Source: Natrialba aegyptia DSM 13077
Lineage (GTDB): Archaea; Halobacteriota; Halobacteria; Halobacteriales; Natrialbaceae
NCBI RefSeq assembly: GCF_000337535.1
Contig: NZ_AOIP01000033.1
Coordinates: forward strand, 1-64,000
Length of the DNA: 64,000 bases
Direction: 5' to 3'
Within the stretch, counting starts at the first letter, position 1. The number at the start of each line of letters is the position of its first letter. Positions 1 through 64,000 of the stretch are shown here, in pieces. The position numbers and the translations under genes are program-made. A model generated the notes under the pieces. It made no database searches and had not been told where the DNA came from. It saw only the letters and a program-made list of their open reading frames with translations.

Positions 1-25
1 GCTCAGAGATGTGTATAAGAGACAG
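1..25. other. Sequencing adapter (Tn5/Nextera mosaic end) at contig end
   Basis: Positions 7-25 read AGATGTGTATAAGAGACAG, the 19-bp hyperactive Tn5 mosaic end used in Nextera libraries. Bases 1-6 (gctcag) match the preceding Nextera read-2 adapter with one mismatch. Coding sequence of the nhaC gene begins immediately at base 26, so the adapter is untrimmed artificial sequence and not a genomic transposon. Confidence 0.95.
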
Positions 26-460
26 GGTCCCGACCGTCGTCCACGAGGAGCCGATCGCGAACGCGACGACGGCGGCGAGGATCGTCGCAACGGGGAGGAA
101 CACCGACGGCGACAGCAACTCGAGGCCGTAGTACATCATCGCGGGAATCGTCCCGGCGTCGATCCAGGTGGCGATGAGCGCGTAGATGGTGAAAATAATC
201 AAAAGCGCCTGCAGCCCCATCATGAGGGCGTTCGAAATCCCCTCGTAGAGTTCATCCCATGAGTAGCCGAGGTAGTACCCGTAGGCCCCTGTTGCGACGA
301 TACTCCAGAGCAACGGCGCGTGCGGATCGAGCCCGAGCACGGCCGAACCGATGCCGAGGAAGACGACGATCAGCAAGACCGGAACGAGCGCCAGCCTGAA
401 CGAGGGCCGGCGCTCTGGGTCGAGTTCGTCGATCGACGTGGGCGTAAAGTCGAGTGCCAT
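26..460 (-). CDS. nhaC: NhaC-family Na+/H+ antiporter, N-terminal 145 codons (3' truncated)
   Basis: The reading frame starts with ATG at 460 and stays open until the adapter junction at 26. The product begins MALDFTPTSIDELDPERRPS and has hydrophobic helices at about residues 20-45, 50-63, 75-95 and 105-140. The stretch WIDAGTIPAMMYYGLELLSP followed by AFAIGSSWTTVGT is typical of NhaC/arginine-ornithine antiporter family proteins, which exchange protons for sodium across the membrane; that fits the need of a halophile to expel Na+. Only about a third of the usual length of roughly 480 residues is present because the contig ends. A TATA-like box 26 nt upstream suggests a leaderless transcript. 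Substrate beyond NhaC class is not determinable. Confidence 0.85.
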
Positions 461-481
461 TGGCCGTGATATGCAGCACGA

Positions 482-490
482 GAATAAAAG
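482..490 (-). promoter_or_regulatory. TATA box for leaderless nhaC
   Basis: On the minus strand the sequence CTTTTATTC is centred about 26 nt upstream of the ATG at 460, the standard spacing for an archaeal TATA box with transcription starting at the start codon. The rest of 491-651 shows no gene I can support. Confidence 0.55.
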
Positions 491-651
491 AACAATGGTT
501 TATTACTTCTAAGCATGCAATCTGGTACCGAGCGCCACGGATGCACGTCTCACAGTCTCCCTACCGTTCAGGAAGTTGGGCAGCCAACGATGAATCGCCG
601 CGTCTCAGCGATCAGCGTCCGCGTTCTGGCCGTTGCTCGAGCGAAAATCGG

Positions 652-921
652 TTATTCGCCGTCGGTTTGTGACGATTTCGTGCCGTCCGAGCGTGATTGT
701 GACTGTGAACTCGTGTGCGCACGGTCTGAGCTCAGTGCTGTGTCCGGGTCGTCCTCGGTCGCGTCGAGTTCAGCGAGGTATTGTTCGGCATCGTAGCGGA
801 CGTACCCGGTGTAGAGGAAGATGAAGCCAAAGATGAGCGCGGGGACGCCGAACAGGAGAAAAAGGGCGGCCAGTGCGGTCCCGATGTCGGGCGGGAGAGC
901 CCCAGGAGTCGGTGTGAGCAT
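652..921 (-). CDS. Small membrane protein, 89 aa, hypothetical
   Basis: I do not recognise a family. With the ATG at 921 the protein begins MLTPTPGALPPDIGTALAAL and carries a strongly hydrophobic stretch at about residues 14-38 that could form one or two membrane helices. A hydrophilic tail rich in Asp, Ser and Gln follows. An in-frame ATG at 984 would add 21 Arg-rich residues that look non-coding; a weak TATA-like CCTTTGACC 27 nt upstream of 921 also favours the shorter form. It lies 100 bp downstream of nreA on the same strand. The tail contains the dipeptide run SSQSQSRSD, like the Gln-Ser tracts at 25621 and 59138. Confidence 0.6.
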   Translation of the reverse strand: MLTPTPGALPPDIGTALAALFLLFGVPALIFGFIFLYTGYVRYDAEQYLAELDATEDDPDTALSSDRAHTSSQSQSRSDGTKSSQTDGE

Positions 922-1020
922 ACCGGTATCGAGACGCCGTGCGGTCAAAGGCGTTCCCCCGTTTCGGCTGTGTCGTCCCATCACCTCGCCGGTTCGTATC
1001 GACGTTGGGACGAGCAGGAG

Positions 1021-2370
1021 TCAGTGTGAGAAGGCGCTCAGGTTCGTCTGCAGTCCCGCCGCGAGTTCGGATTTGCGCTGGAGTCGGGCGTAGGAGACCG
1101 GTAACTGCGGTGCGATTGCCGCTACCGCCTGGTGGAAGGTTTCGGCTTCGCCGTACTCGCCCGCGAGCGATTCTCGCTTGCTGGCTGGCTGGGTGCTCGC
1201 GCTGCCGGGCGTGCCGTCGAAGGCGTTGCGGACGCTTTCGCGGACCTGCCAGACGCCGACGGGGGCCCAGTAGTCGTCCGATACCTCGCGGAGGACGAGA
1301 CACTTCGCCTGGCGGCCGATCGACTCGAGGTATTCGAGGACGCCGAGTCGCGCGGCGTAGTACGCGCCGGCGGTTTCTTCGACGTAGCTCGTGCGGCCGT
1401 CGTAGCCCTCGTTCGCACTCTGGAGCCAGATGTCGCCGTTCTGGTTCGGGTTCCAAATGCTGCCCGGCGCTTTCATCTCGACGAGTTCGAACTCCCAGTT
1501 GCCGGGGGCGAGGACGATCCAGTAGCGGTTGCCCATGTACTCGTTGACTCTGACCTGCACCTCGTCGATGCTCGGCTCGGACCGGATACGGCCGCGGAGG
1601 AACTGGCCGACGGTGTCGTCGACGGCGGTGATCGACCACCGCGTCGGGACGAGCCGGCGCTGTTTGGTCTCGCCGAGCGCGCCGGCCGAGAGGATCGAGT
1701 TGATGTCGTAGACGTCGAAGCCGCGCCGGTAGAGGTAGGTCATCGCGCCCTGGGCCTGCCAGTCGTCGTCCTCCAAGGTCTTCTTGACCGGTTTCGGGAC
1801 GTAAGGGTTCTCCCGGAGTTCGGCGTTGCGAGCGTTGGCACGTGGGCCCCGTGGCGTCGCAACGTCCGTCCCCGCATTGAGACTGAGGTCGGGCGTGTCG
1901 TCGAGTCCGATCTCCAGGTCGACCGGTCGATCCGCGATGGCGACCTCGCGCTGGACGCCGACGAAGCCGTCCCAGCTATCGTGGACCGAGGGGGTGAGCC
2001 GGCTCGCGATGCTCGGCGATTCCACGTTCGCGCGCTTGTTCGAGTTCAGCAGGCCGGTCCGGCGCTGGAGTACGTCGTCGATGGCGTACCCCTGCTGGTA
2101 CCAGTTGCCGTCGGTGACGTACTCCTCGGCGGCGTCCTCGTCGCCGACGGGCGAGAGTACGCCGATCGGAATGTCGGGGTAGTTCGATCGACCGACGAAG
2201 ATGGAGGGTGCCGTCGATCCGACGAGGGTGTCGCCGCTGAGGGCGTCGTCAAACCGCTGTTCGAACTCTTCCAGGTGGTCCGTAATCGCGTAGGACTTTT
2301 CCTTTGCGAGGCGGCGGCGTTTTGCTTCCTCGTCGGGTTCGAGTTCCTCGATGTAGTCGTCGAGGCGCAT
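1021..2370 (-). CDS. nreA: NreA-type archaeal DNA repair protein with C-terminal PCNA-binding motif
   Basis: This 449-residue protein matches the archaeal Nre family. Residues 58-70 (FVGRSNYPDIPIG) are the conserved N-terminal motif, and conserved blocks continue through the protein, such as TRWSITAVDDTVG and NRYWIVLAPGNWEFELVEMK. The last residues contain QTNLSAF (441-447), a good PCNA-interacting (PIP) box of the Qxx-hydrophobic-xx-aromatic type placed at the extreme C-terminus as in characterised NreA proteins. Knowledge of the family: NreA of Haloferax binds PCNA and helps survival after mitomycin C damage. A TATA-like TTCAAACC lies about 27 nt upstream of the ATG at 2370, consistent with a leaderless message. 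It is probably cotranscribed with the small membrane gene at 921. Confidence 0.88.
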   Translation of the reverse strand: MRLDDYIEELEPDEEAKRRRLAKEKSYAITDHLEEFEQRFDDALSGDTLVGSTAPSIFVGRSNYPDIPIGVLSPVGDEDAAEEYVTDGNWYQQGYAIDDVLQRRTGLLNSNKRANVESPSIASRLTPSVHDSWDGFVGVQREVAIADRPVDLEIGLDDTPDLSLNAGTDVATPRGPRANARNAELRENPYVPKPVKKTLEDDDWQAQGAMTYLYRRGFDVYDINSILSAGALGETKQRRLVPTRWSITAVDDTVGQFLRGRIRSEPSIDEVQVRVNEYMGNRYWIVLAPGNWEFELVEMKAPGSIWNPNQNGDIWLQSANEGYDGRTSYVEETAGAYYAARLGVLEYLESIGRQAKCLVLREVSDDYWAPVGVWQVRESVRNAFDGTPGSASTQPASKRESLAGEYGEAETFHQAVAAIAPQLPVSYARLQRKSELAAGLQTNLSAFSH

Positions 2371-2810
2371 TCACTCGCTATAGGGAGCGCTGGGGTTTGA
2401 ATGTTGAGTTGCCGGGTGGCCCACGCGAGCAATCACTAGAGGTATCGTGCTCGGTGGACCCCAGGCGAAATGTCAGAGGCAGCGGCCCGGCAGGTGGGCG
2501 AGGTGGTCGAGTATCGGGCACCGCGAATCGACCATCGCCAATCAGCCAGCAGCCAGTGGCTAGCAGACAGCGGGCACCAGGCCGCACTCACTGCTTTCTC
2601 CCGGGACATAAAGTAACCTCTCGGGCGTTTTCTGAGTCAGAGAATCCTCGAAGAGAGGGAGGGGACGGCAAGGAGTCGATTCGGTGACTGCCGAATCGGG
2701 TGCACGTGCACGTCCGAGTCCACGACCCGAATCCAAATCCGGATCGAGTTCGGTCGTGTTCGAACGCGCAAAAGACAACCGTTAAAAACGGCGGGCGGAA
2801 AAGGAGGGGT
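2371..2810. other. 440-bp divergent intergenic region
   Basis: The region separates divergently transcribed nreA and the zinc-finger gene at 2811. No open frame has convincing haloarchaeal composition. It contains GTGCACGTGCAC near 2700, a short palindrome and direct repeat, and the promoter of the downstream gene near 2785. I see no RNA gene. Confidence 0.6.
2779..2791 (+). promoter_or_regulatory. TATA box inside a short inverted repeat
   Basis: The sequence CCGTTAAAAACGG has 5-bp arms flanking the TATA-like core TTAAAAAC, centred about 26 nt before the ATG at 2811. It could be a promoter whose TATA box is masked by a dimeric regulator, or simple chance. Confidence 0.45.
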
Positions 2811-2990
2811 ATGAGTACGACGGACGATCGTCAGACACGGTCCTGCGTCTCCTGTGGGATCAACATCGCCGGCACGAACGCAGCCGCGTTCAAGTGCCCG
2901 GAGTGCGGCCAGCAGATTTACCGCTGTGCCAAGTGTCGAAAGCAGAGCAACCTGTACGAGTGCCCCGACTGCGGGTTTATGGGACCCTGA
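2811..2990 (+). CDS. HVO_2753-type small zinc-finger protein, 59 aa
   Basis: Four CxxC pairs lie at residues 12/15, 29/32, 39/42 and 51/54, enough for two zinc sites; two are in the CPxCG form (CPECG, CPDCG). The protein matches the haloarchaeal HVO_2753 family, for which a two-zinc NMR structure and swarming and biofilm defects of the deletion mutant are known in Haloferax. The ATG at 2811 is preceded by AAGGAGG and by a TATA-like box at leaderless distance. The gene is 9 bp upstream of the aEF-1beta gene, a pairing also known from other haloarchaea, so the two are probably one transcript and a link to translation is suggested. Confidence 0.9.
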
Positions 2991-2999
2991 GGTGTTACG

Positions 3000-3266
3000 A
3001 TGGGAAAAGTAGCTGCCAAAATCAAGGTCATGCCGGACAGCCCGGAGATCGACCTGGACGCGCTCCAGGAGCGCCTCGAGACCGCCCTTCCGGAGGGTGC
3101 CAAGATCAACGGTGTCGAACGTGAGGAGGTCGCGTTCGGTCTCGTCGCACTGTACCCGACCGTGATCGTCCCCGACGGTGCGGGCGGCACGGAGACCGTC
3201 GAGGAGAACTTCACTGGCGTTGACGGCGTCGAAAGCGTCGATGTCGACAACGTCGGTCGGATATAA
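3000..3266 (+). CDS. ef1B: Translation elongation factor aEF-1beta
   Basis: This 88-residue protein is the archaeal guanine nucleotide exchange factor that recycles aEF-1alpha from the GDP to the GTP form during elongation. It begins [18 protein letters not shown] and ends with the family-typical [15 protein letters not shown]. The length agrees with the family (about 88-90 residues), and it should form one alpha/beta domain with the ferredoxin-like fold. It follows the zinc-finger gene at 2811 with 9 bp between stop and start and converges on the PIN protein at 3315. No odd features are visible. Confidence 0.95.
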
Positions 3267-3314
3267 CGCGCTACTGCAGATTGCGGATTGCTTTTCGTGA
3301 GAGTGTTGGTTCGG

Positions 3315-4001
3315 TTAGTCGACGGTTCGTTTGGCGTCGGAATCGATCGCCGTGAGGTACTGTTCGAGGAGGTCCGGGAACTCTCGGCCCCTGATGTAGC
3401 GCAGGCCGAAGTCCTCGGTCCAGTCGATGATACCCGTGTCCTCGGTGACGACGCCGGCATCGAGTTCACGAGCGAGGATCAGGAGGTCGAAGTCCTCCCG
3501 GGAGTCGAGCACGCCGGTTCGCATGGCGCTGCGGTACTTCTGGCGGAGGTCGGAGATGATCGCGTCGGTTTCGGTCTTGTGGTCGTGGTCCGGAACCGTC
3601 TCGTCGGTTGCGGTTTCGGCGCGACGGACTGCGGTTTCGGAGACGCGGAGGCCGCGGTCGACGCGGCCGCTCATCTCGTCGACGAAACTGTAGACGACGT
3701 GGGCGGGGATCGTGACCGCGTACCGGTCGGGATGTTTGCGGATAACCCAGGTGTTGAGCCGGGAGAAGACCGCATCGTCGACCTCGCGGTCCGCGAGCAT
3801 CGTCGTGAGCTCGTCGTGGATCGTCGGCGGGACGTAACACGAGATGCCGAGGTTGAGTCGGGCGTTCGCGATCAGCTCGAGGAGTCGAAGGATGGCCGGT
3901 TCGAGTGACTCGTCGTCGCGTCGGATTTCCTCGGTGAGAAACAGCGAGGTATCGAGGACGAACCGCTGTTTGAACGCCCCGCCGGAGGTGGCCGTGGCCA
4001 T
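3315..4001 (-). CDS. RNA ligase partner protein (COG1458), PIN-domain family
   Basis: The 228-residue product (start ATG 4001) contains a PIN-like fold: [12 protein letters not shown] near residues 14-25 supplies the first acidic residue, and [25 protein letters not shown] near 170-194 supplies the distal ones. The family is widespread in archaea and often sits beside an ATP-dependent RNA ligase; no such ligase is visible in this window. The exact role is unknown, but RNA cleavage or repair is a reasonable inference from the fold. I chose 4001 rather than an ATG 12 codons upstream because GTTATTTCC, a TATA-like box, lies 27 nt upstream of it. The next gene upstream, 4074-4514, is on the same strand. 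Confidence 0.82.
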
Positions 4002-4073
4002 GGAGAGTGTAGGGGTCGAACGGGGAAATAACCCCATCGCAGCGAGAGCAGCCGGTCTCGAGAGGCAGTTACG

Positions 4074-4514
4074 TCACGGGTCGGGTTGCCGGTCGCGGTT
4101 GGCACCCAGGTCGGCCTGGGAGACGATCTGTGCGCCGCGGTCGGAGAGGTCGACGGTAACGTCTTCGGTGACGGCCTTGCTGATTTCGTCGATATTGCCC
4201 GCAAGCACCGTCAGGATGTCGTCGGGGTTTGCGTACAGGAGCATGTTTCCGTCCTGTCCCTCGGCGACGAGTTGCGTGTCGTTCAGGACGATCTGGTCGT
4301 TCTGAATCGTCGCGGCGACGACCGGCAGCGCCTCGGGCTTGCCGGGTTCGTCGTCGCGGACGCGACGGATGTGGACGGCGTCGAGATCGAGCACCTCCTT
4401 GTACTCCTGAATCTTCTCGGCGCAGTCGACCATGTCCTGGAGGAGTGCCGACTTCTGGGCGCTCGCGTGATCGCCGTCGAGACAGTGCTGACAGACGCGG
4501 AGTTCGATTCGCAT
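4074..4514 (-). CDS. Hypothetical protein with N-terminal CxxC, 146 aa
   Basis: I do not recognise a named family. The N-terminus MRIELRVCQHCLDGDHASAQ holds a CxxC pair followed by a His, which could bind metal, then a helical acidic region (QDMVDCAEKIQEYKEVLDLD). The rest is soluble and acidic, with VVAATIQNDQIVLNDTQLVA resembling a beta-rich core. Composition and length (146 residues, ATG at 4514) are those of a genuine haloarchaeal gene. It precedes the RNA ligase partner gene on the same strand by 72 bp. It is transcribed away from the structured locus at 4596-4760. Confidence 0.7.
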   Translation of the reverse strand: MRIELRVCQHCLDGDHASAQKSALLQDMVDCAEKIQEYKEVLDLDAVHIRRVRDDEPGKPEALPVVAATIQNDQIVLNDTQLVAEGQDGNMLLYANPDDILTVLAGNIDEISKAVTEDVTVDLSDRGAQIVSQADLGANRDRQPDP

Positions 4515-4595
4515 TGCCCGTCGGTTGGTCCCCCAGCCCGATGAGAATTCCGCTTGGCTCCCACCGGTCGACGCGCCGTCCGCACGAACTCGTTC

Positions 4596-4628
4596 CCGTT
4601 GGCCAACGGTAGATATAAGTCACTACCG
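4596..4628 (+). promoter_or_regulatory. Palindromic operator plus TATA box embedded in an inverted repeat
   Basis: Two symmetrical elements are stacked. CCGTTGGCCAACGG at 4596-4609 is a perfect 14-bp palindrome. Immediately after, CGGTAG (4607-4612) and CTACCG (4623-4628) flank the TATA box GATATAAG (4612-4619). The TATA box predicts a plus-strand transcription start near 4641, exactly where the structured RNA begins. The design looks like a promoter tightly controlled by one or two dimeric repressors. Confidence 0.6.
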
Positions 4629-4640
4629 ATCAACAATTAG

Positions 4641-4735
4641 AACGGAAGCCACGACGCCGGGTACGAAAGTGCCCCGGGTGCTGTAACACCCGAGACGTGG
4701 CTTCTACCATGCAGCTCGAAGCCATGTTTGCGTAC
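4641..4735 (+). ncRNA. Candidate structured RNA: three-way junction with switchable closing helix
   Basis: The predicted start (about 26 nt after the TATA box) opens a 9-bp helix P1 (GAAGCCACG 4645-4653 with CGTGGCTTC 4696-4704). Inside it are P2 (GGGTAC 4659-4664 with GTGCCC 4669-4674, closed by a GAAA tetraloop) and P3 (CGGGTG 4675-4680 with CACCCG 4687-4692, six-nt loop), with no nucleotide between P2 and P3, so they can stack. The 3' strand of P1 can instead pair with 4718-4729 in a 12-bp helix containing two GU pairs. Two mutually exclusive folds are therefore available. The sequence does not match any riboswitch or ribozyme core I know. It could be an independent small RNA or the leader of the gene at 4840. 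Confidence 0.5.
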
Positions 4736-4742
4736 ATTCTCA

Positions 4743-4760
4743 CGGGATATAAACATCCCG
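4743..4760 (+). promoter_or_regulatory. Second TATA box flanked by a 6-bp inverted repeat
   Basis: CGGGAT (4743-4748) and ATCCCG (4755-4760) surround ATAAAC; the TATA element GATATAAAC predicts a start near 4776 and a 64-nt leader for the gene at 4840. The layout copies that of the upstream promoter at 4607-4628, with a different arm sequence. Confidence 0.5.
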
Positions 4761-4839
4761 CACGACTGACGCATCGTTCGATTCGATCAGTAGCAACGCG
4801 TTCTGTCGAGAGGACGGGAGAAACGAGGTGCCGGTCGGC

Positions 4840-5043
4840 ATGACCGACGACACCGGCGCGAGCGATGCGCAAAGCGGCGACACCGGGACGACGGACGATC
4901 CGGAGACCGTCAGCCTCCCGCGCTGTCCCCACTGTGGGACACCCATCACGCAGACCTCCATGATCGGTCCGGGCGAGGCCATCGCCGGCCCCTGTGGCTG
5001 TCGCGTCGCCCCGCCGGACCCCGACCGATCCGGGTCCGACTGA
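4840..5043 (+). CDS. Small CPxCG zinc-finger protein, 67 aa
   Basis: The product begins MTDDTGASDAQSGDTGTTDD, an acidic disordered head, followed by a compact zinc-binding core with CPHCG near residue 29 and GPCGC near residue 52. Haloarchaea encode many such tiny zinc-finger proteins, most of unknown function. The ATG at 4840 has GAGGTG nine nt upstream; a GTG at 4828 is an alternative start that would add four residues. The gene follows the candidate structured RNA and its own TATA box, and no other gene is downstream on this strand. A regulatory link between the RNA and this protein is inference. Confidence 0.65.
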   Translation: MTDDTGASDAQSGDTGTTDDPETVSLPRCPHCGTPITQTSMIGPGEAIAGPCGCRVAPPDPDRSGSD

Positions 5044-5363
5044 TCCTCGCGAACCGAGTTCAGCCACGTCCCAGCCGCGTCGGTGAACTCGGGTCGCGGC
5101 GGGCAGCCGAGTTGGCGGGGGTGTTCGAGACGACCACTATCACCATCACCATCACCATCACCACCACAGCCATCGGAACCACGGCGACAGCTACCGACAC
5201 CACCGCACAACTCGGCCTGCAAACGCGACGCCCGGGTGCACTCGCACGCGCTTCACTGAACTCGTAACTCCTCACGAGACGATTCATCACTATCGACAGC
5301 ACGCGGTCCCGAAAGCGCCGAGAGAAACGCGGAAAACGGCCGTTGCGCTCGGAAACGCCGAGT
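5044..5363. other. 320-bp intergenic region without a recognisable gene
   Basis: The region lies between the zinc-finger gene at 4840 and the end of the ABC transporter operon. It contains the ATCACC hexamer repeat at 5139. Open frames crossing it have repetitive or Arg-rich composition and no convincing start context. Confidence 0.6.
5139..5162. repeat. Hexanucleotide microsatellite (ATCACC)x4
   Basis: Four perfect copies of ATCACC run from 5139 to 5162, followed by a degenerate fifth. The same hexamer occurs in reverse complement (GGTGAT) at the 3' end of the HAD gene near 60036. Confidence 0.9.
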
Positions 5364-6170
5364 TCAGGAGAGTTGCTTCGACAGCCACTTTAGGTTCGTC
5401 GCGATCGCCGCGATAACGATCGCCCCGAGGGAGATCAGAATGAGGAACGTCGAGACGACGCTCACCATCGGATCGAGCGCCTGGCGGATCTGCGTCCAGG
5501 CGAGCACCGGAATCGTCGTCGTGCTCGGCGTCGAGAGGAACAGCGCCATCACGAACTCCTGAAGGCTGATGATGAACGCGAGCAGTGCCCCGACGAGGAT
5601 TCCGTGTTTCACGTTCGGCAGGACGACGTGAACGAACGAGCGCACCGGTCCCGCACCGAGGTCGTGGGCCGCGTCGAGTTGCTGCCAGTCGAACCGGCTA
5701 AAGACCGATCGCATGACGAAGTAGACGAGCGGCGTCGCCCAGAGCGTGTGCGCCAGGATGATACTCGCGTAGGAGCCGCGCAGGCCGACCTCGCTGAAGT
5801 ACATCAACAGCGTGATGCCGAGGACCACCGGCGGGATCAACAGCGGGATCAGCACGAGCGGTTGCAGTATCGCCCCGAGGGAGTCGTCAGTGTCGAGTTC
5901 CTGCCCGAAGGCCCCGGTCACGCCGAGGAACGACGCGAGCAGCGCCGTCCCGACGCCGATGAGAATACTGTTCGTGAAGGCTCTGAGCCAGCGCGTGCTC
6001 TCGAAGAACTCGCCGTACCAGGCGAGCGAGTAGCTCTCGGGCGGGAAGGCGAGTCGGCCCGCCTGCGAGAACGACGTGACGACGACGACGAACAGCGGCA
6101 ACAGCATGAACACCAGCAGCGCCAGGTAGCTGGCTTGGAACACGCGGTTTTCGACGGTTTCTCTATGCAA
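5364..6170 (-). CDS. potC: ABC transporter permease, PotC type
   Basis: This 268-residue inner-membrane protein has about six transmembrane helices and the permease signature LDAAHDLGAGPVRSFVHVVL (an EAA loop that docks on the ATPase). It resembles PotC/PotI permeases of polyamine-type importers. I start it at TTG 6170 because GGAGGTGA lies eight nt upstream, a near-perfect Shine-Dalgarno site rarely seen in this window; the start overlaps the stop of potB by eight bases, implying translational coupling. An upstream TTG at 6206 is less likely. It is the last gene of the potD-potA-potB-potC operon. The substrate cannot be told from the permease. Confidence 0.85.
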   Translation of the reverse strand: MHRETVENRVFQASYLALLVFMLLPLFVVVVTSFSQAGRLAFPPESYSLAWYGEFFESTRWLRAFTNSILIGVGTALLASFLGVTGAFGQELDTDDSLGAILQPLVLIPLLIPPVVLGITLLMYFSEVGLRGSYASIILAHTLWATPLVYFVMRSVFSRFDWQQLDAAHDLGAGPVRSFVHVVLPNVKHGILVGALLAFIISLQEFVMALFLSTPSTTTIPVLAWTQIRQALDPMVSVVSTFLILISLGAIVIAAIATNLKWLSKQLS

Positions 6171-7092
6171 GGTCGAAGTCACCTCCGAAGCGGTTGAGGA
6201 TCGCAAAGAGCACGCCCGTGCTGATGAGCATCAGGACGAGCATGATGACCGAAAAGGCGGCCGCGACGGGATAGCGCTGATCGGTCAGCAAGAGCGTTTC
6301 GATGTAGATCGCGAACGTGAGATTCTCTGAGAGCAGCCCCGGCGCCGCGTACGAGCCGACGCTCCAGGCGAAGGAAATGACGGTCGCGACAATCACGCCC
6401 GGCATCACCTGGGGGACGACGACTTCGACCACCGACCGCGGTCGACTTGCGCCGAGGTCGCGCGCCGCCTCGACGATGTCCCAGTCGATCGTCGCCATCA
6501 CGCTGTAAATCGCCAGGACAGCGTACGGAAGGACGATGTAGAGTTGGCCGATCCCGGCACCGACTATACCCGGCACGAACTGAATCGGTTCCGAGACGAG
6601 GTTCAACGAGAGCAGAACGTCGTTTACCGTGCCCGTCGGCGAGAGCAGCGGCGTGAACGCGTAGGTCCGGATGACCAACGTCGTAAGCAGCGGCAGGATA
6701 ACCGAGAACAACAGGAGCGACTTGACGAGGCCGCTAGAGCGCCAGATCGCGTACGCGTAGAACAGGGCGATACCGACGGTTACGATCGTCACGGCTCCGC
6801 CCAAGACGAACGAGTAGACGAGAATACTCCAGAAGAGATCGAACGAGAGGATGTTCTCGATCACCGACGAATACGCATCGAGCGACCACGTCCCCGATTC
6901 GTAGGGGAGATCGGCCGAGCCGGATGCGACGCTAATCCGCAGCAGGATGAAGAACGGAATCACGAAGACCAGCAACTCGAACGCGATCAGCGGTGCCATC
7001 AACACCAGCGCCCGCCGCGAGTTCGACTGGCCGACGACCGCATCTCGAATTCGGTCGAATGAACTCGGGTCGCGCGTGTTCGTAGTAGTCAT
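6163..7092 (-). CDS. potB: ABC transporter permease, PotB type
   Basis: The 309-residue protein has six predicted membrane helices, with hydrophobic blocks starting at about residues 30, 85, 118, 168, 220 and 275, and the EAA motif VEAARDLGASRPRSVVEVVV near residues 205-224. This is the partner permease of PotC in a spermidine/putrescine-type importer; the pair forms the channel through which the ligand delivered by the binding protein passes. The N-terminal 30 residues are cytoplasmic and charged. It starts 15 bp after the ATPase gene and overlaps the next gene, so it belongs to one operon. Confidence 0.88.
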   Translation of the reverse strand: MTTTNTRDPSSFDRIRDAVVGQSNSRRALVLMAPLIAFELLVFVIPFFILLRISVASGSADLPYESGTWSLDAYSSVIENILSFDLFWSILVYSFVLGGAVTIVTVGIALFYAYAIWRSSGLVKSLLLFSVILPLLTTLVIRTYAFTPLLSPTGTVNDVLLSLNLVSEPIQFVPGIVGAGIGQLYIVLPYAVLAIYSVMATIDWDIVEAARDLGASRPRSVVEVVVPQVMPGVIVATVISFAWSVGSYAAPGLLSENLTFAIYIETLLLTDQRYPVAAAFSVIMLVLMLISTGVLFAILNRFGGDFDLA

Positions 7093-7106
7093 TGTTATTT
7101 CAGGTG

Positions 7107-8243
7107 TTATAGGGTAACGCGTGTGCCATCGTCACGGAACGCGAGCACGTCCTCGCCGTCCCACTCGAGTCGAATGTCGTCACCGGACGCGTGAGCGCCG
7201 GTGCTCGCGTCGGTTCGTTCGGCGAACATGGACGATCCGTTGATCGAGACGGAGTAGCGTACGGTCGACCCGCGGTAGATGACGTTTTCGACCGTGCCGG
7301 TGACGGCGTTGTGTGCGCTTCCATCCGTGGCGACCGGCTGTTTGCCGGCCGCCTCGGGGCGGCCGGTCTCGCCGTCGATCGAGAGGATTTCGGGACGCAG
7401 CGACAGCGTGAGCCCGGTTCCCTCGTCGACGTCCGGTTCGCCGTCCGTCGGTAAGACGAGTTCAGTACCGAGTTCGGTATCGACGTGAACGGCGTCCGAA
7501 CTCGTGCGCGTGACGACGGCGTCGACGAAGTTGGTGTCACCGAGGAAGGCCTCGATAAAGCGGTTCTTCGGGTTCTCGTAGACCTCGTCGGGGTCGCCGA
7601 CCTGGACGAGTTCGCCTTCGTTCATGATGCCGATCCGGTCGGCGAGCGTGAACGCCTCGTCCTGGTCGTGCGTAACGTGGACGAACGTTTCCTCTAAGTC
7701 CTCGTGGATCTCGCGAAGTTCGATCTGCATGTCCTCGCGGAGCCGTTTGTCGAGGTTCGACAGCGGCTCGTCGAGCAAGAGGACATCGGGATTGACCGCG
7801 AGCGAGCGAGCGAGGGCGACGCGTTGTTTCTGGCCGCCGCTCAGGTTCGTCGGGTCGTCGTCGCCGTAGCCGCCCATCTGGACGCGTTCGAGCATCGACC
7901 GCGCTCGTTTTTGACGGTCGTCTTTCGACATGCCGCGCATCTTCAGTCCGAACGCGACGTTCTCGAGGACGGACTTGTGCGGGAACAACGCCCAGTCCTG
8001 GAAGACGGTCGAGGTGTTGCGTTCGTAGGCTGGCTGGTCGGTAACGTCGTCCGCCTCGATCGAGATGGTGCCGCTCGTCGGTGTCTCGAGCCCGGCGATC
8101 ATGCGGAGCGTCGTGGACTTTCCGCTTCCGCTCGGGCCGAGCAGGCACAACAGTTCGCCGTCTCGAATCTCGACCGAAACGTCTTCGACGGCGGTCGTTT
8201 CGCCATACTGCTTTTCGAGGTCGTGTAGCGTGATCTCTGACAT
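7107..8243 (-). CDS. potA: ABC transporter ATP-binding protein, PotA/MalK type
   Basis: All ATPase motifs are present in 378 residues (ATG 8243): Walker A GPSGSGKST (36-44), signature LSGGQKQR (134-141), Walker B VLLLDEP (154-160), D-loop SNLD (162-165) and switch His192. Residues from about 235 onward form the regulatory TOBE region typical of PotA, FbpC and MalK ATPases. The protein energises import through PotB and PotC. A GTG at 8264 would add seven residues but has no better ribosome site. It lies 62 bp downstream of the binding-protein gene and 14 bp upstream of potB. Confidence 0.9.
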   Translation of the reverse strand: MSEITLHDLEKQYGETTAVEDVSVEIRDGELLCLLGPSGSGKSTTLRMIAGLETPTSGTISIEADDVTDQPAYERNTSTVFQDWALFPHKSVLENVAFGLKMRGMSKDDRQKRARSMLERVQMGGYGDDDPTNLSGGQKQRVALARSLAVNPDVLLLDEPLSNLDKRLREDMQIELREIHEDLEETFVHVTHDQDEAFTLADRIGIMNEGELVQVGDPDEVYENPKNRFIEAFLGDTNFVDAVVTRTSSDAVHVDTELGTELVLPTDGEPDVDEGTGLTLSLRPEILSIDGETGRPEAAGKQPVATDGSAHNAVTGTVENVIYRGSTVRYSVSINGSSMFAERTDASTGAHASGDDIRLEWDGEDVLAFRDDGTRVTL

Positions 8244-8305
8244 TCGTATTGGTATCGTGTTCACTCAGAACTCGGACACTCGTGTGTGGTCTTTCGCTGG
8301 TGCAA

Positions 8306-9448
8306 TCAGGAACGCTGTTGGATACTCGTGAACTCGTCGGAGAGGGCCGCGTTGTGTTCGGAGAGGAACTCCCAATCGGGGAACGCGATGTTCTGTGCTT
8401 CCTCGGTCGTCGTCGGAAGGTCTTCTTCCAGCCCCCTGGCGTACTCGATGTTCTCGTTGCTAAACACCATGGGGTGGCTCTCGGACCACGAAGACTGCAC
8501 GTCGGCGTCGAGCAGGAAATTGATGAACTGCTCGGCCTCGTCTCGCTTGTCGGTTCCGCGGACGACACACCAGTTGTTGAGCCAGCCCGTCGTCTGCTCC
8601 GGCATCGTGTGAGTCAGCCCGTCGTAGTCCTCGATGTCGTAGGCCGTCTGGTCGTAGTACCACTGGGCCGCATCGATGACGCCGTTCTCAAACGCTTGCC
8701 AGATGTCCTCGCCCGAACTCGCCCAGCTCTGGACGTTCCAGTCTGCGACCTGGGCGAGCACATCCTCGTGGTACGCCGTATCGTGCATCTCCCCGGCGCC
8801 GTCTTCCTCGTCCATGCCGATCGCCGCAGCGTAGAGGGGATACCACCAGAACCCGGTATCGACGCCGATCCCCGAACTCGATTCGATGGCGGTTGACGAG
8901 AGGTCGCCCCAGGTTTCGGGATCGATATCCGCGTCCTCCCGATGGATGATCGTACAGGGTGCGCCGTCGACCGGCAGCCCGTACTCCGTATTGCGCATCT
9001 CCCGATAGAAGTCGATGATCTCCTCGGCGTTGGGAACGTTCTCCGTCCGGATCGGCTCGAAGAGATCGTCCTGGCGACCGTAGTAGTAGAAATTTCCCTC
9101 GGCGACGGTCACGTCGAACGGCGGGTCGTCCGCTGGTGCCGTCTGGATATCCGTGAGGATGTTGTTCCAGCCGGGATAGATCTCGATCGGCGTTTCGAAC
9201 TCGTCTTCGTACCGCCCGACGACCCCCTCTTCGAAGCGATCCGCATAATTTCCGCTCCAGATACTCACGCGCAATGGATCTCCGTGCCCGAGCAATTTGG
9301 CACATCCGGCGAGTGCGGTAACGGATCCCACTGCCGTTGCGGACAGTAGCCGGCGTCTCGATGTCGATTTGCCCACAGATTCAGTTCTCGACTCAATCGC
9401 TGACTTTGTTTTACTGGTCTCTGCATCCCGTTCTGGGCCTGCAGCCAT
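8306..9448 (-). CDS. potD: Substrate-binding lipoprotein of PotD type, Tat-exported
   Basis: The 380-residue protein starts with a charged head, then a twin-arginine signal (SRRRLLSATAVGSVTALAGC) with Arg31-33 and lipobox Cys49, so it should be exported folded and anchored by lipid outside the membrane. The mature part has PotD-like features: RVSIWSGNYADRF, a central DVTVAEGNFYYYG and the C-terminal NWCVVRGTDKRDEAEQFINF. It captures the ligand for PotABC. Spermidine or putrescine is the family default, but thiamine, iron or other ligands are handled by relatives, so the substrate is open. A TATA box GTTTTATG at 9477-9484 gives a leader of about six nt. Confidence 0.85.
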   Translation of the reverse strand: MAAGPERDAETSKTKSAIESRTESVGKSTSRRRLLSATAVGSVTALAGCAKLLGHGDPLRVSIWSGNYADRFEEGVVGRYEDEFETPIEIYPGWNNILTDIQTAPADDPPFDVTVAEGNFYYYGRQDDLFEPIRTENVPNAEEIIDFYREMRNTEYGLPVDGAPCTIIHREDADIDPETWGDLSSTAIESSSGIGVDTGFWWYPLYAAAIGMDEEDGAGEMHDTAYHEDVLAQVADWNVQSWASSGEDIWQAFENGVIDAAQWYYDQTAYDIEDYDGLTHTMPEQTTGWLNNWCVVRGTDKRDEAEQFINFLLDADVQSSWSESHPMVFSNENIEYARGLEEDLPTTTEEAQNIAFPDWEFLSEHNAALSDEFTSIQQRS

Positions 9449-9476
9449 TGGTGCCCCGGTTCTACCCCGGTTGCGA

Positions 9477-9484
9477 CATAAAAC
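9477..9484 (-). promoter_or_regulatory. TATA box of the potDABC operon
   Basis: GTTTTATG on the minus strand lies about 33 nt before the ATG at 9448, placing transcription a few bases upstream of the start codon. No other promoter of comparable quality is visible between the four transporter genes. Confidence 0.55.
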
Positions 9485-9542
9485 CGTTGTGATGTCCGAA
9501 AAACATCTCAGTTATACGGACTGCAGCTCCGAACAGAATCGC

Positions 9543-10040
9543 TCACCCGTCCGTGCGCTGAACTCGTGGAAGCCAGCGCGGAACCCGCGCCGCGTACTCG
9601 GCGTATGCCTCGCCGTGTTTCGCCGCCAGGTTCGGCTCCTCGTAGCTGACGATCCGTCTCTGGAAACCAAGTGCACAGCCGACGGCCCACCAGAGAACGA
9701 GCGCCGACCGGAAGCGGACCGCCTGGCCGAGGACGACTAGCACGACGCCGATGTACATCGGATTACGGGTGTCGGCGTAGACGCCGCCAGTGACGAGTTC
9801 GGCCGGTTCGTCGCGCGGCGAGGGCGTCCCGTCTTCGTCCGCGAACCGAAACGCGGTGTGACAGTACAAGAGTGCGCCGCTGACGAGCGAGAGGTGGCCG
9901 AGCCGCCGTACGAGAGGCGAGTTGAAGGACTGGTACTCGAGGTCGTTCCGACCGAGCAGCCACGGGATCAGTCCGGCGACGGTACCCGGAACGATAGCGG
10001 TGAAGACGGCCGTTTTCAGGAGAGCGAACGATCGAGCCAT
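9543..10040 (-). CDS. Membrane methyltransferase of the isoprenylcysteine/phospholipid type
   Basis: This 165-residue integral membrane protein (ATG 10040) has four hydrophobic segments and the C-terminal signature of the ICMT/PEMT superfamily: GGVYADTRNPMYIGVVLVVL followed by EEPNLAAKHGEAYAEYAARV, the region that binds S-adenosylmethionine and positions the substrate. Members methylate isoprenylcysteine, phosphatidylethanolamine or are of unknown specificity; haloarchaeal substrates are not established. A longer frame extends upstream to 10169, but its first 43 residues are hydrophilic and atypical. It lies downstream of the endonuclease III gene on the same strand with a 103-bp gap. Confidence 0.75.
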   Translation of the reverse strand: MARSFALLKTAVFTAIVPGTVAGLIPWLLGRNDLEYQSFNSPLVRRLGHLSLVSGALLYCHTAFRFADEDGTPSPRDEPAELVTGGVYADTRNPMYIGVVLVVLGQAVRFRSALVLWWAVGCALGFQRRIVSYEEPNLAAKHGEAYAEYAARVPRWLPRVQRTDG

Positions 10041-10143
10041 GTCCGACAAGACGGTTCGAAGGGTGAAGACGTACTCGTCGGTTACAGCGGTGTCCGCCGC
10101 GCGTATCCGACGATAGTTCGTCACCTCGGTGACGCTCGGCGTC

Positions 10144-10974
10144 TCACTCAATCGTTTCCGCCGGGTCAATAACCTCGCCGGTTGCGGGGTAAACGCCGAC
10201 CTGGTCGCAGATATCGGCCATCGGACACGCCTCCGGATCGTCGAGACAGGCCGGCTTCCGCGCCGTACAGAGCTCCCGACCGAACTGGATCGTCGCGGTG
10301 TGGCCGAACCCGCACTTCGCGGTCGGCACCTCGTCTTCTACCACCTCGCGCACGTCCTCGTGATCCGCGTCCGGCGGCGCGATCCCCAGCCGCCGATAGA
10401 TCCGGTGCACGTGGGTATCGACCGGGAAGACGCCGCCGCGACCGCCAGCGAAGAGCAACACGCAGTCGGCCGTCTTCGGGCCGACACCGCGAACGTCAAG
10501 CAGCGTCTCGCGGACCTCACCGGGCGCTTCGTCCGCGACGAAGGCGTCGAACGCAGCCGCCGAGCCGAACTCGTCACAAACCCACTCAGCGGCACCGATT
10601 ATCATCTCGGATTTCTGGTTGTAGAGCCCGGCGGAGCTGATCGTTTCGGCGAGTTGCGACTGCTCCGCAGCGGCGAGTTCAGCGGCGAGATCGACATCGG
10701 AACCGCCGTAGCGGTCGATCAGGGCGTCATGAGCGGGTTGGCTCGCCTTGTCGCTCGTGTTCTGACTCAGGATGGTGCGGACGAGACAGGGAAAGGCATC
10801 CTGCCCGCCGTAGGTCTTTTGCCAGTATCGTTCGCCGAGCCGATCGACGACGCGTTCCGCCCGGGTATCCGCGCTTGCAGGGTTGAACTCGGCGTCGATG
10901 CCGCCGCCCGTCGTTCCGCCGCTGATATTGACGGCTGGCTCCGGGTCCGGGTTCGGAGTCGACTCGTCGCTCAT
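10144..10974 (-). CDS. nth: Endonuclease III-like DNA glycosylase with [4Fe-4S] cluster
   Basis: The 276-residue protein has the helix-hairpin-helix LLDVRGVGPKTADCVLLF with the catalytic Lys167 and the downstream Asp186 in VDTHVHR, the residues used by bifunctional Nth glycosylase/AP lyases to remove oxidised pyrimidines. Four cysteines at 236, 243, 250 and 256 can hold the iron-sulfur cluster, although the spacing Cx6Cx6Cx5C differs from the Cx6Cx2Cx5C of E. coli Nth. The first 35 residues are an acidic, disordered extension. Base-excision repair is the expected role; a specialised substrate preference is possible given the cluster spacing. Confidence 0.88.
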   Translation of the reverse strand: MSDESTPNPDPEPAVNISGGTTGGGIDAEFNPASADTRAERVVDRLGERYWQKTYGGQDAFPCLVRTILSQNTSDKASQPAHDALIDRYGGSDVDLAAELAAAEQSQLAETISSAGLYNQKSEMIIGAAEWVCDEFGSAAAFDAFVADEAPGEVRETLLDVRGVGPKTADCVLLFAGGRGGVFPVDTHVHRIYRRLGIAPPDADHEDVREVVEDEVPTAKCGFGHTATIQFGRELCTARKPACLDDPEACPMADICDQVGVYPATGEVIDPAETIE

Positions 10975-11043
10975 AGGTCAGTTTCAGCGAGCAATGACTA
11001 TCGGTCTTTCTCTCCTGGACTGCAACACGGAACGCAGCACAGA

Positions 11044-11223
11044 TCAGTGGCTGAGCGGATCTTCGACCTTGCAGGCGAATTTCTCTCCGCACTCGCCACA
11101 CGTCGCCGACCGATCGTAGCCGTCGGCCAGCGAACCGGTCCGTTCGCGCGTTCGAAGGACCGTGCGCTTGATGTCAACACCGACTTTCGTCTCGCAGTAC
11201 GGACAGATAACGCGTTGTGACAT
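11044..11223 (-). CDS. Zinc-ribbon protein, 59 aa
   Basis: With the ATG at 11223 the product begins MSQRVICPYCETKVGVDIKR and has two CxxC knuckles at residues 7/10 and 42/45, the CPYC and CGEC pairs of a zinc ribbon, plus Cys51. The middle is unusually basic for a halophile (RTVLRTRERTG), which may indicate nucleic acid contact. I know no specific function. An in-frame ATG eight codons upstream is possible. The gene lies upstream of the endonuclease III gene on the same strand with 69 bp between them. Confidence 0.65.
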   Translation of the reverse strand: MSQRVICPYCETKVGVDIKRTVLRTRERTGSLADGYDRSATCGECGEKFACKVEDPLSH

Positions 11224-11275
11224 ACTGATCGATGAGCGCTCTCCCATATTGGTGTTCTGGCCGTCCGCCGAGGCG

Positions 11276-11749
11276 CTACTCGACCGTCAGCGTCACCGTC
11301 GTCTCGGCACCCGAAGCAAGCGCCGCGACGAGTTCGCGATCGAATCCCTCGGCGGCGAACGAAGCCCCGACCACGACCGTTCGATCGTCGACGTAGTCGC
11401 TGGTCCGCCCGACCGCGCTGCGCTCGTTGGTGAACTCGAGGTCGGGATGGCCGCGGCCCGTGACCGACTCGCGGTGGCCGTCGGCCTCGACGGTGACGGT
11501 AATCGTCGCGTCCGCGTCCCGGCACGCGGCGACGAACTCGGGATCGAAGTCCGCGGGCGCGCGGTCGGCGTCGATCGCGAGGATGCAGTCGCCCGCGGGG
11601 GTCAGGTAGTCGTCGGTCGTTATCTCGAAGGTGCTCGCGTGGGCGGCGCTGACGTGTTCGTGCCCCGTTGCGTGAATGACTTCGGTGTATTTGTCGGCGT
11701 CGTCGTCCGTCTCGTCTATCTCGTCCATCGCGTCCGAATCGCCGGTCAT
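11276..11749 (-). CDS. DUF371 family protein
   Basis: The 157-residue protein contains the conserved start of DUF371, EVIHATGHEHVSAAHASTFEI followed by TTDDYLTPAGDCILAIDADR, and ends in two beta-rich blocks that repeat the theme TVTVEADG and TVTLTVE. DUF371 is an archaeal family without established function. The N-terminal 20 residues are almost all acidic. The gene is 52 bp upstream of the zinc-ribbon gene and in the same orientation. Confidence 0.82.
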   Translation of the reverse strand: MTGDSDAMDEIDETDDDADKYTEVIHATGHEHVSAAHASTFEITTDDYLTPAGDCILAIDADRAPADFDPEFVAACRDADATITVTVEADGHRESVTGRGHPDLEFTNERSAVGRTSDYVDDRTVVVGASFAAEGFDRELVAALASGAETTVTLTVE

Positions 11750-11833
11750 ACCCGAGCGACGGGCCCTGGTGCAGAAAACAGGTGCGACTTCGATCGTTCC
11801 CGGCGACCTGCGAGCAATCGACGTCGCGCGAAA

Positions 11834-13177
11834 CTACAGCAAACTCGCGCCGTCGAACTCGCTCCGGTTGAACTCGATGTCCATCAGATCGAGAATGGTC
11901 GGCGCGATATCGAAGAGGTCGGCGTCGCCGATGGAGGCGTCCGGATCGTCGATGTACAGCGAGGTATCGTCGAAGTTGTGCATGCCGTTTCGCGGCCCGG
12001 TCGTGAACACTTCCGAATCCGCTTTGAACCCGGACTTCAGGTCGAACCCGTTGCTCGGGATCGCGACCAGATCCGGCGCGATGTCGTCGTGGTCGCCGCG
12101 GAAGGCGTCTTCCTTCTCGACGACGCGGTCGACGACCGGCCGTCCCTCGGGCCCCTCGAGCGCCTCGAGTTCGGCTTTCAACTCGTCGCGGACCGCATCG
12201 TACTCGTCTTCGGGGACCGAGCCGCGGGGCTCGCGGCCCTCGAGATTGATGTAGAACCGGCCGGGGATGAACGAGTAGGCTCTCGTTTCGTCGGCGATAT
12301 CGCCCAGTTCTTCCGGCTCGTCGGTGTTGAAGGAGAGCCAGCCGTTCTCCCGAAGCCACTCGTTGAAGTGGACCTCGTAGTCGAGGCTGGTAAAGCCGTG
12401 GTCCGAGGCGACGATGAGGGTCACGTCCTCCGGCAGCGTCTCGCGCAGGCGACCGATGTAGTCGTCGACCGCCTGGTAGAACTCGATGAACTCGTCTTTG
12501 TACTGGCCGTCGCGCTCGTAGTCTTTGAAGAGGAAGTGGTTGACTCGGTCGGTCGTCATGAAGACGCCGAAGAAGAGGTCCCAGTCGTCCTCCTCGAGGT
12601 AGTGTTTGAACGCCTCGAATCGGGCGTCGATCGTCTCGTGGGCGTCCTCGATGAACGCTTCCTTGTCCTCGTCGTGTCCCAGTTTCGGGTTGACGTCGAT
12701 TCGGTAGTCGAGCGAGTCGAGATAGTCCCGCACGTCGTCGGGGTAGGCGGCCTTTTCGAGGCCTGGCGAGAGGAATCCGGAGACCATCCGCTGGACGTTT
12801 CGCTGTGGCGGGAACGTGACGGGGACGTTCATGACGGTCGCCTTGCGTCCGTCCTCTTGGACGCGGTCCCAGACGCGGGTGGCCTGGACTTCGCTGCCCA
12901 TCGGAACGTAGGTGTCGTAGGTTCCGACTTCGCGATCCTGAAAGCCGTAGACGCCCGTTTCGCCGGGATTGACGCCGGTCGTGAGCGACGGCCAGCAGGC
13001 GCTCGATTCGGGCGGCACGATGCTCGAGATTTCGCTCGCGGTGCCGTCGGCCGCGAGTTCGGCCATGTTGGGGAACAGGTCCTCGTTCTCCGAGAGGAGA
13101 CTATACGGCACACCGTCGATTCCGATAAAGGCGACACGGGGGGATTCGTCGCCCCGCAGTCGATCGAAGAGACCCAT
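11834..13177 (-). CDS. Alkaline-phosphatase-superfamily hydrolase (type I phosphodiesterase/nucleotide pyrophosphatase fold)
   Basis: Starting at ATG 13177 the product has 447 residues. Metal-binding motifs of the superfamily are in order: FIGIDGVP (Asp21), a nucleophile region CWPSLTTG near residues 61-68, MTTDRVNHF, VASDHGF and the late His in GMHNFDD. Such enzymes hydrolyse phosphodiesters, phosphomonoesters or sulfate esters, and archaeal members are mostly uncharacterised. No signal peptide is present, so it acts in the cytoplasm. The 30 codons upstream in the same frame are Arg/Ser-rich and probably untranslated. Substrate cannot be deduced. Confidence 0.85.
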   Translation of the reverse strand: MGLFDRLRGDESPRVAFIGIDGVPYSLLSENEDLFPNMAELAADGTASEISSIVPPESSACWPSLTTGVNPGETGVYGFQDREVGTYDTYVPMGSEVQATRVWDRVQEDGRKATVMNVPVTFPPQRNVQRMVSGFLSPGLEKAAYPDDVRDYLDSLDYRIDVNPKLGHDEDKEAFIEDAHETIDARFEAFKHYLEEDDWDLFFGVFMTTDRVNHFLFKDYERDGQYKDEFIEFYQAVDDYIGRLRETLPEDVTLIVASDHGFTSLDYEVHFNEWLRENGWLSFNTDEPEELGDIADETRAYSFIPGRFYINLEGREPRGSVPEDEYDAVRDELKAELEALEGPEGRPVVDRVVEKEDAFRGDHDDIAPDLVAIPSNGFDLKSGFKADSEVFTTGPRNGMHNFDDTSLYIDDPDASIGDADLFDIAPTILDLMDIEFNRSEFDGASLL

Positions 13178-13380
13178 AGGCGGACGTAGTTCGACCGCAT
13201 ACAAGAAGGTTCGTTTCGAGACACTCTTTTGAGAAGGGGGATAGCTCCTGCACGGATTCAGTCGCACCTCCTCTCATCTGCAGCCGACGCTACCGGGAGA
13301 AAAATACCGGTTGATGGGGGCGAGTGGAGCGGATAGAACGAGCGGGGCCGAGCGGGGACCAGGTAACTGCGGATCCACGA

Positions 13381-13518
13381 TCAGTGCTCGTCGTCGCGGT
13401 CGGCCGGCTCGGGTTCGAAGTTCGTCGGAACCACCGTCAGGTGGCGCATTCCGACGCCGGCACTGGACTGATCGTCGGCCGGCACTGACTCGCGCGGGGA
13501 CGGGTTCGTTGCTGCCAT
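13381..13518 (-). CDS. Predicted 45-residue protein
   Basis: A short frame from ATG 13518 to TGA 13381 encodes a protein with a disordered head (MAATNPSPRESVPADDQSSA) and a more ordered centre, GVGMRHLTVVPTNFEPE, followed by a charged tail. Composition is haloarchaeal and the hydrophobic centre argues against chance, but I do not recognise a family. An AT-rich TATA-like run (TAATTTTAA) and the inverted repeat at 13562 lie upstream. It sits alone between the phosphatase and pyrophosphatase genes. Confidence 0.45.
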   Translation of the reverse strand: MAATNPSPRESVPADDQSSAGVGMRHLTVVPTNFEPEPADRDDEH

Positions 13519-13561
13519 GACGATTCGACCTACGACCTATACCTGGTTAAAATTACCCATG

Positions 13562-13576
13562 CTCATAATGCATGAG
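13562..13576 (-). promoter_or_regulatory. Inverted repeat upstream of the 45-residue gene
   Basis: CTCATAATGCATGAG has 5-bp arms around a 5-nt centre and lies 44 nt before the ATG at 13518, just upstream of the TATA-like run. It is a plausible regulator site. Confidence 0.35.
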
Positions 13577-13657
13577 TCGGATAGCGCCGCATAACTCGGA
13601 TGAATCGACGCCCGACAAAGAGATGGTGAGGTGTGAACGCCGCCGCTGCGAGAACGC

Positions 13658-14191
13658 TTACTCGAAGTGCTCTTCGTAGAGGTCCTGTGCGTGTTCGATC
13701 GCGTCGTAGGCGGCCTGTTTGTCCTCCCAGCCCTGCGTCTCGACTTCCTTGCCCGCCTCCAGGTTCTTGTAGGTCGAGAAGAACTCGTCGATCTCGTCGA
13801 GTTGCTGCTGCGGGATATCGTCGAGATCCTCGATGTGATCGTAGCGCGGGTCCTCGGTGGGGACGGCGATGACCTTGTCGTCCTGCTCACCGTCGTCGTC
13901 CATCTTCATCAGCGCGACGGGGCGCGCTTCGATGACGCAGCCGGGGAACGTCTGATCCTCGACGAGCACGAGCACGTCGAACGGATCTTCGTCGTCGTAG
14001 TACGACTGCGGGATGAAACCGTAGTCGCTGGGATAGTGGACGTTGCTGTGGAGCACGCGGTCCAGGACGACGCCCGGGACGTCCTTGTCGTACTCGTACT
14101 TGTTCCGCTCGCCCTTGAGACACTCGACGACGGCGTAGATCTCTTCGGGCGGATTCGGTCCGGTCTCTACATCTTCCCAGAGATTGACCAT
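13658..14191 (-). CDS. ppa: Inorganic pyrophosphatase, family I
   Basis: The 177-residue enzyme hydrolyses pyrophosphate to phosphate in the cytoplasm and pulls biosynthetic reactions forward. Family I signatures are clear: KGERNKYEYDKD near residue 29, HSNVHYPSDYGFIPQSYYDD, and the metal-binding DDEDPFDVLVLVE. The length is that of a normal archaeal or bacterial subunit, expected to form hexamers. The ATG at 14191 is chosen because a TATA-like GTACTTTTTG lies about 27 nt upstream, giving a leaderless message; an ATG three codons earlier is an alternative. It is divergent from the PadR regulator gene. Confidence 0.93.
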   Translation of the reverse strand: MVNLWEDVETGPNPPEEIYAVVECLKGERNKYEYDKDVPGVVLDRVLHSNVHYPSDYGFIPQSYYDDEDPFDVLVLVEDQTFPGCVIEARPVALMKMDDDGEQDDKVIAVPTEDPRYDHIEDLDDIPQQQLDEIDEFFSTYKNLEAGKEVETQGWEDKQAAYDAIEHAQDLYEEHFE

Positions 14192-14362
14192 GCACCGCAC
14201 ACTCTACGGTGGATCAAAAAGTACTTTCCTAATCACGTTTCACATTCTACGTGACGGTTGCCAGACAGCCGACACACGGGCACCAGATGTGGATCCATCC
14301 GCATTCGCCGCCAACCCCTAAATCACGCCGAAACCGGCGGGATCGCCGAATAGTTGGCAAGC

Positions 14363-14370
14363 CTTAAATA
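14363..14370 (+). promoter_or_regulatory. TATA box for leaderless PadR gene
   Basis: CTTAAATA is centred 26-27 nt upstream of the ATG at 14393, typical for a leaderless archaeal transcript. Confidence 0.55.
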
Positions 14371-14392
14371 GTCTGGTGACATTTGCACAGGT

Positions 14393-14752
14393 ATGTCAGA
14401 GGCACAATCAATCACCGGCGAACAGAGTATCGCACGAGAACTTACGGCGTTCCAGAACAACATCCTCGTCATCCTCGCCAAGGAACCGATGTACGGCCTG
14501 GCGATCAAGCGCGAACTCGAGGACTACTACGGCACCGAAGTCAACCACGGCCGTCTCTACCCCAACCTCGACGAACTCGTCGACCTCGGGCTGGTCGAAA
14601 AGAGCGAACTCGACAAGCGAACCAACCAGTACTCGCTGACCGACGACGGCTACGAGGCCGTCCTCGACGGCATCAACTGGACGCTCTCGAAAGTCGTCAC
14701 CGGCGACGACCGCGCCGACGAGATCCGAGACATCATCGAGAGCAGTTACTGA
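14393..14752 (+). CDS. PadR-family winged-helix transcription regulator
   Basis: The 119-residue protein is a PadR regulator: a winged helix at about residues 20-90 with the family-typical EPMYGLAIKRELEDYYGTEV and NHGRLYPNLDELVDLGLVEK, then a short C-terminal helix for dimerisation. PadR proteins usually repress nearby or own genes in response to small ligands. The neighbours are pyrophosphatase (divergent) and the rnhA-operon genes (convergent), so the target is unclear; autoregulation is a simple guess. The start is fixed by the TATA box 27 nt upstream. Confidence 0.88.
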   Translation: MSEAQSITGEQSIARELTAFQNNILVILAKEPMYGLAIKRELEDYYGTEVNHGRLYPNLDELVDLGLVEKSELDKRTNQYSLTDDGYEAVLDGINWTLSKVVTGDDRADEIRDIIESSY

Positions 14753-14857
14753 ACGCCGCCGCGTTCGGTACTGAACCCTTTTGTCGTCGACGAAAGCGAC
14801 GGCCAGCAACGGCGACGAGTTACAACGTGGGAGAACGGCGAAAACGGCGGACAAATC

Positions 14858-15583
14858 CTACGAGTTCTCCTCGCGCGTCACCTGCACACCGCTTGCGTCA
14901 TCCGAGACGGCTCCATCGATCGTCACGGACTCGCCAGCGGTCTCGAAAGCCAGTTCGACTGACTCCCAGAGAACGGCCTGCTGTGCGTCCGAGGGCCAGG
15001 CGTTGCGGACGACGTACTCCGTCAGGAACTCCTCGAGTTCAGCGGCCGTCAGCGACTGGATCGGCTTGGCGTAGTGGTTGCCCGCGAAATCGGCGAGGCG
15101 ACGTGCGTTCTCGCCGTGGGTGTCACCGTGGGCGGCACGGACCTGCGCGACGAGGTCACGATTCTGTGCGTCGACCGCGTCCCAGTCGTCCGGATCGCCG
15201 GTCCCCTCGAGCGGGATTTCGATCGCGCGCGAGAGGTCGTCGATTCGATCGGTCCTGATAACGCCGGCATCGTCGTCGTGCCACTCCTCGGGGTGGCAGA
15301 CGAGCACTGCATCGCCTTCCTCACGAACGCGCGCGCTAAAGTTGTGGTCGGCGAGCAGGTCGGCGCGTCGGTTCTCGTAGGCTGCAGCCTCGTTCTCGTC
15401 GGGGGTCTTGCGCGCGAGTCGCGTGAGGCGTTCGGCTTCGTCGACGACATCGGCGGGGAGTTCGTCGTCGGTTTCTGCCGCGGCGGGATCGGTGTCGGCT
15501 GCGGTGGAAGCAGCGTTAGCCGCGGCGGTGTCGTCACTCCGGGACGACGCTCCATCGCGTTCGGTTCCGTTCGGATCGCTCAT
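14858..15583 (-). CDS. rnhA operon protein (haloarchaeal DUF7108-like)
   Basis: This 241-residue acidic protein follows the RNase HI gene, as the haloarchaeal rnhA-operon protein does in related genomes. The first 45 residues are Ala/Asp/Ser-rich and disordered. The folded part starts at LPADVVDEAERLTRLARKTP and includes the conserved-looking NFSARVREEGDAVLVCHPEEW and AGNHYAKPIQSLTAAELEEF. Function is unknown. It starts 98 bp after the RNase HI stop codon, so cotranscription is likely, and it converges with the padR gene. Confidence 0.78.
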   Translation of the reverse strand: MSDPNGTERDGASSRSDDTAAANAASTAADTDPAAAETDDELPADVVDEAERLTRLARKTPDENEAAAYENRRADLLADHNFSARVREEGDAVLVCHPEEWHDDDAGVIRTDRIDDLSRAIEIPLEGTGDPDDWDAVDAQNRDLVAQVRAAHGDTHGENARRLADFAGNHYAKPIQSLTAAELEEFLTEYVVRNAWPSDAQQAVLWESVELAFETAGESVTIDGAVSDDASGVQVTREENS

Positions 15584-15681
15584 ATCGAGCCGTTCGCGGT
15601 GGAGGGATTTCCGCTTGCTGGTCTCCCTGCCGTCGATTCGCCGTCAGGTACGACGCGCGGCCATCGAGAGACGAAACAGAG

Positions 15682-16275
15682 TCAGCCCTGATCGAGCGCT
15701 TCGTTTGCGAGTTCGTCCGCGCGACTGTTGACTTCGCGGGGGACGTGTTCGAGGGTCCACTCGTCGAACTCGGTCAAGAGTTCGTGGACGGTGACGCGTT
15801 TCTCGCGGAGGTCCGGATCGTTCGTATTGTACTCGCCGCGGACCTGTTTGACGATGAGTTCGGAGTCGCCGCGGACGTGGAGTTCGTCGTAACCGTAGTC
15901 GCGAGCGGCCTCGAGAGCGGCGATGAGTGCCTCGTATTCGGCCTGGTTGTTCGTCGCACGACCGATCCGTTTACTGCCCTCGGCGACGATACCATCTCCC
16001 GTGACGATCACCCAGCCGATTCCGGCGGGGCCGGGATTACCGCGCGCGCCGCCGTCGAAGTAGACGTGGGCGCGTCCACCGCCCTCGCGGAGCAGGGCTT
16101 CGAGTTCGCGCGGATCGCTGCCCTGGATGACGATTTTGTCGTCGTAGGCGACGGCCGTCGCGCCGCCGCGACTCGCACGCCAGCGTTCGTGATCCGTGTT
16201 TCCGGATTCGACGGCGACACCGGCGTCTGTGAGGCGGTCACGCGCGGCGTCGACGTCACACTCGAGAACCGGCAT
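15682..16275 (-). CDS. rnhA: Ribonuclease HI with N-terminal extension
   Basis: The catalytic domain (residues 68-197) carries the four acidic residues: Asp74 in YFDGGARGNPGP, Glu113 in NNQAEYEAL, Asp137 in VRGDSELIVKQVRG and Asp187 in NSRADELAN. The enzyme cuts the RNA strand of RNA-DNA hybrids, for example in primer removal and R-loop clearance. Residues 1-66 form an extra domain also seen in other haloarchaeal RNase HI proteins. CTTTATCC 28 nt upstream of the ATG predicts a leaderless message. It is divergent from the TFB gene, 162 bp away. Confidence 0.93.
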   Translation of the reverse strand: MPVLECDVDAARDRLTDAGVAVESGNTDHERWRASRGGATAVAYDDKIVIQGSDPRELEALLREGGGRAHVYFDGGARGNPGPAGIGWVIVTGDGIVAEGSKRIGRATNNQAEYEALIAALEAARDYGYDELHVRGDSELIVKQVRGEYNTNDPDLREKRVTVHELLTEFDEWTLEHVPREVNSRADELANEALDQG

Positions 16276-16437
16276 TCGGTCCTGTGATCGGCCAGTTCCG
16301 GATAAAGGTTTTCCGGTTTCAAATCACAAACTACGGTGCTGACGCGCTATATCGGGTGATATTCCGCGTTTTCCGTCAATAGTCGAAACAGATTACCAAA
16401 GGTTTATGTACTATCGTGATACTACTATAAAAGTGCG

Positions 16438-17400
16438 ATGACACGGTCCACCCGCCAGCGGGAGCGAACGCGTGAGACGGACGAGACCGAGGATCAGGAG
16501 GGGGTACGTGCCTGCCCCGAGTGTGAATCGGACAATCTCGTAAAGGACTCCGACCGGGGTGAGCTCATCTGTGAGGATTGTGGGCTCGTCGTGGAAGAGG
16601 AGAAAATCGATCCCGGTCCTGAGTGGCGGGCGTTTAACCACCAGGAACGACAGGAGAAGTCCCGCGTCGGTGCGCCGACGACCCAGACGATGCACGACAA
16701 GGGACTGACGACGACGATCGACTGGAAGGACAAAGACGCCTACGGGCGCTCTATTTCATCCAAAAAACGCAGTCAGATGCACCGGCTGCGCAAGTGGCAA
16801 GAACGGATCCGCACCAAGGACGCTGGCGAACGAAATCTACAGTTCGCACTCAGCGAAATCGATCGGATGGCGTCCGCACTGGGTGTCCCGCGGTCGGTCC
16901 GCGAAGTCGCTTCGGTCATCTACCGACGCGCACTCAAAGAAGACCTCATCCGCGGCCGGTCGATCGAGGGCGTCGCCACCTCGGCGCTGTATGCCGCCTG
17001 TCGAAAGGAAGGGATCCCGCGCAGTCTCGAAGAAATCTCGGAAGTCTCACGCGTCGAACGCAAGGAAATCGGTCGCACGTATCGCTATATCTCGCAGGAA
17101 CTCGGCCTCGAGATGCGACCCGTCGACCCGAAAAAATACGTCCCCCGCTTCTGTTCTGAACTCGAACTCTCCGAAGAAGTCCAGACCAAGGCCAACGAAA
17201 TCATCGAGAAGACGGCCGAAGAAGGACTCCTTTCCGGGAAATCACCGACCGGCTACGCCGCCGCTGCGATCTACGCTGCGTCACTGCTCTGTAACGAAAA
17301 GAAGACCCAGCGCGAGGTCGCAGACGTGGCCCAGGTGACCGAAGTCACCATCCGCAACCGGTACCAGGAACAGATCGAAGCGATGGGAATCCACGGGTAA
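16438..17400 (+). CDS. tfb: Transcription initiation factor TFB
   Basis: The 320-residue protein is the archaeal TFIIB. An N-terminal zinc ribbon uses Cys26, Cys29, Cys45 and Cys48 (ACPECE and CEDCGL); the B-finger region follows, and two cyclin-like repeats span about 115-205 and 210-310, ending [19 protein letters not shown] bridges TBP at the TATA box and RNA polymerase. Haloarchaea carry several TFBs that divide promoters between them; which paralogue this is cannot be said. A TATA-like GGTTTATGT at 16401-16409 predicts a start about six nt before the ATG. Confidence 0.95.
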
Positions 17401-17567
17401 TACCGTTCGCTCACCAGTCACTACCACTACCACTTTTATCGGGACCGTCCCGCTGACCAGTACCCGCACGAGACCACTGTCAACCACCGACACTGCGCAG
17501 TTTTGCCGTCTCGAACCGTTGGCGACCGCAGCCTCCACCGATTCTGCGTGGCACTCACCGCACAAAC

Positions 17568-17828
17568 TCACTGCCTCCGCCGATCGTACACTGCCGTCCG
17601 GCGCATCTCGGCGTTCCGGCGGCGTTTGCGGGTCACAACCGTGCTATAGCTTCCGATCACGATGGCTCCCAGGAGGACGATACTCGCCGAAAGCCACGTT
17701 CCTCGTCGTTCCGAGTCCGGTTCGTGTTCGATCACGTCTCGAGTGGCGACGGCGTCAGCATTCCGGCCGCGCTCGTCGTGTTTTGCAGTCTGCTCGTGCT
17801 CACTTGCATCCCGGGTCGGTCTGGTCAT
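17568..17828 (-). CDS. Small single-span membrane protein, hypothetical
   Basis: From ATG 17828 the 86-residue product has a hydrophilic N-terminal half rich in charged residues, one membrane helix (about 47-68, WLSASIVLLGAIVIGSYSTVV), and a strongly basic end (RKRRRNAEMRR) that should stay inside the cell, placing the N-terminus outside. I do not recognise a family. Composition supports coding, but the basic character is atypical for a halophile. It is convergent with TFB; nothing else is seen in 17401-17567 or 17829-18040. Confidence 0.5.
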   Translation of the reverse strand: MTRPTRDASEHEQTAKHDERGRNADAVATRDVIEHEPDSERRGTWLSASIVLLGAIVIGSYSTVVTRKRRRNAEMRRTAVYDRRRQ

Positions 17829-18097
17829 TGTCCGTACCTGGCTCACTCCGTGGTCGAAAAGAGTCTGCTGCCCACGGCTGCAGGCCCGCGTAGAACGAGC
17901 CCGGAACCAGTCAGACACACCGCACCGCCAACCAACTCACCGTACTCGAATCGGGCCACTGGAGCGGTGAAGCACCGCCACACTGGGGACTGGAAACAGC
18001 TGCTCCGCCGACAGAGACGAACCGTGCGTGGCGGTCGCGCTCGCGCGCGTACGTGAGTTTTATTAGTGACCGGCCGCTATGCGAAAGCAGGTTTTAG

Positions 18098-20038
<1,941 letters not shown>

Positions 20039-20050
20039 GGTGAGACAAAC

Positions 20051-22552
20051 ATGAGTTCAGACGTACCCGATCCGACAGACGTAGAGGCTCGTTCGGTCGA
20101 AAACATCCGCATCGAAGACGAGATGGAGCAGAGCTACATCGACTACGCGATGTCCGTCATCGCGGGTCGTGCGCTCCCGCGCGTCGAGGACGGTCTCAAG
20201 CCCGTCCACCGGCGCATCTTGTACGCGATGCACGAAATGGGCGTCACCTCGGGTTCTTCCCACCGCAAATCTTCCTCGATCGTCGGGGAGACGATGGGTG
20301 ATTACCACCCTCACGGCGACAGCCCGATCTACGACGCGATGGTCCGGATGTCCCAGGACTTCTCGATGCGCTACCCGCTGGTCGACGGCCAGGGCAACTT
20401 CGGCTCGATGGACGGCGATCCGCCGGCCGCTCAGCGGTACACCGAGGCGCGGATGTCCCCGATTTCCGAGGAACTACTCGCCGACATCGACAAGGACACG
20501 GTCGACTTCTCCGCGAACTACGACGATCGCCTGCAAGAGCCCGAGGTGTTGCCCTCGGCGTTCCCGAACCTGCTGGTCAACGGCTCCTCGGGGATCGCCG
20601 TCGGGATGTCGACGAATATTCCGCCGCACAACCTCGGAGAGGTCATCGACGCGACGATCGAGTTGATCGACGACCCCGAGGCGACGGTCGAGGACCTGAT
20701 GGACCACGTGAAGGGGCCGGACTTTCCGACCGGCGCGAACATCGTCGGCCGAGACGCCATTTATTCCGCCTACAAGACCGGCCGCGGGCGCATCCGCGTC
20801 CGGGCCGAGTTCGAAGTCGAGGAGTGGCAGTCGGGCCGCGAGCGCATCGTCATCACCGAACTTCCCTTCCAGACCAACAAGGCCCGCCTCGTCGAGCGCA
20901 TCGCCGAGGACGTCAACGAGGGCGATATCGAGGGAATTTCGGACCTGCGCGACGAGTCCGACCGCGACGGCGTCCGCATCGTCGTCGAGTGCAACCGCGG
21001 CGCGAACGTCGACGTCGTCAAGAACAAACTCCTCGAGAACCACTTGGAGAAGACCTTCGGCGTTATCAATCTCGCGCTGGTCGACGGCCAGCCACAAGTG
21101 CTCTCGCTCAAGGAAACCTTAGAGGAGTACATCGCCCACCGCCGCGAAGTCGTGCGCCGACGCAGCGAGTACGACCTCGCCGAAGCCGAGGATCGCGCCC
21201 ACATCCTCGAAGGACGGCTGACGGCAGTCGAGAACGCCGAGGATGTCGTCGACCTGATCAGAAACAGCGAGACGCGCGACGACGCGAAGGCGGCGCTGCA
21301 GGAGGCCTACGAGTTCTCCGAAGAGCAGGCGACCCACATCGTTCGGATGCAACTCGGCAGTCTCACCTCGATGGAAGCCGCCGAGATCGAGGACGAGTAC
21401 GAAGACGTGCAGGCCGAGATCGAACGCCTGACGACGATCCTCGAGAGCGAGTCCGAATTGCTGGGCGTCATCAAAGACGAACTCCGCGAGATCAAAGCCG
21501 AGTACGGCGACGATCGGCGCACCTCGATCATCGAGGATCAGGGCACAGTTACCCACGAGGACCTCATCCCCGAAGAAGAGGTCGTCGTCGTCATGACCGA
21601 AGACGACTACGTCAAGCGGATGCCGATCGAGACCTTCGACCCCCAGGGTCGAGGCGGCAAAGGGATCATCGGCGCGGATGTCAAAGAGGACGACCGCGTT
21701 TCGACCGTCTTCCGCGCGAATACCCACGACTACCTGCTCTGCTTTACGAATCAGGGCAAAGTCTACCAGCTCAAAACCTACGAAATCCCCGAGATGGGCC
21801 GCACCGCACGCGGGAAATCGGCGGTCAACATTCTCGATCTCGATCCGGGCGAGGACATCACGGCGATCGTCGACACCGAGGCCTTCGGCGACGACGAGTT
21901 CGTCACGATGGCGACCCGGCACGGCTACGTCAAGCGGACCGCCGGCTCGGAGTTCGACAACATCCGCTCGACCGGGATCATCGCAGCCGACCTGCAGGAG
22001 GACGACGAACTCGTCGACGTCGAGGTGACCGACGGCAGCCAGGACCTCGTCATCGCCACTGAAGGCGGCATGACGATCCGGTTCGACGAGGACGAAGTCC
22101 GGTCGATGGGGCGCAACGCCCGCGGCGTCAACGGCATCGAACTCGAGGGCGACGATGCCGTTGCCGGCTTGGTCGCGACCGATGAGGGCGACGAGCAGGA
22201 TCTGCTGACCGTCACGCGCAACGGCTACGGCAAGCGGACGCCGCTGTCGGAGTATCGCACCCAGTCGCGGTACGGCAAGGGGCTGATCGACATCAAGACC
22301 GGCGACCGAAACGGTCCCGTGACGGCCGCGAAAGCGGTGTCGGCGGACGACCAGCTGGTGATGATGAGCGAGCGCGGGCAGATCGTCCGCACGCGCGTCG
22401 ACGAAGTTTCGGAAGTCGGGCGCAACACGATGGGCGTGATCGTGATGGACGTCGAGGCCGACGATGCGGTCGCGAGCGTCGACGTGATTCCGGCGTCGGT
22501 GGGCGAGGTGGACGACGCAACCGAGGAGGCCGAAGCGGACGCGCCGAACTGA
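20051..22552 (+). CDS. gyrA: DNA gyrase subunit A
   Basis: The 833-residue subunit carries the breakage-reunion domain with the active-site Tyr130 in [11 protein letters not shown] and the helix-turn-helix [20 protein letters not shown]. The C-terminal beta-pinwheel (about 510-815) has six blade repeats and the GyrA box [10 protein letters not shown] that wraps DNA for negative supercoiling. Quinolone-region residues (Ser75 and Ser76 in RKSSSIVGE, and Asp85) are in their usual positions. The tail is very acidic ([15 protein letters not shown]). It is cotranscribed with gyrB, 12 bp apart. Confidence 0.97.
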
Positions 22553-22697
22553 GCCGCACCCGACGGCTCGTTCGACTCGGCGTTTGGATTGGAGACCGCT
22601 ATTGGACGTGGCGTCCGCAGACGAAACACAGTAGCAGTCGCGTCGCTGTACGGGACGGGAAACGGCAGATGAGAGAACGAGTTCGCTCCGTGACCCC

Positions 22698-23231
22698 TCA
22701 GTGTGCGGCTTCTTCGGCGGGAGCAACCATGTCTTCGATACGCAGAATGAGGATGTTGTTCGTGTCGTCTTTGCCGTCGACACGGCCGTCGATGAGGAGC
22801 TTCGAGAGCGGCGTCGGGCCGACGGTGACGGCGTCGTCCTCGTGAATACCGCTGATAGCGCCCTGCAGGTGGATCTCCGCGCGACAGAGTTCAGGATGGT
22901 GGACGCTCGAGAGGTCGATTTCTTCGACGATGACATCGGTGATCGGTTCGCCCTCGTGTTTGATCGGCACCGAGGCCGGATCGTCCATCTGCTGGATTTC
23001 GAGTGCTTCGAAGGCGGCAGCGGTCGGCTTGTAGCCACCCTTGGGGCCGGGGACACCTTCGACGAGCTGGAGCGCTTTGAGACTCTGCATCTGGTTGCGG
23101 ATGGTCCCCGGGTTTCGGTCTACCTGTTCGGCGATGTCCTCGCCTTTGATGGCGTCTTCGGATTCTTTGTGGAGATTCGTCAGTGCGCGCAGGATTTTCT
23201 TCTGACTGGGGGTCAGCTCGATTGATGACAT
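22698..23231 (-). CDS. COG2524-like winged-helix transcription regulator
   Basis: The N-terminal 75 residues (LTPSQKKILRALTNLH to VEGVPGPKGGYKPTAAAFEA) form a winged helix close to that of archaeal COG2524 regulators, which normally carry CBS domains. Here the C-terminal half (80-177) is not CBS but a beta-rich domain, VIVEEIDLSSVHHPELCRAE and AVTVGPTPLSKLLIDGRVDG, resembling small-molecule or PilZ-like sensor folds; that is only an impression. Targets are unknown. The gene converges with gyrA and is downstream of the DtxR-like regulator on the same strand. Confidence 0.72.
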   Translation of the reverse strand: MSSIELTPSQKKILRALTNLHKESEDAIKGEDIAEQVDRNPGTIRNQMQSLKALQLVEGVPGPKGGYKPTAAAFEALEIQQMDDPASVPIKHEGEPITDVIVEEIDLSSVHHPELCRAEIHLQGAISGIHEDDAVTVGPTPLSKLLIDGRVDGKDDTNNILILRIEDMVAPAEEAAH

Positions 23232-23385
23232 AGCGGATTATTCGTAGTTGAATTCCTTAAACCCGGCGGGTACGGTCGGCCGTTGAGTCGATTTTGACGT
23301 GCAAAAGCATACCAGTACAGCCTCGAACGAACGCACAGTGGACATTCGATAGGATGTCGAGAAACCAACTCGGCTGCAGGGGTCG

Positions 23386-24066
23386 TTACGACTCCGCTTG
23401 CGGAAGGGGTGTAACGCGGACGTGATGGGCGACACCCTCCGGTAACGAAACGTCGTCGACAGTCTCGCTCGACCGTGCAGTAACCATTCCGAAGGGAGCG
23501 ACTTCGAGAATCTCGAGTTCGACGCCGGGTTCGACACCGTGAGTTGCGAGATACGACAGGACTTCCGGGTCGTGGTCGGCTACCTCTTCGACGACGACGA
23601 CATCGCCCTCTGCGAACTCGGTAACTGACTTGCCCGCCGAGCGGTCGGGTGGTTCGAGATCGGCACTCGGAATCGGCGAGCCGTGCGGATCGACCTCCGG
23701 TTCGTCGAGGGCATCTGCGACGCGGGCCTCGAAGTCCTCGCTGATGTGGTGTTCGAGACGATCCGCCTCGGCGTGGACTTCGGACCAATCGTAGTCGAGA
23801 TGTTCGGTGAGGTAGGCCTCGAGCAAGCGGTGGTGACGGACGACTTCGAGAGCGACGGTTTCACCTTCGTCCGTGAGCGTGACGCCGCGGTACTTCTCGC
23901 GGTCGACCAGCCCGCGCTCTTCTAATTTCTCGAGCATGCTAGTAACGGTCGGCGACGTGACCTCGAGCGCATCGGCGATCGCAGAGGTCTTGATCCGTTC
24001 CTCGTGCTCACCCTGGAGCTGATAGATCGCCTTGAGGTAATCCTCCATCACGTCGCTCAGCATCAT
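23386..24066 (-). CDS. DtxR-family metal-dependent repressor (SirR/IdeR type)
   Basis: The product (ATG 24066, 226 aa) starts MMLSDVMEDYLKAIYQLQ, the DtxR winged helix, with recognition helix VTSPTVTSMLEKLEERGLVD. The metal-binding and dimerisation region has the usual His and Glu ligands in VRHHRLLEAYL and VHAEADRLEHHISED. The C-terminal SH3-like FeoA domain (about 150-225) is present, making it closer to IdeR/SirR than to short MntR. It should repress metal uptake genes when Fe(II) or Mn(II) is bound. The perfect inverted repeat at 24078 touching its promoter points to autoregulation. An ATG at 24063 is an equally good start. Confidence 0.88.
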   Translation of the reverse strand: MMLSDVMEDYLKAIYQLQGEHEERIKTSAIADALEVTSPTVTSMLEKLEERGLVDREKYRGVTLTDEGETVALEVVRHHRLLEAYLTEHLDYDWSEVHAEADRLEHHISEDFEARVADALDEPEVDPHGSPIPSADLEPPDRSAGKSVTEFAEGDVVVVEEVADHDPEVLSYLATHGVEPGVELEILEVAPFGMVTARSSETVDDVSLPEGVAHHVRVTPLPQAES

Positions 24067-24077
24067 CGTACACCGAT

Positions 24078-24091
24078 TTAGATCCATCTAA
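24078..24091 (-). promoter_or_regulatory. DtxR-type operator upstream of the regulator gene
   Basis: TTAGATCCATCTAA is a perfect 6-bp inverted repeat with a 2-nt centre, 12 nt upstream of the ATG at 24066, followed by CCCTAAA. It resembles DtxR/IdeR boxes built from TTAG and CTAA half-sites and overlaps the expected transcription start of a leaderless message. Confidence 0.6.
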
Positions 24092-24241
24092 CCCTAAACC
24101 TGTCGACGACAGCTCCCTCGTCGAGTTCGGGATGGACCGGCCATCACGGCCGGCACGGTTCCGTCACCACACCATGACAACGAGAAACACACTGATACGA
24201 GTTCCAACACCTTTGTATCGTAGTGTTTTAGATTGTGAGGT

Positions 24242-25411
24242 ATGACTGAAAACGTCGTCGTGCTCGGTGCCGGGTACGCTGGTACCGGCGCGATCAGCAA
24301 GCTCCAGTCGGAACTCGGCGGCAACGCACGGTTGACCTGGATCGCTGATGTCGACTACCACCTCGTCTTACACGAGGCCCACCGCGTGATCCGCGACCCG
24401 GACGTGCAATCCGACATCACGTTCCCCGTTACCCAGGTTGCCGATCCGTCGACCCGGTTCATTCAAGACGAAGTCGTCGGCCTGGATACTGACGACCAAC
24501 TCGTCGAACTCGCGGACAGCGATCCCGTCGAATACGACTACGTCCTCGTCGCACTGGGCAGCCAGACCGCCTACTACGGCATCCCCGGGCTCGAGGAGCA
24601 CTCGCTTACGCTGAAAAATCTCGACGACGCCCTGGAGATCCACGATGCCGTCAAAGAGGCAAGCCAGGACGCCACCCGCGGCGAACCCGCACAGATCGTC
24701 GTCGGCGGTGCCGGACTCTCCGGCATCCAGACCGCCGGCGAGATCGCCGAGTTCCGCGACGCCCACCGCGCGCCGATCGAAATCCACCTCGTCGAAGCGC
24801 TCGACGAAATTTTCCCCGGTAACGACCCGGAAATCCAGCAGGCCCTCCGGGACCTTCTCGAAGACGCCGGCGTTCGCATCCACACGGACGACCCGATTAC
24901 CGAAGCAACCGACGAGGTCATCGAGTTCGACGAAGGCGAGCCACTCGACCACGACGTACTCATCTGGACCGGCGGCATTACCGGCCGCGACGCACTCGAC
25001 GACGCTGCACTCGAAAAGGAACACAACCGCGTCAACGTTGCGGCGAACTTCCAGACCTCCGTCGACAACGTCTTCGCGATCGGCGACTCGGCGCTCATCG
25101 ACCAAGGCGACCAGCCCGCGCCGCCGACCGCACAGGCCGCCTGGCAGGCCGCCGAGATCGTCGGCGAAAACATCTCCCGAGCGATCGAAAACCGCCCGCT
25201 CAAAACCTGGGAATACGACGACAAGGGTACTGTCATCTCCGTCGGCGAGAAGGCAGTCGCTCACGAAGTCAAACCGGCCCTTGGCATCTCACTGCCCGTC
25301 GACACCTTCGGTGGCATCCCCGCAAAGAACCTGAAGAAGATGATCGCTGCCCGCTGGATCGCCGATATCACCTCCTGGAACGAAGCCCGTAAATCCTGGT
25401 CGGCGCTGTAG
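24242..25411 (+). CDS. ndh: NADH dehydrogenase type II-like FAD oxidoreductase
   Basis: The 389-residue flavoprotein has the FAD-binding GxGxxG motif VVLGAGYAGTG (6-16), a second dinucleotide motif VVGGAGLSGIQ near residue 155 for NAD(P)H, and the late FAD motif VFAIGDSAL. The C-terminal amphipathic region (DTFGGIPAKNLKKMIAARWI) can attach to the membrane. The family includes type II NADH:quinone oxidoreductases and sulfide:quinone reductases; the redox-active Cys residues of the latter are missing, so the NDH-2 role, feeding electrons to quinone without proton pumping, is preferred. A TATA-like TTTGTATC lies 26 nt upstream of the ATG. It is divergent from the metal regulator. Confidence 0.85.
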   Translation: MTENVVVLGAGYAGTGAISKLQSELGGNARLTWIADVDYHLVLHEAHRVIRDPDVQSDITFPVTQVADPSTRFIQDEVVGLDTDDQLVELADSDPVEYDYVLVALGSQTAYYGIPGLEEHSLTLKNLDDALEIHDAVKEASQDATRGEPAQIVVGGAGLSGIQTAGEIAEFRDAHRAPIEIHLVEALDEIFPGNDPEIQQALRDLLEDAGVRIHTDDPITEATDEVIEFDEGEPLDHDVLIWTGGITGRDALDDAALEKEHNRVNVAANFQTSVDNVFAIGDSALIDQGDQPAPPTAQAAWQAAEIVGENISRAIENRPLKTWEYDDKGTVISVGEKAVAHEVKPALGISLPVDTFGGIPAKNLKKMIAARWIADITSWNEARKSWSAL

Positions 25412-25498
25412 GCGACGAACACTCGCTACTCGTCACTCGCAACCCGTCACCCGCTACCCAGCACACATCACCACCCGCGTCGAATTCGATACGGCCGA

Positions 25499-26200
25499 TT
25501 ACGCGTTGCTTGATTCCTCGTTCTCTTCGGCGTCTCCAGATCCATCGCCGTTTCCGTGATCTCCGTCCACACCACCCGTTTGTCCCCACTCCGTTCGCTT
25601 TTGGTCTGCCGTGCACTCTGTCTGACCCTGACTCCAACTCTGGCTCTGAGTCTGAGTCTCACCCCGACTCTCACTCCCACCCCCCATCTTCCGCGCCGGT
25701 ACACCCGCGACGGTGGTCCCCGGTTCGACATCCCTCGTCACCAGCGAGTTCGCCGCGACGCTTGCACCCGCACCGATCTCGACGCCCGGCAACACGATCG
25801 CTCCAGCACCGATCATCGCTCGCTCGCCGACGACGATTTCACCCGTCCGATACTCGTCCTGCAAGAACTCGTGACAGAGCAGCGTTGCGTCGTAGCCGAC
25901 GATTGCGTGTTTCTCCATCGTGATCAGTTCCGGCCAGAAGACGTCGGGCGTCGCCTCGAGTCCCCAGGAAACACCGGGCTCAACGGTGACACCGAGTCGA
26001 CGCAAGCACCACCGCCGCAGGCGGAGGCTCGGAGAAATGCGAGCGAACCAGACGAAGAGGTAGTTGAGCGCAACCCGAAGCGGGTGCTTTGCGCTCGTCC
26101 AGTGAGCGAGCGAGTTCCGAACGCCGGGCGTGGGGTGGCGTCGAATGCGGTCGTGACGGGAACGGGAGTTATCGGCGGTCACGTCTGGGTTGTCGGTCAA
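25499..26200 (-). CDS. Hexapeptide-repeat acyltransferase with Gln/Ser-rich tail
   Basis: Residues 75-180 form a left-handed beta-helix: repeats such as VVGERAMIGAGAIVLPGVEI and GAGASVAANSLVTRDVEPGT end in VAGVPARKM, the hallmark of maltose/galactoside acetyltransferase-like enzymes. The N-terminal part (SAKHPLRVALNYLFVWFARI) contains a hydrophobic, possibly membrane-touching helix. After residue 180 the protein becomes low complexity (Gln, Ser, Thr, Gly, then Asp/Glu), encoded by a degenerate hexamer repeat. The acceptor substrate, a sugar or lipid precursor, is unknown. It converges with the NDH-2 gene. Confidence 0.82.
   Translation of the reverse strand: MTDNPDVTADNSRSRHDRIRRHPTPGVRNSLAHWTSAKHPLRVALNYLFVWFARISPSLRLRRWCLRRLGVTVEPGVSWGLEATPDVFWPELITMEKHAIVGYDATLLCHEFLQDEYRTGEIVVGERAMIGAGAIVLPGVEIGAGASVAANSLVTRDVEPGTTVAGVPARKMGGGSESRGETQTQSQSWSQGQTECTADQKRTEWGQTGGVDGDHGNGDGSGDAEENEESSNA
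25621..25680. repeat. Degenerate hexanucleotide repeat encoding a Gln/Ser/Thr tract
   Basis: Ten imperfect copies of a six-base unit of the form TCTNAC occupy this stretch within the tail of the acyltransferase gene and encode alternating Gln, Ser and Thr residues on the minus strand. The unit length equals that at 5139 and 59138. Confidence 0.7.
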
Positions 26201-26237
26201 GTACTACAAGAAACTGACCGATCCTCACACGAGTCGC

Positions 26238-27089
26238 TCACCGGCCGCTGTCGGGTTGCGTACTGGCCGGACTGTCATCCATCGCGTCGGCTGGCGTTCG
26301 ATCAGTACGGGGGCCAACTAGGTTCCGGAACGCCTCGCTCGAGAGTTCACATCGGTAGGCCGGCTTGAAGAGCATGTTCTGCCCACCCGCGCGGACGTTC
26401 CATTCCGTTTCGATTTCCTCACGAAGATAATACTGTGCTTGTACGTTGCCCGGTTTGACGTAGTACTCGCTGAGACGGATGGGATAGCGGTCGAAGAGAC
26501 CACCTGGTTCGCGGCCGGCGACGATCACAACCGGTTTGTCCTGCCGATAGAGTTCACCGTCTCGTTCCCGTGCGCGTTTTACGTGTGCGTTCTCCGGGTT
26601 GGCTGCGAGAATCGCCTCGCGATCCGTCTCGCACATTTCGGGGGTAATAACGGCGACGCTATCGACGGTGAAGTATCCGATCAAGTACCGGTGTGCCCGG
26701 TCTCCCTCCGGTCGACGGAGGCCGGCGTAGAAGCCGACGATATCGCCCGGTTCGAGCGATCGAAGACGGGAGACGTAGCCATTGGATCGATGTTCACCGT
26801 AGGTTAGCGCCTCGAAGTTCGGATCACGGTGCAGCGGCCACTCCGCAAGTGCAGCGCCAGAGACCGAGTCAACACCGTTTCGGATCGGTTGTGGCTCGAT
26901 CCGAGTCGTCAGGTCTGCGGCGGCCCGATCATCGTAGCGGAGGGTCCACGATCCAAGCGTCGCCGTCTCGCTCGTTTTACGGGTCTTCTCCGGAATCGGA
27001 ACGTATTCGAAGCGGCCATCGTCGTACAGCGGCCCAAGTGCACCGAGATTCGTGCTGTCGGCCCCGATCCCAGCGAGTACGACTGTCAT
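26238..27089 (-). CDS. Nmad3-like putative nucleotide-modification protein
   Basis: The 283-residue protein begins VLAGIGADSTNLGALGPLYD and FEYVPIPEK, which resembles the Nmad3 (nucleotide modification associated domain 3) family of proteins associated with hypermodified DNA bases. The middle has a PUA/EVE-like look (SLEPGDIVGFYAGLRRPEGD then RYLIGYFTVDSVAVITPEMC). The assignment rests on recognition of the N-terminal motif and no homology search. No other modification or restriction gene is nearby, so it is an orphan. It lies 37 bp upstream of the acyltransferase on the same strand. Confidence 0.55.
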   Translation of the reverse strand: MTVVLAGIGADSTNLGALGPLYDDGRFEYVPIPEKTRKTSETATLGSWTLRYDDRAAADLTTRIEPQPIRNGVDSVSGAALAEWPLHRDPNFEALTYGEHRSNGYVSRLRSLEPGDIVGFYAGLRRPEGDRAHRYLIGYFTVDSVAVITPEMCETDREAILAANPENAHVKRARERDGELYRQDKPVVIVAGREPGGLFDRYPIRLSEYYVKPGNVQAQYYLREEIETEWNVRAGGQNMLFKPAYRCELSSEAFRNLVGPRTDRTPADAMDDSPASTQPDSGR

Positions 27090-27179
27090 CAGTTCCTCTC
27101 AATACGAGCAGTGACTGATTAAATTACTCGATCCACACTACCGGCGAACGCTTTTCCTGTAGACGACCGTGTCTATTCT

Positions 27180-27341
27180 ATGGCGTCCAGAACGCCCATC
27201 GAATGTCCACTGTGCCGTGAATCTCCGGTGCAAGAGCAAGAACTCGAGGAACATCTCGTCTCAGCCCACACGAAACGAAAACTCGCAAAATTCGTCGCCT
27301 CGGAAACGCGAGCGATGGACGAGGGGGATATTTCCGAGTGA
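27180..27341 (+). CDS. C2H2-type small zinc-finger protein, 53 aa
   Basis: The frame from ATG 27180 to TGA 27339-27341 encodes a protein beginning MASRTPIECPLCRESPVQEQ. CPLC at residues 9-12 and HLVSAH at 25-30 give a classical C2H2 zinc finger, followed by a basic helix (TKRKLAKFV) that could contact nucleic acid, then an acidic end. Many haloarchaea encode such single-finger proteins. It is divergent from the Nmad3-like gene and converges on the HalOD1 gene at 27394. Confidence 0.7.
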   Translation: MASRTPIECPLCRESPVQEQELEEHLVSAHTKRKLAKFVASETRAMDEGDISE

Positions 27342-27393
27342 ACGACCACGCGGAAGCGAGAAAACAGCCACGACCCCGCTACTGACAGGTCAG

Positions 27394-27654
27394 TCACTCA
27401 CACGGTGTAATCGAAACCGACCCTCCCGCATCGACCGCGACGCGGTACTCGCAGTATTCGAACGTGAGCCGTCCGGTGGGACGTGAGTGTGTCGGTGTCA
27501 ATCCGAAGAGACCAGTGATCGCAGCGGGATCGATGGTCTCATACAGCGGCGGCAACTCGGTCGCATCACACTGTTCTCGTTCAGCGACCGCCTCGACGAT
27601 TTTCGTACAGAGTTCGTCTGTCTCTGGGGGATGAGTCTCAGGACGGGATGCCAT
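27394..27654 (-). CDS. HalOD1 output-domain protein, 86 aa
   Basis: The protein consists of one HalOD1 domain: KIVEAVAEREQCDATELPPL, YETIDPAAITGLF, then a beta-rich end (GRLTFEYCEYRVAVDAGGSV). HalOD1 occurs fused to haloarchaeal response regulators and histidine kinases or alone; its signalling output is unknown. I start at ATG 27654 because TTCTTATG lies about 28 nt upstream; an ATG at 27681 would add nine residues. A second HalOD1 protein is encoded at 56608. Confidence 0.75.
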   Translation of the reverse strand: MASRPETHPPETDELCTKIVEAVAEREQCDATELPPLYETIDPAAITGLFGLTPTHSRPTGRLTFEYCEYRVAVDAGGSVSITPCE

Positions 27655-27823
27655 AGCTGGATACCAGAACTCGACGGTCATAAGAATGATCCCAGCATTC
27701 TCGATAGCCTGTCCTGAAATGGTTATTACTGCGCTTTTCGAAGGAAAGGATCAAATAGGTCTGTTAGACAAGACCGTCGAAAGCAACGCGACGAAGAGAT
27801 AGTGCCGGTACAGACATCGCGTC

Positions 27824-28303
27824 TCACTTCTTGTCCGCAAGCTTCTGTCCAAAGTGATTGAACGGTTGGCGAAACTCCGCCTCGAGAACCTCCGATCGGC
27901 TGATATCGAGCCCGCACTCTTGTAGCGTCTTTGCAATCTGAGAGATATCACCTGTACTTGTCCCAACGGCCTCAACGTGGAGGTTTTGGTCCCCGGCAAG
28001 CAGTTTGCGAACAGTTACGACTCCATGCTGATCGAGCACCTCCTCGACGAACTCGGTCGTCGGCTGGGTTTCGGACGTGCACGTAAACAAAATGTGGAGC
28101 TCGAAGCCCGCCGTTTCGTAATCGATATCCGGAATATACCCCTCGAGAACCCCCTGTTCTTCGAGTCGATCGATTCGATTTCGAACGGTCCCCGCAGAGA
28201 CCCCGACTGCTTCAGCGATTTCAGCTGCCGTCGTCTCCCGTGCGTTCTGCTGGAGCAGATACAGAATGCCGCGGTCAGTCTCATCTAATACGTCCTGTGC
28301 CAT
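27824..28303 (-). CDS. Lrp/AsnC-family transcription regulator
   Basis: From ATG 28303 the 159-residue protein has the N-terminal AsnC winged helix (LDETDRGILYLLQQNARETT, then VSAGTVRNRIDRLEEQGVLE) and a C-terminal RAM-like effector domain (GFELHILFTCTSETQPTTEF and GDQNLHVEAVGTSTGDISQI). Such proteins assemble into dimers to octamers and respond to amino acids or other small ligands. The ligand here is unknown. A TATA-like TCATAAGT around 28336 gives a start just before the ATG. The longer frame to 28366 adds Arg-rich residues and is rejected. Confidence 0.87.
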   Translation of the reverse strand: MAQDVLDETDRGILYLLQQNARETTAAEIAEAVGVSAGTVRNRIDRLEEQGVLEGYIPDIDYETAGFELHILFTCTSETQPTTEFVEEVLDQHGVVTVRKLLAGDQNLHVEAVGTSTGDISQIAKTLQECGLDISRSEVLEAEFRQPFNHFGQKLADKK

Positions 28304-28568
28304 GGAGCGTCTACGGATGGAACGTCGAAGGAACTTATGATAACAGCGACTAGACGAACCGTTCACCAGTTGCGTTTGCAGGAGTGATAGAGCGGCGGAA
28401 TGGGGTTTCTAATCAAGTCACAGGGGAGCAGCAGTCGATTAGTTACGGCGCAATGGTCACGCCACTTGTATTGTCTGCTATGTAGAAATATACCGAAAGA
28501 GAGAATTGAATTTCCGGCCGTCTGAGGGGGTTCGGGGCCAGAAGTTGGCGAGTTACGAAATTTCGAGT

Positions 28569-28638
28569 GGGACCGCCGAGAATTGAACTCGGGTCCTACG
28601 GACCCCATCCGCAGAGGATACCACTACCCCACGGTCCC
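28569..28638 (-). tRNA. tRNA-Pro (anticodon GGG)
   Basis: The 70-nt gene folds as a full cloverleaf on the minus strand: acceptor GGGACCG/CGGTCCC, a D arm with GGTA, anticodon stem TGCGG/CCGTA with loop ATGGGGT (GGG at positions 34-36), short variable loop and T arm CCGAG-TTCAATT-CTCGG. CCA is not encoded and there is no intron. CTTAAAC at 28664-28670 is a TATA box about 27 nt upstream of the 5' end. Confidence 0.95.
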
Positions 28639-28840
28639 GCACGTGGTAGGACGAGTGTCTACCGTTTAAGAGTGTCGTTTTAACCCGATACCACAACTCG
28701 CCACGGTACACCGAGTGGAAAGAAGGCGCCGTGAAACCAGGACGGACAATACATCACAGCCGGCGATCGAGGCTGTCGATCGAAGAGCGACTGCCAGTGA
28801 CGACGATGTCCGCGCGACTACCGGGCCGTAACTCCATCAA

Positions 28841-29767
28841 TCAGACGAGTACTCGTTCTAGATCGACGACAACGCCCGATGTAGCCTCGGGGTCACCGAC
28901 GAGTTCACCGAGACAGACGGCGGCACCGTTCGGCGTGTAGCAGGCAACGAGCGGTCGATCGGTCGACGGATCGTCGGGGGAAACGTCGCTATCGAGGACG
29001 CCCGGCGCGTAGACCGGTGCACCGTTTGCGACCTCGCGTGCGGCGCTGTCTGCGATAGTGAGTCGTGGAATCCCCTCGAGAATTCGCTCTGCAGGGTCGA
29101 CGACGGCCCGAAGCGGTTCGGGGTCGGCGTCCTCGATCCAGAACGCGAGCGCGTCGAGGAACTCGGTGGCCGTGTACAGATCCGTGTCGTCGAACGGCGT
29201 CGTCGCAGTGCGACGCAGATGGCCCATGTGCCCGCCGGTGCCGAGTGCGAGTCCGAGGTCGTGACAGAGTTTGCGGACGTACGTCCCACTTTCACAGCGA
29301 ATCCGCAGGAGAAGTTGGCGACCGTCTCGTTCGAGCACATCGAGGTCGTAAATCTCGCGAACGCGAAGCCGGCGCGAGACGGCGCTCTTCCGGGGTGGCT
29401 TCTGGTAAATCGGCCCTTCGAACTCGTCGAGAATCGACTTCGCGTCAGTCGGTATCGTCCCGTGGCACTCGAGGACGGCGACGTATTCTTTCTCGCCCTC
29501 GAGGAAGACCTGCGCGAGGCGGGTCGCCTCCCCCAGCATCGTCGGGAGACAGCCCGTCACCTTGGGATCGAGCGTGCCGGCGTGAGCAGCCTGATCGATA
29601 GCTTCGCCGGTATCGCGTTCGGCAAGCGTCTCGGCGACAGCGTCGCGCAACCAGCCGCTGACCTGATGCGAGGACGGTCCCGGCGGCTTATCGAGATTGA
29701 TGACACCGAAGGTGAGCAGTTCGGCCGGCGAGCGATCGGCGGGTGGACCGCGAAGGCGTCGTGTCAT
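28841..29767 (-). CDS. cbf5: tRNA/rRNA pseudouridine synthase Cbf5 (TruB family)
   Basis: The 308-residue enzyme is the catalytic subunit of the archaeal H/ACA guide RNP and also makes Psi55 in tRNA. Asp67 in AHAGTLDPKVTG is the catalytic residue; the motif LRIRCESGTYVRKLCHDLG and the C-terminal PUA domain (about 225-308) that holds the guide RNA are present. The cmk gene ends 2 bp before its start, so the two are cotranscribed, in the conserved cluster adk, DUF106, cmk, cbf5. Between its stop and the tRNA-Pro gene there is a 200-bp gap without features. Confidence 0.93.
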   Translation of the reverse strand: MTRRLRGPPADRSPAELLTFGVINLDKPPGPSSHQVSGWLRDAVAETLAERDTGEAIDQAAHAGTLDPKVTGCLPTMLGEATRLAQVFLEGEKEYVAVLECHGTIPTDAKSILDEFEGPIYQKPPRKSAVSRRLRVREIYDLDVLERDGRQLLLRIRCESGTYVRKLCHDLGLALGTGGHMGHLRRTATTPFDDTDLYTATEFLDALAFWIEDADPEPLRAVVDPAERILEGIPRLTIADSAAREVANGAPVYAPGVLDSDVSPDDPSTDRPLVACYTPNGAAVCLGELVGDPEATSGVVVDLERVLV

Positions 29768-29769
29768 CC

Positions 29770-30345
29770 CTAGAACCCGTCGTCGAGATCGATCTGTGCC
29801 TGTCCCTCGTCAGCCGCTGCATCGTACTCCTCGACGGCAGTCACGAGCATATCGAGCACGGAATCCGGATCCCAACGCGCCGTATTGACCGAGAGGTCGT
29901 AGATCGTCAAATCCCGGATATCGATGCCGTAATACTCCTCGTACCGCTGTGCTTCGCTCGCCTCGCGCGCCTGGGTCTCCTCCGTCGCCCGCTCGGGCGC
30001 TTTTTCCTCGCGCTCTGCGATCCGCTGTCCTCGGACGCGGGGGGGCGCATCGAGCCAGAACCGAAAGTCCGCCTGCTCGGCCGCAAGCCACCCCGCGAGC
30101 CGAGATTCGAGCACGAGATCGTCCTCATCCACCGCGATCTCCCGAAGTCGCCGGTCGAGATCGCGATCGATCTGGTCGTTCTCCTCGGCGAGTTTGTTGA
30201 ACTCGAGGGGGGTGTACCCGCGTTCGTCCGCGAGCTGGCGAAAGATGTCGCCACCGCTGACGTGTTCCAGGTCGAACGCATCGGCGAGTAACGCTGCAGT
30301 TGTGCTCTTTCCGCTTCCTGGCGGACCAGAGACGGTGAGTAACAT
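29770..30345 (-). CDS. cmk: Cytidylate kinase (archaeal CMP kinase)
   Basis: The 191-residue kinase phosphorylates CMP and dCMP with ATP. Its P-loop is GPPGSGKST (7-15) and the nucleotide-binding [16 protein letters not shown] follows, as in the archaeal Cmk family; [20 protein letters not shown] forms the core strand and helix. The C-terminal tail is acidic. It lies between DUF106 (upstream, 79 bp) and cbf5 (downstream, 2 bp) on the minus strand. Confidence 0.92.
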
Positions 30346-30424
30346 ATCCGATCTGCGGTGTGGTCGGTAAAATGGGTTTTGAATCGTGAGAACGATGGCG
30401 ACAGTCGGTGAGTGGACGGACCGT

Positions 30425-31378
30425 TCAGGTGCCCGATGGCGTCATGTCGATGTTCAGCGACTTGCGGAGAAGTTGCTGGAAGCCGACCGAGCACAGGAAG
30501 TACCAGACGATCCAGGCCTGCATCGGACCGGCGATAGAGTCGGTCCACTGGACTTCCCCGGCGATCGGCATGACGACGGTCGCCTCGGTTCCGGTCAGTC
30601 CGACGCCGTTGATCTTCCAGTGCATCCAGAGGAACAGCGGAATGGTCAACAGCATAATCCAGACCATCGGCCGGATCTGCTCTTTGAACATGCCCATATT
30701 CTCCGCCATCGCTTCCATCTGCTCCTCGCGAACGTCTTCGAGTTCATCTTCGAGCCGTTCGATTTCGGCCTCGCTTGCGCCGCGTTCTTCGGCTTCTTCC
30801 TTGCGTTCGCGAACGTCTTGCTGTTTGTCCTGCATCGCCTGCATTCGCTCTTGGTACTTGCTCATGATCTCGGGGTTCATGAGGTTCGCTTGCAACAGCG
30901 TCGAGTACAGGCCGGTTATCAGGGCAATAGAGAGGATAACGGCGTAGAACGGTAACGCGGCATCGAGTGGGCCGAGCGCATTGTTGAGTGTACTGCCGAC
31001 GATCTGTTTGATCGGGTTGAGCCAGTAGCCAAACATCAAAAGCAGCGAGGCGGCTCCGGCTATTTTGTCCCATTGAGACCACTTGGATGCCTCGGCATCG
31101 ATATCGACATCGGTACTGACTCCGCTACTGGAACCATCACCGTCGAGTGCCTCATCGTAGGCATCCCGATCGGCGATCTCGAAGCCGTCGTCGCCATCGA
31201 CCAGTATCCCTTTCTCGATCAGTCGTCCCCACTGTCCGCTCGTCAGCTCGTCGCTAACATCGCCCCACTGGACCTCGCCGCCGTTTTCATCGGCTTCCTC
31301 GCGGATAGACTCGAGTGCCTCATTCATCGAGGAATCCTCGTGGACGAGGGAATTGATCTTCTCGACTGTCCGTGTCAT
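30425..31378 (-). CDS. DUF106 membrane protein of the YidC/Oxa1/EMC3 superfamily
   Basis: The 317-residue protein has an acidic N-terminal part (1-105), then helices near 108-125, 142-162, 236-255 and 280-300, with a long charged coiled coil between helices two and three (about 170-230). This is the archaeal Ylp1/DUF106 layout, related to YidC, Get1 and EMC3 insertases. It should help insert membrane proteins, which fits its place in the cluster containing secY in other haloarchaea. The start ATG 31378 has a GTATAC-type element about 30 nt upstream. Confidence 0.87.
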
Positions 31379-31589
31379 CTGGGTATACTAGGGCTAGGGC
31401 AGGTTCGGTATACAAGTGTTTATCTTCGGAAGCCAGCTACTCGTGCCGGTAGAAATCAACAGGAGATGTCTCTGTCCCGATATCCTTCTACTGGACCCTT
31501 ATTATAATTCCACAGATGGAGGATATAAACGGAATTGAAGTATTTGATCGGTCGATTGTATTATACTCGCGTTCACGAGTTGCGTCTCT

Positions 31590-33101
31590 ATGAGGGTTCG
31601 ACGAAGGGAGCGGTCGGTGGGGGGATCAAGCCGGGCACAATCGTCCGTGCTTGGAATCGTCCTCCTGATCGGGATGGTGGCAGCCGGTAGTATCGGTGTC
31701 TTGCTTGTCGCCGGCGAGGGAATCGGGCAGACGGAACAACAGTCCGAACAGGAACGAGTCGAGCAGGCGTTCGTCGAGTTGAGCCAACAGATTTCGACGG
31801 CGACGACGAACAACGACGTTACCCACGGCTCCAATCTGGAAGCCGGTGAACACGGTGCCATCGCCCACCACGACTCCGCAACGTACGAAATCTGGGCGGA
31901 AAACAATAGCGGGACGACCACCCCGATCGCGAACGGAACGATCGGAACCATCGAATACGACGCCGATGACGGAACGCGACTCGCCTATGAGGGCGGTGCT
32001 GTATTCCGTGAAACCGGCACGCAAACACGGGTACTGTCGGCTCCACCGATCAATTACGACCATCGGACGAATACGCTCTCGTTTCCGGTCGTCGAACTAA
32101 CCGAGAACAAGACGATCGACTCGGGCGATATCGCGATTGAACAGGCCAGTGCGCACGCTAATTCGATGAACTACATCAAGGACGACCACGTATTCATCGA
32201 AATCGAGAGCGAATACTGTCTGGGATGGGAACAGCACTTTACGAGCGAAGCAGGCGATACGTCGCTACAACAGGGCTGTTATGACGCTGCAAACGACGAT
32301 GGAACGCTGAAGGTTCGGCTCGGCTACGAAGACATCGATAACGCGTTCTCTAAAGGCGTCGCTCTCGGCGACGAATCCAACTACGACGCCCACCAATCCG
32401 GCGGCGAATTCGATGATATCGGGAGCGAGCAGTTCAAACCGTTAGATGGTATCATCTCCGAGATGAAAGCCGATTTCAGAGAGAACGAATCACACATTGA
32501 CACCGGCGACTGGTCCGAAATCACCGCTGGAACGTATTTCGCTGCGGAAGGATCGTTAGATGCTGCCGACGAACTCACCTTCTCGCTCGAAGACGGGAAT
32601 GCGGTACTCGTAGTCGACGATGATATCTCCGGCTACGATATCACAGTCGACGCGTGTGGCCCCGATGGATCGAACCAGGCAAAGATCTACGCGACCGGCG
32701 ATATAGACGTCGATACCAACGAGTTCACCCAGACGTGTGGCGATGACGAATCGAATCTCCAACTCTACGGCACCTCGGAGATGGGCGTCGATTTCGGTAA
32801 CGGCTACGTCGAAGGGCTGTTGTATGCTGCCAGCGACAAAACGCCCGGTGAGGACGGGTTCGACGGCTGGCAAGTGAACTCGAACAACGACGAGGAGTAC
32901 CAGATCCACCTGCAGGGGAGCCCGGAGTTCGACGGCTCGATTATCGCACACTCCATTTCCGAGCGAAGCAACTTCAAAAACGTCAACGAGCAGCCGATGA
33001 ATAGTTCTGAAATCGAGGTGATCCCGCCCGGATACGAGCCGGCACCACAGCTTACCTATCTCAATATTGCAGAATACGAAATCGACGTCGAAAACAACTG
33101 A
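31590..33101 (+). CDS. Secreted protein with archaeal type IV pilin-like N-terminus (DUF7289/DUF7305-like)
   Basis: The 503-residue protein starts with a basic head and the hydrophobic segment SSVLGIVLLIGMVAAGSIGV (18-37), the class III signal pattern of archaeal pilins and DUF7289 proteins. The long exterior part is acidic and Asn/Asp-rich, with two Cys pairs and the stretch NAVLVVDDDISGYDITVDAC and GYVEGLLYAASDK, which I associate with DUF7305-type beta-helix surface proteins. A TATA box GTATTATAC 28 nt before the ATG indicates a leaderless gene. It is inserted on the plus strand between DUF106 and adk, which are usually adjacent. Confidence 0.75.
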   Translation: MRVRRRERSVGGSSRAQSSVLGIVLLIGMVAAGSIGVLLVAGEGIGQTEQQSEQERVEQAFVELSQQISTATTNNDVTHGSNLEAGEHGAIAHHDSATYEIWAENNSGTTTPIANGTIGTIEYDADDGTRLAYEGGAVFRETGTQTRVLSAPPINYDHRTNTLSFPVVELTENKTIDSGDIAIEQASAHANSMNYIKDDHVFIEIESEYCLGWEQHFTSEAGDTSLQQGCYDAANDDGTLKVRLGYEDIDNAFSKGVALGDESNYDAHQSGGEFDDIGSEQFKPLDGIISEMKADFRENESHIDTGDWSEITAGTYFAAEGSLDAADELTFSLEDGNAVLVVDDDISGYDITVDACGPDGSNQAKIYATGDIDVDTNEFTQTCGDDESNLQLYGTSEMGVDFGNGYVEGLLYAASDKTPGEDGFDGWQVNSNNDEEYQIHLQGSPEFDGSIIAHSISERSNFKNVNEQPMNSSEIEVIPPGYEPAPQLTYLNIAEYEIDVENN

Positions 33102-33106
33102 CGACG

Positions 33107-33742
33107 TTAGGCTGCGTCCGAAATCGTCTCCTTGACGGACTCCCAAACTGCAGCCGGTGCCTGATTCCCATCGATCCGCTCGAGCGTTCCCTTCTCCTCG
33201 TAGTATTCAACGACCGGTTCCGTATTCTCTTCGTACACCCGGAGTCGCTCGCGAACGGTCTCTTCCGTGTCGTCCTCGCGCTGCTCGAGTCGCGCTTCGA
33301 CTTCCGGGTCCTCCGGCGGGTTGTACTCGACGTGGTATATATCGCCCGTTTCCGGGTCCAGACGGCGACCGGTGAGCCGGTGTACGAGTTCTTCCTCGTC
33401 GACATCGAGATAGAGAACGACATCGAGCTCGGTCATGTCCTCGAGCTCTTCGGCCTGGTCCAGATTGCGCGGGTAGCCGTCGAGAACGAAGCCGTCCGCC
33501 TGTGAGAGCGCCTCGTCGACGATTGCGTTGACGACTTTGTCGGGAACGAGTTCACCTTGGTCCATGTACTCGCCGGGGGTGTCGTACTCGGTGTCCATAT
33601 CGGAGAGATCCATCCCCTTGTTGGCCCGAAGTGCATCGCCGGTGGTGATGTGATCGACGTCGAACTCGTCGACGATATTTGCACTTTGTGTCCCTTTGCC
33701 CGCCCCGGGTGCCCCGAGAATCAAAATTCGTGGCTGTACCAT
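33107..33742 (-). CDS. adk: Adenylate kinase
   Basis: Starting at ATG 33742, the 211-residue enzyme interconverts ATP, AMP and ADP. P-loop GAPGAGKGT (10-18), AMP-binding [13 protein letters not shown], the [10 protein letters not shown] motif and a LID of the long type ([20 protein letters not shown]) are present, so this is the bacterial-like long form used by haloarchaea. The longer frame to 33826 adds an unlikely Arg/Cys-rich head. Its 3' end is only 5 bp from the convergent secreted-protein gene, and the gene at 33802 is divergent. Confidence 0.95.
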
Positions 33743-33801
33743 ATCCCACCGTTCAGCGGCGGCGCATAAAGGCTTAAAGAAACGGGCACATCTATCCCGG
33801 T

Positions 33802-34284
33802 ATGACCCGGTTCGATGCGACCACACCGAAAGCGCGCCAGGAACTCTACGGCGATGCGATTACGGCACACCGAACTCGCGGCAGCGGGTTCGTGACGTTC
33901 GAAGCCGATCCAGACGTATTCGAGTCGACATCCGACGCCGAATCTGAGTTCCAATCCGACCGCGACACCGAATCGGAACGCGATCCTGACCCATCCCCTA
34001 CCAACGACCTCGATCCCGCTCTCGGCATCCCGTGGCTCCAGTTCAGCGACGGCACGATCAACGTCGACTGCACCGACGACGAACTCGACCGACTCAAGGG
34101 GCTTCTCGACGACTTTCCCGTCTTCAAGATCGACGATCTCACGCGATCCGAAGACGCGGCCGGCATCAACGTCCGGGTGAGCGCGAAGGCAGATCCAAAT
34201 CGGATCGCGCAGTTTATCGACGCCGTCTTTCAGACCGTGTATCACCTTCCGTCGGACGGCCGCGTCTGGGTGGTCGATCTCTAG
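33802..34284 (+). CDS. Conserved haloarchaeal hypothetical protein, 160 aa
   Basis: I do not recognise a named family. The protein has an N-terminal part ([20 protein letters not shown]), then an acidic Ser/Asp/Glu repeat tract (residues 40-70), and a C-terminal domain ([20 protein letters not shown] to [10 protein letters not shown]) of alternating helices and strands. The tract is encoded by six-base units, like others in this window. The gene is divergent from adk with a 59-bp spacer. Confidence 0.65.
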
Positions 34285-34712
34285 ACTACTATCTCTACTA
34301 GCGACCACTCGAGAGCGATTGCAGTCCCACTCGCACTCGTCTCTCCTCTCACACCAACCGCGCGCGAGCGGAAATCGCCGCCATAGCAGTGCAAACCCCT
34401 CGGCTCGCTGTCTCTACCACGCCCGCCACACCGAACCTGTTCGGATGATGCACTCGCGTGCGCGTGAGCGTTCGTCTTTGCAACTGAACTCGCGGCGAAT
34501 TAGCGACAGAAAGAAAAGGACTGACTCCAACAAGAGTCCCGAGGACCATGTCAACGGGCTCGTTGGGTCTGTCACGGGCGGCCGGATCGACGCCAGCCAT
34601 CGACGGACACAGAGAGCCCGTTTACGACGGGAAAGAGCGCACCCCGGCCCGTTTCCAAATAGATAAGTGGTCCCGGAAACCACGGTCCGACATATAGACG
34701 GCTTCAACAGAG
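34285..34712. other. 428-bp intergenic region before the oxidase operon
   Basis: No open frame has convincing composition and I find no RNA gene. Near the end, AAATAGATAAG (34657-34667) is a plausible TATA box for coxB with a start near 34689, giving a leader of about 25 nt. A short inverted repeat (GTGGTCCCGGAAACCAC) lies at 34668-34684, between the TATA box and the expected start. Confidence 0.5.
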
Positions 34713-35804
34713 GTGAATACGATCTTCAACGCATACACGACCCCGATGCAGGCGCAGACCCGAGTCGATATCTTCGATGAGATCTTCCTCGTGTTCCTCG
34801 GTCTCGGGACACTCGTCGGCGTCGTCGTTATCTCCTACACCTTGTACAACGCGTACAAGTATCGTGATGACGGCGAGACGAAAGCCGATGAGGATCTGCC
34901 AACGCTTGGGGAACTCCCGACAGGCGGACAGGGCGGCAAGAAGTTATTCCTCTCGTTCGGACTGAGCGCGATCATCGTCATTTCGCTGGTCGTCTGGTCG
35001 TACGGCATGCTACTTGTCGTCGAAGACGGCCCGGACACCCCCGACGAGGACGCGCTCGAGATCGATGTCGAAGGATACGCGTTCGGTTGGGACTTTAACT
35101 ACGAGAACGGTATCGAGACTAACGGTCTTAATGAAGGACTCGTCATCCCTGCCGATACGCCCATCTGGATAGAGACAACATCACAGGACGTCTGGCACAC
35201 GTTCGGCATCTCAGACTTACGCGTCAAAGCCGACGCGATCCCCGGTGAAACCGACGAAACCTGGTTCCAGGCGGACGAAGGCGGGAACTACACGGTCGAG
35301 TGCTTCGAACTGTGTGGCTTCGGTCACTCCGGGATGAACTCCGACGTTACCGTGCTCTCGGAAGACGAGTTCGAACAGTGGGTCGACGACCAGCTCACGA
35401 TGACGATCACGGTCGAGGACGAAAACGAGTCGCGCGTGACCGACGGCTACGAACTTGAACTCGTCCACGAGGAGAACGACCAGTACGAGCAGGATCTGAC
35501 CTACACGTACTCGGCCGATGAGTTCGAGAACGGATCGATCACCATCGACGAGATCGAACAGGGCGGCCAGTACAACCTGACGATCACGCCGACTGACGAT
35601 CAGTACGAACCGATCGAAGAGAGCGTCGATTTCACCGGACCAGTCGACGAGACCTATACGTTCGAAACGGCGAGTTCCGGTGAGGAGGGTGAAGAGAGTA
35701 ATGACGACGGAACAAACGACGCTGATGGCGGAAACGGTGGCGAAGACGGTGCCGGAAACGAAACCGACCAACAGCAAGACGACACGGGGGGTGACGGCGA
35801 ATGA
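34713..35804 (+). CDS. coxB: Cytochrome c oxidase subunit II (CuA domain)
   Basis: The 363-residue subunit has two membrane helices (22-44 and 78-101) and an exterior cupredoxin domain. The binuclear CuA site is complete: His162, Cys197, Glu199, Cys201, His205 and Met208 in CFELCGFGHSGM. Electrons enter here from a donor such as halocyanin. Residues after about 225 form an added Ig-like domain and an acidic Gly/Asp tail beyond the usual length. GTG 34713 is the first start after an in-frame stop; ATG 34746 is an alternative. Its stop overlaps the coxA start by 4 bp. Confidence 0.93.
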   Translation: MNTIFNAYTTPMQAQTRVDIFDEIFLVFLGLGTLVGVVVISYTLYNAYKYRDDGETKADEDLPTLGELPTGGQGGKKLFLSFGLSAIIVISLVVWSYGMLLVVEDGPDTPDEDALEIDVEGYAFGWDFNYENGIETNGLNEGLVIPADTPIWIETTSQDVWHTFGISDLRVKADAIPGETDETWFQADEGGNYTVECFELCGFGHSGMNSDVTVLSEDEFEQWVDDQLTMTITVEDENESRVTDGYELELVHEENDQYEQDLTYTYSADEFENGSITIDEIEQGGQYNLTITPTDDQYEPIEESVDFTGPVDETYTFETASSGEEGEESNDDGTNDADGGNGGEDGAGNETDQQQDDTGGDGE

Positions 35805-38281
35805 GTGATCTACCGCCGATGACGTCCGTCAAACGCTGGCTCGTCACGACGAACCACAAGGACGTTGGGATTCTGTACATCACGACAGCGCTGTTTTTCC
35901 TCCTGCTGGGGGGCGCGATGGCGCTGCTGTTCCGGGTGCAGCTCTGGGAACCGGGTGGACTCGGCATTCTCGAACCAGTCCAGTTCAACCAGGCAGTTTC
36001 GACGCACGGACTGTTGATGGTTTTCTGGTTCCTCTCACCGATCGCATCCGGGTTCGCGAACTATCTGGTGCCGCTCCAGATCGGTGCGAAGGATCTCGCG
36101 TTCCCACGACTGAACGCCCTGAGTTACTGGTTTTACCTGTTCTCGGGGATCCTGTTCGTCCTCTCGTTCTTCCAGGGGCAGACGTACGCCGGCGGGTGGA
36201 CGTTGTACGCGCCGCTGAACGTGCCGATGTACACGCCTGCAATGGACGCGACGGCAGGCAATAACGCAGCGATACTCGCACTGACGTTGTTCGTCATGTC
36301 GATCACGATCGGGTCGGTGAACTTCCTGACGACGATTCACCGCTCACGGGCCGAAGGACTTGGCCTCTGGAACATGCCGATGTTCACCTGGTCGTGGCTC
36401 CTGACGGTCTGGATGATGCTGTTTGCCTTCGCGGCGTTGCTCGCAGCACTGTTGTTGCTCTCGATCGACCGGTTGTTCCTGACCGAGTACTTCATGACGG
36501 ATCAGGGGTCGAGCCTGTTGTGGGCGCACCTGTTCTGGTTCTTCGGCCATCCAGAGGTGTATATCGTCTTCTTCCCGGCGTTAGGGATCATGTTCGAGAC
36601 GTTCCAGACCTTTACTGGACGGCGCCTCGTCGGCCGCAAATGGGTCATCATCGCGATGGTTCTCGTGGCGGTCCAGTCGTTCCTCGTCTGGATGCACCAC
36701 ATGTTCCTGACGACGATCAATCTGGAGATCAAGACGCTGTACATGGCCACGACGATCGGGATTTCGCTCCCGTTCGACCTGATGGTCTTCTCGTTGATCT
36801 ACACGATGGTCAAGGGACGGGTTCGGTTCACGACGCCGTTCCTCTTTAGCCTCGGCGCGCTCGTGTTGTTCATCCTCGGTGGCATTACGGGGGTCTTCCT
36901 CGGTGCCGTCGTGCTCGACTACGAGTTCCGTGGCACCTACTGGGTCGTCGCTCACTTCCACTACGTGATGGTCTCCGGAGTGACGGCGCTGGTCGCCGGC
37001 CTCTACTACTGGTGGCCGAAGATAACTGGAAAGATGTACTCGGAGGCGCTCGGGAAGTTAAACTTCGCAGTCTATTTCATCGGGTTCAACATGCTGTACT
37101 TCCCGATGTTCCTCGCCTGGGAAACGCCACGGCGCGTCTTCCACTACGGCGAGAGCGCCCAGATCTACCACCAGATCGCAACTGTCGGGGCGTTCGTCCT
37201 CGGGCTCTCGTTCCTGATTATGTTCTTCACGTTCGCGAAGAGTTGGATCTCCGGACCCAAGGCTCCCGACAATCCGTGGGAGTACTCCCGGACGGCCGAG
37301 TGGGCAATCCCCTCGCCGCCACCGCTCGAGAACTGGGACGGACGGCCGAGTTACGCCAGCGGTCGACTCGAGTTCGTCGACGACTCGCCGGCTGCAACCG
37401 ACGGCGGTGTTGCACACGGACAGGGCAACACGGCTGAAGCGAGTGTCGAGCACGAAGCCGAACACGCAGACCACGCCAGTATCTGGCCGTTCGGAATCGG
37501 CGTCGGAATGTTCGTGTTCTTCCTCGGACTGTCCGGGCTGACGCCGTTCGTCGCCAACTTCGCCGAGGGGACGGCCGAACCGCCGGAAGGACTGGTCGGC
37601 TTCGAGACCCAGCCGGATATCATGTATCCAGTGCTGATCGCGCTCGGGATGGCGATTATGGGGATCACGCTGTTCCAGTTCGGTCGCGAGAAGTTCGATG
37701 CACCCGTGATGAACATCGCCGAGCGCTGGCCGTTCGGCGGCATTGGAAACACGAAGTTCGGTATCTGGGTGTTCCTCGCGTCGGACGTCATCGTCTTCGG
37801 CGCTGCGATCGGTGCGTACATCTTCATGCGCCTCCACATGGGCTGGATGGACTGGGAGTTCGACCCGATCACGATGGCCGGGTTGGTCAACACGTACATC
37901 CTGCTCACCTCGAGTTTCACCGTCATCATCGCGCTGGTGATGGCCGAGCGAAAGAACAAGAGCGGGCTCCTCGGTGCGATGGGTGCGACGGTGTTGCTCG
38001 CACTGGCGTTCATGGGCGTCAAGGCCTTCGAGTACACCCAGAAGATGGGCGACGGCCACTACTGGTGGTACAGTATCGAGTACTCGATCTACTACGTGAC
38101 GACCGGCCTCCACGCCTTACACGTGATCCTCGGCGTCCTCGTCGCGCTGTTTATGATCTATCGGATCATCAGCATCGACGCGTACCTCGAGGACCATCGG
38201 CCGGTGGAGTTCTTCGGACTCTACTGGCACTTCGTGGACATCGTGTGGGTGCTCCTGTTCCCACTGTTCTACCTGATGTAG
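35801..38281 (+). CDS. coxAC: Cytochrome c oxidase subunit I-III fusion
   Basis: Residues 1-480 are subunit I: haem ligands His69 and His387, CuB ligands His250, His299 and His300, the His-Tyr cross-link motif GHPEVY (Tyr254), and haem a3 ligand His385. A linker rich in Pro, His and Glu follows, then subunit III (about 565-826; VFLASDVIVFGAAIGAYIFM). The fused protein reduces oxygen to water and pumps protons. Helix VIII reads ISLPFDLMVF where A-type oxidases have PTxIKxF, so the K-channel lysine is absent. Overlap ATGA with coxB implies coupling. Confidence 0.95.
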   Translation: MSDLPPMTSVKRWLVTTNHKDVGILYITTALFFLLLGGAMALLFRVQLWEPGGLGILEPVQFNQAVSTHGLLMVFWFLSPIASGFANYLVPLQIGAKDLAFPRLNALSYWFYLFSGILFVLSFFQGQTYAGGWTLYAPLNVPMYTPAMDATAGNNAAILALTLFVMSITIGSVNFLTTIHRSRAEGLGLWNMPMFTWSWLLTVWMMLFAFAALLAALLLLSIDRLFLTEYFMTDQGSSLLWAHLFWFFGHPEVYIVFFPALGIMFETFQTFTGRRLVGRKWVIIAMVLVAVQSFLVWMHHMFLTTINLEIKTLYMATTIGISLPFDLMVFSLIYTMVKGRVRFTTPFLFSLGALVLFILGGITGVFLGAVVLDYEFRGTYWVVAHFHYVMVSGVTALVAGLYYWWPKITGKMYSEALGKLNFAVYFIGFNMLYFPMFLAWETPRRVFHYGESAQIYHQIATVGAFVLGLSFLIMFFTFAKSWISGPKAPDNPWEYSRTAEWAIPSPPPLENWDGRPSYASGRLEFVDDSPAATDGGVAHGQGNTAEASVEHEAEHADHASIWPFGIGVGMFVFFLGLSGLTPFVANFAEGTAEPPEGLVGFETQPDIMYPVLIALGMAIMGITLFQFGREKFDAPVMNIAERWPFGGIGNTKFGIWVFLASDVIVFGAAIGAYIFMRLHMGWMDWEFDPITMAGLVNTYILLTSSFTVIIALVMAERKNKSGLLGAMGATVLLALAFMGVKAFEYTQKMGDGHYWWYSIEYSIYYVTTGLHALHVILGVLVALFMIYRIISIDAYLEDHRPVEFFGLYWHFVDIVWVLLFPLFYLM

Positions 38282-38522
38282 ACCACTCAAGCGGTCACAC
38301 CGCTTGATTCCGGTCTGCATGCGATGTGAAACTGCTTTCTTTCTGCCTGTTTTGAGTCGCTGTGGCGCCGTCTTCGTTCGAACCGTTGCGTGGCCCAGTC
38401 GCGAACTCGACGCCTGATTTGGTCTCCCCGAGCGGAACCGATTCGGTGGATAAAACCACCGTAGGAGGAACGGCAGTACGTATGAGGAAGGTATAAGTAT
38501 CCGTCACCCACATTCCACACTA

Positions 38523-38783
38523 ATGGCCAACCTTCGAACGTACACCCTGATCTACATCCTCCTGGTGGCACTGGCGACGGGGAAGTTCGTCTTCTTCGAG
38601 TTCAACTTCGCGTACGCAACGGCCATCGGCGGGACGATCGTCTTGGCAGTCACGAAGATCCTGCTGATCGCCGGCTACTATCAGCACCTGATCGAAGAGC
38701 CACGAGCGATCAGTTACATGATGGCAACGGCCGTATTCATGGTGTTCCTGCTCGTCATCGCCGCTGGATACTCGATCCAGTGA
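38523..38783 (+). CDS. coxD: Cytochrome c oxidase subunit IV-type protein
   Basis: This 86-residue membrane protein has three hydrophobic helices (about 6-24, 32-50 and 64-84) and the motif LAVTKILLIAGYYQHLIEEP found in prokaryotic subunit IV (COX4 family), which stabilises the oxidase complex. It is separated from coxAC by 241 bp and has its own TATA box GGTATAAGTA 28 nt before the ATG, so it can be expressed separately from the larger subunits. Confidence 0.82.
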   Translation: MANLRTYTLIYILLVALATGKFVFFEFNFAYATAIGGTIVLAVTKILLIAGYYQHLIEEPRAISYMMATAVFMVFLLVIAAGYSIQ

Positions 38784-38856
38784 GCCAACGGTCGCGGGAG
38801 AGTCGACTCGCATCTAATTGTTGAACTTTATACGCATCTAGCCAGTAGCATCTGAC

Positions 38857-40839
38857 ATGGACCTCTGGCCATGGTCAGACACCGAACCGACACAGGCCAG
38901 TAATACGATTGCAGCCCTCCTCGTTATCGGGCTCGCCTGTCTCGCTGTGTTCAGTCTCGGACTGACATATATGTACGGTTCAACGCCGCAGGACTCGCTT
39001 CTCTCCGAGAACGGTCCACAGCTACCGGACGACATACCAACCTACGACACGCCTGCCGAGGCCGGCGCTAGACACGGCACAGCGGATGACGTCTATCTCA
39101 CAGCCGACGGCGGGGCCATCCTCGTCTACGAGAACACACTCAACGACACGCAGAGCCCGGTTCGGCGGAGCGTTACTGCAACGACTGCGCTTACTGAACT
39201 CACCACTGAACTCGCCGGACAGGACCGCGAAACAGCGGGCACAGAGATACCGGTGACGCCGGCACAGCTCGCCGACGGTGAGCAGGTTCTCGACCAGCCA
39301 ACCCCTGGATCGACGCTCGACCTCGATGTGTCCGGCGAGTCCAGTCGGGATACAAACGAGTTCGAGGCCGCACTCTCGGCGACAGGGCCGACAGAGCATA
39401 TGGAAGAGCGCCTTTCGGGATCAACAACCGGTGAGATCCGTCTCACGCCGGATGCGATCACAACGACCGGGACGGCCACGAGCACGTCCTCGACGACGGG
39501 GACAGAGACAGAGACACCGCGATATCTGTCAGTTTCTGTCGCCGACAGCGGGAGTACCGACGGAGAGTACAGGATGCACATCGAGCGCCGTACCCAGATT
39601 GATTCGAGTGCCGTCTCCCGCTGGCAGACACGTGCAAACGCCAGTGATACCCTCGAGACGGAGTTCGGCTCGATTGCGGCTAGGTTCGGCGGCGAGAGCA
39701 GCGTCGAACTCGAGCAGTACGCACTGGTTGCGGAAGAGACAGCATCGAATACAACGGACTCGAATCAGACGGCCGCTTCAACGGCTGCACAATCGGACTA
39801 CGAACTCGACCTCGAGTTCACAGTAACCTACACGGGACTCAACGAGGGAATCGAACGCGCGCTGTCGACGACATTAACAGGAAGTGACGGAGCCACGACG
39901 GAGGGAAGTACTGTACAGCAATCCACCCCGGAAAACGAGCGTGTCCTTACGACGGCGCTCTCTGAACTCGAGATCGAGACTGCCGAGTTCACCCAGGAGA
40001 CGACGCCGAAACAGACGGGCCAGGGGATGGGACAGACGACCCGGACTGACTGGAACGTGAAACTGGCAAACTACGAGCGGGCACTTCGGGCGATTATCGA
40101 ACCGGAACGCCTCGAGAGGGCGTCCCCGAACGCGAACGGAACTGACACCGAGACGAACCTCCAGGCGAGACTCGATGCGCAGCGGGAGGCGGACCTCCAA
40201 ACGGTGCTCGAATGGAACGCGGAGGGAGAGACGACACCGAATCAAGCACACGACACGGGCACGCAGGGACAGTCCGATCGGCGCTACAGTGTTACAGCGA
40301 CTATAACCGGTGCGACCGAGAATTGGTCCGACTACGTTGACGAACGCGCTGCACGCGGACTCGGTTCACGACCGGATACCGCCTTTGATCTCGAGATCAC
40401 AACCGATCGCAGCACCGTCGATCTCGAAGGAGAGTTCGAGTTGCCACGGGAAACCGTTGCTAATCGGACTGCGGACTATCTGGCCAAGTCGGTCCAGTTC
40501 GATCCGCTCGGTGGTTCGGACGGGGCTGCCTTCGTTTCCGCTCTCGACGAGTGGAATCTCGATCTCACGCGGACGAACGTTGAACTCGACGGGGAGACGA
40601 TACGCGTTCACGGGGGCGCAACGTTCGAAGATCTCGGTGGACTGCTCGATCAGCTGATACCGACGACGAAGCAGGACGACGGTGTCGGAAAAACGTACGT
40701 CGCTGTCGACGATCTTGGAGATGTAGCTACGGAAAACGCTGATGCTTTCGATAGGGAGGCGCTTGCGGACCTTCCCATCGTCGACGAACAGACGGACGTG
40801 TACGAGGTCGGGTCGTGGGACGAGGCGAAAGGAGAGTAA
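38857..40839 (+). CDS. Large single-anchor surface protein, hypothetical (660 aa)
   Basis: The N-terminus (SNTIAALLVIGLACLAVFSL, residues 16-35) is a signal anchor; the remaining 620 residues are predicted outside the cell and are rich in Thr, Ser, Glu and Asp, including a TTTGTATSTSSTTGTETE linker likely to be O-glycosylated. Many NxT/S sites are present. I recognise no domain. ACTTTATACG lies 28 nt upstream of the ATG, so the gene is leaderless and independently expressed. Its location next to the oxidase genes suggests no proven link. Confidence 0.75.
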   Translation: MDLWPWSDTEPTQASNTIAALLVIGLACLAVFSLGLTYMYGSTPQDSLLSENGPQLPDDIPTYDTPAEAGARHGTADDVYLTADGGAILVYENTLNDTQSPVRRSVTATTALTELTTELAGQDRETAGTEIPVTPAQLADGEQVLDQPTPGSTLDLDVSGESSRDTNEFEAALSATGPTEHMEERLSGSTTGEIRLTPDAITTTGTATSTSSTTGTETETPRYLSVSVADSGSTDGEYRMHIERRTQIDSSAVSRWQTRANASDTLETEFGSIAARFGGESSVELEQYALVAEETASNTTDSNQTAASTAAQSDYELDLEFTVTYTGLNEGIERALSTTLTGSDGATTEGSTVQQSTPENERVLTTALSELEIETAEFTQETTPKQTGQGMGQTTRTDWNVKLANYERALRAIIEPERLERASPNANGTDTETNLQARLDAQREADLQTVLEWNAEGETTPNQAHDTGTQGQSDRRYSVTATITGATENWSDYVDERAARGLGSRPDTAFDLEITTDRSTVDLEGEFELPRETVANRTADYLAKSVQFDPLGGSDGAAFVSALDEWNLDLTRTNVELDGETIRVHGGATFEDLGGLLDQLIPTTKQDDGVGKTYVAVDDLGDVATENADAFDREALADLPIVDEQTDVYEVGSWDEAKGE

Positions 40840-41193
40840 AGCGAAACAGGTTGGTAGAGACTACCGGGTTCGGCTTCTCTCAGGTACCATGGGATGACGA
40901 ACGGTCTCCGAACGTAACTGAATCTCCAATTCAAGTAGAGGTGCGTGCACAGTTCGCGTTTATCGCTGGGATGGATAAACAACTCAGGCACACTGTTCTC
41001 GACAGCCGGTGGATAGAGTTCACACTCGAACTCACCTCCACGGCCATCGGAGGGAACGAGTAGCCACTGCAAGTTCGCATACCCGGTCGCACGACGCACG
41101 ACGGTTGTGTGAGTAGTGTGTAAATCGTTGCAGTTGTTACTACGGGTCCGATCACGACTGCGAGAAAGAAAAACCGGAGATCGGCGACAGCAG
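40840..41193. other. 354-bp region between convergent genes
   Basis: The surface-protein gene ends at 40839 and secY ends at 41194 on the other strand. Apart from the hairpin at 40958 I see no gene; open frames here are continuations of antisense shadows. Confidence 0.6.
40958..40980. terminator. Possible bidirectional hairpin between convergent genes
   Basis: GTTTATC and GATAAAC form a 7-bp stem around a 9-nt loop. Archaea mostly end transcripts at T-runs, so the role is uncertain; the location between two gene ends is the main support. Confidence 0.3.
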
Positions 41194-42660
41194 CTATTCC
41201 TTGCCGAACATCTGGCGCATCATCGGATGCATCTCCATCATCTGCTCTTCGGCAATCTCTTCGTAGAGCTTGTAGGTGATGGAGACAGCCAGCAGTAGAC
41301 CGGTTCCACTGATGGACCCGATTGTGCCGAGCATGTTCGCCCAGACGGCGAGCAAGCCGACGAGTGCACCACCGATGATAGTCACTTGCGGGATGTACCG
41401 TTCCATGACCTTCTCGATGACGCCGACGTTCTGGCGGAAACCGGGGATCTGCATCCCCGAGTTCTGGATCTGCTTGGCTGTGGATTCTGGGCCCATGTCG
41501 GTGGTTTCGACCCAGAAGACGGCGAAGATCGCACCGCCGGCGATCATGAATACCAGGTCGATGGAGACGCGGATCATCACCATCCACGCCGCCTGGGAGA
41601 CTTCGCCGGTCCACCACATCCAGTCGTTTGGTGAGTAGATCGGCGCGACGTAGTAGAAGAACCCGCTCACGGGTTGTCCATTAGCGTTGTAGGTCCCGAG
41701 GAACTCGGGCATGTTGGCTCCCAGTTGCGAAGACATGATCTGTCCGATAAACTGGACGTTCGCCTGTAGCGCCCGGACGAGGATCATCGGCAGGACGCTC
41801 GCGTAGATGAGCTTCACTGGGAAGCGACCGCGAGCACCTTTGACGCGGGCGTGGCTGAGTGGAATTTCCACGCGAACCGATTCCGCGTAGACGACGATCG
41901 CGAAGATCAAGACCGTCGTTAGCAGCGCGATGATGTGCCCCTCCTGAAACAGGATGGTGTACAGTCCATCGCCAGCGAAGACCGAGCCGACGGCCACCTG
42001 CCCGGTGATGATCTGATACCAGTCGTAGAAGAACCCACCCGCAGTTGGCTGGATGAGTCCGGTAACGAGTCGCTGGCTCACGCCGGCGATGATGAACAGC
42101 CCGATCCCGCTCCCGACGCCCCACTTGCTGACGACCTCGTCCATGTAGAGGATGAGGATACCGCCGGCGAAGATCTGGGCGAACATCAGAAGCTGGACCT
42201 GCATATGGTCGAGGGTGAGTCCCCCGAACTGCAGTGACGACTGAGCTGGCAGGAAGCCGCTGGCGAACACTATCGGCAGCCCGGTCAGCACCACCATAAC
42301 GACGACCAGCAGCTTCTGCAGGCCCTGATAGAGGACCTGATCGCGCGGGTCGTCGGTGTCGAGACCGAGTAGGTTCGCACCGCCAAGCAGTTGCAAGACG
42401 ATGCTCGCGGTGACGATCGGTCCAATACCGACCTGCAACAGCGACCCCTGTGAACCGGCCAGAATCGCACGGAACTCACCGAAGAGGTCGGTTGCGCCAC
42501 CGGACTGCACCCCGAGCAGCGAGATGTTCGTCAGGAAGAAGTACAACATCAGGATGCCAGCCGTCCACGCAAGCTTGCGTTTAAAGGGAACGTGCCCCTC
42601 CGGACGGCGGACTGCGGGCATCCGCGTTAAGACCGGTTCAGCAGCTTCCTTCCATCCCAT
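41194..42660 (-). CDS. secY: Preprotein translocase subunit SecY
   Basis: The 488-residue channel protein has ten membrane helices and conserved SecY segments such as ITGQVAVGSVF, the cytoplasmic loop VEIPLSHARVKGARGRFPVK used for ribosome docking, and a lateral gate region. It exports unfolded proteins and inserts membrane proteins at the ribosome. It is the last gene of the spc block and starts 3 bp after uL15. The C-terminus (EQMMEMHPMMRQMFGKE) is normal for haloarchaea. In relatives adk follows directly; here about 7.4 kb of other genes intervene. Confidence 0.96.
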   Translation of the reverse strand: MGWKEAAEPVLTRMPAVRRPEGHVPFKRKLAWTAGILMLYFFLTNISLLGVQSGGATDLFGEFRAILAGSQGSLLQVGIGPIVTASIVLQLLGGANLLGLDTDDPRDQVLYQGLQKLLVVVMVVLTGLPIVFASGFLPAQSSLQFGGLTLDHMQVQLLMFAQIFAGGILILYMDEVVSKWGVGSGIGLFIIAGVSQRLVTGLIQPTAGGFFYDWYQIITGQVAVGSVFAGDGLYTILFQEGHIIALLTTVLIFAIVVYAESVRVEIPLSHARVKGARGRFPVKLIYASVLPMILVRALQANVQFIGQIMSSQLGANMPEFLGTYNANGQPVSGFFYYVAPIYSPNDWMWWTGEVSQAAWMVMIRVSIDLVFMIAGGAIFAVFWVETTDMGPESTAKQIQNSGMQIPGFRQNVGVIEKVMERYIPQVTIIGGALVGLLAVWANMLGTIGSISGTGLLLAVSITYKLYEEIAEEQMMEMHPMMRQMFGKE

Positions 42661-42663
42661 ATG

Positions 42664-43170
42664 TTACTCCTCGTCCTGTTCTTCGGCTTCCTGATCGGAC
42701 GCAGTTTCGTCAGCTTCCGCCCGCTCTTGTCCTCGCTCCGAGACGATCGCCTCACCGCCGGCCGTCTCGATCTTCTCGCGAGCTGCTTCCGAGAACGCAT
42801 CTGCAGTAACGTCGAGTGCGTTGCGTACCTGCCCCGATCCGAGGACCTTGACGACATCGACCTCGTGGCCGTCCTCGACGATATCGCGAGCGTCGAGTTC
42901 ATATCCGTCGTCGGTTTCCTCGGCAAGGTCGTCTGCGACGTACAGGATCGCGTCCTCGTCTAACTTCTGAACGTCGATTTCGGCGACATCTTCGCGGATG
43001 CCCTGCGGTCGCTTGAAGCCGTGTTTCCCCTTCGGTTCGTAGTTGTGGAACTCGTGTTTGCTTCGCCCGGCGCGGCCGCGTCCACCACGGTGTCCGGCCC
43101 CACGTCGGTTTTTGTGGGAGCCACCGCTGTGGGTTCGCGATCCACGCTGGCGTCGTTTTTTGCTCGTCAT
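42664..43170 (-). CDS. rpl15: Ribosomal protein uL15
   Basis: The 168-residue large-subunit protein has the basic, Gly-rich N-terminal extension (MTSKKRRQRGSRTHSGGSHK) that threads into 23S rRNA, then the globular part ending VLGSGQVRNALDVTADAFSE. The tail is an acidic haloarchaeal extension (DETASDQEAEEQDEE). It starts 3 bp after the uL30 stop and precedes secY in the spc order. Confidence 0.95.
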   Translation of the reverse strand: MTSKKRRQRGSRTHSGGSHKNRRGAGHRGGRGRAGRSKHEFHNYEPKGKHGFKRPQGIREDVAEIDVQKLDEDAILYVADDLAEETDDGYELDARDIVEDGHEVDVVKVLGSGQVRNALDVTADAFSEAAREKIETAGGEAIVSERGQERAEADETASDQEAEEQDEE

Positions 43171-43172
43171 TG

Positions 43173-43640
43173 TTATCGCATCGATTCTAACAGGACGTTA
43201 ATGTCCTCGGTTGTATGTTTTCCGAGTTGGCCGCCCTCCGCGGTTGGCTTTTTGATCCCATTGTGACCGCCACGTGGCGGGTGCAGTCGCAGCGTCGGCG
43301 ACAGTCCCTCCTCGCGAAGCGTCGTTTCCTCGTCGAGTAGCGCCTCGGCGAGTGCAGCGAAGTCGCTGAACTCGGTGTTCTCGCTGAGCCACTCCTCGTC
43401 GACGTCGGACTGGCGGCCCTCGAGCGGTTCCGCTCGCTTTGCGAGCACCGTTTCGAGCACGTCAGCGTCGGGTTCCCCGTGGGCGACGTAGTCGTTAACC
43501 TTCGTGATCATGCCACGGTAGGTGTCGGTTTCGGGGATGAGTGCGCAGTGGTTGACGCCGTGAATGTTGAGCATTTCCAGGGTGTCCTGGACGGTCTGCT
43601 GGCGATTCACTTCGCCACGGACCTGAACGACTGCCTTCAT
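43173..43640 (-). CDS. rpl30: Ribosomal protein uL30
   Basis: The 155-residue archaeal long form of uL30 has the ferredoxin-like core [20 protein letters not shown] and the archaeal C-terminal extension with RLHPPRGGHNGIKKPTAEGG. It binds 23S rRNA on the large subunit. The ATG at 43640 shares one base with the uS5 stop (TGATG), which suggests translational coupling; a GTG one codon earlier is possible. Confidence 0.95.
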   Translation of the reverse strand: MKAVVQVRGEVNRQQTVQDTLEMLNIHGVNHCALIPETDTYRGMITKVNDYVAHGEPDADVLETVLAKRAEPLEGRQSDVDEEWLSENTEFSDFAALAEALLDEETTLREEGLSPTLRLHPPRGGHNGIKKPTAEGGQLGKHTTEDINVLLESMR

Positions 43641-44299
43641 CACTCGGTCACCTCCGCTTCGTCACGGGTGGTCTCGCGTGCCCGCGGGTGTCGCGACTGC
43701 GAGGCGTTCTCGAGAGCGTTGAACGTCGCTTTCGCGAGGTTGACGGTCGTTCGCGTGTTGCCGTGGCTCTTGGTCCAGGCGTTTTCGATGCCGGCCAGTT
43801 CGAGGACGGCACGGACCGTGTCACTCGCGGCGAGCCCGAGTCCTTCGGGGGCCGGAATGACCTCGACCTCGACGGAGCCGGCTTTGCCGGTCGTCTGTCG
43901 GGTCAGCGAGTGTGGACGGTCCGAGCGGTCCTCCCACGAACCGGAGCCGCGCGGGACCTTGATGATGTTCAGTTTCGCGATACCGATTGCCTTCTGGATA
44001 GCAGACCCGACCTGGTCGTCTCGACCTTCCGCATAGCCGATGTAGCCGTCGCGGTTGCCGACGGCGACGACACAACGGAACTTCACGCGTCGCCCGGAGT
44101 CGGTCATGCGCTGGACCATGTTGATGTCAAGCACTTCGTCGTCCAGCCCGGGGAGGAGCTGGTCGACGAGTTCGGGTTCCTTGAGCGGGAGTCCCGAGTT
44201 GAGGGCGGCCTCCATCGTATCGATGTCGCCCTCCTGGACCTTCCGGCCGAGACGGGTAACGGGTTCCCATCCGTTGTCGTTGTAGTTGTTTCCACTCAT
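43640..44299 (-). CDS. rps5: Ribosomal protein uS5
   Basis: The 219-residue small-subunit protein has the double-stranded RNA-binding fold ([20 protein letters not shown] to [20 protein letters not shown]) and the S5 C-terminal domain ([20 protein letters not shown]). It lies near the decoding centre and mRNA entry. The gene overlaps uL18 by 4 bp (ATGA) and uL30 by 3 bp. Confidence 0.96.
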
Positions 44300-44844
44300 T
44301 CGAGAATCGCCTCTCGTACCTCGTCGAAGTGTTCTGGGAGTTCGGTTGCGTCGAAGTCACCGCTGTACAGCGGCTCGTCTAACTGTTCGGCGTACTCGGC
44401 GATGTGTTCGCCGCGAGTACGCGACCAGTCCGCGAGCACGCTGTCGTTGTGCGGGATTTCGAGGCCGGCGTCGATTGCGCCCTCCTGCACTGCGAACACC
44501 TTGTTTCCGGGCGTTGCTGTGTTGAGGCCGATGTCGAGGACTGCCTCCTCAATGTCGGCTTCGACTGCCCGTTTGCCGGCCAGCAGGCCGGTCAGGTAGG
44601 CTGCAGAGATGTTACTCGTGGGCGCGTCCCAACCGTACTCCTCGAGATCGCTCGAGTGTGCACTTGCGAGCGTCTCGTCCCCCTGAGGTCCGGGAACGAT
44701 CAGCTGCGCCGTAGTGTGCTTGTTACTCTTGCGAGCAACGAGGCGGGGCTTGCCCGATTTCAGCAGGCGCAACCTCTGATGGTAATCCGTCCGGACCTCA
44801 CGGCGACGCCGCATTGGCACTTTATATCGTGGTCCTGTCGCCAT
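44296..44844 (-). CDS. rpl18: Ribosomal protein uL18
   Basis: The 182-residue protein binds 5S rRNA in the central protuberance. The N-terminus [20 protein letters not shown] and [20 protein letters not shown] are conserved uL18 features; the archaeal C-terminal extension ([14 protein letters not shown]) is present. Overlaps at both ends (ATGA with uS5, single base with eL19) chain it into the operon. Confidence 0.95.
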
Positions 44845-45293
44845 TATTGGTCACCGTAGTTCTCGTCGATGTAGTTCAACAGGTACCGGACGCTACGGAA
44901 CTCGCCACCGCCAGCCTTCTTGTAGAGCTCGCGGTACTGCGTGGGCGTCAGTTCGCCCTTGTCGCGGAGTTCACGCAGCTTCCGTCGCTGTGCGCGAATC
45001 TGGTTTTGCCACTCTTCTTTCTCGTTCTGGCGTGCACCTTTCTTGCCGCGGCGCTTGCCCGGGCCCTTCTGGTGGCCGTAGGCACGCTTTTCGTTCCGTT
45101 CGCGTGCACGACCTCGGGAATTCCCTTTGGCGTCGTCAGCCTGAATGCGGCCTTCGTCGACGAGTTCACGGATTTCGTCGCGGGTGATGGCCTCGGCGAT
45201 GTCGGCCTGGGCTTCGGGGTCGAGCCAGACACGATTCTTGCCCACGTCTAAGACGTCGGCAGCGAGTCGTTTCTGTGCGGAAAGATCAGTCAT
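44844..45293 (-). CDS. rpl19e: Ribosomal protein eL19
   Basis: This 149-residue archaeal/eukaryotic protein starts [20 protein letters not shown] and contains the [20 protein letters not shown] segment and the long basic helix rich in Arg/Lys ([20 protein letters not shown]). It bridges rRNA domains on the large subunit near the exit tunnel. It overlaps eL32 by eight bp. Confidence 0.95.
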
Positions 45294-45999
45294 TGGATTC
45301 CACCTCGACCTCTTCGTAGGTTGGGTTCAGGACGCGAACGCCCTCGTCTTCGGCGACCTCCTCGATGCGTTCGCGCTTGCGTGCGCCAACGGCGGAGGCA
45401 ATACGGACCGCTTCCGTGTCGCCGTCGACACCCTCGAGGTCGTCGACGTTCTCGACGTAGACCTCTTCGAAGCCGCTCGGGTGTTTCCCCCGAACGTCGG
45501 TGGGCGTGCGGTAGCCGGCTTCGACTTTCGGGCCTTTGCCCTTGATGCCCTTGCGCTGCTTCGAGAGCTGACCGCGCGGGCGTCGCCAGGACTCCGGCGT
45601 TCGCTTTTTCATGTGGTAGTCCTGCCGGTTGAACTGCGGCTTGCCTTCGCTCTTGCGACGGTTGAGAAGGCGCTGTTCATCGTCGGAGAGGTCCGGCGTC
45701 TTCTCGGTTAGACCGCGGGCCTGCAGTTCGGTTTCGACGTCTTCGGCAGGTTCCGCTTCGTCCTCGGCACTTTCGTCTTCGATCTCGGCCTCGGTCTCCT
45801 CGGAGACCTCGAGATCGCCGACGTCGGCCTTGATACGCGCTGCGAGCGCGTTGCCGACGCCGTCGGCTTCGGCCAGGTCGTCCTGGTCGGCTTCCTTGAC
45901 GTCCGCGATGGACTCGAAGCCGGCCTCGCGAAGGGCGTCTGCCTTGCTCGCACCGACGCCACTGATGTCTTCGAGTTCCTGTGGTTGTTCGTCTGCCAT
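45286..45999 (-). CDS. rpl32e: Ribosomal protein eL32 with N-terminal helix-hairpin-helix extension
   Basis: The 237-residue protein has the eL32 core in its second half ([20 protein letters not shown] to [20 protein letters not shown]). The first 100 residues form an added helix-hairpin-helix unit ([20 protein letters not shown] and [20 protein letters not shown]) and an acidic linker, an arrangement typical of haloarchaeal eL32. The extension may touch rRNA or recruit factors; its role is not known. Confidence 0.95.
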
Positions 46000-46002
46000 C
46001 TA

Positions 46003-46542
46003 TCAGGCACCTCCGGTTTCGGTGGCGGGTTTTTCGGTGATGTAGACCCCGTCCTGGAAGACGCGGGTGTCCTTGCCGCTGACCTTCGTCAGCTGCTCGA
46101 TGTCCGCCGCCGTCTGGCCGACATCTTCCTTGTCGGGGCCAGTGAGGACGATTCGTTCGTCGTCGACGGAGACGGTGGTCTCACCGTGGATAGTCGTACG
46201 TCGCGCTGCCTTCTCGCCGAGGAAGTTCTCGATGACGACCTCCTCGCCCTCCGCGCGGACCTGCATCGGGAAGTGAGAGTAGAAGACTTCCATCTTGTAC
46301 TCCCAGCCCTCGGTCACGCCGTGGAAAGCGTTCGAAACGTGGCTCTCGAAGGTGCCGACGGTCGCGTTCGTCTTTGCGTCCTCGGCCTCGCTCTCGATGA
46401 CCACGGTGTCATCCTCCACGTCGACGGTCACGTCGGGGTACCAGAGACGCCGGGAAACGGTGCCTTCCGGTCCATCGACGGTCACATCGAGGTGGTCGAT
46501 CTCGACGGTTACGTTGTCAGGGATGTCCAGTTCGACTCGCAT
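46003..46542 (-). CDS. rpl6: Ribosomal protein uL6
   Basis: The 179-residue protein has the duplicated uL6 fold (MRVELDIPDNVTVEIDHLDV and TTIHGETTVSVDDERIVLTG) and the factor-binding-site contact near YKMEVFYSHFPMQVRAEGEE. It sits near the sarcin-ricin loop. The gene is 3 bp upstream of eL32 and 2 bp downstream of uS8. Confidence 0.95.
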   Translation of the reverse strand: MRVELDIPDNVTVEIDHLDVTVDGPEGTVSRRLWYPDVTVDVEDDTVVIESEAEDAKTNATVGTFESHVSNAFHGVTEGWEYKMEVFYSHFPMQVRAEGEEVVIENFLGEKAARRTTIHGETTVSVDDERIVLTGPDKEDVGQTAADIEQLTKVSGKDTRVFQDGVYITEKPATETGGA

Positions 46543-46544
46543 GG

Positions 46545-46937
46545 TTAGTAGACGTATGCGATCACCTGGCCACCGATCCCCTTCTCACGAGCCTCGTAAT
46601 GGCTCATGATGCCGTCACTCGTCGTGACGACCAGCGCACCGAAGTCTCGAGCCGGGAGGAATCGCTTCTCCCACTTCTCGAAGTCCTCGGAACCGACGCT
46701 GTAGCGGGGCTTGACGGGGCCACACTCGTTGATCGCTCCTTTCAATTCGACCTCGAACTGACCGGCCTTGCCGTCGTCGACGAACTCGAAGCCGTCGATG
46801 TACCCGCGGTCGTAGAAGACCTCGAGCACGCTGCCGATCTCGTTCGAGGCGGGTGTTACCTCGTGGGTGAGATGCCCCACGCTCTCGGCGTTATCGAGTC
46901 CCGAGAGCGCGTTGCTGAGTGGATCGTTTCCAGTCAT
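46545..46937 (-). CDS. rps8: Ribosomal protein uS8
   Basis: The 130-residue small-subunit protein starts [20 protein letters not shown] and ends with [19 protein letters not shown], the conserved uS8 C-terminus. It binds helix 21 of 16S rRNA and is an early assembly protein. A longer frame begins at 46979 but overlaps uS14 completely at its 5' end and is unlikely. Confidence 0.95.
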
Positions 46938-46938
46938 A

Positions 46939-47151
46939 TTATCGATACTTCTTGAATCCCATGTCGCGGGCGATCTCACGGAAGCACTGCCGACAGAGAT
47001 TGATGTCGTACTTGCCGACTAACCCCTGCTTGCGGCCACAGCGCTGGCACTCTTCGATCTGGCCAGTGCGTTTTGCCGCGTGCTCGCCTGTACGCTCGCT
47101 TGCGACGTCTTCGTCCGGTTCTGGTTCCGGTTCCTGTTCGCTTTCACTCAT
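46939..47151 (-). CDS. rps14: Ribosomal protein uS14, zinc-binding type
   Basis: The conserved C-terminal 40 residues ([36 protein letters not shown]) carry the two CxxC pairs that bind zinc. The first 30 residues are a variable acidic extension ([20 protein letters not shown]). It is one bp from uS8 and overlaps uL5 by eight bp. Confidence 0.94.
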
Positions 47152-47689
47152 CGTCTTCCTCCTCCGCGGAGACGGTTACGTCGAAGTTCGCCTCGAGGTA
47201 CGCGATGGCGTCCTCGGGGGTGAGTCGGTGATTCGACGGGATCGGCCGCGTCGCCTTATCCCGCTTGGTCACGCGGTAGCCCGGACGAACCAGGTTGACG
47301 GTCACGTCCAGCCCGTAGATGCCGACGTTCGGGTCGTACTCCTGGCTCGGGAATTCGGTGTGCTCCTCGACCCCGAAGCTGAAGTTACCCGTATCGTCGA
47401 ACTGCGTCGCCGACAGCTCCGCAAGCGGCAGCGACTTCTCGAGGAACTCGTAGGCGTCGTCGCCACGAAGGGTAACCTTCGTACCGATCGGATCACCCTG
47501 TCGAATCCCAAAGTCGGGTTCGGTCCGCTTTGCCTGCGTGCGGACGCTCTCCTGTTCGGTAACTTCCTCGATGATGTCCTCCGCTCGACCGAGTTCGCGA
47601 CCACCCTGTCCGACGCCCATGTGGACGACGACCTTCTCGACGGTGGGTTCGCGCATCTCGTGGAACTCGCTGGTCTCAGCGTCGCTCAT
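47144..47689 (-). CDS. rpl5: Ribosomal protein uL5
   Basis: The 181-residue protein has uL5 motifs ([20 protein letters not shown], then [20 protein letters not shown]) and binds 5S rRNA and the P-site tRNA elbow. The C-terminal [20 protein letters not shown] is archaeal. It overlaps eS4 by 4 bp (ATGA), a coupling repeated through this operon. Confidence 0.95.
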
Positions 47690-48432
47690 TCGTCATCACC
47701 GCCATCAGACGCGGCCTGACGTTCCTCGGACTCCGCGTCGGAGTCCTCACCCGTGAAGTTCTCGTCGATGACGACGACGTACTCCTCGACGGTCTCGAAC
47801 GCACCGTCGTCCGTCGAGACGGTAACGGTGTTCGAGCCGCTTCCGGGCGTGACGTCGATCGATTCGACCTCGCCGATCTTGCCACCGTGGTTGCCACGGA
47901 TAGCCGTCACGAGCGCGCCCTCCTCGTAGGGGAAGTGGGCCACGATCGACTTGTCTTCGTTATCGACGACGACCGAGTCCTTCGCACTGAACTCGTCATC
48001 GACGAGGACGGTCGTCCCGTCGTGCAGCGTCAGCTGCGTGTCGCCGCCCGGAACCTGCTGTTTCCCGTCGATTTTGCCGAGTCGGCTATCCGCCGACTCC
48101 TCGTCGATTTCGGTAAGGGCGAGACGGCCACCCTCGTCGGGGAAGACGCGGTAGAACTCGCCACGACCGGGGAACGCGAGAATGTCGAAGATTCCGATCG
48201 GTCGCTGCTCGTCGTTGATCGGTTCGCCGTTGACGATGATCGAGTCCTCCGACAGGGCGTACCGCGCTTCCTTCGCCGAGTCCACGTAGCCGAGCACGTC
48301 CCGCAGGAGGACGACGAGGGGAACACCCTCCTCGCCATGCGGACCCGCGTCAGCCTTGACCGTGAAGACCTCGGTCTTGCGCTCGACCGGCCAGGACTTC
48401 GGTACTGACAGTCGCTTCTGGTGTTTCGTCAT
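47686..48432 (-). CDS. rps4e: Ribosomal protein eS4
   Basis: The 248-residue archaeal/eukaryotic protein begins [20 protein letters not shown], contains the S4 RNA-binding fold ([20 protein letters not shown]) and a KOW segment near [20 protein letters not shown]. The last 20 residues are an acidic extension. It overlaps uL24 by 4 bp at the 5' side and uL5 at the 3' side. Confidence 0.95.
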
Positions 48433-48797
48433 TCACTATCACCTTCTGTATCGCCTTCGAGGCGTGCCTCGCGACGCTCGTCCTCCAGATCGAGTTCAGT
48501 GATACGAACGTTCGATGGGTCGAGCGGGCGCGGAACTTCCTCGCCGTCTGCCGTCTCGACCGTCACGTCCTCGACGTGGATGACGCCGTCTTCGAGGATC
48601 GCACGGATGACTTCGCCTTCGTCGCCGGCGTAGTCGCCGCGCATGACCTCGACGGTGTCGCCCGCGTTGACGCGGGTGCGACGGGTGTCATACTCCTCGC
48701 GGAGGTCCTCGGAGAGCGTCGCGTGAAGCTGCTTCTGTCGCTTGTGCAGCGGTGCACGCTCGGTCTGCGTTCGCTGTTTGTGTGGTTGCTTGCTCAT
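48429..48797 (-). CDS. rpl24: Ribosomal protein uL24
   Basis: The 122-residue protein has the KOW motif at [20 protein letters not shown] and the basic archaeal N-terminus [20 protein letters not shown]. It initiates large-subunit assembly near the exit tunnel. The spacing to uL14 is 4 bp. Confidence 0.95.
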
Positions 48798-48801
48798 GGT
48801 T

Positions 48802-49200
48802 CTATACGATCATCGTCGCGGTGGACGCGATTGCTCCGAAGCGCTCTGCGACCTCGCGGGCGATCGGTCCCTTGATCTCCGTCCCGCGGGGCTCTTCGTT
48901 CTCGTCGATGATGACCGCCGCGTTGTCCTCGAACTTCAGCCGCGTGCCGTCCGGTCGGCGGATCGACTTCCGCTGGCGGACGATGACGGCCTCGAGAACC
49001 TGGCGGCGCATCTCGGGAGTCCCCTTCGTGACGGAGACGGTTACCTTGTCACCGAGACCCGCCTTCGGCTGGCGGTTCTTGGTGCCGTGGTAGCCCGAGA
49101 CGCTAATGACTTTGAGTTCGCGTGCGCCGGAGTTGTCGGCACACGTGACCAGCGAGCCCTTCTTCAGGCCTTGCGTGACGTCGGCTTTGAGCGCCTCCAT
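48802..49200 (-). CDS. rpl14: Ribosomal protein uL14
   Basis: The 132-residue beta-barrel protein ([40 protein letters not shown]) binds at the interface of the subunits and near factor-binding sites. The ATG at 49200 shares one base with the uS17 stop; a GTG codon directly before it could also serve. Confidence 0.96.
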
Positions 49201-49649
49201 CACTGCTCACCCTCGGTTGCCTCGGGTTCTGCGCCCTGCGTGACATCGCCGCTCGAGAGTTCCCGATCGGGCTCTGCCTGGCGGGTCAACTCGGCGATAT
49301 CCGCCGCAGTCGCTTCTTCGGTTACTTCGACAACCACGTGCGATTTGGTCTTCGACAGTGGTCGGGTCTCTGCGATCTTGACCGTGTCACCGACCGAGAG
49401 CGGCTCGAGCACGCCCGGCACGTGTGCCGGAATGCGCGAGCGACGTTTCATAGAGCGGTCGTATTTCGGAACCGCTACGTCGTACTCTCGTTCGACGACT
49501 ACGGTCTTGTCCATGTCCGTCGAAACGACGGTCCCCTCGAGGATCTGTCCTCGAACGGAGAGTTCGCCGTAGAACGGACACTTCTCGTAGTCGTATTCCT
49601 CCGGGTTTTCTGGTTCCGGAGGGGTTTCAACGTCTAGTCCTATTGCCAT
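49200..49649 (-). CDS. rps17: Ribosomal protein uS17
   Basis: The 149-residue protein has the OB-fold core ([40 protein letters not shown]) and long archaeal extensions; the tail after about residue 115 is acidic and probably disordered. It binds 16S rRNA early in assembly. It overlaps the RNase P gene by 10 bp. Confidence 0.95.
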
Positions 49650-50044
49650 GGTGAGTCACCATTCGTTTCCGTGCGTCGGGCGGGTCGTGAGAGCAGTCGC
49701 GATCCATCGACCGTAACGTAGGCCACATCCTCGCCAGCGCCGTCTGGTGTCTCCGATTGCTCGACTCCACCAGGTTGAGTGTCGGCCAGTTTGGACGCGG
49801 TCCCCGACTCCTTCGCGGGGTCGGCGGCGTCATCTGTGATCGTGAACTCGAACACCGAGCCCGATTTTGGCACCATGACGACCCGAGACTCCCCGTCGTC
49901 TCGAACCTCGATCGAGAGCGTATTGGTCGTCTCGATGACGACGCGGCCCTCGAGGCCGACCCGTTCGGCGTCGTCACTCTCGACGATGCGGACGGGCAGT
50001 CCGTTGAGTTCGTGTCGTGGGAGTGTCTCGGGTGTCAGTGCCAT
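49640..50044 (-). CDS. rnp1: RNase P protein component 1 (Rpp29/Pop4 homologue)
   Basis: The 134-residue protein has the Rpp29 Sm-like core: LNGLPVRIVESDDAERVGLE, GRVVIETTNTLSIEV, then VVMVPKSGSVFEF. It is a protein subunit of archaeal RNase P, which trims tRNA 5' ends. It holds a 30-residue acidic insertion (residues about 74-104) before the last strand, longer than in many relatives. Its place in the ribosomal operon between uL29 and uS17 is conserved in archaea. Confidence 0.92.
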   Translation of the reverse strand: MALTPETLPRHELNGLPVRIVESDDAERVGLEGRVVIETTNTLSIEVRDDGESRVVMVPKSGSVFEFTITDDAADPAKESGTASKLADTQPGGVEQSETPDGAGEDVAYVTVDGSRLLSRPARRTETNGDSPWQ

Positions 50045-50056
50045 CGTTGTAATCGA

Positions 50057-50269
50057 TTACTCCTCGTCCAGGTCGCCTTCCTCACGCTGGATCGTCTTGA
50101 TCCGCGCAATCGTGCGACTGAGTTCACCGATGCGGCCCGGATTCTCCGGGGCACCACCGGCGGCGAGAACTGACTTCTGGTTCAGCAGTTCCGTCTCGAG
50201 TTCATCGAGTTCTTCCGCGCGTTCGGCGGGCGTCATGTCGCGGATCTCTTTGACGTGGAGGATTGCCAT
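50057..50269 (-). CDS. rpl29: Ribosomal protein uL29
   Basis: The 70-residue two-helix protein ([20 protein letters not shown], then [20 protein letters not shown]) sits at the tunnel exit where chaperones and the signal recognition particle dock. It shares one base with the uS3 stop and is 12 bp before the RNase P gene. Confidence 0.95.
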
Positions 50270-51255
50270 CAGGCGTCACCTCCCTCGTCTTCGTCTTCGT
50301 CCGCGTCGGCTTCCATCTCCTCGACGAGTTCTTCGGCTTCGGCCTCGACGTCTTCTTCGAGTTCATCGAGGTCATCATCGTCCTCGGTGTCGTCGGTGTC
50401 AGTGTCATCGTCGGCGTCAGCGTCCGTCTCGGACTCGTCTTCAGCTTCGACTTCCGCTTCGATAACTTCCTCGACGACTTCTTCGTCGAGTTCGGCGTCG
50501 TCGTCGGCTGCGGTTTCGAGCGTCTCGTCGGCTCCCGCTTCGACGCCGGAGTCAGCGGCCTCGGCATCCGCGGGCTCTTCGGGTTCGCCTTCGAGAAGTT
50601 CCTCGACGCCGTCGGCCTCGTTGGCCTCGACGGCCTCGGGGACGAGTTCTTCCGGATCGACGTCCTCGTGGATCTCGAAGTCGTCGGGGAGTTCGGCGTT
50701 CGGCGGGATGATCTTGACCGTGACGCCGATCGTCCCGAGCTTCATGACGGCGACACCCTGGCCTTCGTCGACGATTTCGGCGGCGGGTTCGCCGTTGTGC
50801 TTGATGTAGCCACGGTTGAACTTCTCCACGCGCGAGCGTGCACCCGTGACCTTCCCGGAGAGGACGATCTCGGCACCGAGTGCGCCGGCTTCCATGATCC
50901 GGTCGATCGTCGTGTGACCGGCCTTGCGGAAGTACCACCCGCGCTCTAGGGCGTTGGCGAGGCGATCCGCGACGATGCGTGCGTTCAGATCGGGTTCGTC
51001 GACCTCCTGCACGTCGATCTGCGGGTCCTCGAGGTCGAAGCGCTCTTCGAGCGCCGTCGTGACCTTCCGGATGTTCTCGCCGCCCTTGCCGATGACCATC
51101 CCGGGCTTTTCGGCCTTGAGGACGATTTGGGTTCCCATCGGCGTCTTGGCGACGTCCATGCCACCGTAGCCCGCGCGGCCGAGTTCTTCCTGGAAGAACT
51201 CGTCTATTTGGGACCGCTGCAGGCCGTTTTCGATGAACTGTTGCTCGTCAGCCAT
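50269..51255 (-). CDS. rps3: Ribosomal protein uS3 with long acidic tail
   Basis: The first 210 residues are a normal uS3: KH domain with [14 protein letters not shown] (GxxG loop near residue 57) and the C-terminal domain [20 protein letters not shown]. Residues from about 210 to 328 are an acidic tail, almost only Asp, Glu, Ala and Val, so the protein is considerably longer than many archaeal homologues. uS3 lines the mRNA entry channel and has helicase activity. It overlaps uL22 and uL29 by one base each. Confidence 0.95.
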
Positions 51256-51749
51256 TAGTTGTTACCCTCCGAGTCCTCGGTTCCTGTCTCCTCGTCGACT
51301 TCTTCGACGACGATCTCGACGTCGACCTGCGGCGTATTCCACGACGAGGCACGCCCCATCGCGCGGGGCTTGCGACCGACCGATTCGCCGACCTTGTGGG
51401 CGGCGACGTGGACGATCTCCATCGACTCGCCGTCGAAACCCTGATGGTCCGCGTTCGCCGTGACGTTCTCGAGCAGGTCGAGGAACTCCCCGGAAACCTT
51501 CTCGGGGTACTTGCCGGCGTCCCAGCCGTCGACGTCGGAGCGGTGACCCGCACCGGCGTTGTGGGACTTAAACGGAACCGACTGTTCTTCGTCGATTACG
51601 TCCTGGAGATACGCCTGGGCATCCGCGACGGTTCGGCCCTTGATCTCGCGAGCGACCTCCTTGCTGTGCTTGTGGCTCATGTGACGCTCCCGAAGCATCG
51701 CTTTCGCGGTGGAGTCGGGATCCGCGTCGACTGAGTAGTTGATTCCCAT
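51255..51749 (-). CDS. rpl22: Ribosomal protein uL22
   Basis: The 164-residue protein has the archaeal uL22 core (AMLRERHMSHKHSKEVAREI) and the extended loop region near VSGEFLDLLENVTANADHQG and GRKPRAMGRASSWNTPQVDV that reaches into the exit tunnel. The acidic end is EEVDEETGTEDSEGNN. It shares one base with uS3 and follows uS19 after 7 bp. Confidence 0.95.
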   Translation of the reverse strand: MGINYSVDADPDSTAKAMLRERHMSHKHSKEVAREIKGRTVADAQAYLQDVIDEEQSVPFKSHNAGAGHRSDVDGWDAGKYPEKVSGEFLDLLENVTANADHQGFDGESMEIVHVAAHKVGESVGRKPRAMGRASSWNTPQVDVEIVVEEVDEETGTEDSEGNN

Positions 51750-51756
51750 GCGTGGA

Positions 51757-52182
51757 TCACTTCAGTGGGACGAACTTCGACGAGCGAGTCGCACCGATCC
51801 CCGCCTGTCCGTGCTCGACGGATGTTCGGGTCAGTTGGAACTCGCCGAGATAGTGTCCGATCATCTCGGGCTCGACGCGAACGCGCTCGAAGGACTGTCC
51901 GTTGTAGACTTCGAAGGTCAGCCCGACGAACTCCGGCAGCACCGGCATGTCGCGCAGGTGCGTTCGGATCGGCGCGTTCGCCGTCTCCTGCTCGTCTTTC
52001 TCGCGGGCTTCCTCGAGGAGCTTCTGCTTCTCGACGGAGAGTCCGCGTTCGATACTTCGCCGCTTCCGTGCGGGCAGCAGTTCGGCAACCTCGTCGAGCT
52101 CCAGATCCTGCAGCTCCTCGAGCGTGTGGCCACGGTAGGTGAACTCCTCACCCTCACGGCCGGTTCGGTACTCCTGACTCAT
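51757..52182 (-). CDS. rps19: Ribosomal protein uS19
   Basis: The 141-residue protein contains the uS19 core ([34 protein letters not shown]) that binds 16S rRNA in the head of the small subunit, and the archaeal N-terminal part with [15 protein letters not shown]. It overlaps uL2 by 4 bp. Confidence 0.95.
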
Positions 52183-52901
52183 TTGTTTCCACCTCGACCA
52201 GTGCGGCGCGAGGAAATGTCACCGACCTTCCGTCCCGGCGGGGCATCCCGCGAGACGGACTTCGGTTTGCCGGGGTGCTGGCGACCGCCACCACCGAACG
52301 GGTGGTCGACGGCGTTCATCGCCACACCGCGGACACGAGGCCACTTCGTGCCCCGCGCTTTCATCTTGTGGTACTTGTTCCCTGCCTTGACCATCGGCTT
52401 TTCCGTGCGACCGCCACCGGCGACGACGCCGATGGTGGCGCGACACTGCGGATCGAGGCGCTTGACCTCGCCGCTTGGGAGTTGGACGACCGCCGCGTTG
52501 CGGTCGTGGGTGATCAGGTCCGCGTTGGTCCCCGAGGCGCGAGCGAACTTGCCGCCGTCGCCCTGATTCGCCTCGACGTTACAGACCGGCACGCCCTCCG
52601 GAATCTCCGCGAGCGGAAGCGTGTTTCCGGGCTTGATCTCGGCCGAGACACCGACCTGCAACTCCTCGCCGACCCCGATACCCTCGGGGGCGAGGACGAG
52701 CCGCTGGTCGCCGTCTTCGAACTCGACGGCAGCGACGGGTGCCGAACGGGCCGGGTCGTGTTCGATATCCACGACCGTCCCGCGGATCACGTCGTCGTCT
52801 TCTTCCTTCTTGTGCTCGAGCTTTGCCTTGTACCGGTGTGACGGGGCGCGGAACGTGGGCGTCCCGCGTCCACGTCGCTGTCCAAGAATTCGTCGTCCCA
52901 T
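52179..52901 (-). CDS. rpl2: Ribosomal protein uL2
   Basis: The 240-residue protein has the peptidyl-transferase-region signature [20 protein letters not shown] and the beta-barrel core ([20 protein letters not shown]). It is one of the most conserved ribosomal proteins and contacts the 23S catalytic centre. It follows uL23 after 2 bp. Confidence 0.96.
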
Positions 52902-52903
52902 CC

Positions 52904-53158
52904 TCAGAACACCCCGATTCGCGAGGCAACTTCCTGTGCGTCGTTGTCCTCGGACAGTTTGACGGTTGCTTTCTTCTTGCCCTTCATCGTTACCTGCGTG
53001 TTGATGTCAGTGACCGAGACCTCGAAGCGCTCTTCGACCTCGTCGCGAATCTCGGGTTTGGCAGCGTCCGGGTTGACGACGAACTGGAGCTTGTTCTCGA
53101 AGTCCATGTCGTTCATCGCCTTCTCCGTCACGAGCGGGTGCTCGATAACCGAGCTCAT
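52904..53158 (-). CDS. rpl23: Ribosomal protein uL23
   Basis: From ATG 53158 the 84-residue protein (MSSVIEHPLVTEKAMNDMDF, then VEERFEVSVTDINTQVTMKG) has the uL23 fold that forms the docking site for SRP and SecY at the exit tunnel. The ATG overlaps the uL4 stop by 4 bp (ATGA). A GTG-type extension of 12 residues upstream is unlikely. Confidence 0.95.
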   Translation of the reverse strand: MSSVIEHPLVTEKAMNDMDFENKLQFVVNPDAAKPEIRDEVEERFEVSVTDINTQVTMKGKKKATVKLSEDNDAQEVASRIGVF

Positions 53159-53907
53159 CGGTCTGCCACCTCCTCGAGTGCACTTTCGGTCCAAACGGTC
53201 AGTCGACCCGGCTGTGCGCCGGGTGCGAGATCTTCCGCGTTGACCTCCGCAGCCGTCGCGACATCGGCACCGGCGAGGTTTCGAGCCGCTCGCGACGGCC
53301 CCGTCTCGCTCGACGTAACGAAGAGGATCGACGTCGGCGTTTTGTACTTGCGCCCACGGGTCTTCCCGCGACCCGATCGAACGTTTCGACCCTCGTCCGC
53401 ACGCTGGATGTCCTCGGCGAGGCCCGCTGCCTCGAGGAACTCGACGACTTCCTTCGTCTTCTGGAGGTCTTCGAACTCGTCGGTGACGACGACCGGAATC
53501 TCGGCGTCGTCATCGAACGCGTGCCCGCGCTCGGCGACGAGTTCAGCGTCGGTCGTCGCAGCGATGGCGCTGCGGACGGCCAGTTTCTTTGCTTTCGTGT
53601 TGATCGATTCGGACTGGTCCTTCTCGGCTTTCGGCGGGTGGGCCTTGCGTCCCTTGACAGTCTGGGGAACGCGGCGACCGCGTCCGTCCTGTTTGGGGAC
53701 GTGGGCCATCCCGCGGCCGCTACCGAACGATTCGGCCGGCGTCCGCATGCCGGCGAACTCGTCGGCACCGTAGTCCTGTTTGCGGTTTGCCTGGGCGACG
53801 TTGACGGCGCGGGCGATCAGGTCCGGGCGGTACTGCGTCTCGAAGACCGCCGGGAGGTCGACCGATCCCGCGTCGGAGCCGTCCAGGTTGCGTACTGTTG
53901 CGTCCAT
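53155..53907 (-). CDS. rpl4: Ribosomal protein uL4
   Basis: The 250-residue protein has the archaeal uL4 core (DLPAVFETQYRPDLIARAVN) and the Arg/Gly-rich tunnel loop (AESFGSGRGMAHVPKQDGRG). It is an exit-tunnel constriction protein; in bacteria its homologue also represses the S10 operon, but this is not established for haloarchaea. It is 3 bp after uL3. Confidence 0.95.
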   Translation of the reverse strand: MDATVRNLDGSDAGSVDLPAVFETQYRPDLIARAVNVAQANRKQDYGADEFAGMRTPAESFGSGRGMAHVPKQDGRGRRVPQTVKGRKAHPPKAEKDQSESINTKAKKLAVRSAIAATTDAELVAERGHAFDDDAEIPVVVTDEFEDLQKTKEVVEFLEAAGLAEDIQRADEGRNVRSGRGKTRGRKYKTPTSILFVTSSETGPSRAARNLAGADVATAAEVNAEDLAPGAQPGRLTVWTESALEEVADR

Positions 53908-53910
53908 GTG

Positions 53911-54933
53911 TTATCCCTGGTTAGATGCGGTGGAGACGTAGCGCACCTCTGGGTCGAGGCGCGGCTGGTCTCCGGGTCGGATCGCCGGGCGGAAGCGCAC
54001 GAGGCGCTTTTCCGGTCCGGGGAGCGAGCCCTTGATCAGCACGTGCGGTCCGTCGACTTCACCGTAGTTGATGAAGCCGCCGTCGACCGTCGCGTCTGCG
54101 CCGTCGCCGATGTCGACGAGGCGCTTGTTCAGTTCCGTCCGCTGGTGGTAGCCGGTCTGTCCCTGCTGTGGGACCGTCGACCGGACGCGGGACGGATTCC
54201 AGGGACCGAGGTTCCCGATGCGGCGGCGCCAGCCCTGCCGGGCGTGCTTGCCCTTGCGTTTCTGGACGCCCCACCGCTTGACGGGACCCTGTGTCCCCTT
54301 TCCTTTCGTGACGCCGCTTGCGTCGACGTACTCGCCGGCGCGGAACACGTCGTTCATGACGTGTTCGCCGCCGCCGTCCTCGAGCAGTTCGAGGGCGTAG
54401 TCGACGCGGTCCTCGACGGAACCGCCGCCGACGCGCGTCTCCATCACGTCCGGTTTCTTCTTCGGCATCGAGGGAATGTCCCCCGGAACCGTGTGCGTGA
54501 TGACGCGAACGTCGTCGACGCGTCCTTCCTCGAGGAAGCCGCGGAGTTCATCCGCGGCAGCGTCAGTGTCGTAGTCGTCACCGGGAAGGTCCAGCACGCG
54601 ATCGAGTTCGGGAACGAACTCGTCGGTCCAGACCTCGGTGAGCGGCTTCTTTCCGTACGGCGTGTCTTCGTACGCACGCAGAGCAACGGCGCGCATTGGC
54701 GGCGTCTCCACGATCGTGACGGGAACGGTCTCTTCCATTCCCTCGGTCGGCGAGTTCGCTTTGTCGTCGACCATTACGACGTGGGTCATGCCGGCCTTGT
54801 AGCCCGCGAAGCCCTGGAGCGTTGGCTGTCCGTCGTCGTCCGGCCACGAATTAAAGCGTGGGACCTCGCTGGTCGCCCGCTTTCGTGGGCCGAACCCGAG
54901 TGAGCCTTTGCGTGGTGCGTTTGATTGTGGCAT
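53911..54933 (-). CDS. rpl3: Ribosomal protein uL3
   Basis: From ATG 54933 the 340-residue protein (MPQSNAPRKGSLGFGPRKRA) has the long archaeal/eukaryotic uL3 layout with the W-finger region (WNPSRVRSTVPQQGQTGYHQ) near the peptidyl transferase centre. It is one of the first proteins to bind 23S rRNA. It lies 4 bp after the SPOUT methyltransferase gene and opens the ribosomal part of the operon. Confidence 0.96.
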   Translation of the reverse strand: MPQSNAPRKGSLGFGPRKRATSEVPRFNSWPDDDGQPTLQGFAGYKAGMTHVVMVDDKANSPTEGMEETVPVTIVETPPMRAVALRAYEDTPYGKKPLTEVWTDEFVPELDRVLDLPGDDYDTDAAADELRGFLEEGRVDDVRVITHTVPGDIPSMPKKKPDVMETRVGGGSVEDRVDYALELLEDGGGEHVMNDVFRAGEYVDASGVTKGKGTQGPVKRWGVQKRKGKHARQGWRRRIGNLGPWNPSRVRSTVPQQGQTGYHQRTELNKRLVDIGDGADATVDGGFINYGEVDGPHVLIKGSLPGPEKRLVRFRPAIRPGDQPRLDPEVRYVSTASNQG

Positions 54934-54937
54934 TCTA

Positions 54938-55837
54938 TCACTCTCTGAGTGAGAGGGGAGCGAGCGTCGCGAACAGAGCCTCCTCCGTTCGCACGACATC
55001 GCTTCCCTGGTACGGAACCGTGTTCAGCCAGAGGTCGAACCCTCGTCCTGGATCGACATCGCCAGATGTGGGTTCGACTCCGTCAGCGTCGTCTGACCGC
55101 GGCGGCCAGGACGACAACGTGTCGACGGCGTCCTCGGATTCGAACTCGAGGATGTCCGGCAGCCCTCTCTCGGGCGCGCCGAAGGCGACGGTCATCCCGT
55201 CGCGCTCGACGCGTCCGGCCAGCGTTCCGAGCCGCCCGACGGTAAGTTCGGTACCGTATCGGGAGGCGGCGATTCGAACGCCGGCGTCCTCACGGCTGAG
55301 TGCTGCCTGTAGGTCCGTCCGCTCGACGGAGAGCCCCGGAAGGGGGTCGTCGACGAGCTTTGCCCGGACCGGTCGTCGCGAAGAGATCCTGATAGTCACG
55401 CGCTCGCCCTCGTCGACCGCCATTTTCGGCGGCACGTTGAGGGAGATCGGGTGTTGCAAGCCGCAATTGACCCGCACGCGTTGATCAGGTCCGACCTCGG
55501 TCACGATCCCTTGTCTTAACGACCCCGAACCGGTAGATTCGGAGCCGGTCTGTGACATGGCGCGGAGCGGCGGCAAGACGCCCGCATACTCCAGTTCGTT
55601 GCGCATCCCCCAGACCTCGTTGCGGAGGTATGGTGGTGTTGCGGCGTATCGCAAGACGGTGCTTACGAACCCGCCGTCGAATCGCCCCGTTTCGCCATCC
55701 CGGTCGGGATAGACGACGAGGCGGTCAGCACGGAAGACCGTCGCCGCGCGGGCGACGTATCCGAGTTTGCGAGTGGCCTCGCGTTTGTCCTCGGCCTCCC
55801 GAGTGAGCGACGACGGCACGAGTACGCTGACGGTCAT
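54938..55837 (-). CDS. SPOUT-superfamily RNA methyltransferase (COG2106)
   Basis: The 299-residue protein belongs to the putative RNA uridine N3 methyltransferase family related to human SPOUT1/C9orf114. It begins MTVSVLVPSSLTREAEDKRE, has the DRLVVYPDRD segment and an inserted OB-like domain (GIVTEVGPDQRVRVNCGLQH), and ends with the knot region (TVAFGAPERGLPDILEFESE to FDLWLNTVPYQGSDVVRTEE). It probably methylates rRNA, which suits its position as first gene of the ribosomal operon. A hairpin lies directly before its start codon, and TATA box CTTTTAAG at 55894-55901 predicts a 34-nt leader. Confidence 0.85.
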   Translation of the reverse strand: MTVSVLVPSSLTREAEDKREATRKLGYVARAATVFRADRLVVYPDRDGETGRFDGGFVSTVLRYAATPPYLRNEVWGMRNELEYAGVLPPLRAMSQTGSESTGSGSLRQGIVTEVGPDQRVRVNCGLQHPISLNVPPKMAVDEGERVTIRISSRRPVRAKLVDDPLPGLSVERTDLQAALSREDAGVRIAASRYGTELTVGRLGTLAGRVERDGMTVAFGAPERGLPDILEFESEDAVDTLSSWPPRSDDADGVEPTSGDVDPGRGFDLWLNTVPYQGSDVVRTEEALFATLAPLSLRE

Positions 55838-55840
55838 GCC

Positions 55841-55863
55841 GTGACGCTTCGGCGCCGCGTCAC
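55841..55863 (-). promoter_or_regulatory. Leader hairpin just before the first gene of the ribosomal operon
   Basis: GTGACGC and GCGTCAC form a 7-bp stem (9-nt loop containing the self-complementary GGCGCC), ending 3 nt before the ATG at 55837. With transcription starting near 55871 this hairpin fills most of the leader and could block ribosome access, a candidate for autogenous control. Confidence 0.45.
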
Positions 55864-55893
55864 TAGACTGTAGCGATGTGTTGCGGACAAGGT

Positions 55894-55901
55894 CTTAAAA
55901 G
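55894..55901 (-). promoter_or_regulatory. TATA box of the S10/spc ribosomal superoperon
   Basis: CTTTTAAG on the minus strand predicts transcription from about 55871. It is the only clear promoter before the block of genes that runs to 41194. The rest of 55902-56090 holds no gene I can support. Confidence 0.55.
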
Positions 55902-56138
55902 AATAGCGGATTCGATCCTGGCTGTGAACGCCTCACACCCAGTAATTCGTGCCGAACGGGCACACAGTCGTTTGGAGTGATCCGTTCGTCCGTCAGCGGC
56001 CGAACGAAGCAAGTATTGCTGCATCGAATGCGGTGTACAAGAGCACGGACACAGATTCCGACATGGGCAGACATAGCGAAGACAAAACGATTCGCAACCC
56101 TTATACATCCCTCCGACAGTAGGTGTAAGTGCAGCAGG

Positions 56139-56209
56139 GCGCTGGTAGTGTAGTGGTATCACGTGACCTTGCCATGGTCACAACCTGGGTTCAAATCCCA
56201 GCCAGCGCA
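56139..56209 (+). tRNA. tRNA-Gly (anticodon GCC)
   Basis: The 71-nt gene includes the discriminator A and folds into a cloverleaf: acceptor GCGCTGG/CCAGCGC, D arm with GGTA, anticodon stem TGACC/GGTCA with loop TTGCCAT (GCC), T arm CTGGG-TTCAAAT-CCCAG. CCA is not encoded. The TATA-like CCTTATACA at 56099-56107 is 32-40 nt upstream. Its last 22 nt are duplicated at 56302. Confidence 0.96.
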
Positions 56210-56607
56210 CTTTTGTCGCGAACAAATTCGTGAGCGACTGAAATCGTATCTGGATTTGAATCAGACCAGTCGCGCACAGCGAAGCGAGCACGTCTGGGCG
56301 TGGTTCAAATCCCAGCCAGCGCACTCCTATCACGACCGAACTCGTGAACGACGGGATCGGATCTGTACTGCTATGGTGATCACTGTTGATATGCACCGCG
56401 TAGCGCATACTCACCGCCCGTACCAGTAGTATAGAGCGTGAGTACGCGCCGAATTCGGGGTAACTCGTCGCTTGTTGGTCCGCCGAGTTCACGGACGGAC
56501 AACTGGTTAGTGCGGGAGTTCATCACAAGCGACAACAGATACCACGACCGAGTGAGTTTTATGCTGGAACGGGATATGGAGGTGTAGACGACCGCATCAC
56601 GTCTCCT
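56210..56607. other. 398-bp region downstream of tRNA-Gly
   Basis: The only structured content is the tRNA 3' duplication at 56302 with its diverged flank and, near the end, the TATA-like AGTTTTATG (56551-56559) for the HalOD1 gene. No integrase or other protein gene is visible. Confidence 0.6.
56302..56325 (+). repeat. Duplicated 3' end of tRNA-Gly (24 bp exact)
   Basis: Positions 56302-56325 repeat 56188-56211 exactly, covering the T loop, acceptor 3' strand and two flanking bases of tRNA-Gly. About 40 bp after each copy are also related but diverged (each contains a version of CTCGTGAACGAC). The 5' half of a tRNA is missing, so this is a tRNA remnant or an attachment-site scar. Confidence 0.85.
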
Positions 56608-56985
56608 ATGCAAACGGACTGTTCACCCGCAGATGACGCGGCTGACCGCCAGTACGACCAATCGAACGACCGCTACGTTTTCCACCACGATACCGAGAGC
56701 AGCGCGCTGGTGACGACGACGATCGTCCACGCGCTGGCATCGGTCACGGATATCGACGTTTCTCAGGGCGAGTTCTCCCTGTACGATAGCGTCGATCCGG
56801 ACGCCCTCAATCGGCTGTTCCGATCGACGGCAGACGGTTCCGAACGCAGCGGTGGCCACGTCGCCTTCACGGCGCTAGAACATACTGTCTACGTGTACGC
56901 GAACGGGGACGTGATCATCTATCCGCCGGCAGAATCAGGACCCGGTGTGGACCGGCCCCACCTCCCTCACGCCCAGCAACAGTAG
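56608..56985 (+). CDS. HalOD1 output-domain protein, 125 aa
   Basis: A 30-residue disordered head precedes a HalOD1 domain: TTTIVHALASVTDIDVSQGE, FSLYDSVDPDALNRLF, then GHVAFTALEHTVYVYANGDV. HalOD1 units are haloarchaeal signalling outputs of unknown mechanism. A proline/His-rich tail ends the protein. The predicted start near 56583 would leave a leader of about 25 nt. It is the second HalOD1 gene in the window (see 27394). Confidence 0.78.
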   Translation: MQTDCSPADDAADRQYDQSNDRYVFHHDTESSALVTTTIVHALASVTDIDVSQGEFSLYDSVDPDALNRLFRSTADGSERSGGHVAFTALEHTVYVYANGDVIIYPPAESGPGVDRPHLPHAQQQ

Positions 56986-57069
56986 GCGTCGGCGGGCTGT
57001 CGCGTAACCGACGCCGGGCTGAAAGTCGAAGGGGACGGGTTTACCACCGATGAAGTCCTCGAACCCGGT

Positions 57070-57381
57070 ATGACGGTGATTGCACTCTTGAGTGTCGCCC
57101 CCGTAATCGAGGGAAGTATGGCAAGCGAAGTCGCAGCGGCCGTCGACGAACTCGAGAACTACGACGTCAAGTACGAAACGAATCCGATGGGCACCGTGAT
57201 CGAGGCCGAAAGCACGGACGAACTGTTCGCGGCCGCACAGGCCGCCCACGACGCGGTCGACGGCGATCGAGTCAGTACGGTTCTCAAGATCGATGATAAG
57301 CGCACGCGCGAGACGAGCGCAGCGACGAAAGTCGAGTCAGTTGCGGACGAACTCGGCCGAGAGCCGACGAGCCAGCGCTGA
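57070..57381 (+). CDS. MTH1187-family thiamine-binding protein
   Basis: The 103-residue protein (MTVIALLSVAPVIEGSMASE, YETNPMGTVIEAESTDELFA) is a clear member of the MTH1187/YkoF-like family with a ferredoxin-like fold; several members bind thiamine or its precursor HMP. The length matches the family. It may sense or carry thiamine; no thiamine operon is next to it. It precedes the HMA-domain gene by 70 bp on the same strand. Confidence 0.9.
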   Translation: MTVIALLSVAPVIEGSMASEVAAAVDELENYDVKYETNPMGTVIEAESTDELFAAAQAAHDAVDGDRVSTVLKIDDKRTRETSAATKVESVADELGREPTSQR

Positions 57382-57451
57382 CCGCTACCGGCCGAGGCGA
57401 TCGCCGACCGCTGAGCGGAACACTGAACCGCTCGACGCAACTACACCGCCC

Positions 57452-57667
57452 ATGGCGCAGACCCAGACCACACTCGAGGTGACCGGCATGTCCTGTAACG
57501 GCTGTGAAGCGACCGTCATCGAGGCCGTCGAGGCGCTCGACGGCGTCGCCTCCGCGACGGCGAATCACGAAGCCGACGAAGTCCGCGTCGAACACGACGG
57601 TGCAACCGTCGACGAGGCGGCGCTCGCCGAGACGATCGAAAACGCCGGCTACGAGCCGGCGGCCTAA
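57452..57667 (+). CDS. Heavy-metal-associated (HMA) domain protein, CopZ-like
   Basis: The 71-residue protein is a single HMA domain: TTLEVTGMSCNGCEATVIEA with the CxxC metal site at residues 15/18, then GVASATANHEADEVRVEHDG. Such proteins deliver Cu(I) to P-type ATPases or sequester it. No copper ATPase is within the window. The ATG at 57452 is chosen because upstream residues in frame are Arg/Ser-rich. Confidence 0.9.
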   Translation: MAQTQTTLEVTGMSCNGCEATVIEAVEALDGVASATANHEADEVRVEHDGATVDEAALAETIENAGYEPAA

Positions 57668-57781
57668 CCGCTAGCAGCGACCCGCGCCGAACGCTACGTT
57701 CGGCGTGCTCGACCCCTGTGTCAGACGCAGGTCAGACTGAATCTGGCAAACTGTTTTACGGCGGAGCCTGAAGCGTAGCCT

Positions 57782-58714
57782 ATGGAAAGTCTCAATCGCA
57801 TGGCGATCGAGCTCGTCGACGAGGCCCTCGACTACGCCGAGGAGTTGAACGTCGGCGGCTACGACCTCGAAAACGAGGCGACCGTCCTCGACTTCGGCGT
57901 CGAGTTCGACGGCGGCATCGAAGCTGGACTGTTGCTGACCGAAATCCAAACCGCCGGGCTCGCGACGCCGAGCTACGAACTCGGCGATCTCGACGGGGCA
58001 TCGCTTCCCTACGTCGAACTCTCGACCGACCAGCCCGCACTCTCTTTGCTTTGCTCCCAGAAAGCCGGCTGGGAACTCGTCACCGAGGACTTCGAGGGAC
58101 TCGGAAGCGGTCCCGCCAGGGCGCTCGTCGCCGAGGAAGAAGAGTTCAGGCGCGTCGGGTACACGGACGCGTTCGATCTGACGGCGCTGGCCGTCGAGAC
58201 GGAGGCCATCCCGACCGAGAGCGCGGCCGCACAGGTTGCCGACCTCGCGGAGGTCGAGCCGAGTAGCGTCTTCCTGCTGGCTTACCGGACGGCGAGTCTC
58301 GCCGGAAGCATTACGAACGCCGCGCGAGCGGCGGAACTCGCGACGTTCCGCCTCGCCGAACTGGGCTACGACCTGCGCGATATCGTCTCGGCGACGGGCC
58401 GGGCACCGGTCGCGCCGGTCGCCGCAGACGAACAGACGGCGATCGCGCGGACGAACGATGCGATCGCCTACGGCGGCACGGCTCACCTCACGGTTCGCGA
58501 GGACGCGGACATCTTCGACGCGGTACCGTCGGTGGCCGCCGAGGACCACGGCCGCCCGTTCGGCGACATCTTCGACGAACTCGACTGGGACTTCGAGGAG
58601 GTTCCGTCGGATCTGTTCGCGCCCGCGTCGGTCACGATCGACGTGCTCGGCGGGCCGACGTACGTCCACGGCGAGACGGACGAGGAGCTAGTCGCACGGT
58701 CGTTCGACCTGTAA
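57782..58714 (+). CDS. mch: Methenyltetrahydromethanopterin cyclohydrolase
   Basis: The 310-residue enzyme converts methenyl- to formyl-tetrahydromethanopterin (or acts on folate analogues in halophiles). Mch blocks are present: MESLNRMAIELVDEALDYAE, GGIEAGLLLTEIQTAGLATP, and the C-terminal DHGRPFGDIFDELDWDFEEV and PASVTIDVLGGPTYVHGETD. Haloarchaea are not methanogens but many keep mch, probably for one-carbon metabolism. A TATA box TGTTTTAC 27 nt before the ATG indicates a leaderless message. Confidence 0.93.
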   Translation: MESLNRMAIELVDEALDYAEELNVGGYDLENEATVLDFGVEFDGGIEAGLLLTEIQTAGLATPSYELGDLDGASLPYVELSTDQPALSLLCSQKAGWELVTEDFEGLGSGPARALVAEEEEFRRVGYTDAFDLTALAVETEAIPTESAAAQVADLAEVEPSSVFLLAYRTASLAGSITNAARAAELATFRLAELGYDLRDIVSATGRAPVAPVAADEQTAIARTNDAIAYGGTAHLTVREDADIFDAVPSVAAEDHGRPFGDIFDELDWDFEEVPSDLFAPASVTIDVLGGPTYVHGETDEELVARSFDL

Positions 58715-58753
58715 CGACACCCGTAACTGCACCCCGTAATCGCCACACAGTAC

Positions 58754-59308
58754 ATGTCCCTTACCTTCAAGCCGGTTCCGGAGCCACCCGCCGATTTTGA
58801 CACCCTCGCCGCCGTTCGGAACGCGGTTCCGGCGACGAAGGCCGCCGCCGCGGAGACCGCCGACTGCTGCGTCCGAGTTCTCGAGCGAACCGGGAGGGGC
58901 GCGGACGGAACCGAACTGATCCGGGACCGTGACGACGCCGCAACCTGGCTGACCTTCCTCCGCGCACTCGAACTCGCGACCGACGGCGAGGATGGCTATC
59001 GGCGGACGGATCGTGAACTCGAGCGGGAAGCGGTACGGACTGCATTTCGCAAGCGAGTCTACGGCGTGGGGTCGATACTCGAGGCGCTGGACGCCGCTGC
59101 AGAACCGCTTTCTGCTACAGCCGTCGCCGACCGAGTGCAGTCTCAGCATCAGCCCCAGTCCCGGTCCCAGTCCCAGTCGTCGTCCCGACGGCGAGTGCAA
59201 CCGGACCGAGTCGAGCGGGTACTCGAGTGGGCCGTCCTGCTCGGACTCGCCGAGCGCCATGAGCGGGAGAACGAGATCAGGTATCGAGCAATCGCTACGT
59301 CATCGTAG
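58754..59308 (+). CDS. Conserved haloarchaeal hypothetical protein with Gln/Ser tract
   Basis: The 184-residue protein begins MSLTFKPVPEPPADFDTLAA and is mainly alpha-helical; the end (RVERVLEWAVLLGLAERHER) resembles a winged-helix half. I recognise no family for certain. Between about residues 129 and 144 it holds the tract SQHQPQSRSQSQSSS, encoded by hexamer repeats of the CAGTCC type. It follows mch by 39 bp on the same strand. Confidence 0.7.
   Translation: MSLTFKPVPEPPADFDTLAAVRNAVPATKAAAAETADCCVRVLERTGRGADGTELIRDRDDAATWLTFLRALELATDGEDGYRRTDRELEREAVRTAFRKRVYGVGSILEALDAAAEPLSATAVADRVQSQHQPQSRSQSQSSSRRRVQPDRVERVLEWAVLLGLAERHERENEIRYRAIATSS
59138..59179. repeat. Hexanucleotide repeat (CAGTCC-like) inside a gene
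   Basis: Seven units related to CAGTCC (CAGTCT, CAGCAT, CAGCCC, CAGTCC, CGGTCC, CAGTCC, CAGTCG) encode alternating Gln and Ser residues in the protein at 58754. The period equals that of the repeats at 5139 and 25621. Confidence 0.75.
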
Positions 59309-59358
59309 TCCGTAACCGAAACGGTCGTTTTATTGGCTCGTGCTCCCGTTTTGCGGCC

Positions 59359-60039
59359 GTGACTGAGACGATCGAGACCGTCTGTTTCGACCTCGACGAT
59401 ACCCTGTGTACCTACAGTCGTGGCGGTGACGAGGTCCTCGCAGCCGCGTTCGACCGCGCCGGCGTCTCACAGTGCTGGGATATCGACGCGTACTACGACC
59501 GCTACCGCGACTATCTCGAGGACAGCACGGATATTCGTGACCTTCGACGGCGGTGTTTTGGCGACCTGACCGTCGCCGCGGGCGAAGACCGCTCGATCGG
59601 CGAGGCGGTCGCGGACGCCTTCGCCGAGGTTCGAGCGCAGGAAAGCGTCGAGCCACTCCCGGGGGCACGGCGGGTCGTCGACCAACTCGGCGAGGAGTAC
59701 CGACTCGGACTCATCACGAACGGGCCGCCGGGAATGCAGCAGACGAAACTCGAGGCGATCGGCCTCGCGGACCGATTCGAGACGGTCGTCTGCGCCGGCT
59801 ACGACGCGGCGGCGAAGCCCTCGGCAGAACCGTTCGATCTCGCGCTGGAGCGACTCGAGTCGACGCCGGACCGGGCGGTCTACGTCGGGAACTCGCTGGC
59901 GTCGGACGTCGCGGGTGCCAGCGCGGCCGGCCTCCGGTCGGTGTGGATTCCCGCGACGGATTCGGTCCCCGAGCAACCGACTCCCGCGCCCGAGCACACG
60001 CTGGAGTCGCTCGAGGAACTGGTGACGCCGCCCTGGTGA
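59359..60039 (+). CDS. HAD-superfamily hydrolase
   Basis: The 226-residue enzyme has HAD motif I VCFDLDDTLCTYS (nucleophile Asp at residue 10), motif II GLITNGPPG, motif III lysine near AAAKPSAEPF and motif IV VGNSLASDVAGASAAG; a helical cap lies between motifs I and II. It is probably a phosphatase; phosphoglycolate phosphatase-like and dehalogenase-like activities are both possible. GTG 59359 starts 28 nt after GTTTTATTGG, so it is leaderless. The stop is followed by further stops in hexamer repeats. Confidence 0.88.
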   Translation: MTETIETVCFDLDDTLCTYSRGGDEVLAAAFDRAGVSQCWDIDAYYDRYRDYLEDSTDIRDLRRRCFGDLTVAAGEDRSIGEAVADAFAEVRAQESVEPLPGARRVVDQLGEEYRLGLITNGPPGMQQTKLEAIGLADRFETVVCAGYDAAAKPSAEPFDLALERLESTPDRAVYVGNSLASDVAGASAAGLRSVWIPATDSVPEQPTPAPEHTLESLEELVTPPW

Positions 60040-60135
60040 TGGTGATAGTGATGGTTCGCACGTGCTGGCGCGTCTGTAAGTGTGCGTAGACTGAGACCGG
60101 TTTCTTTTACTCGCGACGGCCGTCCGTGCGAGTCG

Positions 60136-60579
60136 ATGACCGACCACGCGATCAATTTTCAGTCGATCGTCGCGGAGATTCGGCGAACCGGTGGTTCGAA
60201 CGGCGCTGGCGACGACAGGCCTGCTACCGGCACGGCCGACGACGCACCGCTCGTCACGGTCGACGGCGACGACGTGATCGATGTCTGCCAGCAACTCTAC
60301 GGTGCGCTCGCCGAGCGAACCGAGCCGACGACCTGCGAGTTCTATCTGCATCCAAACGCGCGTCGCGAACTCGAGCGACGATTGCTCGCAGACGAACTCG
60401 CGGTCGAATCGATGCCGTTTCTCGAGCGGCAGCTCTGGACGGACGTGTCGATGCCCGACGACGTGATTCTGTTCATGCACCCGGATGCGGTGACCCTCGG
60501 CGGAACGGTGACCGGCGAGCACCCGGTGGGGCTGGGGACGGTCGCGATCACGAACTCGTCCGGCGGTAGTGATCGATGA
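60136..60579 (+). CDS. Conserved haloarchaeal hypothetical protein, 147 aa
   Basis: I do not recognise a family. The product starts MTDHAINFQSIVAEIRRTGG, has a disordered acidic linker, then a folded part with VIDVCQQLYGALAERTEPTT, CEFYLHPNARRELERRLLAD and MPDDVILFMHPDAVTLGGTV. The last segment has a beta-strand look seen in some viral or cage proteins, but that is only an impression. TCTTTTACT 29 nt before the ATG suggests a leaderless gene. Its 3' end overlaps the minus-strand frame at 60548 by 32 bp. Confidence 0.65.
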   Translation: MTDHAINFQSIVAEIRRTGGSNGAGDDRPATGTADDAPLVTVDGDDVIDVCQQLYGALAERTEPTTCEFYLHPNARRELERRLLADELAVESMPFLERQLWTDVSMPDDVILFMHPDAVTLGGTVTGEHPVGLGTVAITNSSGGSDR

Positions 60580-60844
60580 GCACCGTGCCAGCGCGGACGA
60601 GCGTGTAGAGTCCCGAGGTGAGCACCGTCATCGGAACGGCCAGGTCTTGAAATCCTCGCGCCAGCGAAACGAGTTCACTCATCGGCCCGGGCCGGAGTCC
60701 GAGAAACTCGAACGGCAGCACGAGGAGTTGCAAGACGATCGTGATGACCGTGGCGAGAGCGATCCAGAACAGCAGGATGCCGGCGAAGACGAGCGCTTCG
60801 CGGATCGCCCATCGGAGGCGGCCGGACGGGGAGCGCGGAAATAT
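60548..60844 (-). CDS. Small membrane protein without a canonical start codon
   Basis: The frame is open from an upstream stop near 60856 to TGA at 60548 and reads like a real membrane protein: two helices (EALVFAGILLFWIALATVIT and VPMTVLTSGLYTLVRAGTVL) around a polar loop. There is no ATG or GTG before the first helix; TTG 60733 would cut it off. A TATA box TTTTTATTG (60867-60875) predicts transcription starting near 60844, where the in-frame codon is ATA. Either ATA starts translation, or the original ATG was lost by mutation or a sequencing error. Confidence 0.5.
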   Translation of the reverse strand: MFPRSPSGRLRWAIREALVFAGILLFWIALATVITIVLQLLVLPFEFLGLRPGPMSELVSLARGFQDLAVPMTVLTSGLYTLVRAGTVLIDHYRRTSS

Positions 60845-60937
60845 CGTCTGGATAACTAGTTAGTTTCAATAAAAATCTTCTGAAGTATCATATAGATGTA
60901 TCGACAAATGGGTCGAGAGGTCGACGGTGGACACGAC

Positions 60938-62545
60938 TCACTCCGCGTTCGCGGGGTGAACGGCCGTCACCGTGCCGACGCCCTTGCTGCGACCCTCGCG
61001 GAAGACGAACTTCTGGCCTTCCTCGACGAGGTACGGGCGGAACTTGAACCGGACGGTTGTCTCGCCCGTGTCGCCCGGGAGGAGGCGACCCTCGTCGGGG
61101 TGAAACGCCGCCGCCTCACCGATCGTCTCGAGGTGGACGACCGGCTCGTAGCCGTCGCCGATCCGGGTCGGATGGTTGAGTACCATCACCTCGGCCTCGA
61201 ACTCGCGAATCGGTTCCGGATCGGCGTCCCGCGGGAGCAGGACCATGCCGCGCTCGATCGCGCTCTCCTTGATCCCCTTCAGCGCGATGCCGACGATCCG
61301 GCCGGCCTGGGCCGTATCGACCCGATGGTAGTGCATCTCGATCGAGCGAACCTCGACCTCCTGAAATCGCCCGTCGGGCATCGGCCCGATGAGGAGCTCG
61401 TCGCCGGCCTCGACCTCGCCGGATTTGACGGTTCCCGAGGCGACCGCGCCGACGCCAGTTACCGAGTAGCTCCGATCGACGTACATCCTGAACTCGCCGG
61501 TATCCTGAGACGTCTTCGGGAGTCTGTCGAAGAGTTCATCGAGCGTCTCGAGTCCGTCCATCGTGATGGCGCTGGTTTCGACGATGGGGACGACGCGCTC
61601 GCTGATTTCGTCGATTGCAGTGTCGATACCGTGGCGGGAGACGCGAAGCGGCGACTTTTCGACCTCTCGGAGGAGGCGTTCGACCTCGCGTTCGACTTCC
61701 TCGACGCGGTCGTCGTCGACGGCGTCGGTCTTCGTGATCGCGACGATAGTCGGCAGATCGGTCGCGAGGAGGACGCCGAGATGTTCGCGGGTCGTTCGCG
61801 TGGGGCCGTCGTCGGCGGCGACGACGAGCAGGCCGTAGTCGAGTTTCTGCCCGACGAGTCCGCGGATCGTCGTGCGGAGCCACGGCTCGTGGCCGACGGT
61901 GTCGACGAAGGAAACGAGCCGATCGGCCTCCTCGACGACCTGGGCGCGGTCCGCCTTGCGATTCGGGTTGCGAACGCGGACCGGGCCGTCGTCGTCGAAG
62001 CCGTAGACGGCGTAGGAGAGATCCGCCGAGAGGCCGCGTTCGACCTCGTGGGGTTGGACGTCGAGATAGGAGCGCGTCGCGCCGTCGCCGTCGTCCGGGT
62101 TGCCGGTGACGAGCGAGCCGACGAGCGTGCTCTTGCCGTGGTCGACGTGACCCGCCGTGCCGACGACGACGTGTTCGTCGTCCGTCTCAAGGACGCTTCC
62201 TTCGTTGATTGTCGCGACGCCGACGAGCCCCTGGTTGATTCCCCAGGTCTGTACGTCGTCGATGTGTGCGTCAGCTTCCTCGGCCAGCAGCGAGAGCACG
62301 TCCATCGTCTCCGAGAACGTATCGGGATCGACACCGGCGAGTCCGCCGTCGTCCGTCACGCCGACGACGTACGTCGCCTCGCCGTCGCCGGAAAGGAGTC
62401 GGTGACGCAGTTGGGCCGCCAGACTCTCGCGTCGTCCACTCTCGAGGTGAACATCGCGTGAAAGCCGTTCCTTGAACTCGACGTTGCCACCGTCCTGTTC
62501 GCCACGGTCCAGGGCTCGCTCGAGAAGAGCCCGGTCACGGCTCAT
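60938..62545 (-). CDS. GTPBP1-family translational-type GTPase
   Basis: The 535-residue GTPase (ATG 62545) has an N-terminal 115-residue domain, then an EF-Tu-like G domain: G1 GTAGHVDHGKST, G3 FVDTVGHE, G4 ITKTD and G5 ETSAI, followed by two beta-barrel domains (TGVGAVASGTVKSGEVEAGD and PYLVEEGQKFVFREGRSKGV). This matches the archaeal GTPBP1/2-like family, implicated in mRNA surveillance or ribosome rescue in eukaryotes; the archaeal role is unsettled. It is divergent from the zinc-finger gene at 62661. Confidence 0.9.
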   Translation of the reverse strand: MSRDRALLERALDRGEQDGGNVEFKERLSRDVHLESGRRESLAAQLRHRLLSGDGEATYVVGVTDDGGLAGVDPDTFSETMDVLSLLAEEADAHIDDVQTWGINQGLVGVATINEGSVLETDDEHVVVGTAGHVDHGKSTLVGSLVTGNPDDGDGATRSYLDVQPHEVERGLSADLSYAVYGFDDDGPVRVRNPNRKADRAQVVEEADRLVSFVDTVGHEPWLRTTIRGLVGQKLDYGLLVVAADDGPTRTTREHLGVLLATDLPTIVAITKTDAVDDDRVEEVEREVERLLREVEKSPLRVSRHGIDTAIDEISERVVPIVETSAITMDGLETLDELFDRLPKTSQDTGEFRMYVDRSYSVTGVGAVASGTVKSGEVEAGDELLIGPMPDGRFQEVEVRSIEMHYHRVDTAQAGRIVGIALKGIKESAIERGMVLLPRDADPEPIREFEAEVMVLNHPTRIGDGYEPVVHLETIGEAAAFHPDEGRLLPGDTGETTVRFKFRPYLVEEGQKFVFREGRSKGVGTVTAVHPANAE

Positions 62546-62597
62546 AGCAACTGATAGCGGTCCACACGGCAAAAGCCTTCCCGTCTATGGGTATCAA

Positions 62598-63167
62598 TTA
62601 CCATGGACCGGCGGAAGATACTGGGGCCGGTTTCAAGGGTCTCGAGCCCCTGTATGCAGTATGAGCGTCAGTGGCCTCTGTCAGATCTGTGAGTCCCGGC
62701 CGGCCCAGGAACGCTGTGACAACTGCGGCACGCTCGCCTGCGAGCAACACTACGACCGCGAGAAAGGGCTCTGTGCCGACTGTGCGGCCCAGGTCGAACC
62801 GGGACGTGACCCGAACTCGGACGACGTCGACGTACACCGGTTCTGACCGCTCTCTCCGCCCTCGCATCCACTCCACCAAATGACCGCCATTCGCGATGAA
62901 CTCGCGATCGCCGTCGGCGTCGGCGACCGATTCTGCGTTGAGGTAGCACAGTGCGAAGGAACGCTCGTCGCCACGCACCCGCGCGAGGGGAGTCCACTGG
63001 ACATCGCCGTCGTCGAGGGAATCGACCAACTTGAGGGGGTCCCCGCTACCCCGGTCGAAGTCGAAATCGAGCCCCGAATCGTCGAGGACTACGTCGTCGG
63101 GCGACTCGTCGCAGTCGACTGTTCGACGCCCGACCTTCCGTAAGCCTTCGAGTAGATCGACAGCCAT
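62598..63167 (-). CDS. Possible minus-strand protein overlapping the zinc-finger gene
   Basis: From ATG 63167 the first 95 residues look like a genuine haloarchaeal protein (AVDLLEGLRKVGRRTVDCDE, SFALCYLNAESVADADGDRE, FIANGGHLVEWMRGRRE) with Trp, Phe and Tyr in natural positions. The remaining part runs antisense through the zinc-finger gene and looks like a mirror of it. If real, the gene would fully overlap a convincing plus-strand gene, which is improbable unless a frameshift ends it earlier. Confidence 0.35.
   Translation of the reverse strand: MAVDLLEGLRKVGRRTVDCDESPDDVVLDDSGLDFDFDRGSGDPLKLVDSLDDGDVQWTPLARVRGDERSFALCYLNAESVADADGDREFIANGGHLVEWMRGRRERSEPVYVDVVRVRVTSRFDLGRTVGTEPFLAVVVLLAGERAAVVTAFLGRPGLTDLTEATDAHTAYRGSRPLKPAPVSSAGPW
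62661..62846 (+). CDS. Small zinc-finger protein of HIT/B-box type, 61 aa
   Basis: The product begins MSVSGLCQICESRPAQERCD and holds seven Cys and two His: CQIC (7/10), CDNC (19/22), Cys27, CEQH, then CADC (38/41), consistent with two interleaved zinc sites as in zf-HIT or B-box domains. The tail is acidic. The ATG at 62661 is the first start that leaves the finger intact and without Arg-rich residues. An open frame at 62880 follows in the same reading frame 33 nt downstream. Confidence 0.75.
   Translation: MSVSGLCQICESRPAQERCDNCGTLACEQHYDREKGLCADCAAQVEPGRDPNSDDVDVHRF
62880..63143 (+). CDS. Possible 87-aa protein, conflicting with an antisense frame
   Basis: The frame starts MTAIRDELAIAVGVGDRFCV and ends in TAA at 63143. 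Its third-position GC is high and it lies 33 nt after the zinc-finger gene in the same frame, which favours it. Against it, Val content is unusually high and the antisense frame in the same register reads at least as well. Only one is likely to be real. Confidence 0.4.
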   Translation: MTAIRDELAIAVGVGDRFCVEVAQCEGTLVATHPREGSPLDIAVVEGIDQLEGVPATPVEVEIEPRIVEDYVVGRLVAVDCSTPDLP

Positions 63168-63603
63168 CAGGTGCGTTCGTCCATCTAGTCTCGATCGGAT
63201 ATTGCGGCCGGTGAGAAAGCCCTTCAATCGGGAAAGCACTGTACGATCGAGTTCATACTACACAATACCGGGTGTGAACGAATGAGGCTCTGGAGTATCA
63301 GCGATACTCTTTCCTGGAAGGGTCTAGTTTCCATCCCTCTACTGATGTCTTTCGGTGGGAGCTTGATGTGACTCTCTGCTAGTTGTAATCGCGCTCGAAC
63401 CGTTCAAGCTACTCGCGGACGCTCGACTATTATCCATCTACGAGTTATGGAAACGATCAAGCGGGATTTGAGAGTGTGACTGCTTCTCGATTCGCAACTT
63501 GACTCAACTAAATAGCCATTGACAAACCACTAGTAACTACTGTACCAGAGTTCTTATAATTATATCCGATAGTTTTATAATCGTGTATGTTACCTATATT
63601 GTC
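63168..63603. other. 436-bp AT-rich intergenic region
   Basis: AT content rises sharply compared with the rest of the window, particularly in 63440-63603, with runs such as TTATAATTATAT. No gene is seen. TATA-like TTTTATAATC near 63572 could serve the gene at 63604. The composition change suggests the start of an accessory or transferred region. Confidence 0.6.
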
Positions 63604-64000
63604 ATGCCACAGAATGGCAAACACAGTGGTGACAAAATTGACCGGCGGAAAGTGCTGAAAATCGCGAGTGCAGCCGCTCTCGGTGGACTGGGCGCTACGG
63701 CATCTGCCGGAGCGTCACAGTATGAACCGCAGGTCATTCGGCTCAAAGGTAGTTACAACAGTCCGATCAAGTCCAGCGAAGCACGAGAGGCTCTCGAAAG
63801 ATTGGTCGATAAAAGTCCGAGTGCTCATTCGAAGGCTCTTGATACAGAAGGAGTCTCGGAGTTTCGAGAGGGCTCCGAAACCGTCGAATACGTTGCTCGG
63901 ATAGGATCTAACGGTCGTGTCAGCCAGTACTATGGTGGCTCATCAGAAGACACGGAGGCATCTGCCCACGCGAAGGGTAAAAGGAAAAAAGACGAATTCC
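63604..64000 (+). CDS. Tat-exported protein, C-terminally cut by the window end
   Basis: The 132 codons present start MPQNGKHSGDKIDRRKVLKI and continue into a hydrophobic core with ASAAALGGLGATASA, a twin-arginine signal (RRKVLK) with a probable signal-peptidase site after about residue 36. The exported part is Ser/Glu-rich and contains a Lys-rich patch (KGKRKKDE) unlike the acidic core proteome. I do not recognise a family. Its codon use is clearly poorer in GC at third positions than in its neighbours, which supports horizontal acquisition. Confidence 0.75.
   Translation, partial: MPQNGKHSGDKIDRRKVLKIASAAALGGLGATASAGASQYEPQVIRLKGSYNSPIKSSEAREALERLVDKSPSAHSKALDTEGVSEFREGSETVEYVARIGSNGRVSQYYGGSSEDTEASAHAKGKRKKDEF

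Follow-up and report, generated by a model that had tools for sequence, protein, structure and literature searches.

Positions 4641–4735 of the stretch of Natrialba aegyptia DSM 13077 DNA analysed here (64,000 nucleotides, hereafter the window) can be folded into two mutually exclusive RNA structures, which raises the question of whether this segment encodes a regulatory RNA and, if so, what such an RNA would control. It is bordered on one side by a PIN-domain gene, beyond which lies an EF-1 exchange-factor gene, and on the other by an ABC transporter gene. The original prediction had described three helices here (P1, P2 and P3) together with an alternative 12-bp helix, and reading the coordinates from the sequence shows all four to be present exactly as described.

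The two folds and the start codon

All features of the leader lie on the forward strand. P1, as read from the sequence, joins GAAGCCACG (4645–4653) to CGTGGCTTC (4696–4704) and is extended by a G4644–U4705 pair, giving a 5′ strand (strand a, GGAAGCCACG, 4644–4653) that pairs with 4696–4705. Between the two strands lie the hairpins P2 (GGGTAC-GAAA-GTGCCC, 4659–4674) and P3 (CGGGTG-CTGTAA-CACCCG, 4675–4692). The 3′ strand of P1, which we call strand b or the switching strand (CGTGGCTTCT, 4696–4705), can instead pair with strand c, the segment before the start codon (GAAGCC followed by AUG at 4724–4726 and the next bases, 4718–4729), from which it is separated by a spacer (4706–4717) that in most copies holds a variable hairpin, P4, and is degenerate here according to an alignment of this genome's copies. 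In this second fold 4693–4704 pairs with 4718–4729 in a helix of 12 bp, G–U pairs included, that encloses the AUG with which a short reading frame, ORF1, begins. The 95-nt RNA has a predicted fold energy of –40.7 kcal/mol compared to –28.2 ± 3.3 kcal/mol for shuffled sequences (z = –3.8, 0 of 200 as low), and for the window copy the P1 fold and the alternative-helix fold are nearly equal (–39.8 and –40.7 kcal/mol, respectively; fold energies here and below refer to 37 °C and standard salt, not molar KCl). Rfam 15 gave no match at this site, either at the gathering score or at E values up to 10, and its three-way-junction core matches no Rfam family.

Upstream of the RNA, a TATA-like box (GATATAAG, 4612–4619) sits within an inverted repeat (CGGTAG...CTACCG, 4607–4628) that is kept in the copies described below. 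In all 14 Natrialbaceae-type loci sampled such a box precedes P1 by 20–42 nt (∼25 nt in the window copy), and transcription is predicted to start ∼25 nt past this conserved element, at 4636–4644. Inverted repeats flanking the TATA-like box, as at 4607–4628 in the window, recur in the promoters. Other types carry locus-specific palindromes near the transcription start (e.g. L183, L213, L216, L238 and L245), with a mean score of 4.65 compared to 3.63 ± 0.12 in shuffled sequences; for the Natrialbaceae type the score is not significant. These palindromes look like private operators and suggest a second, transcriptional layer of control. We also considered a second promoter at GATATAAAC (4746–4754) and rejected it, as this sequence is the stem and loop of a further hairpin, P5 (CGGGAT-ATAAAC-ATCCCG, 4743–4760, within ORF1), whose stem changes compensate each other, with double changes at two pairs, and two loci (L050 and L068) retain the stem without the TATA-like loop.

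Copies across the haloarchaea and covariation of the helices

A nucleotide search with 4590–4760 returned many further sites, in N. aegyptia itself as well as in six genomes of its genus. A covariance model (R1) derived from 59 copies aligned with MAFFT finds 19 copies in the N. aegyptia genome and is matched in 79 of the 121 genomes of the family, with from 1 to at least 27 copies per genome, a copy number that rules out a unique leader of one gene. Its named matches include Natrialba, Natrinema, Halopiger, Halovivax, Halostagnicola, Natronorubrum, Natribaculum and others, which, Haloparvum excepted, we take to be Natrialbaceae. The promoter (GGTAGATATAAGTCACTACC), the RNA and the downstream DNA are common to the copies, some of which are on plasmids; upstream of the promoter the copies are unrelated. 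Weaker multi-copy matches to R1 occur in a second family, Haladaptataceae as judged by its SWIM proteins, and a second model (R2) built in these Haladaptataceae-type relatives finds the leader in 90 of 243 genomes and 36 of 77 genera of the order while also recovering the window copy (4.2e-8). Plasmids with an R2 leader include pHSAL1 of Halobacterium salinarum 91-R6 and plasmids of Halocatena marina and Haloprofundus halobius. A sample of 148 genomes from the phylum gave no R2 match beyond the order, and none of the 8 loci tested matches Rfam. No description of the leader was found in the open-licence literature, outside of which an earlier account is possible; the leader looks like a large, previously undescribed family of natural RNA switches with relatives across the haloarchaea.

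A few copies depart from the common layout. Paired leader or ORF1 copies without a recognised zinc-finger gene occur at L014 (two copies ∼1.1 kb apart) and L128, and L035 and L054 are each accompanied by a second, degenerate copy in which ORF1 is broken. At L039, L041 and L058 AAGCAUG replaces GCCAUG, which breaks the alternative helix; the usual small Cys-rich (CPxCG) gene was not found downstream of these three, and L041 and L058 have a different gene there.

In a sequence-only alignment 97.3% of the cells pair, with double changes in 81 cells compared to 33 in shuffles, and pairing falls to 21–45% when the partner is slid by 1–3 columns. P2 shows double changes at 4 of its 6 pairs. P1 and the b:c helix are nearly invariant in the Natrialbaceae type, so support for them had to come from farther relatives. 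In these other types P3 is 98.1% paired, with a covariation of 0.452 (0.123 in shuffles) and double changes at 5 of 5 pairs (variants GGGUG/CACCC, GCGUG/CACGC, CGGUG/CACCG and GCCUG/CAGGC), and RNAalifold, run on a MAFFT alignment, recovers P1 as well as P3, with 16 of the 17 predicted pairs showing compensatory changes. A tree-based all-pairs test, which like the b:c statistics below is a simple version of our own and not R-scape, ranks P3 and P2 pairs highest in the first alignment and P3 in the second, with P3 pairs scoring higher than any null pair; E 0.05 is passed by only one P3 pair in each alignment, and P2 (columns 38–54) reaches E 0.125. Compensatory changes are therefore present in P2, P3, P5 and, in other types, P1, and the alternative pairing covaries as well. 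Together with the lack of an Rfam match this supports the proposal of the original prediction that the segment is a new regulatory RNA whose two folds exclude each other; the core shows the conserved, covarying fold that is expected of a riboswitch aptamer.

Competition for strand b and the genes behind it

Strands a, b and c change jointly across types, reading GGAAGCC/GGCUUCC/GAAGCC-AUG in one type and GGAAGAAC/GGUCUUCC/GAAGACC-AUG, GGAAAGCC/GGCUUUCC/GAAAGCC, ACAGAC/GGCUGUC/ACAGCC-AUG and GAGAAGC/GCUUCUC/GAGAAGC in others. With strand b taken from the model alignment, which contains no b:c pairing, the complementarity of b to its own c is 15.5 compared to 11.28 ± 0.45 when c is dealt among loci (0 of 2000 as high). 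Under a tree-aware null in which substitutions are re-dealt, 5.61 of 6 b:c pairs are observed compared to 4.62 ± 0.18 (0 of 1000 as high), and the branches of the tree carry 10 events in which both sides of a b:c pair change in a compensating way. Frequently c fits b exactly where strand a has an additional or mismatched base (e.g. L239, L236 and L203), and this speaks against c as a mere duplicate of a. P1 is the favoured fold in 54 of 67 loci; the median difference in its favour is 3.7 kcal/mol, 40 of the 67 loci lie within 5 kcal/mol, and in the few loci where P1 is favoured by more than 10 kcal/mol spontaneous switching is unlikely. The b:c pairing is weak at L255, L223, L224, L235 and L240. 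The position of the start codon is fixed at 10–25 nt past strand b, with the AUG inside the b:c helix in the Natrialbaceae type and the helix abutting the AUG in the other types. The helix over the start region thus shares a strand with the core, as a riboswitch expression platform does with its aptamer.

New beyond the original prediction are the start codon within the helix, ORF1, its overlap with a zinc-finger gene, and the multi-copy state and order-wide spread of the leader. Strand b is followed in most copies by P4 and then by GCC-AUG opening ORF1 (M[FI]AYIL[TP]GYK[RH]PAR...), which in the window is a frame of 39 codons (MFAYILTGYKHPARLTHR..., 4724–4843) whose start lies inside the switch. 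It overlaps as ATGA with ORF2 (4840–5043), which encodes a small Cys-rich protein of 67 aa (CPHCG...GPCGC) for which neither Pfam nor NCBIfam gave a match above cut-off. In 133 of 133 distinct copies ORF1 stays open over 28 codons or more, and a small CPxCG...PCGC protein follows in 94, in 89 of which the ORF1 stop overlaps its start (as ATGA in 55), the arrangement of overlapping or nearly overlapping stop and start codons that characterises termination-reinitiation. Other genes stand downstream with the same ATGA overlap in a few copies (L022, L050 and L068). Variability in ORF1 is even over the three codon positions, which leaves a conserved function of its peptide unsupported and suggests that translation of the frame outweighs its sequence; compensating changes in P5 come at the expense of the ORF1 amino-acid sequence. 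The other two frames show low openness, but fixed motifs (ATGA and ATAAAC) account for part of this, and we do not rely on it as our main argument.

In the other haloarchaeal families the order of P1, P2, P3, switching strand and start codon is retained ahead of genes for SWIM-type and other small Cys-rich proteins. Across all types the downstream genes encode SWIM zinc-finger proteins (by Pfam match or annotation), CPxCG...PCGC proteins, MGCRKCGC... proteins behind a short ORF1, MSTNE...CPxCG proteins, a PadR-like regulator and uncharacterised plasmid proteins; with a minority of exceptions these products are small and rich in Cys. The link to SWIM genes is not universal, as three SWIM loci, on Haloferax, Haloprofundus (L260) and Halobellus plasmids, lack this leader. 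At loci L182–L255 unrelated proteins have a similar N-terminus (MST.ETSGQESS-like) over the first 13 codons past the switched AUG, with a nucleotide motif CAAGAAnnTnnCG around codons 9–13, and the conserved element may therefore extend into the coding region. At L245 the leader is followed by a short frame overlapping, again as ATGA, a gene with a weak match to the RAMP superfamily (E 0.024), perhaps a CRISPR-type effector protein.

A candidate translational switch, its alternatives and its relation to known systems

Comparative evidence for both pairings, for their competition for one strand, for the position of the start codon and for the overlap of the reading frames leads us to consider it probable that the segment is a bistable leader on the mRNA, acting in cis, that governs translation by covering a start codon; its transcription and its action on translation are inferred. 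In such a model transcription would begin just before strand a, and P2 and P3 would form a stable core next to which strand b has two exclusive partners. With b paired to a in P1 the start codon would be free and ORF1 translatable, with b paired to c it would be closed. Ribosomes finishing ORF1 would stop on the ATGA and re-initiate at the zinc-finger gene, and in this way the switch would set the output of both ORF1 and ORF2. Overlapping genes have been shown to be coupled by termination-reinitiation in Haloferax volcanii and E. coli, strictly so in 13 of 14 pairs tested (PMC6728339), and a designed riboswitch that masks the AUG and the Shine-Dalgarno sequence controls translation in Haloferax (PMC8241225). 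In the other haloarchaeal families the switched AUG is mostly that of the main gene itself, encoding a SWIM-type or other small Cys-rich protein. The trigger may be a protein that binds the leader, perhaps the product itself, or else a small molecule, an ion, temperature or salt. We lean slightly towards a still broader reading, in which these leaders would make up a new, order-wide natural class of archaeal translational switches, one core serving varied small zinc-finger and SWIM-type genes at tens of copies per genome in response to one signal.

A sub-case of the switch is autogenous control: the small zinc-finger or SWIM protein, or the ORF1 peptide, would bind P2/P3 and shift the fold. 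Ribosomal-protein leaders are controlled autogenously by binding of the product, the leader here is consistently paired with small Cys-rich proteins of different families, and the private promoter palindromes suggest further feedback control; the product families differ, however, while the core to be bound is alike, and we hold this sub-case only tentatively. It is also conceivable that the RNA has a single functional fold, with P1 simply holding b away to keep the start codon open and with neither signal nor switching. This would agree with P1 being favoured in most loci, but a pure insulator would lose the complementarity between b and c, which is kept through ∼10 double changes, making a single fold unlikely.

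A many-copy, trans-acting small RNA targeting other mRNAs, with the neighbouring gene incidental, would agree with the number of copies, the promoter of their own and the strong conservation of P3. We consider it very unlikely, since the leader occupies a fixed site just upstream of the start codon, 10–25 nt past strand b, its pairing tracks that local start codon, and the downstream genes encode mostly small Cys-rich or SWIM-type proteins. That the copies are a mobile DNA repeat (MITE- or REP-like) whose inverted repeats mimic RNA stems is the least probable of all, even though they are dispersed, multi-copy and also on plasmids: the repeated unit comprises promoter, leader and gene, and the arms of the hairpins change in a compensating way. 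Phage records have no match and one exact core pattern is absent from viral contigs, by which we also reject a phage origin. L034 and L055, in two species, have common flanking DNA, which places these copies at old positions.

With strong evidence for two exclusive folds at the start codon and with members in many culturable haloarchaea, including Halobacterium salinarum 91-R6 with its plasmid copy, this leader family would open the control of translation by RNA in archaea to direct testing, and it would offer an entry point to dozens of small zinc-finger and SWIM-type proteins that are as yet unstudied.

Like translational riboswitches that sequester the start site, the leader has a conserved folded core, a strand common to two exclusive helices and a second helix that covers the start region. 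Unlike them, this candidate switch would occlude the AUG with no Shine-Dalgarno motif seen, and it is archaeal and present in up to at least 27 copies per genome. With autogenous ribosomal-protein leaders (e.g. Rfam L4-Archaeoglobi) it shares a structured RNA immediately ahead of a protein gene, and it differs from them in its many paralogous copies, its varied downstream families and the two-fold competition at the start codon. The window itself contains an L4-Archaeoglobi leader (55389–55488, minus strand; 69.4 bits, cut-off 34.5), a known family present here in a haloarchaeon. The ATGA overlap of ORF1 and ORF2 resembles that of the haloarchaeal termination-reinitiation gene pairs (PMC6728339), from which it is set apart by a first frame that is a very short peptide with its start codon within an RNA switch. 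According to a 2021 paper the fluoride riboswitch is the only natural one shown by experiment in archaea (PMC8241225). The synthetic theophylline switch E in Haloferax described there likewise places a helix over the start region, but it was designed around a theophylline aptamer, whereas the leader presented here is natural.
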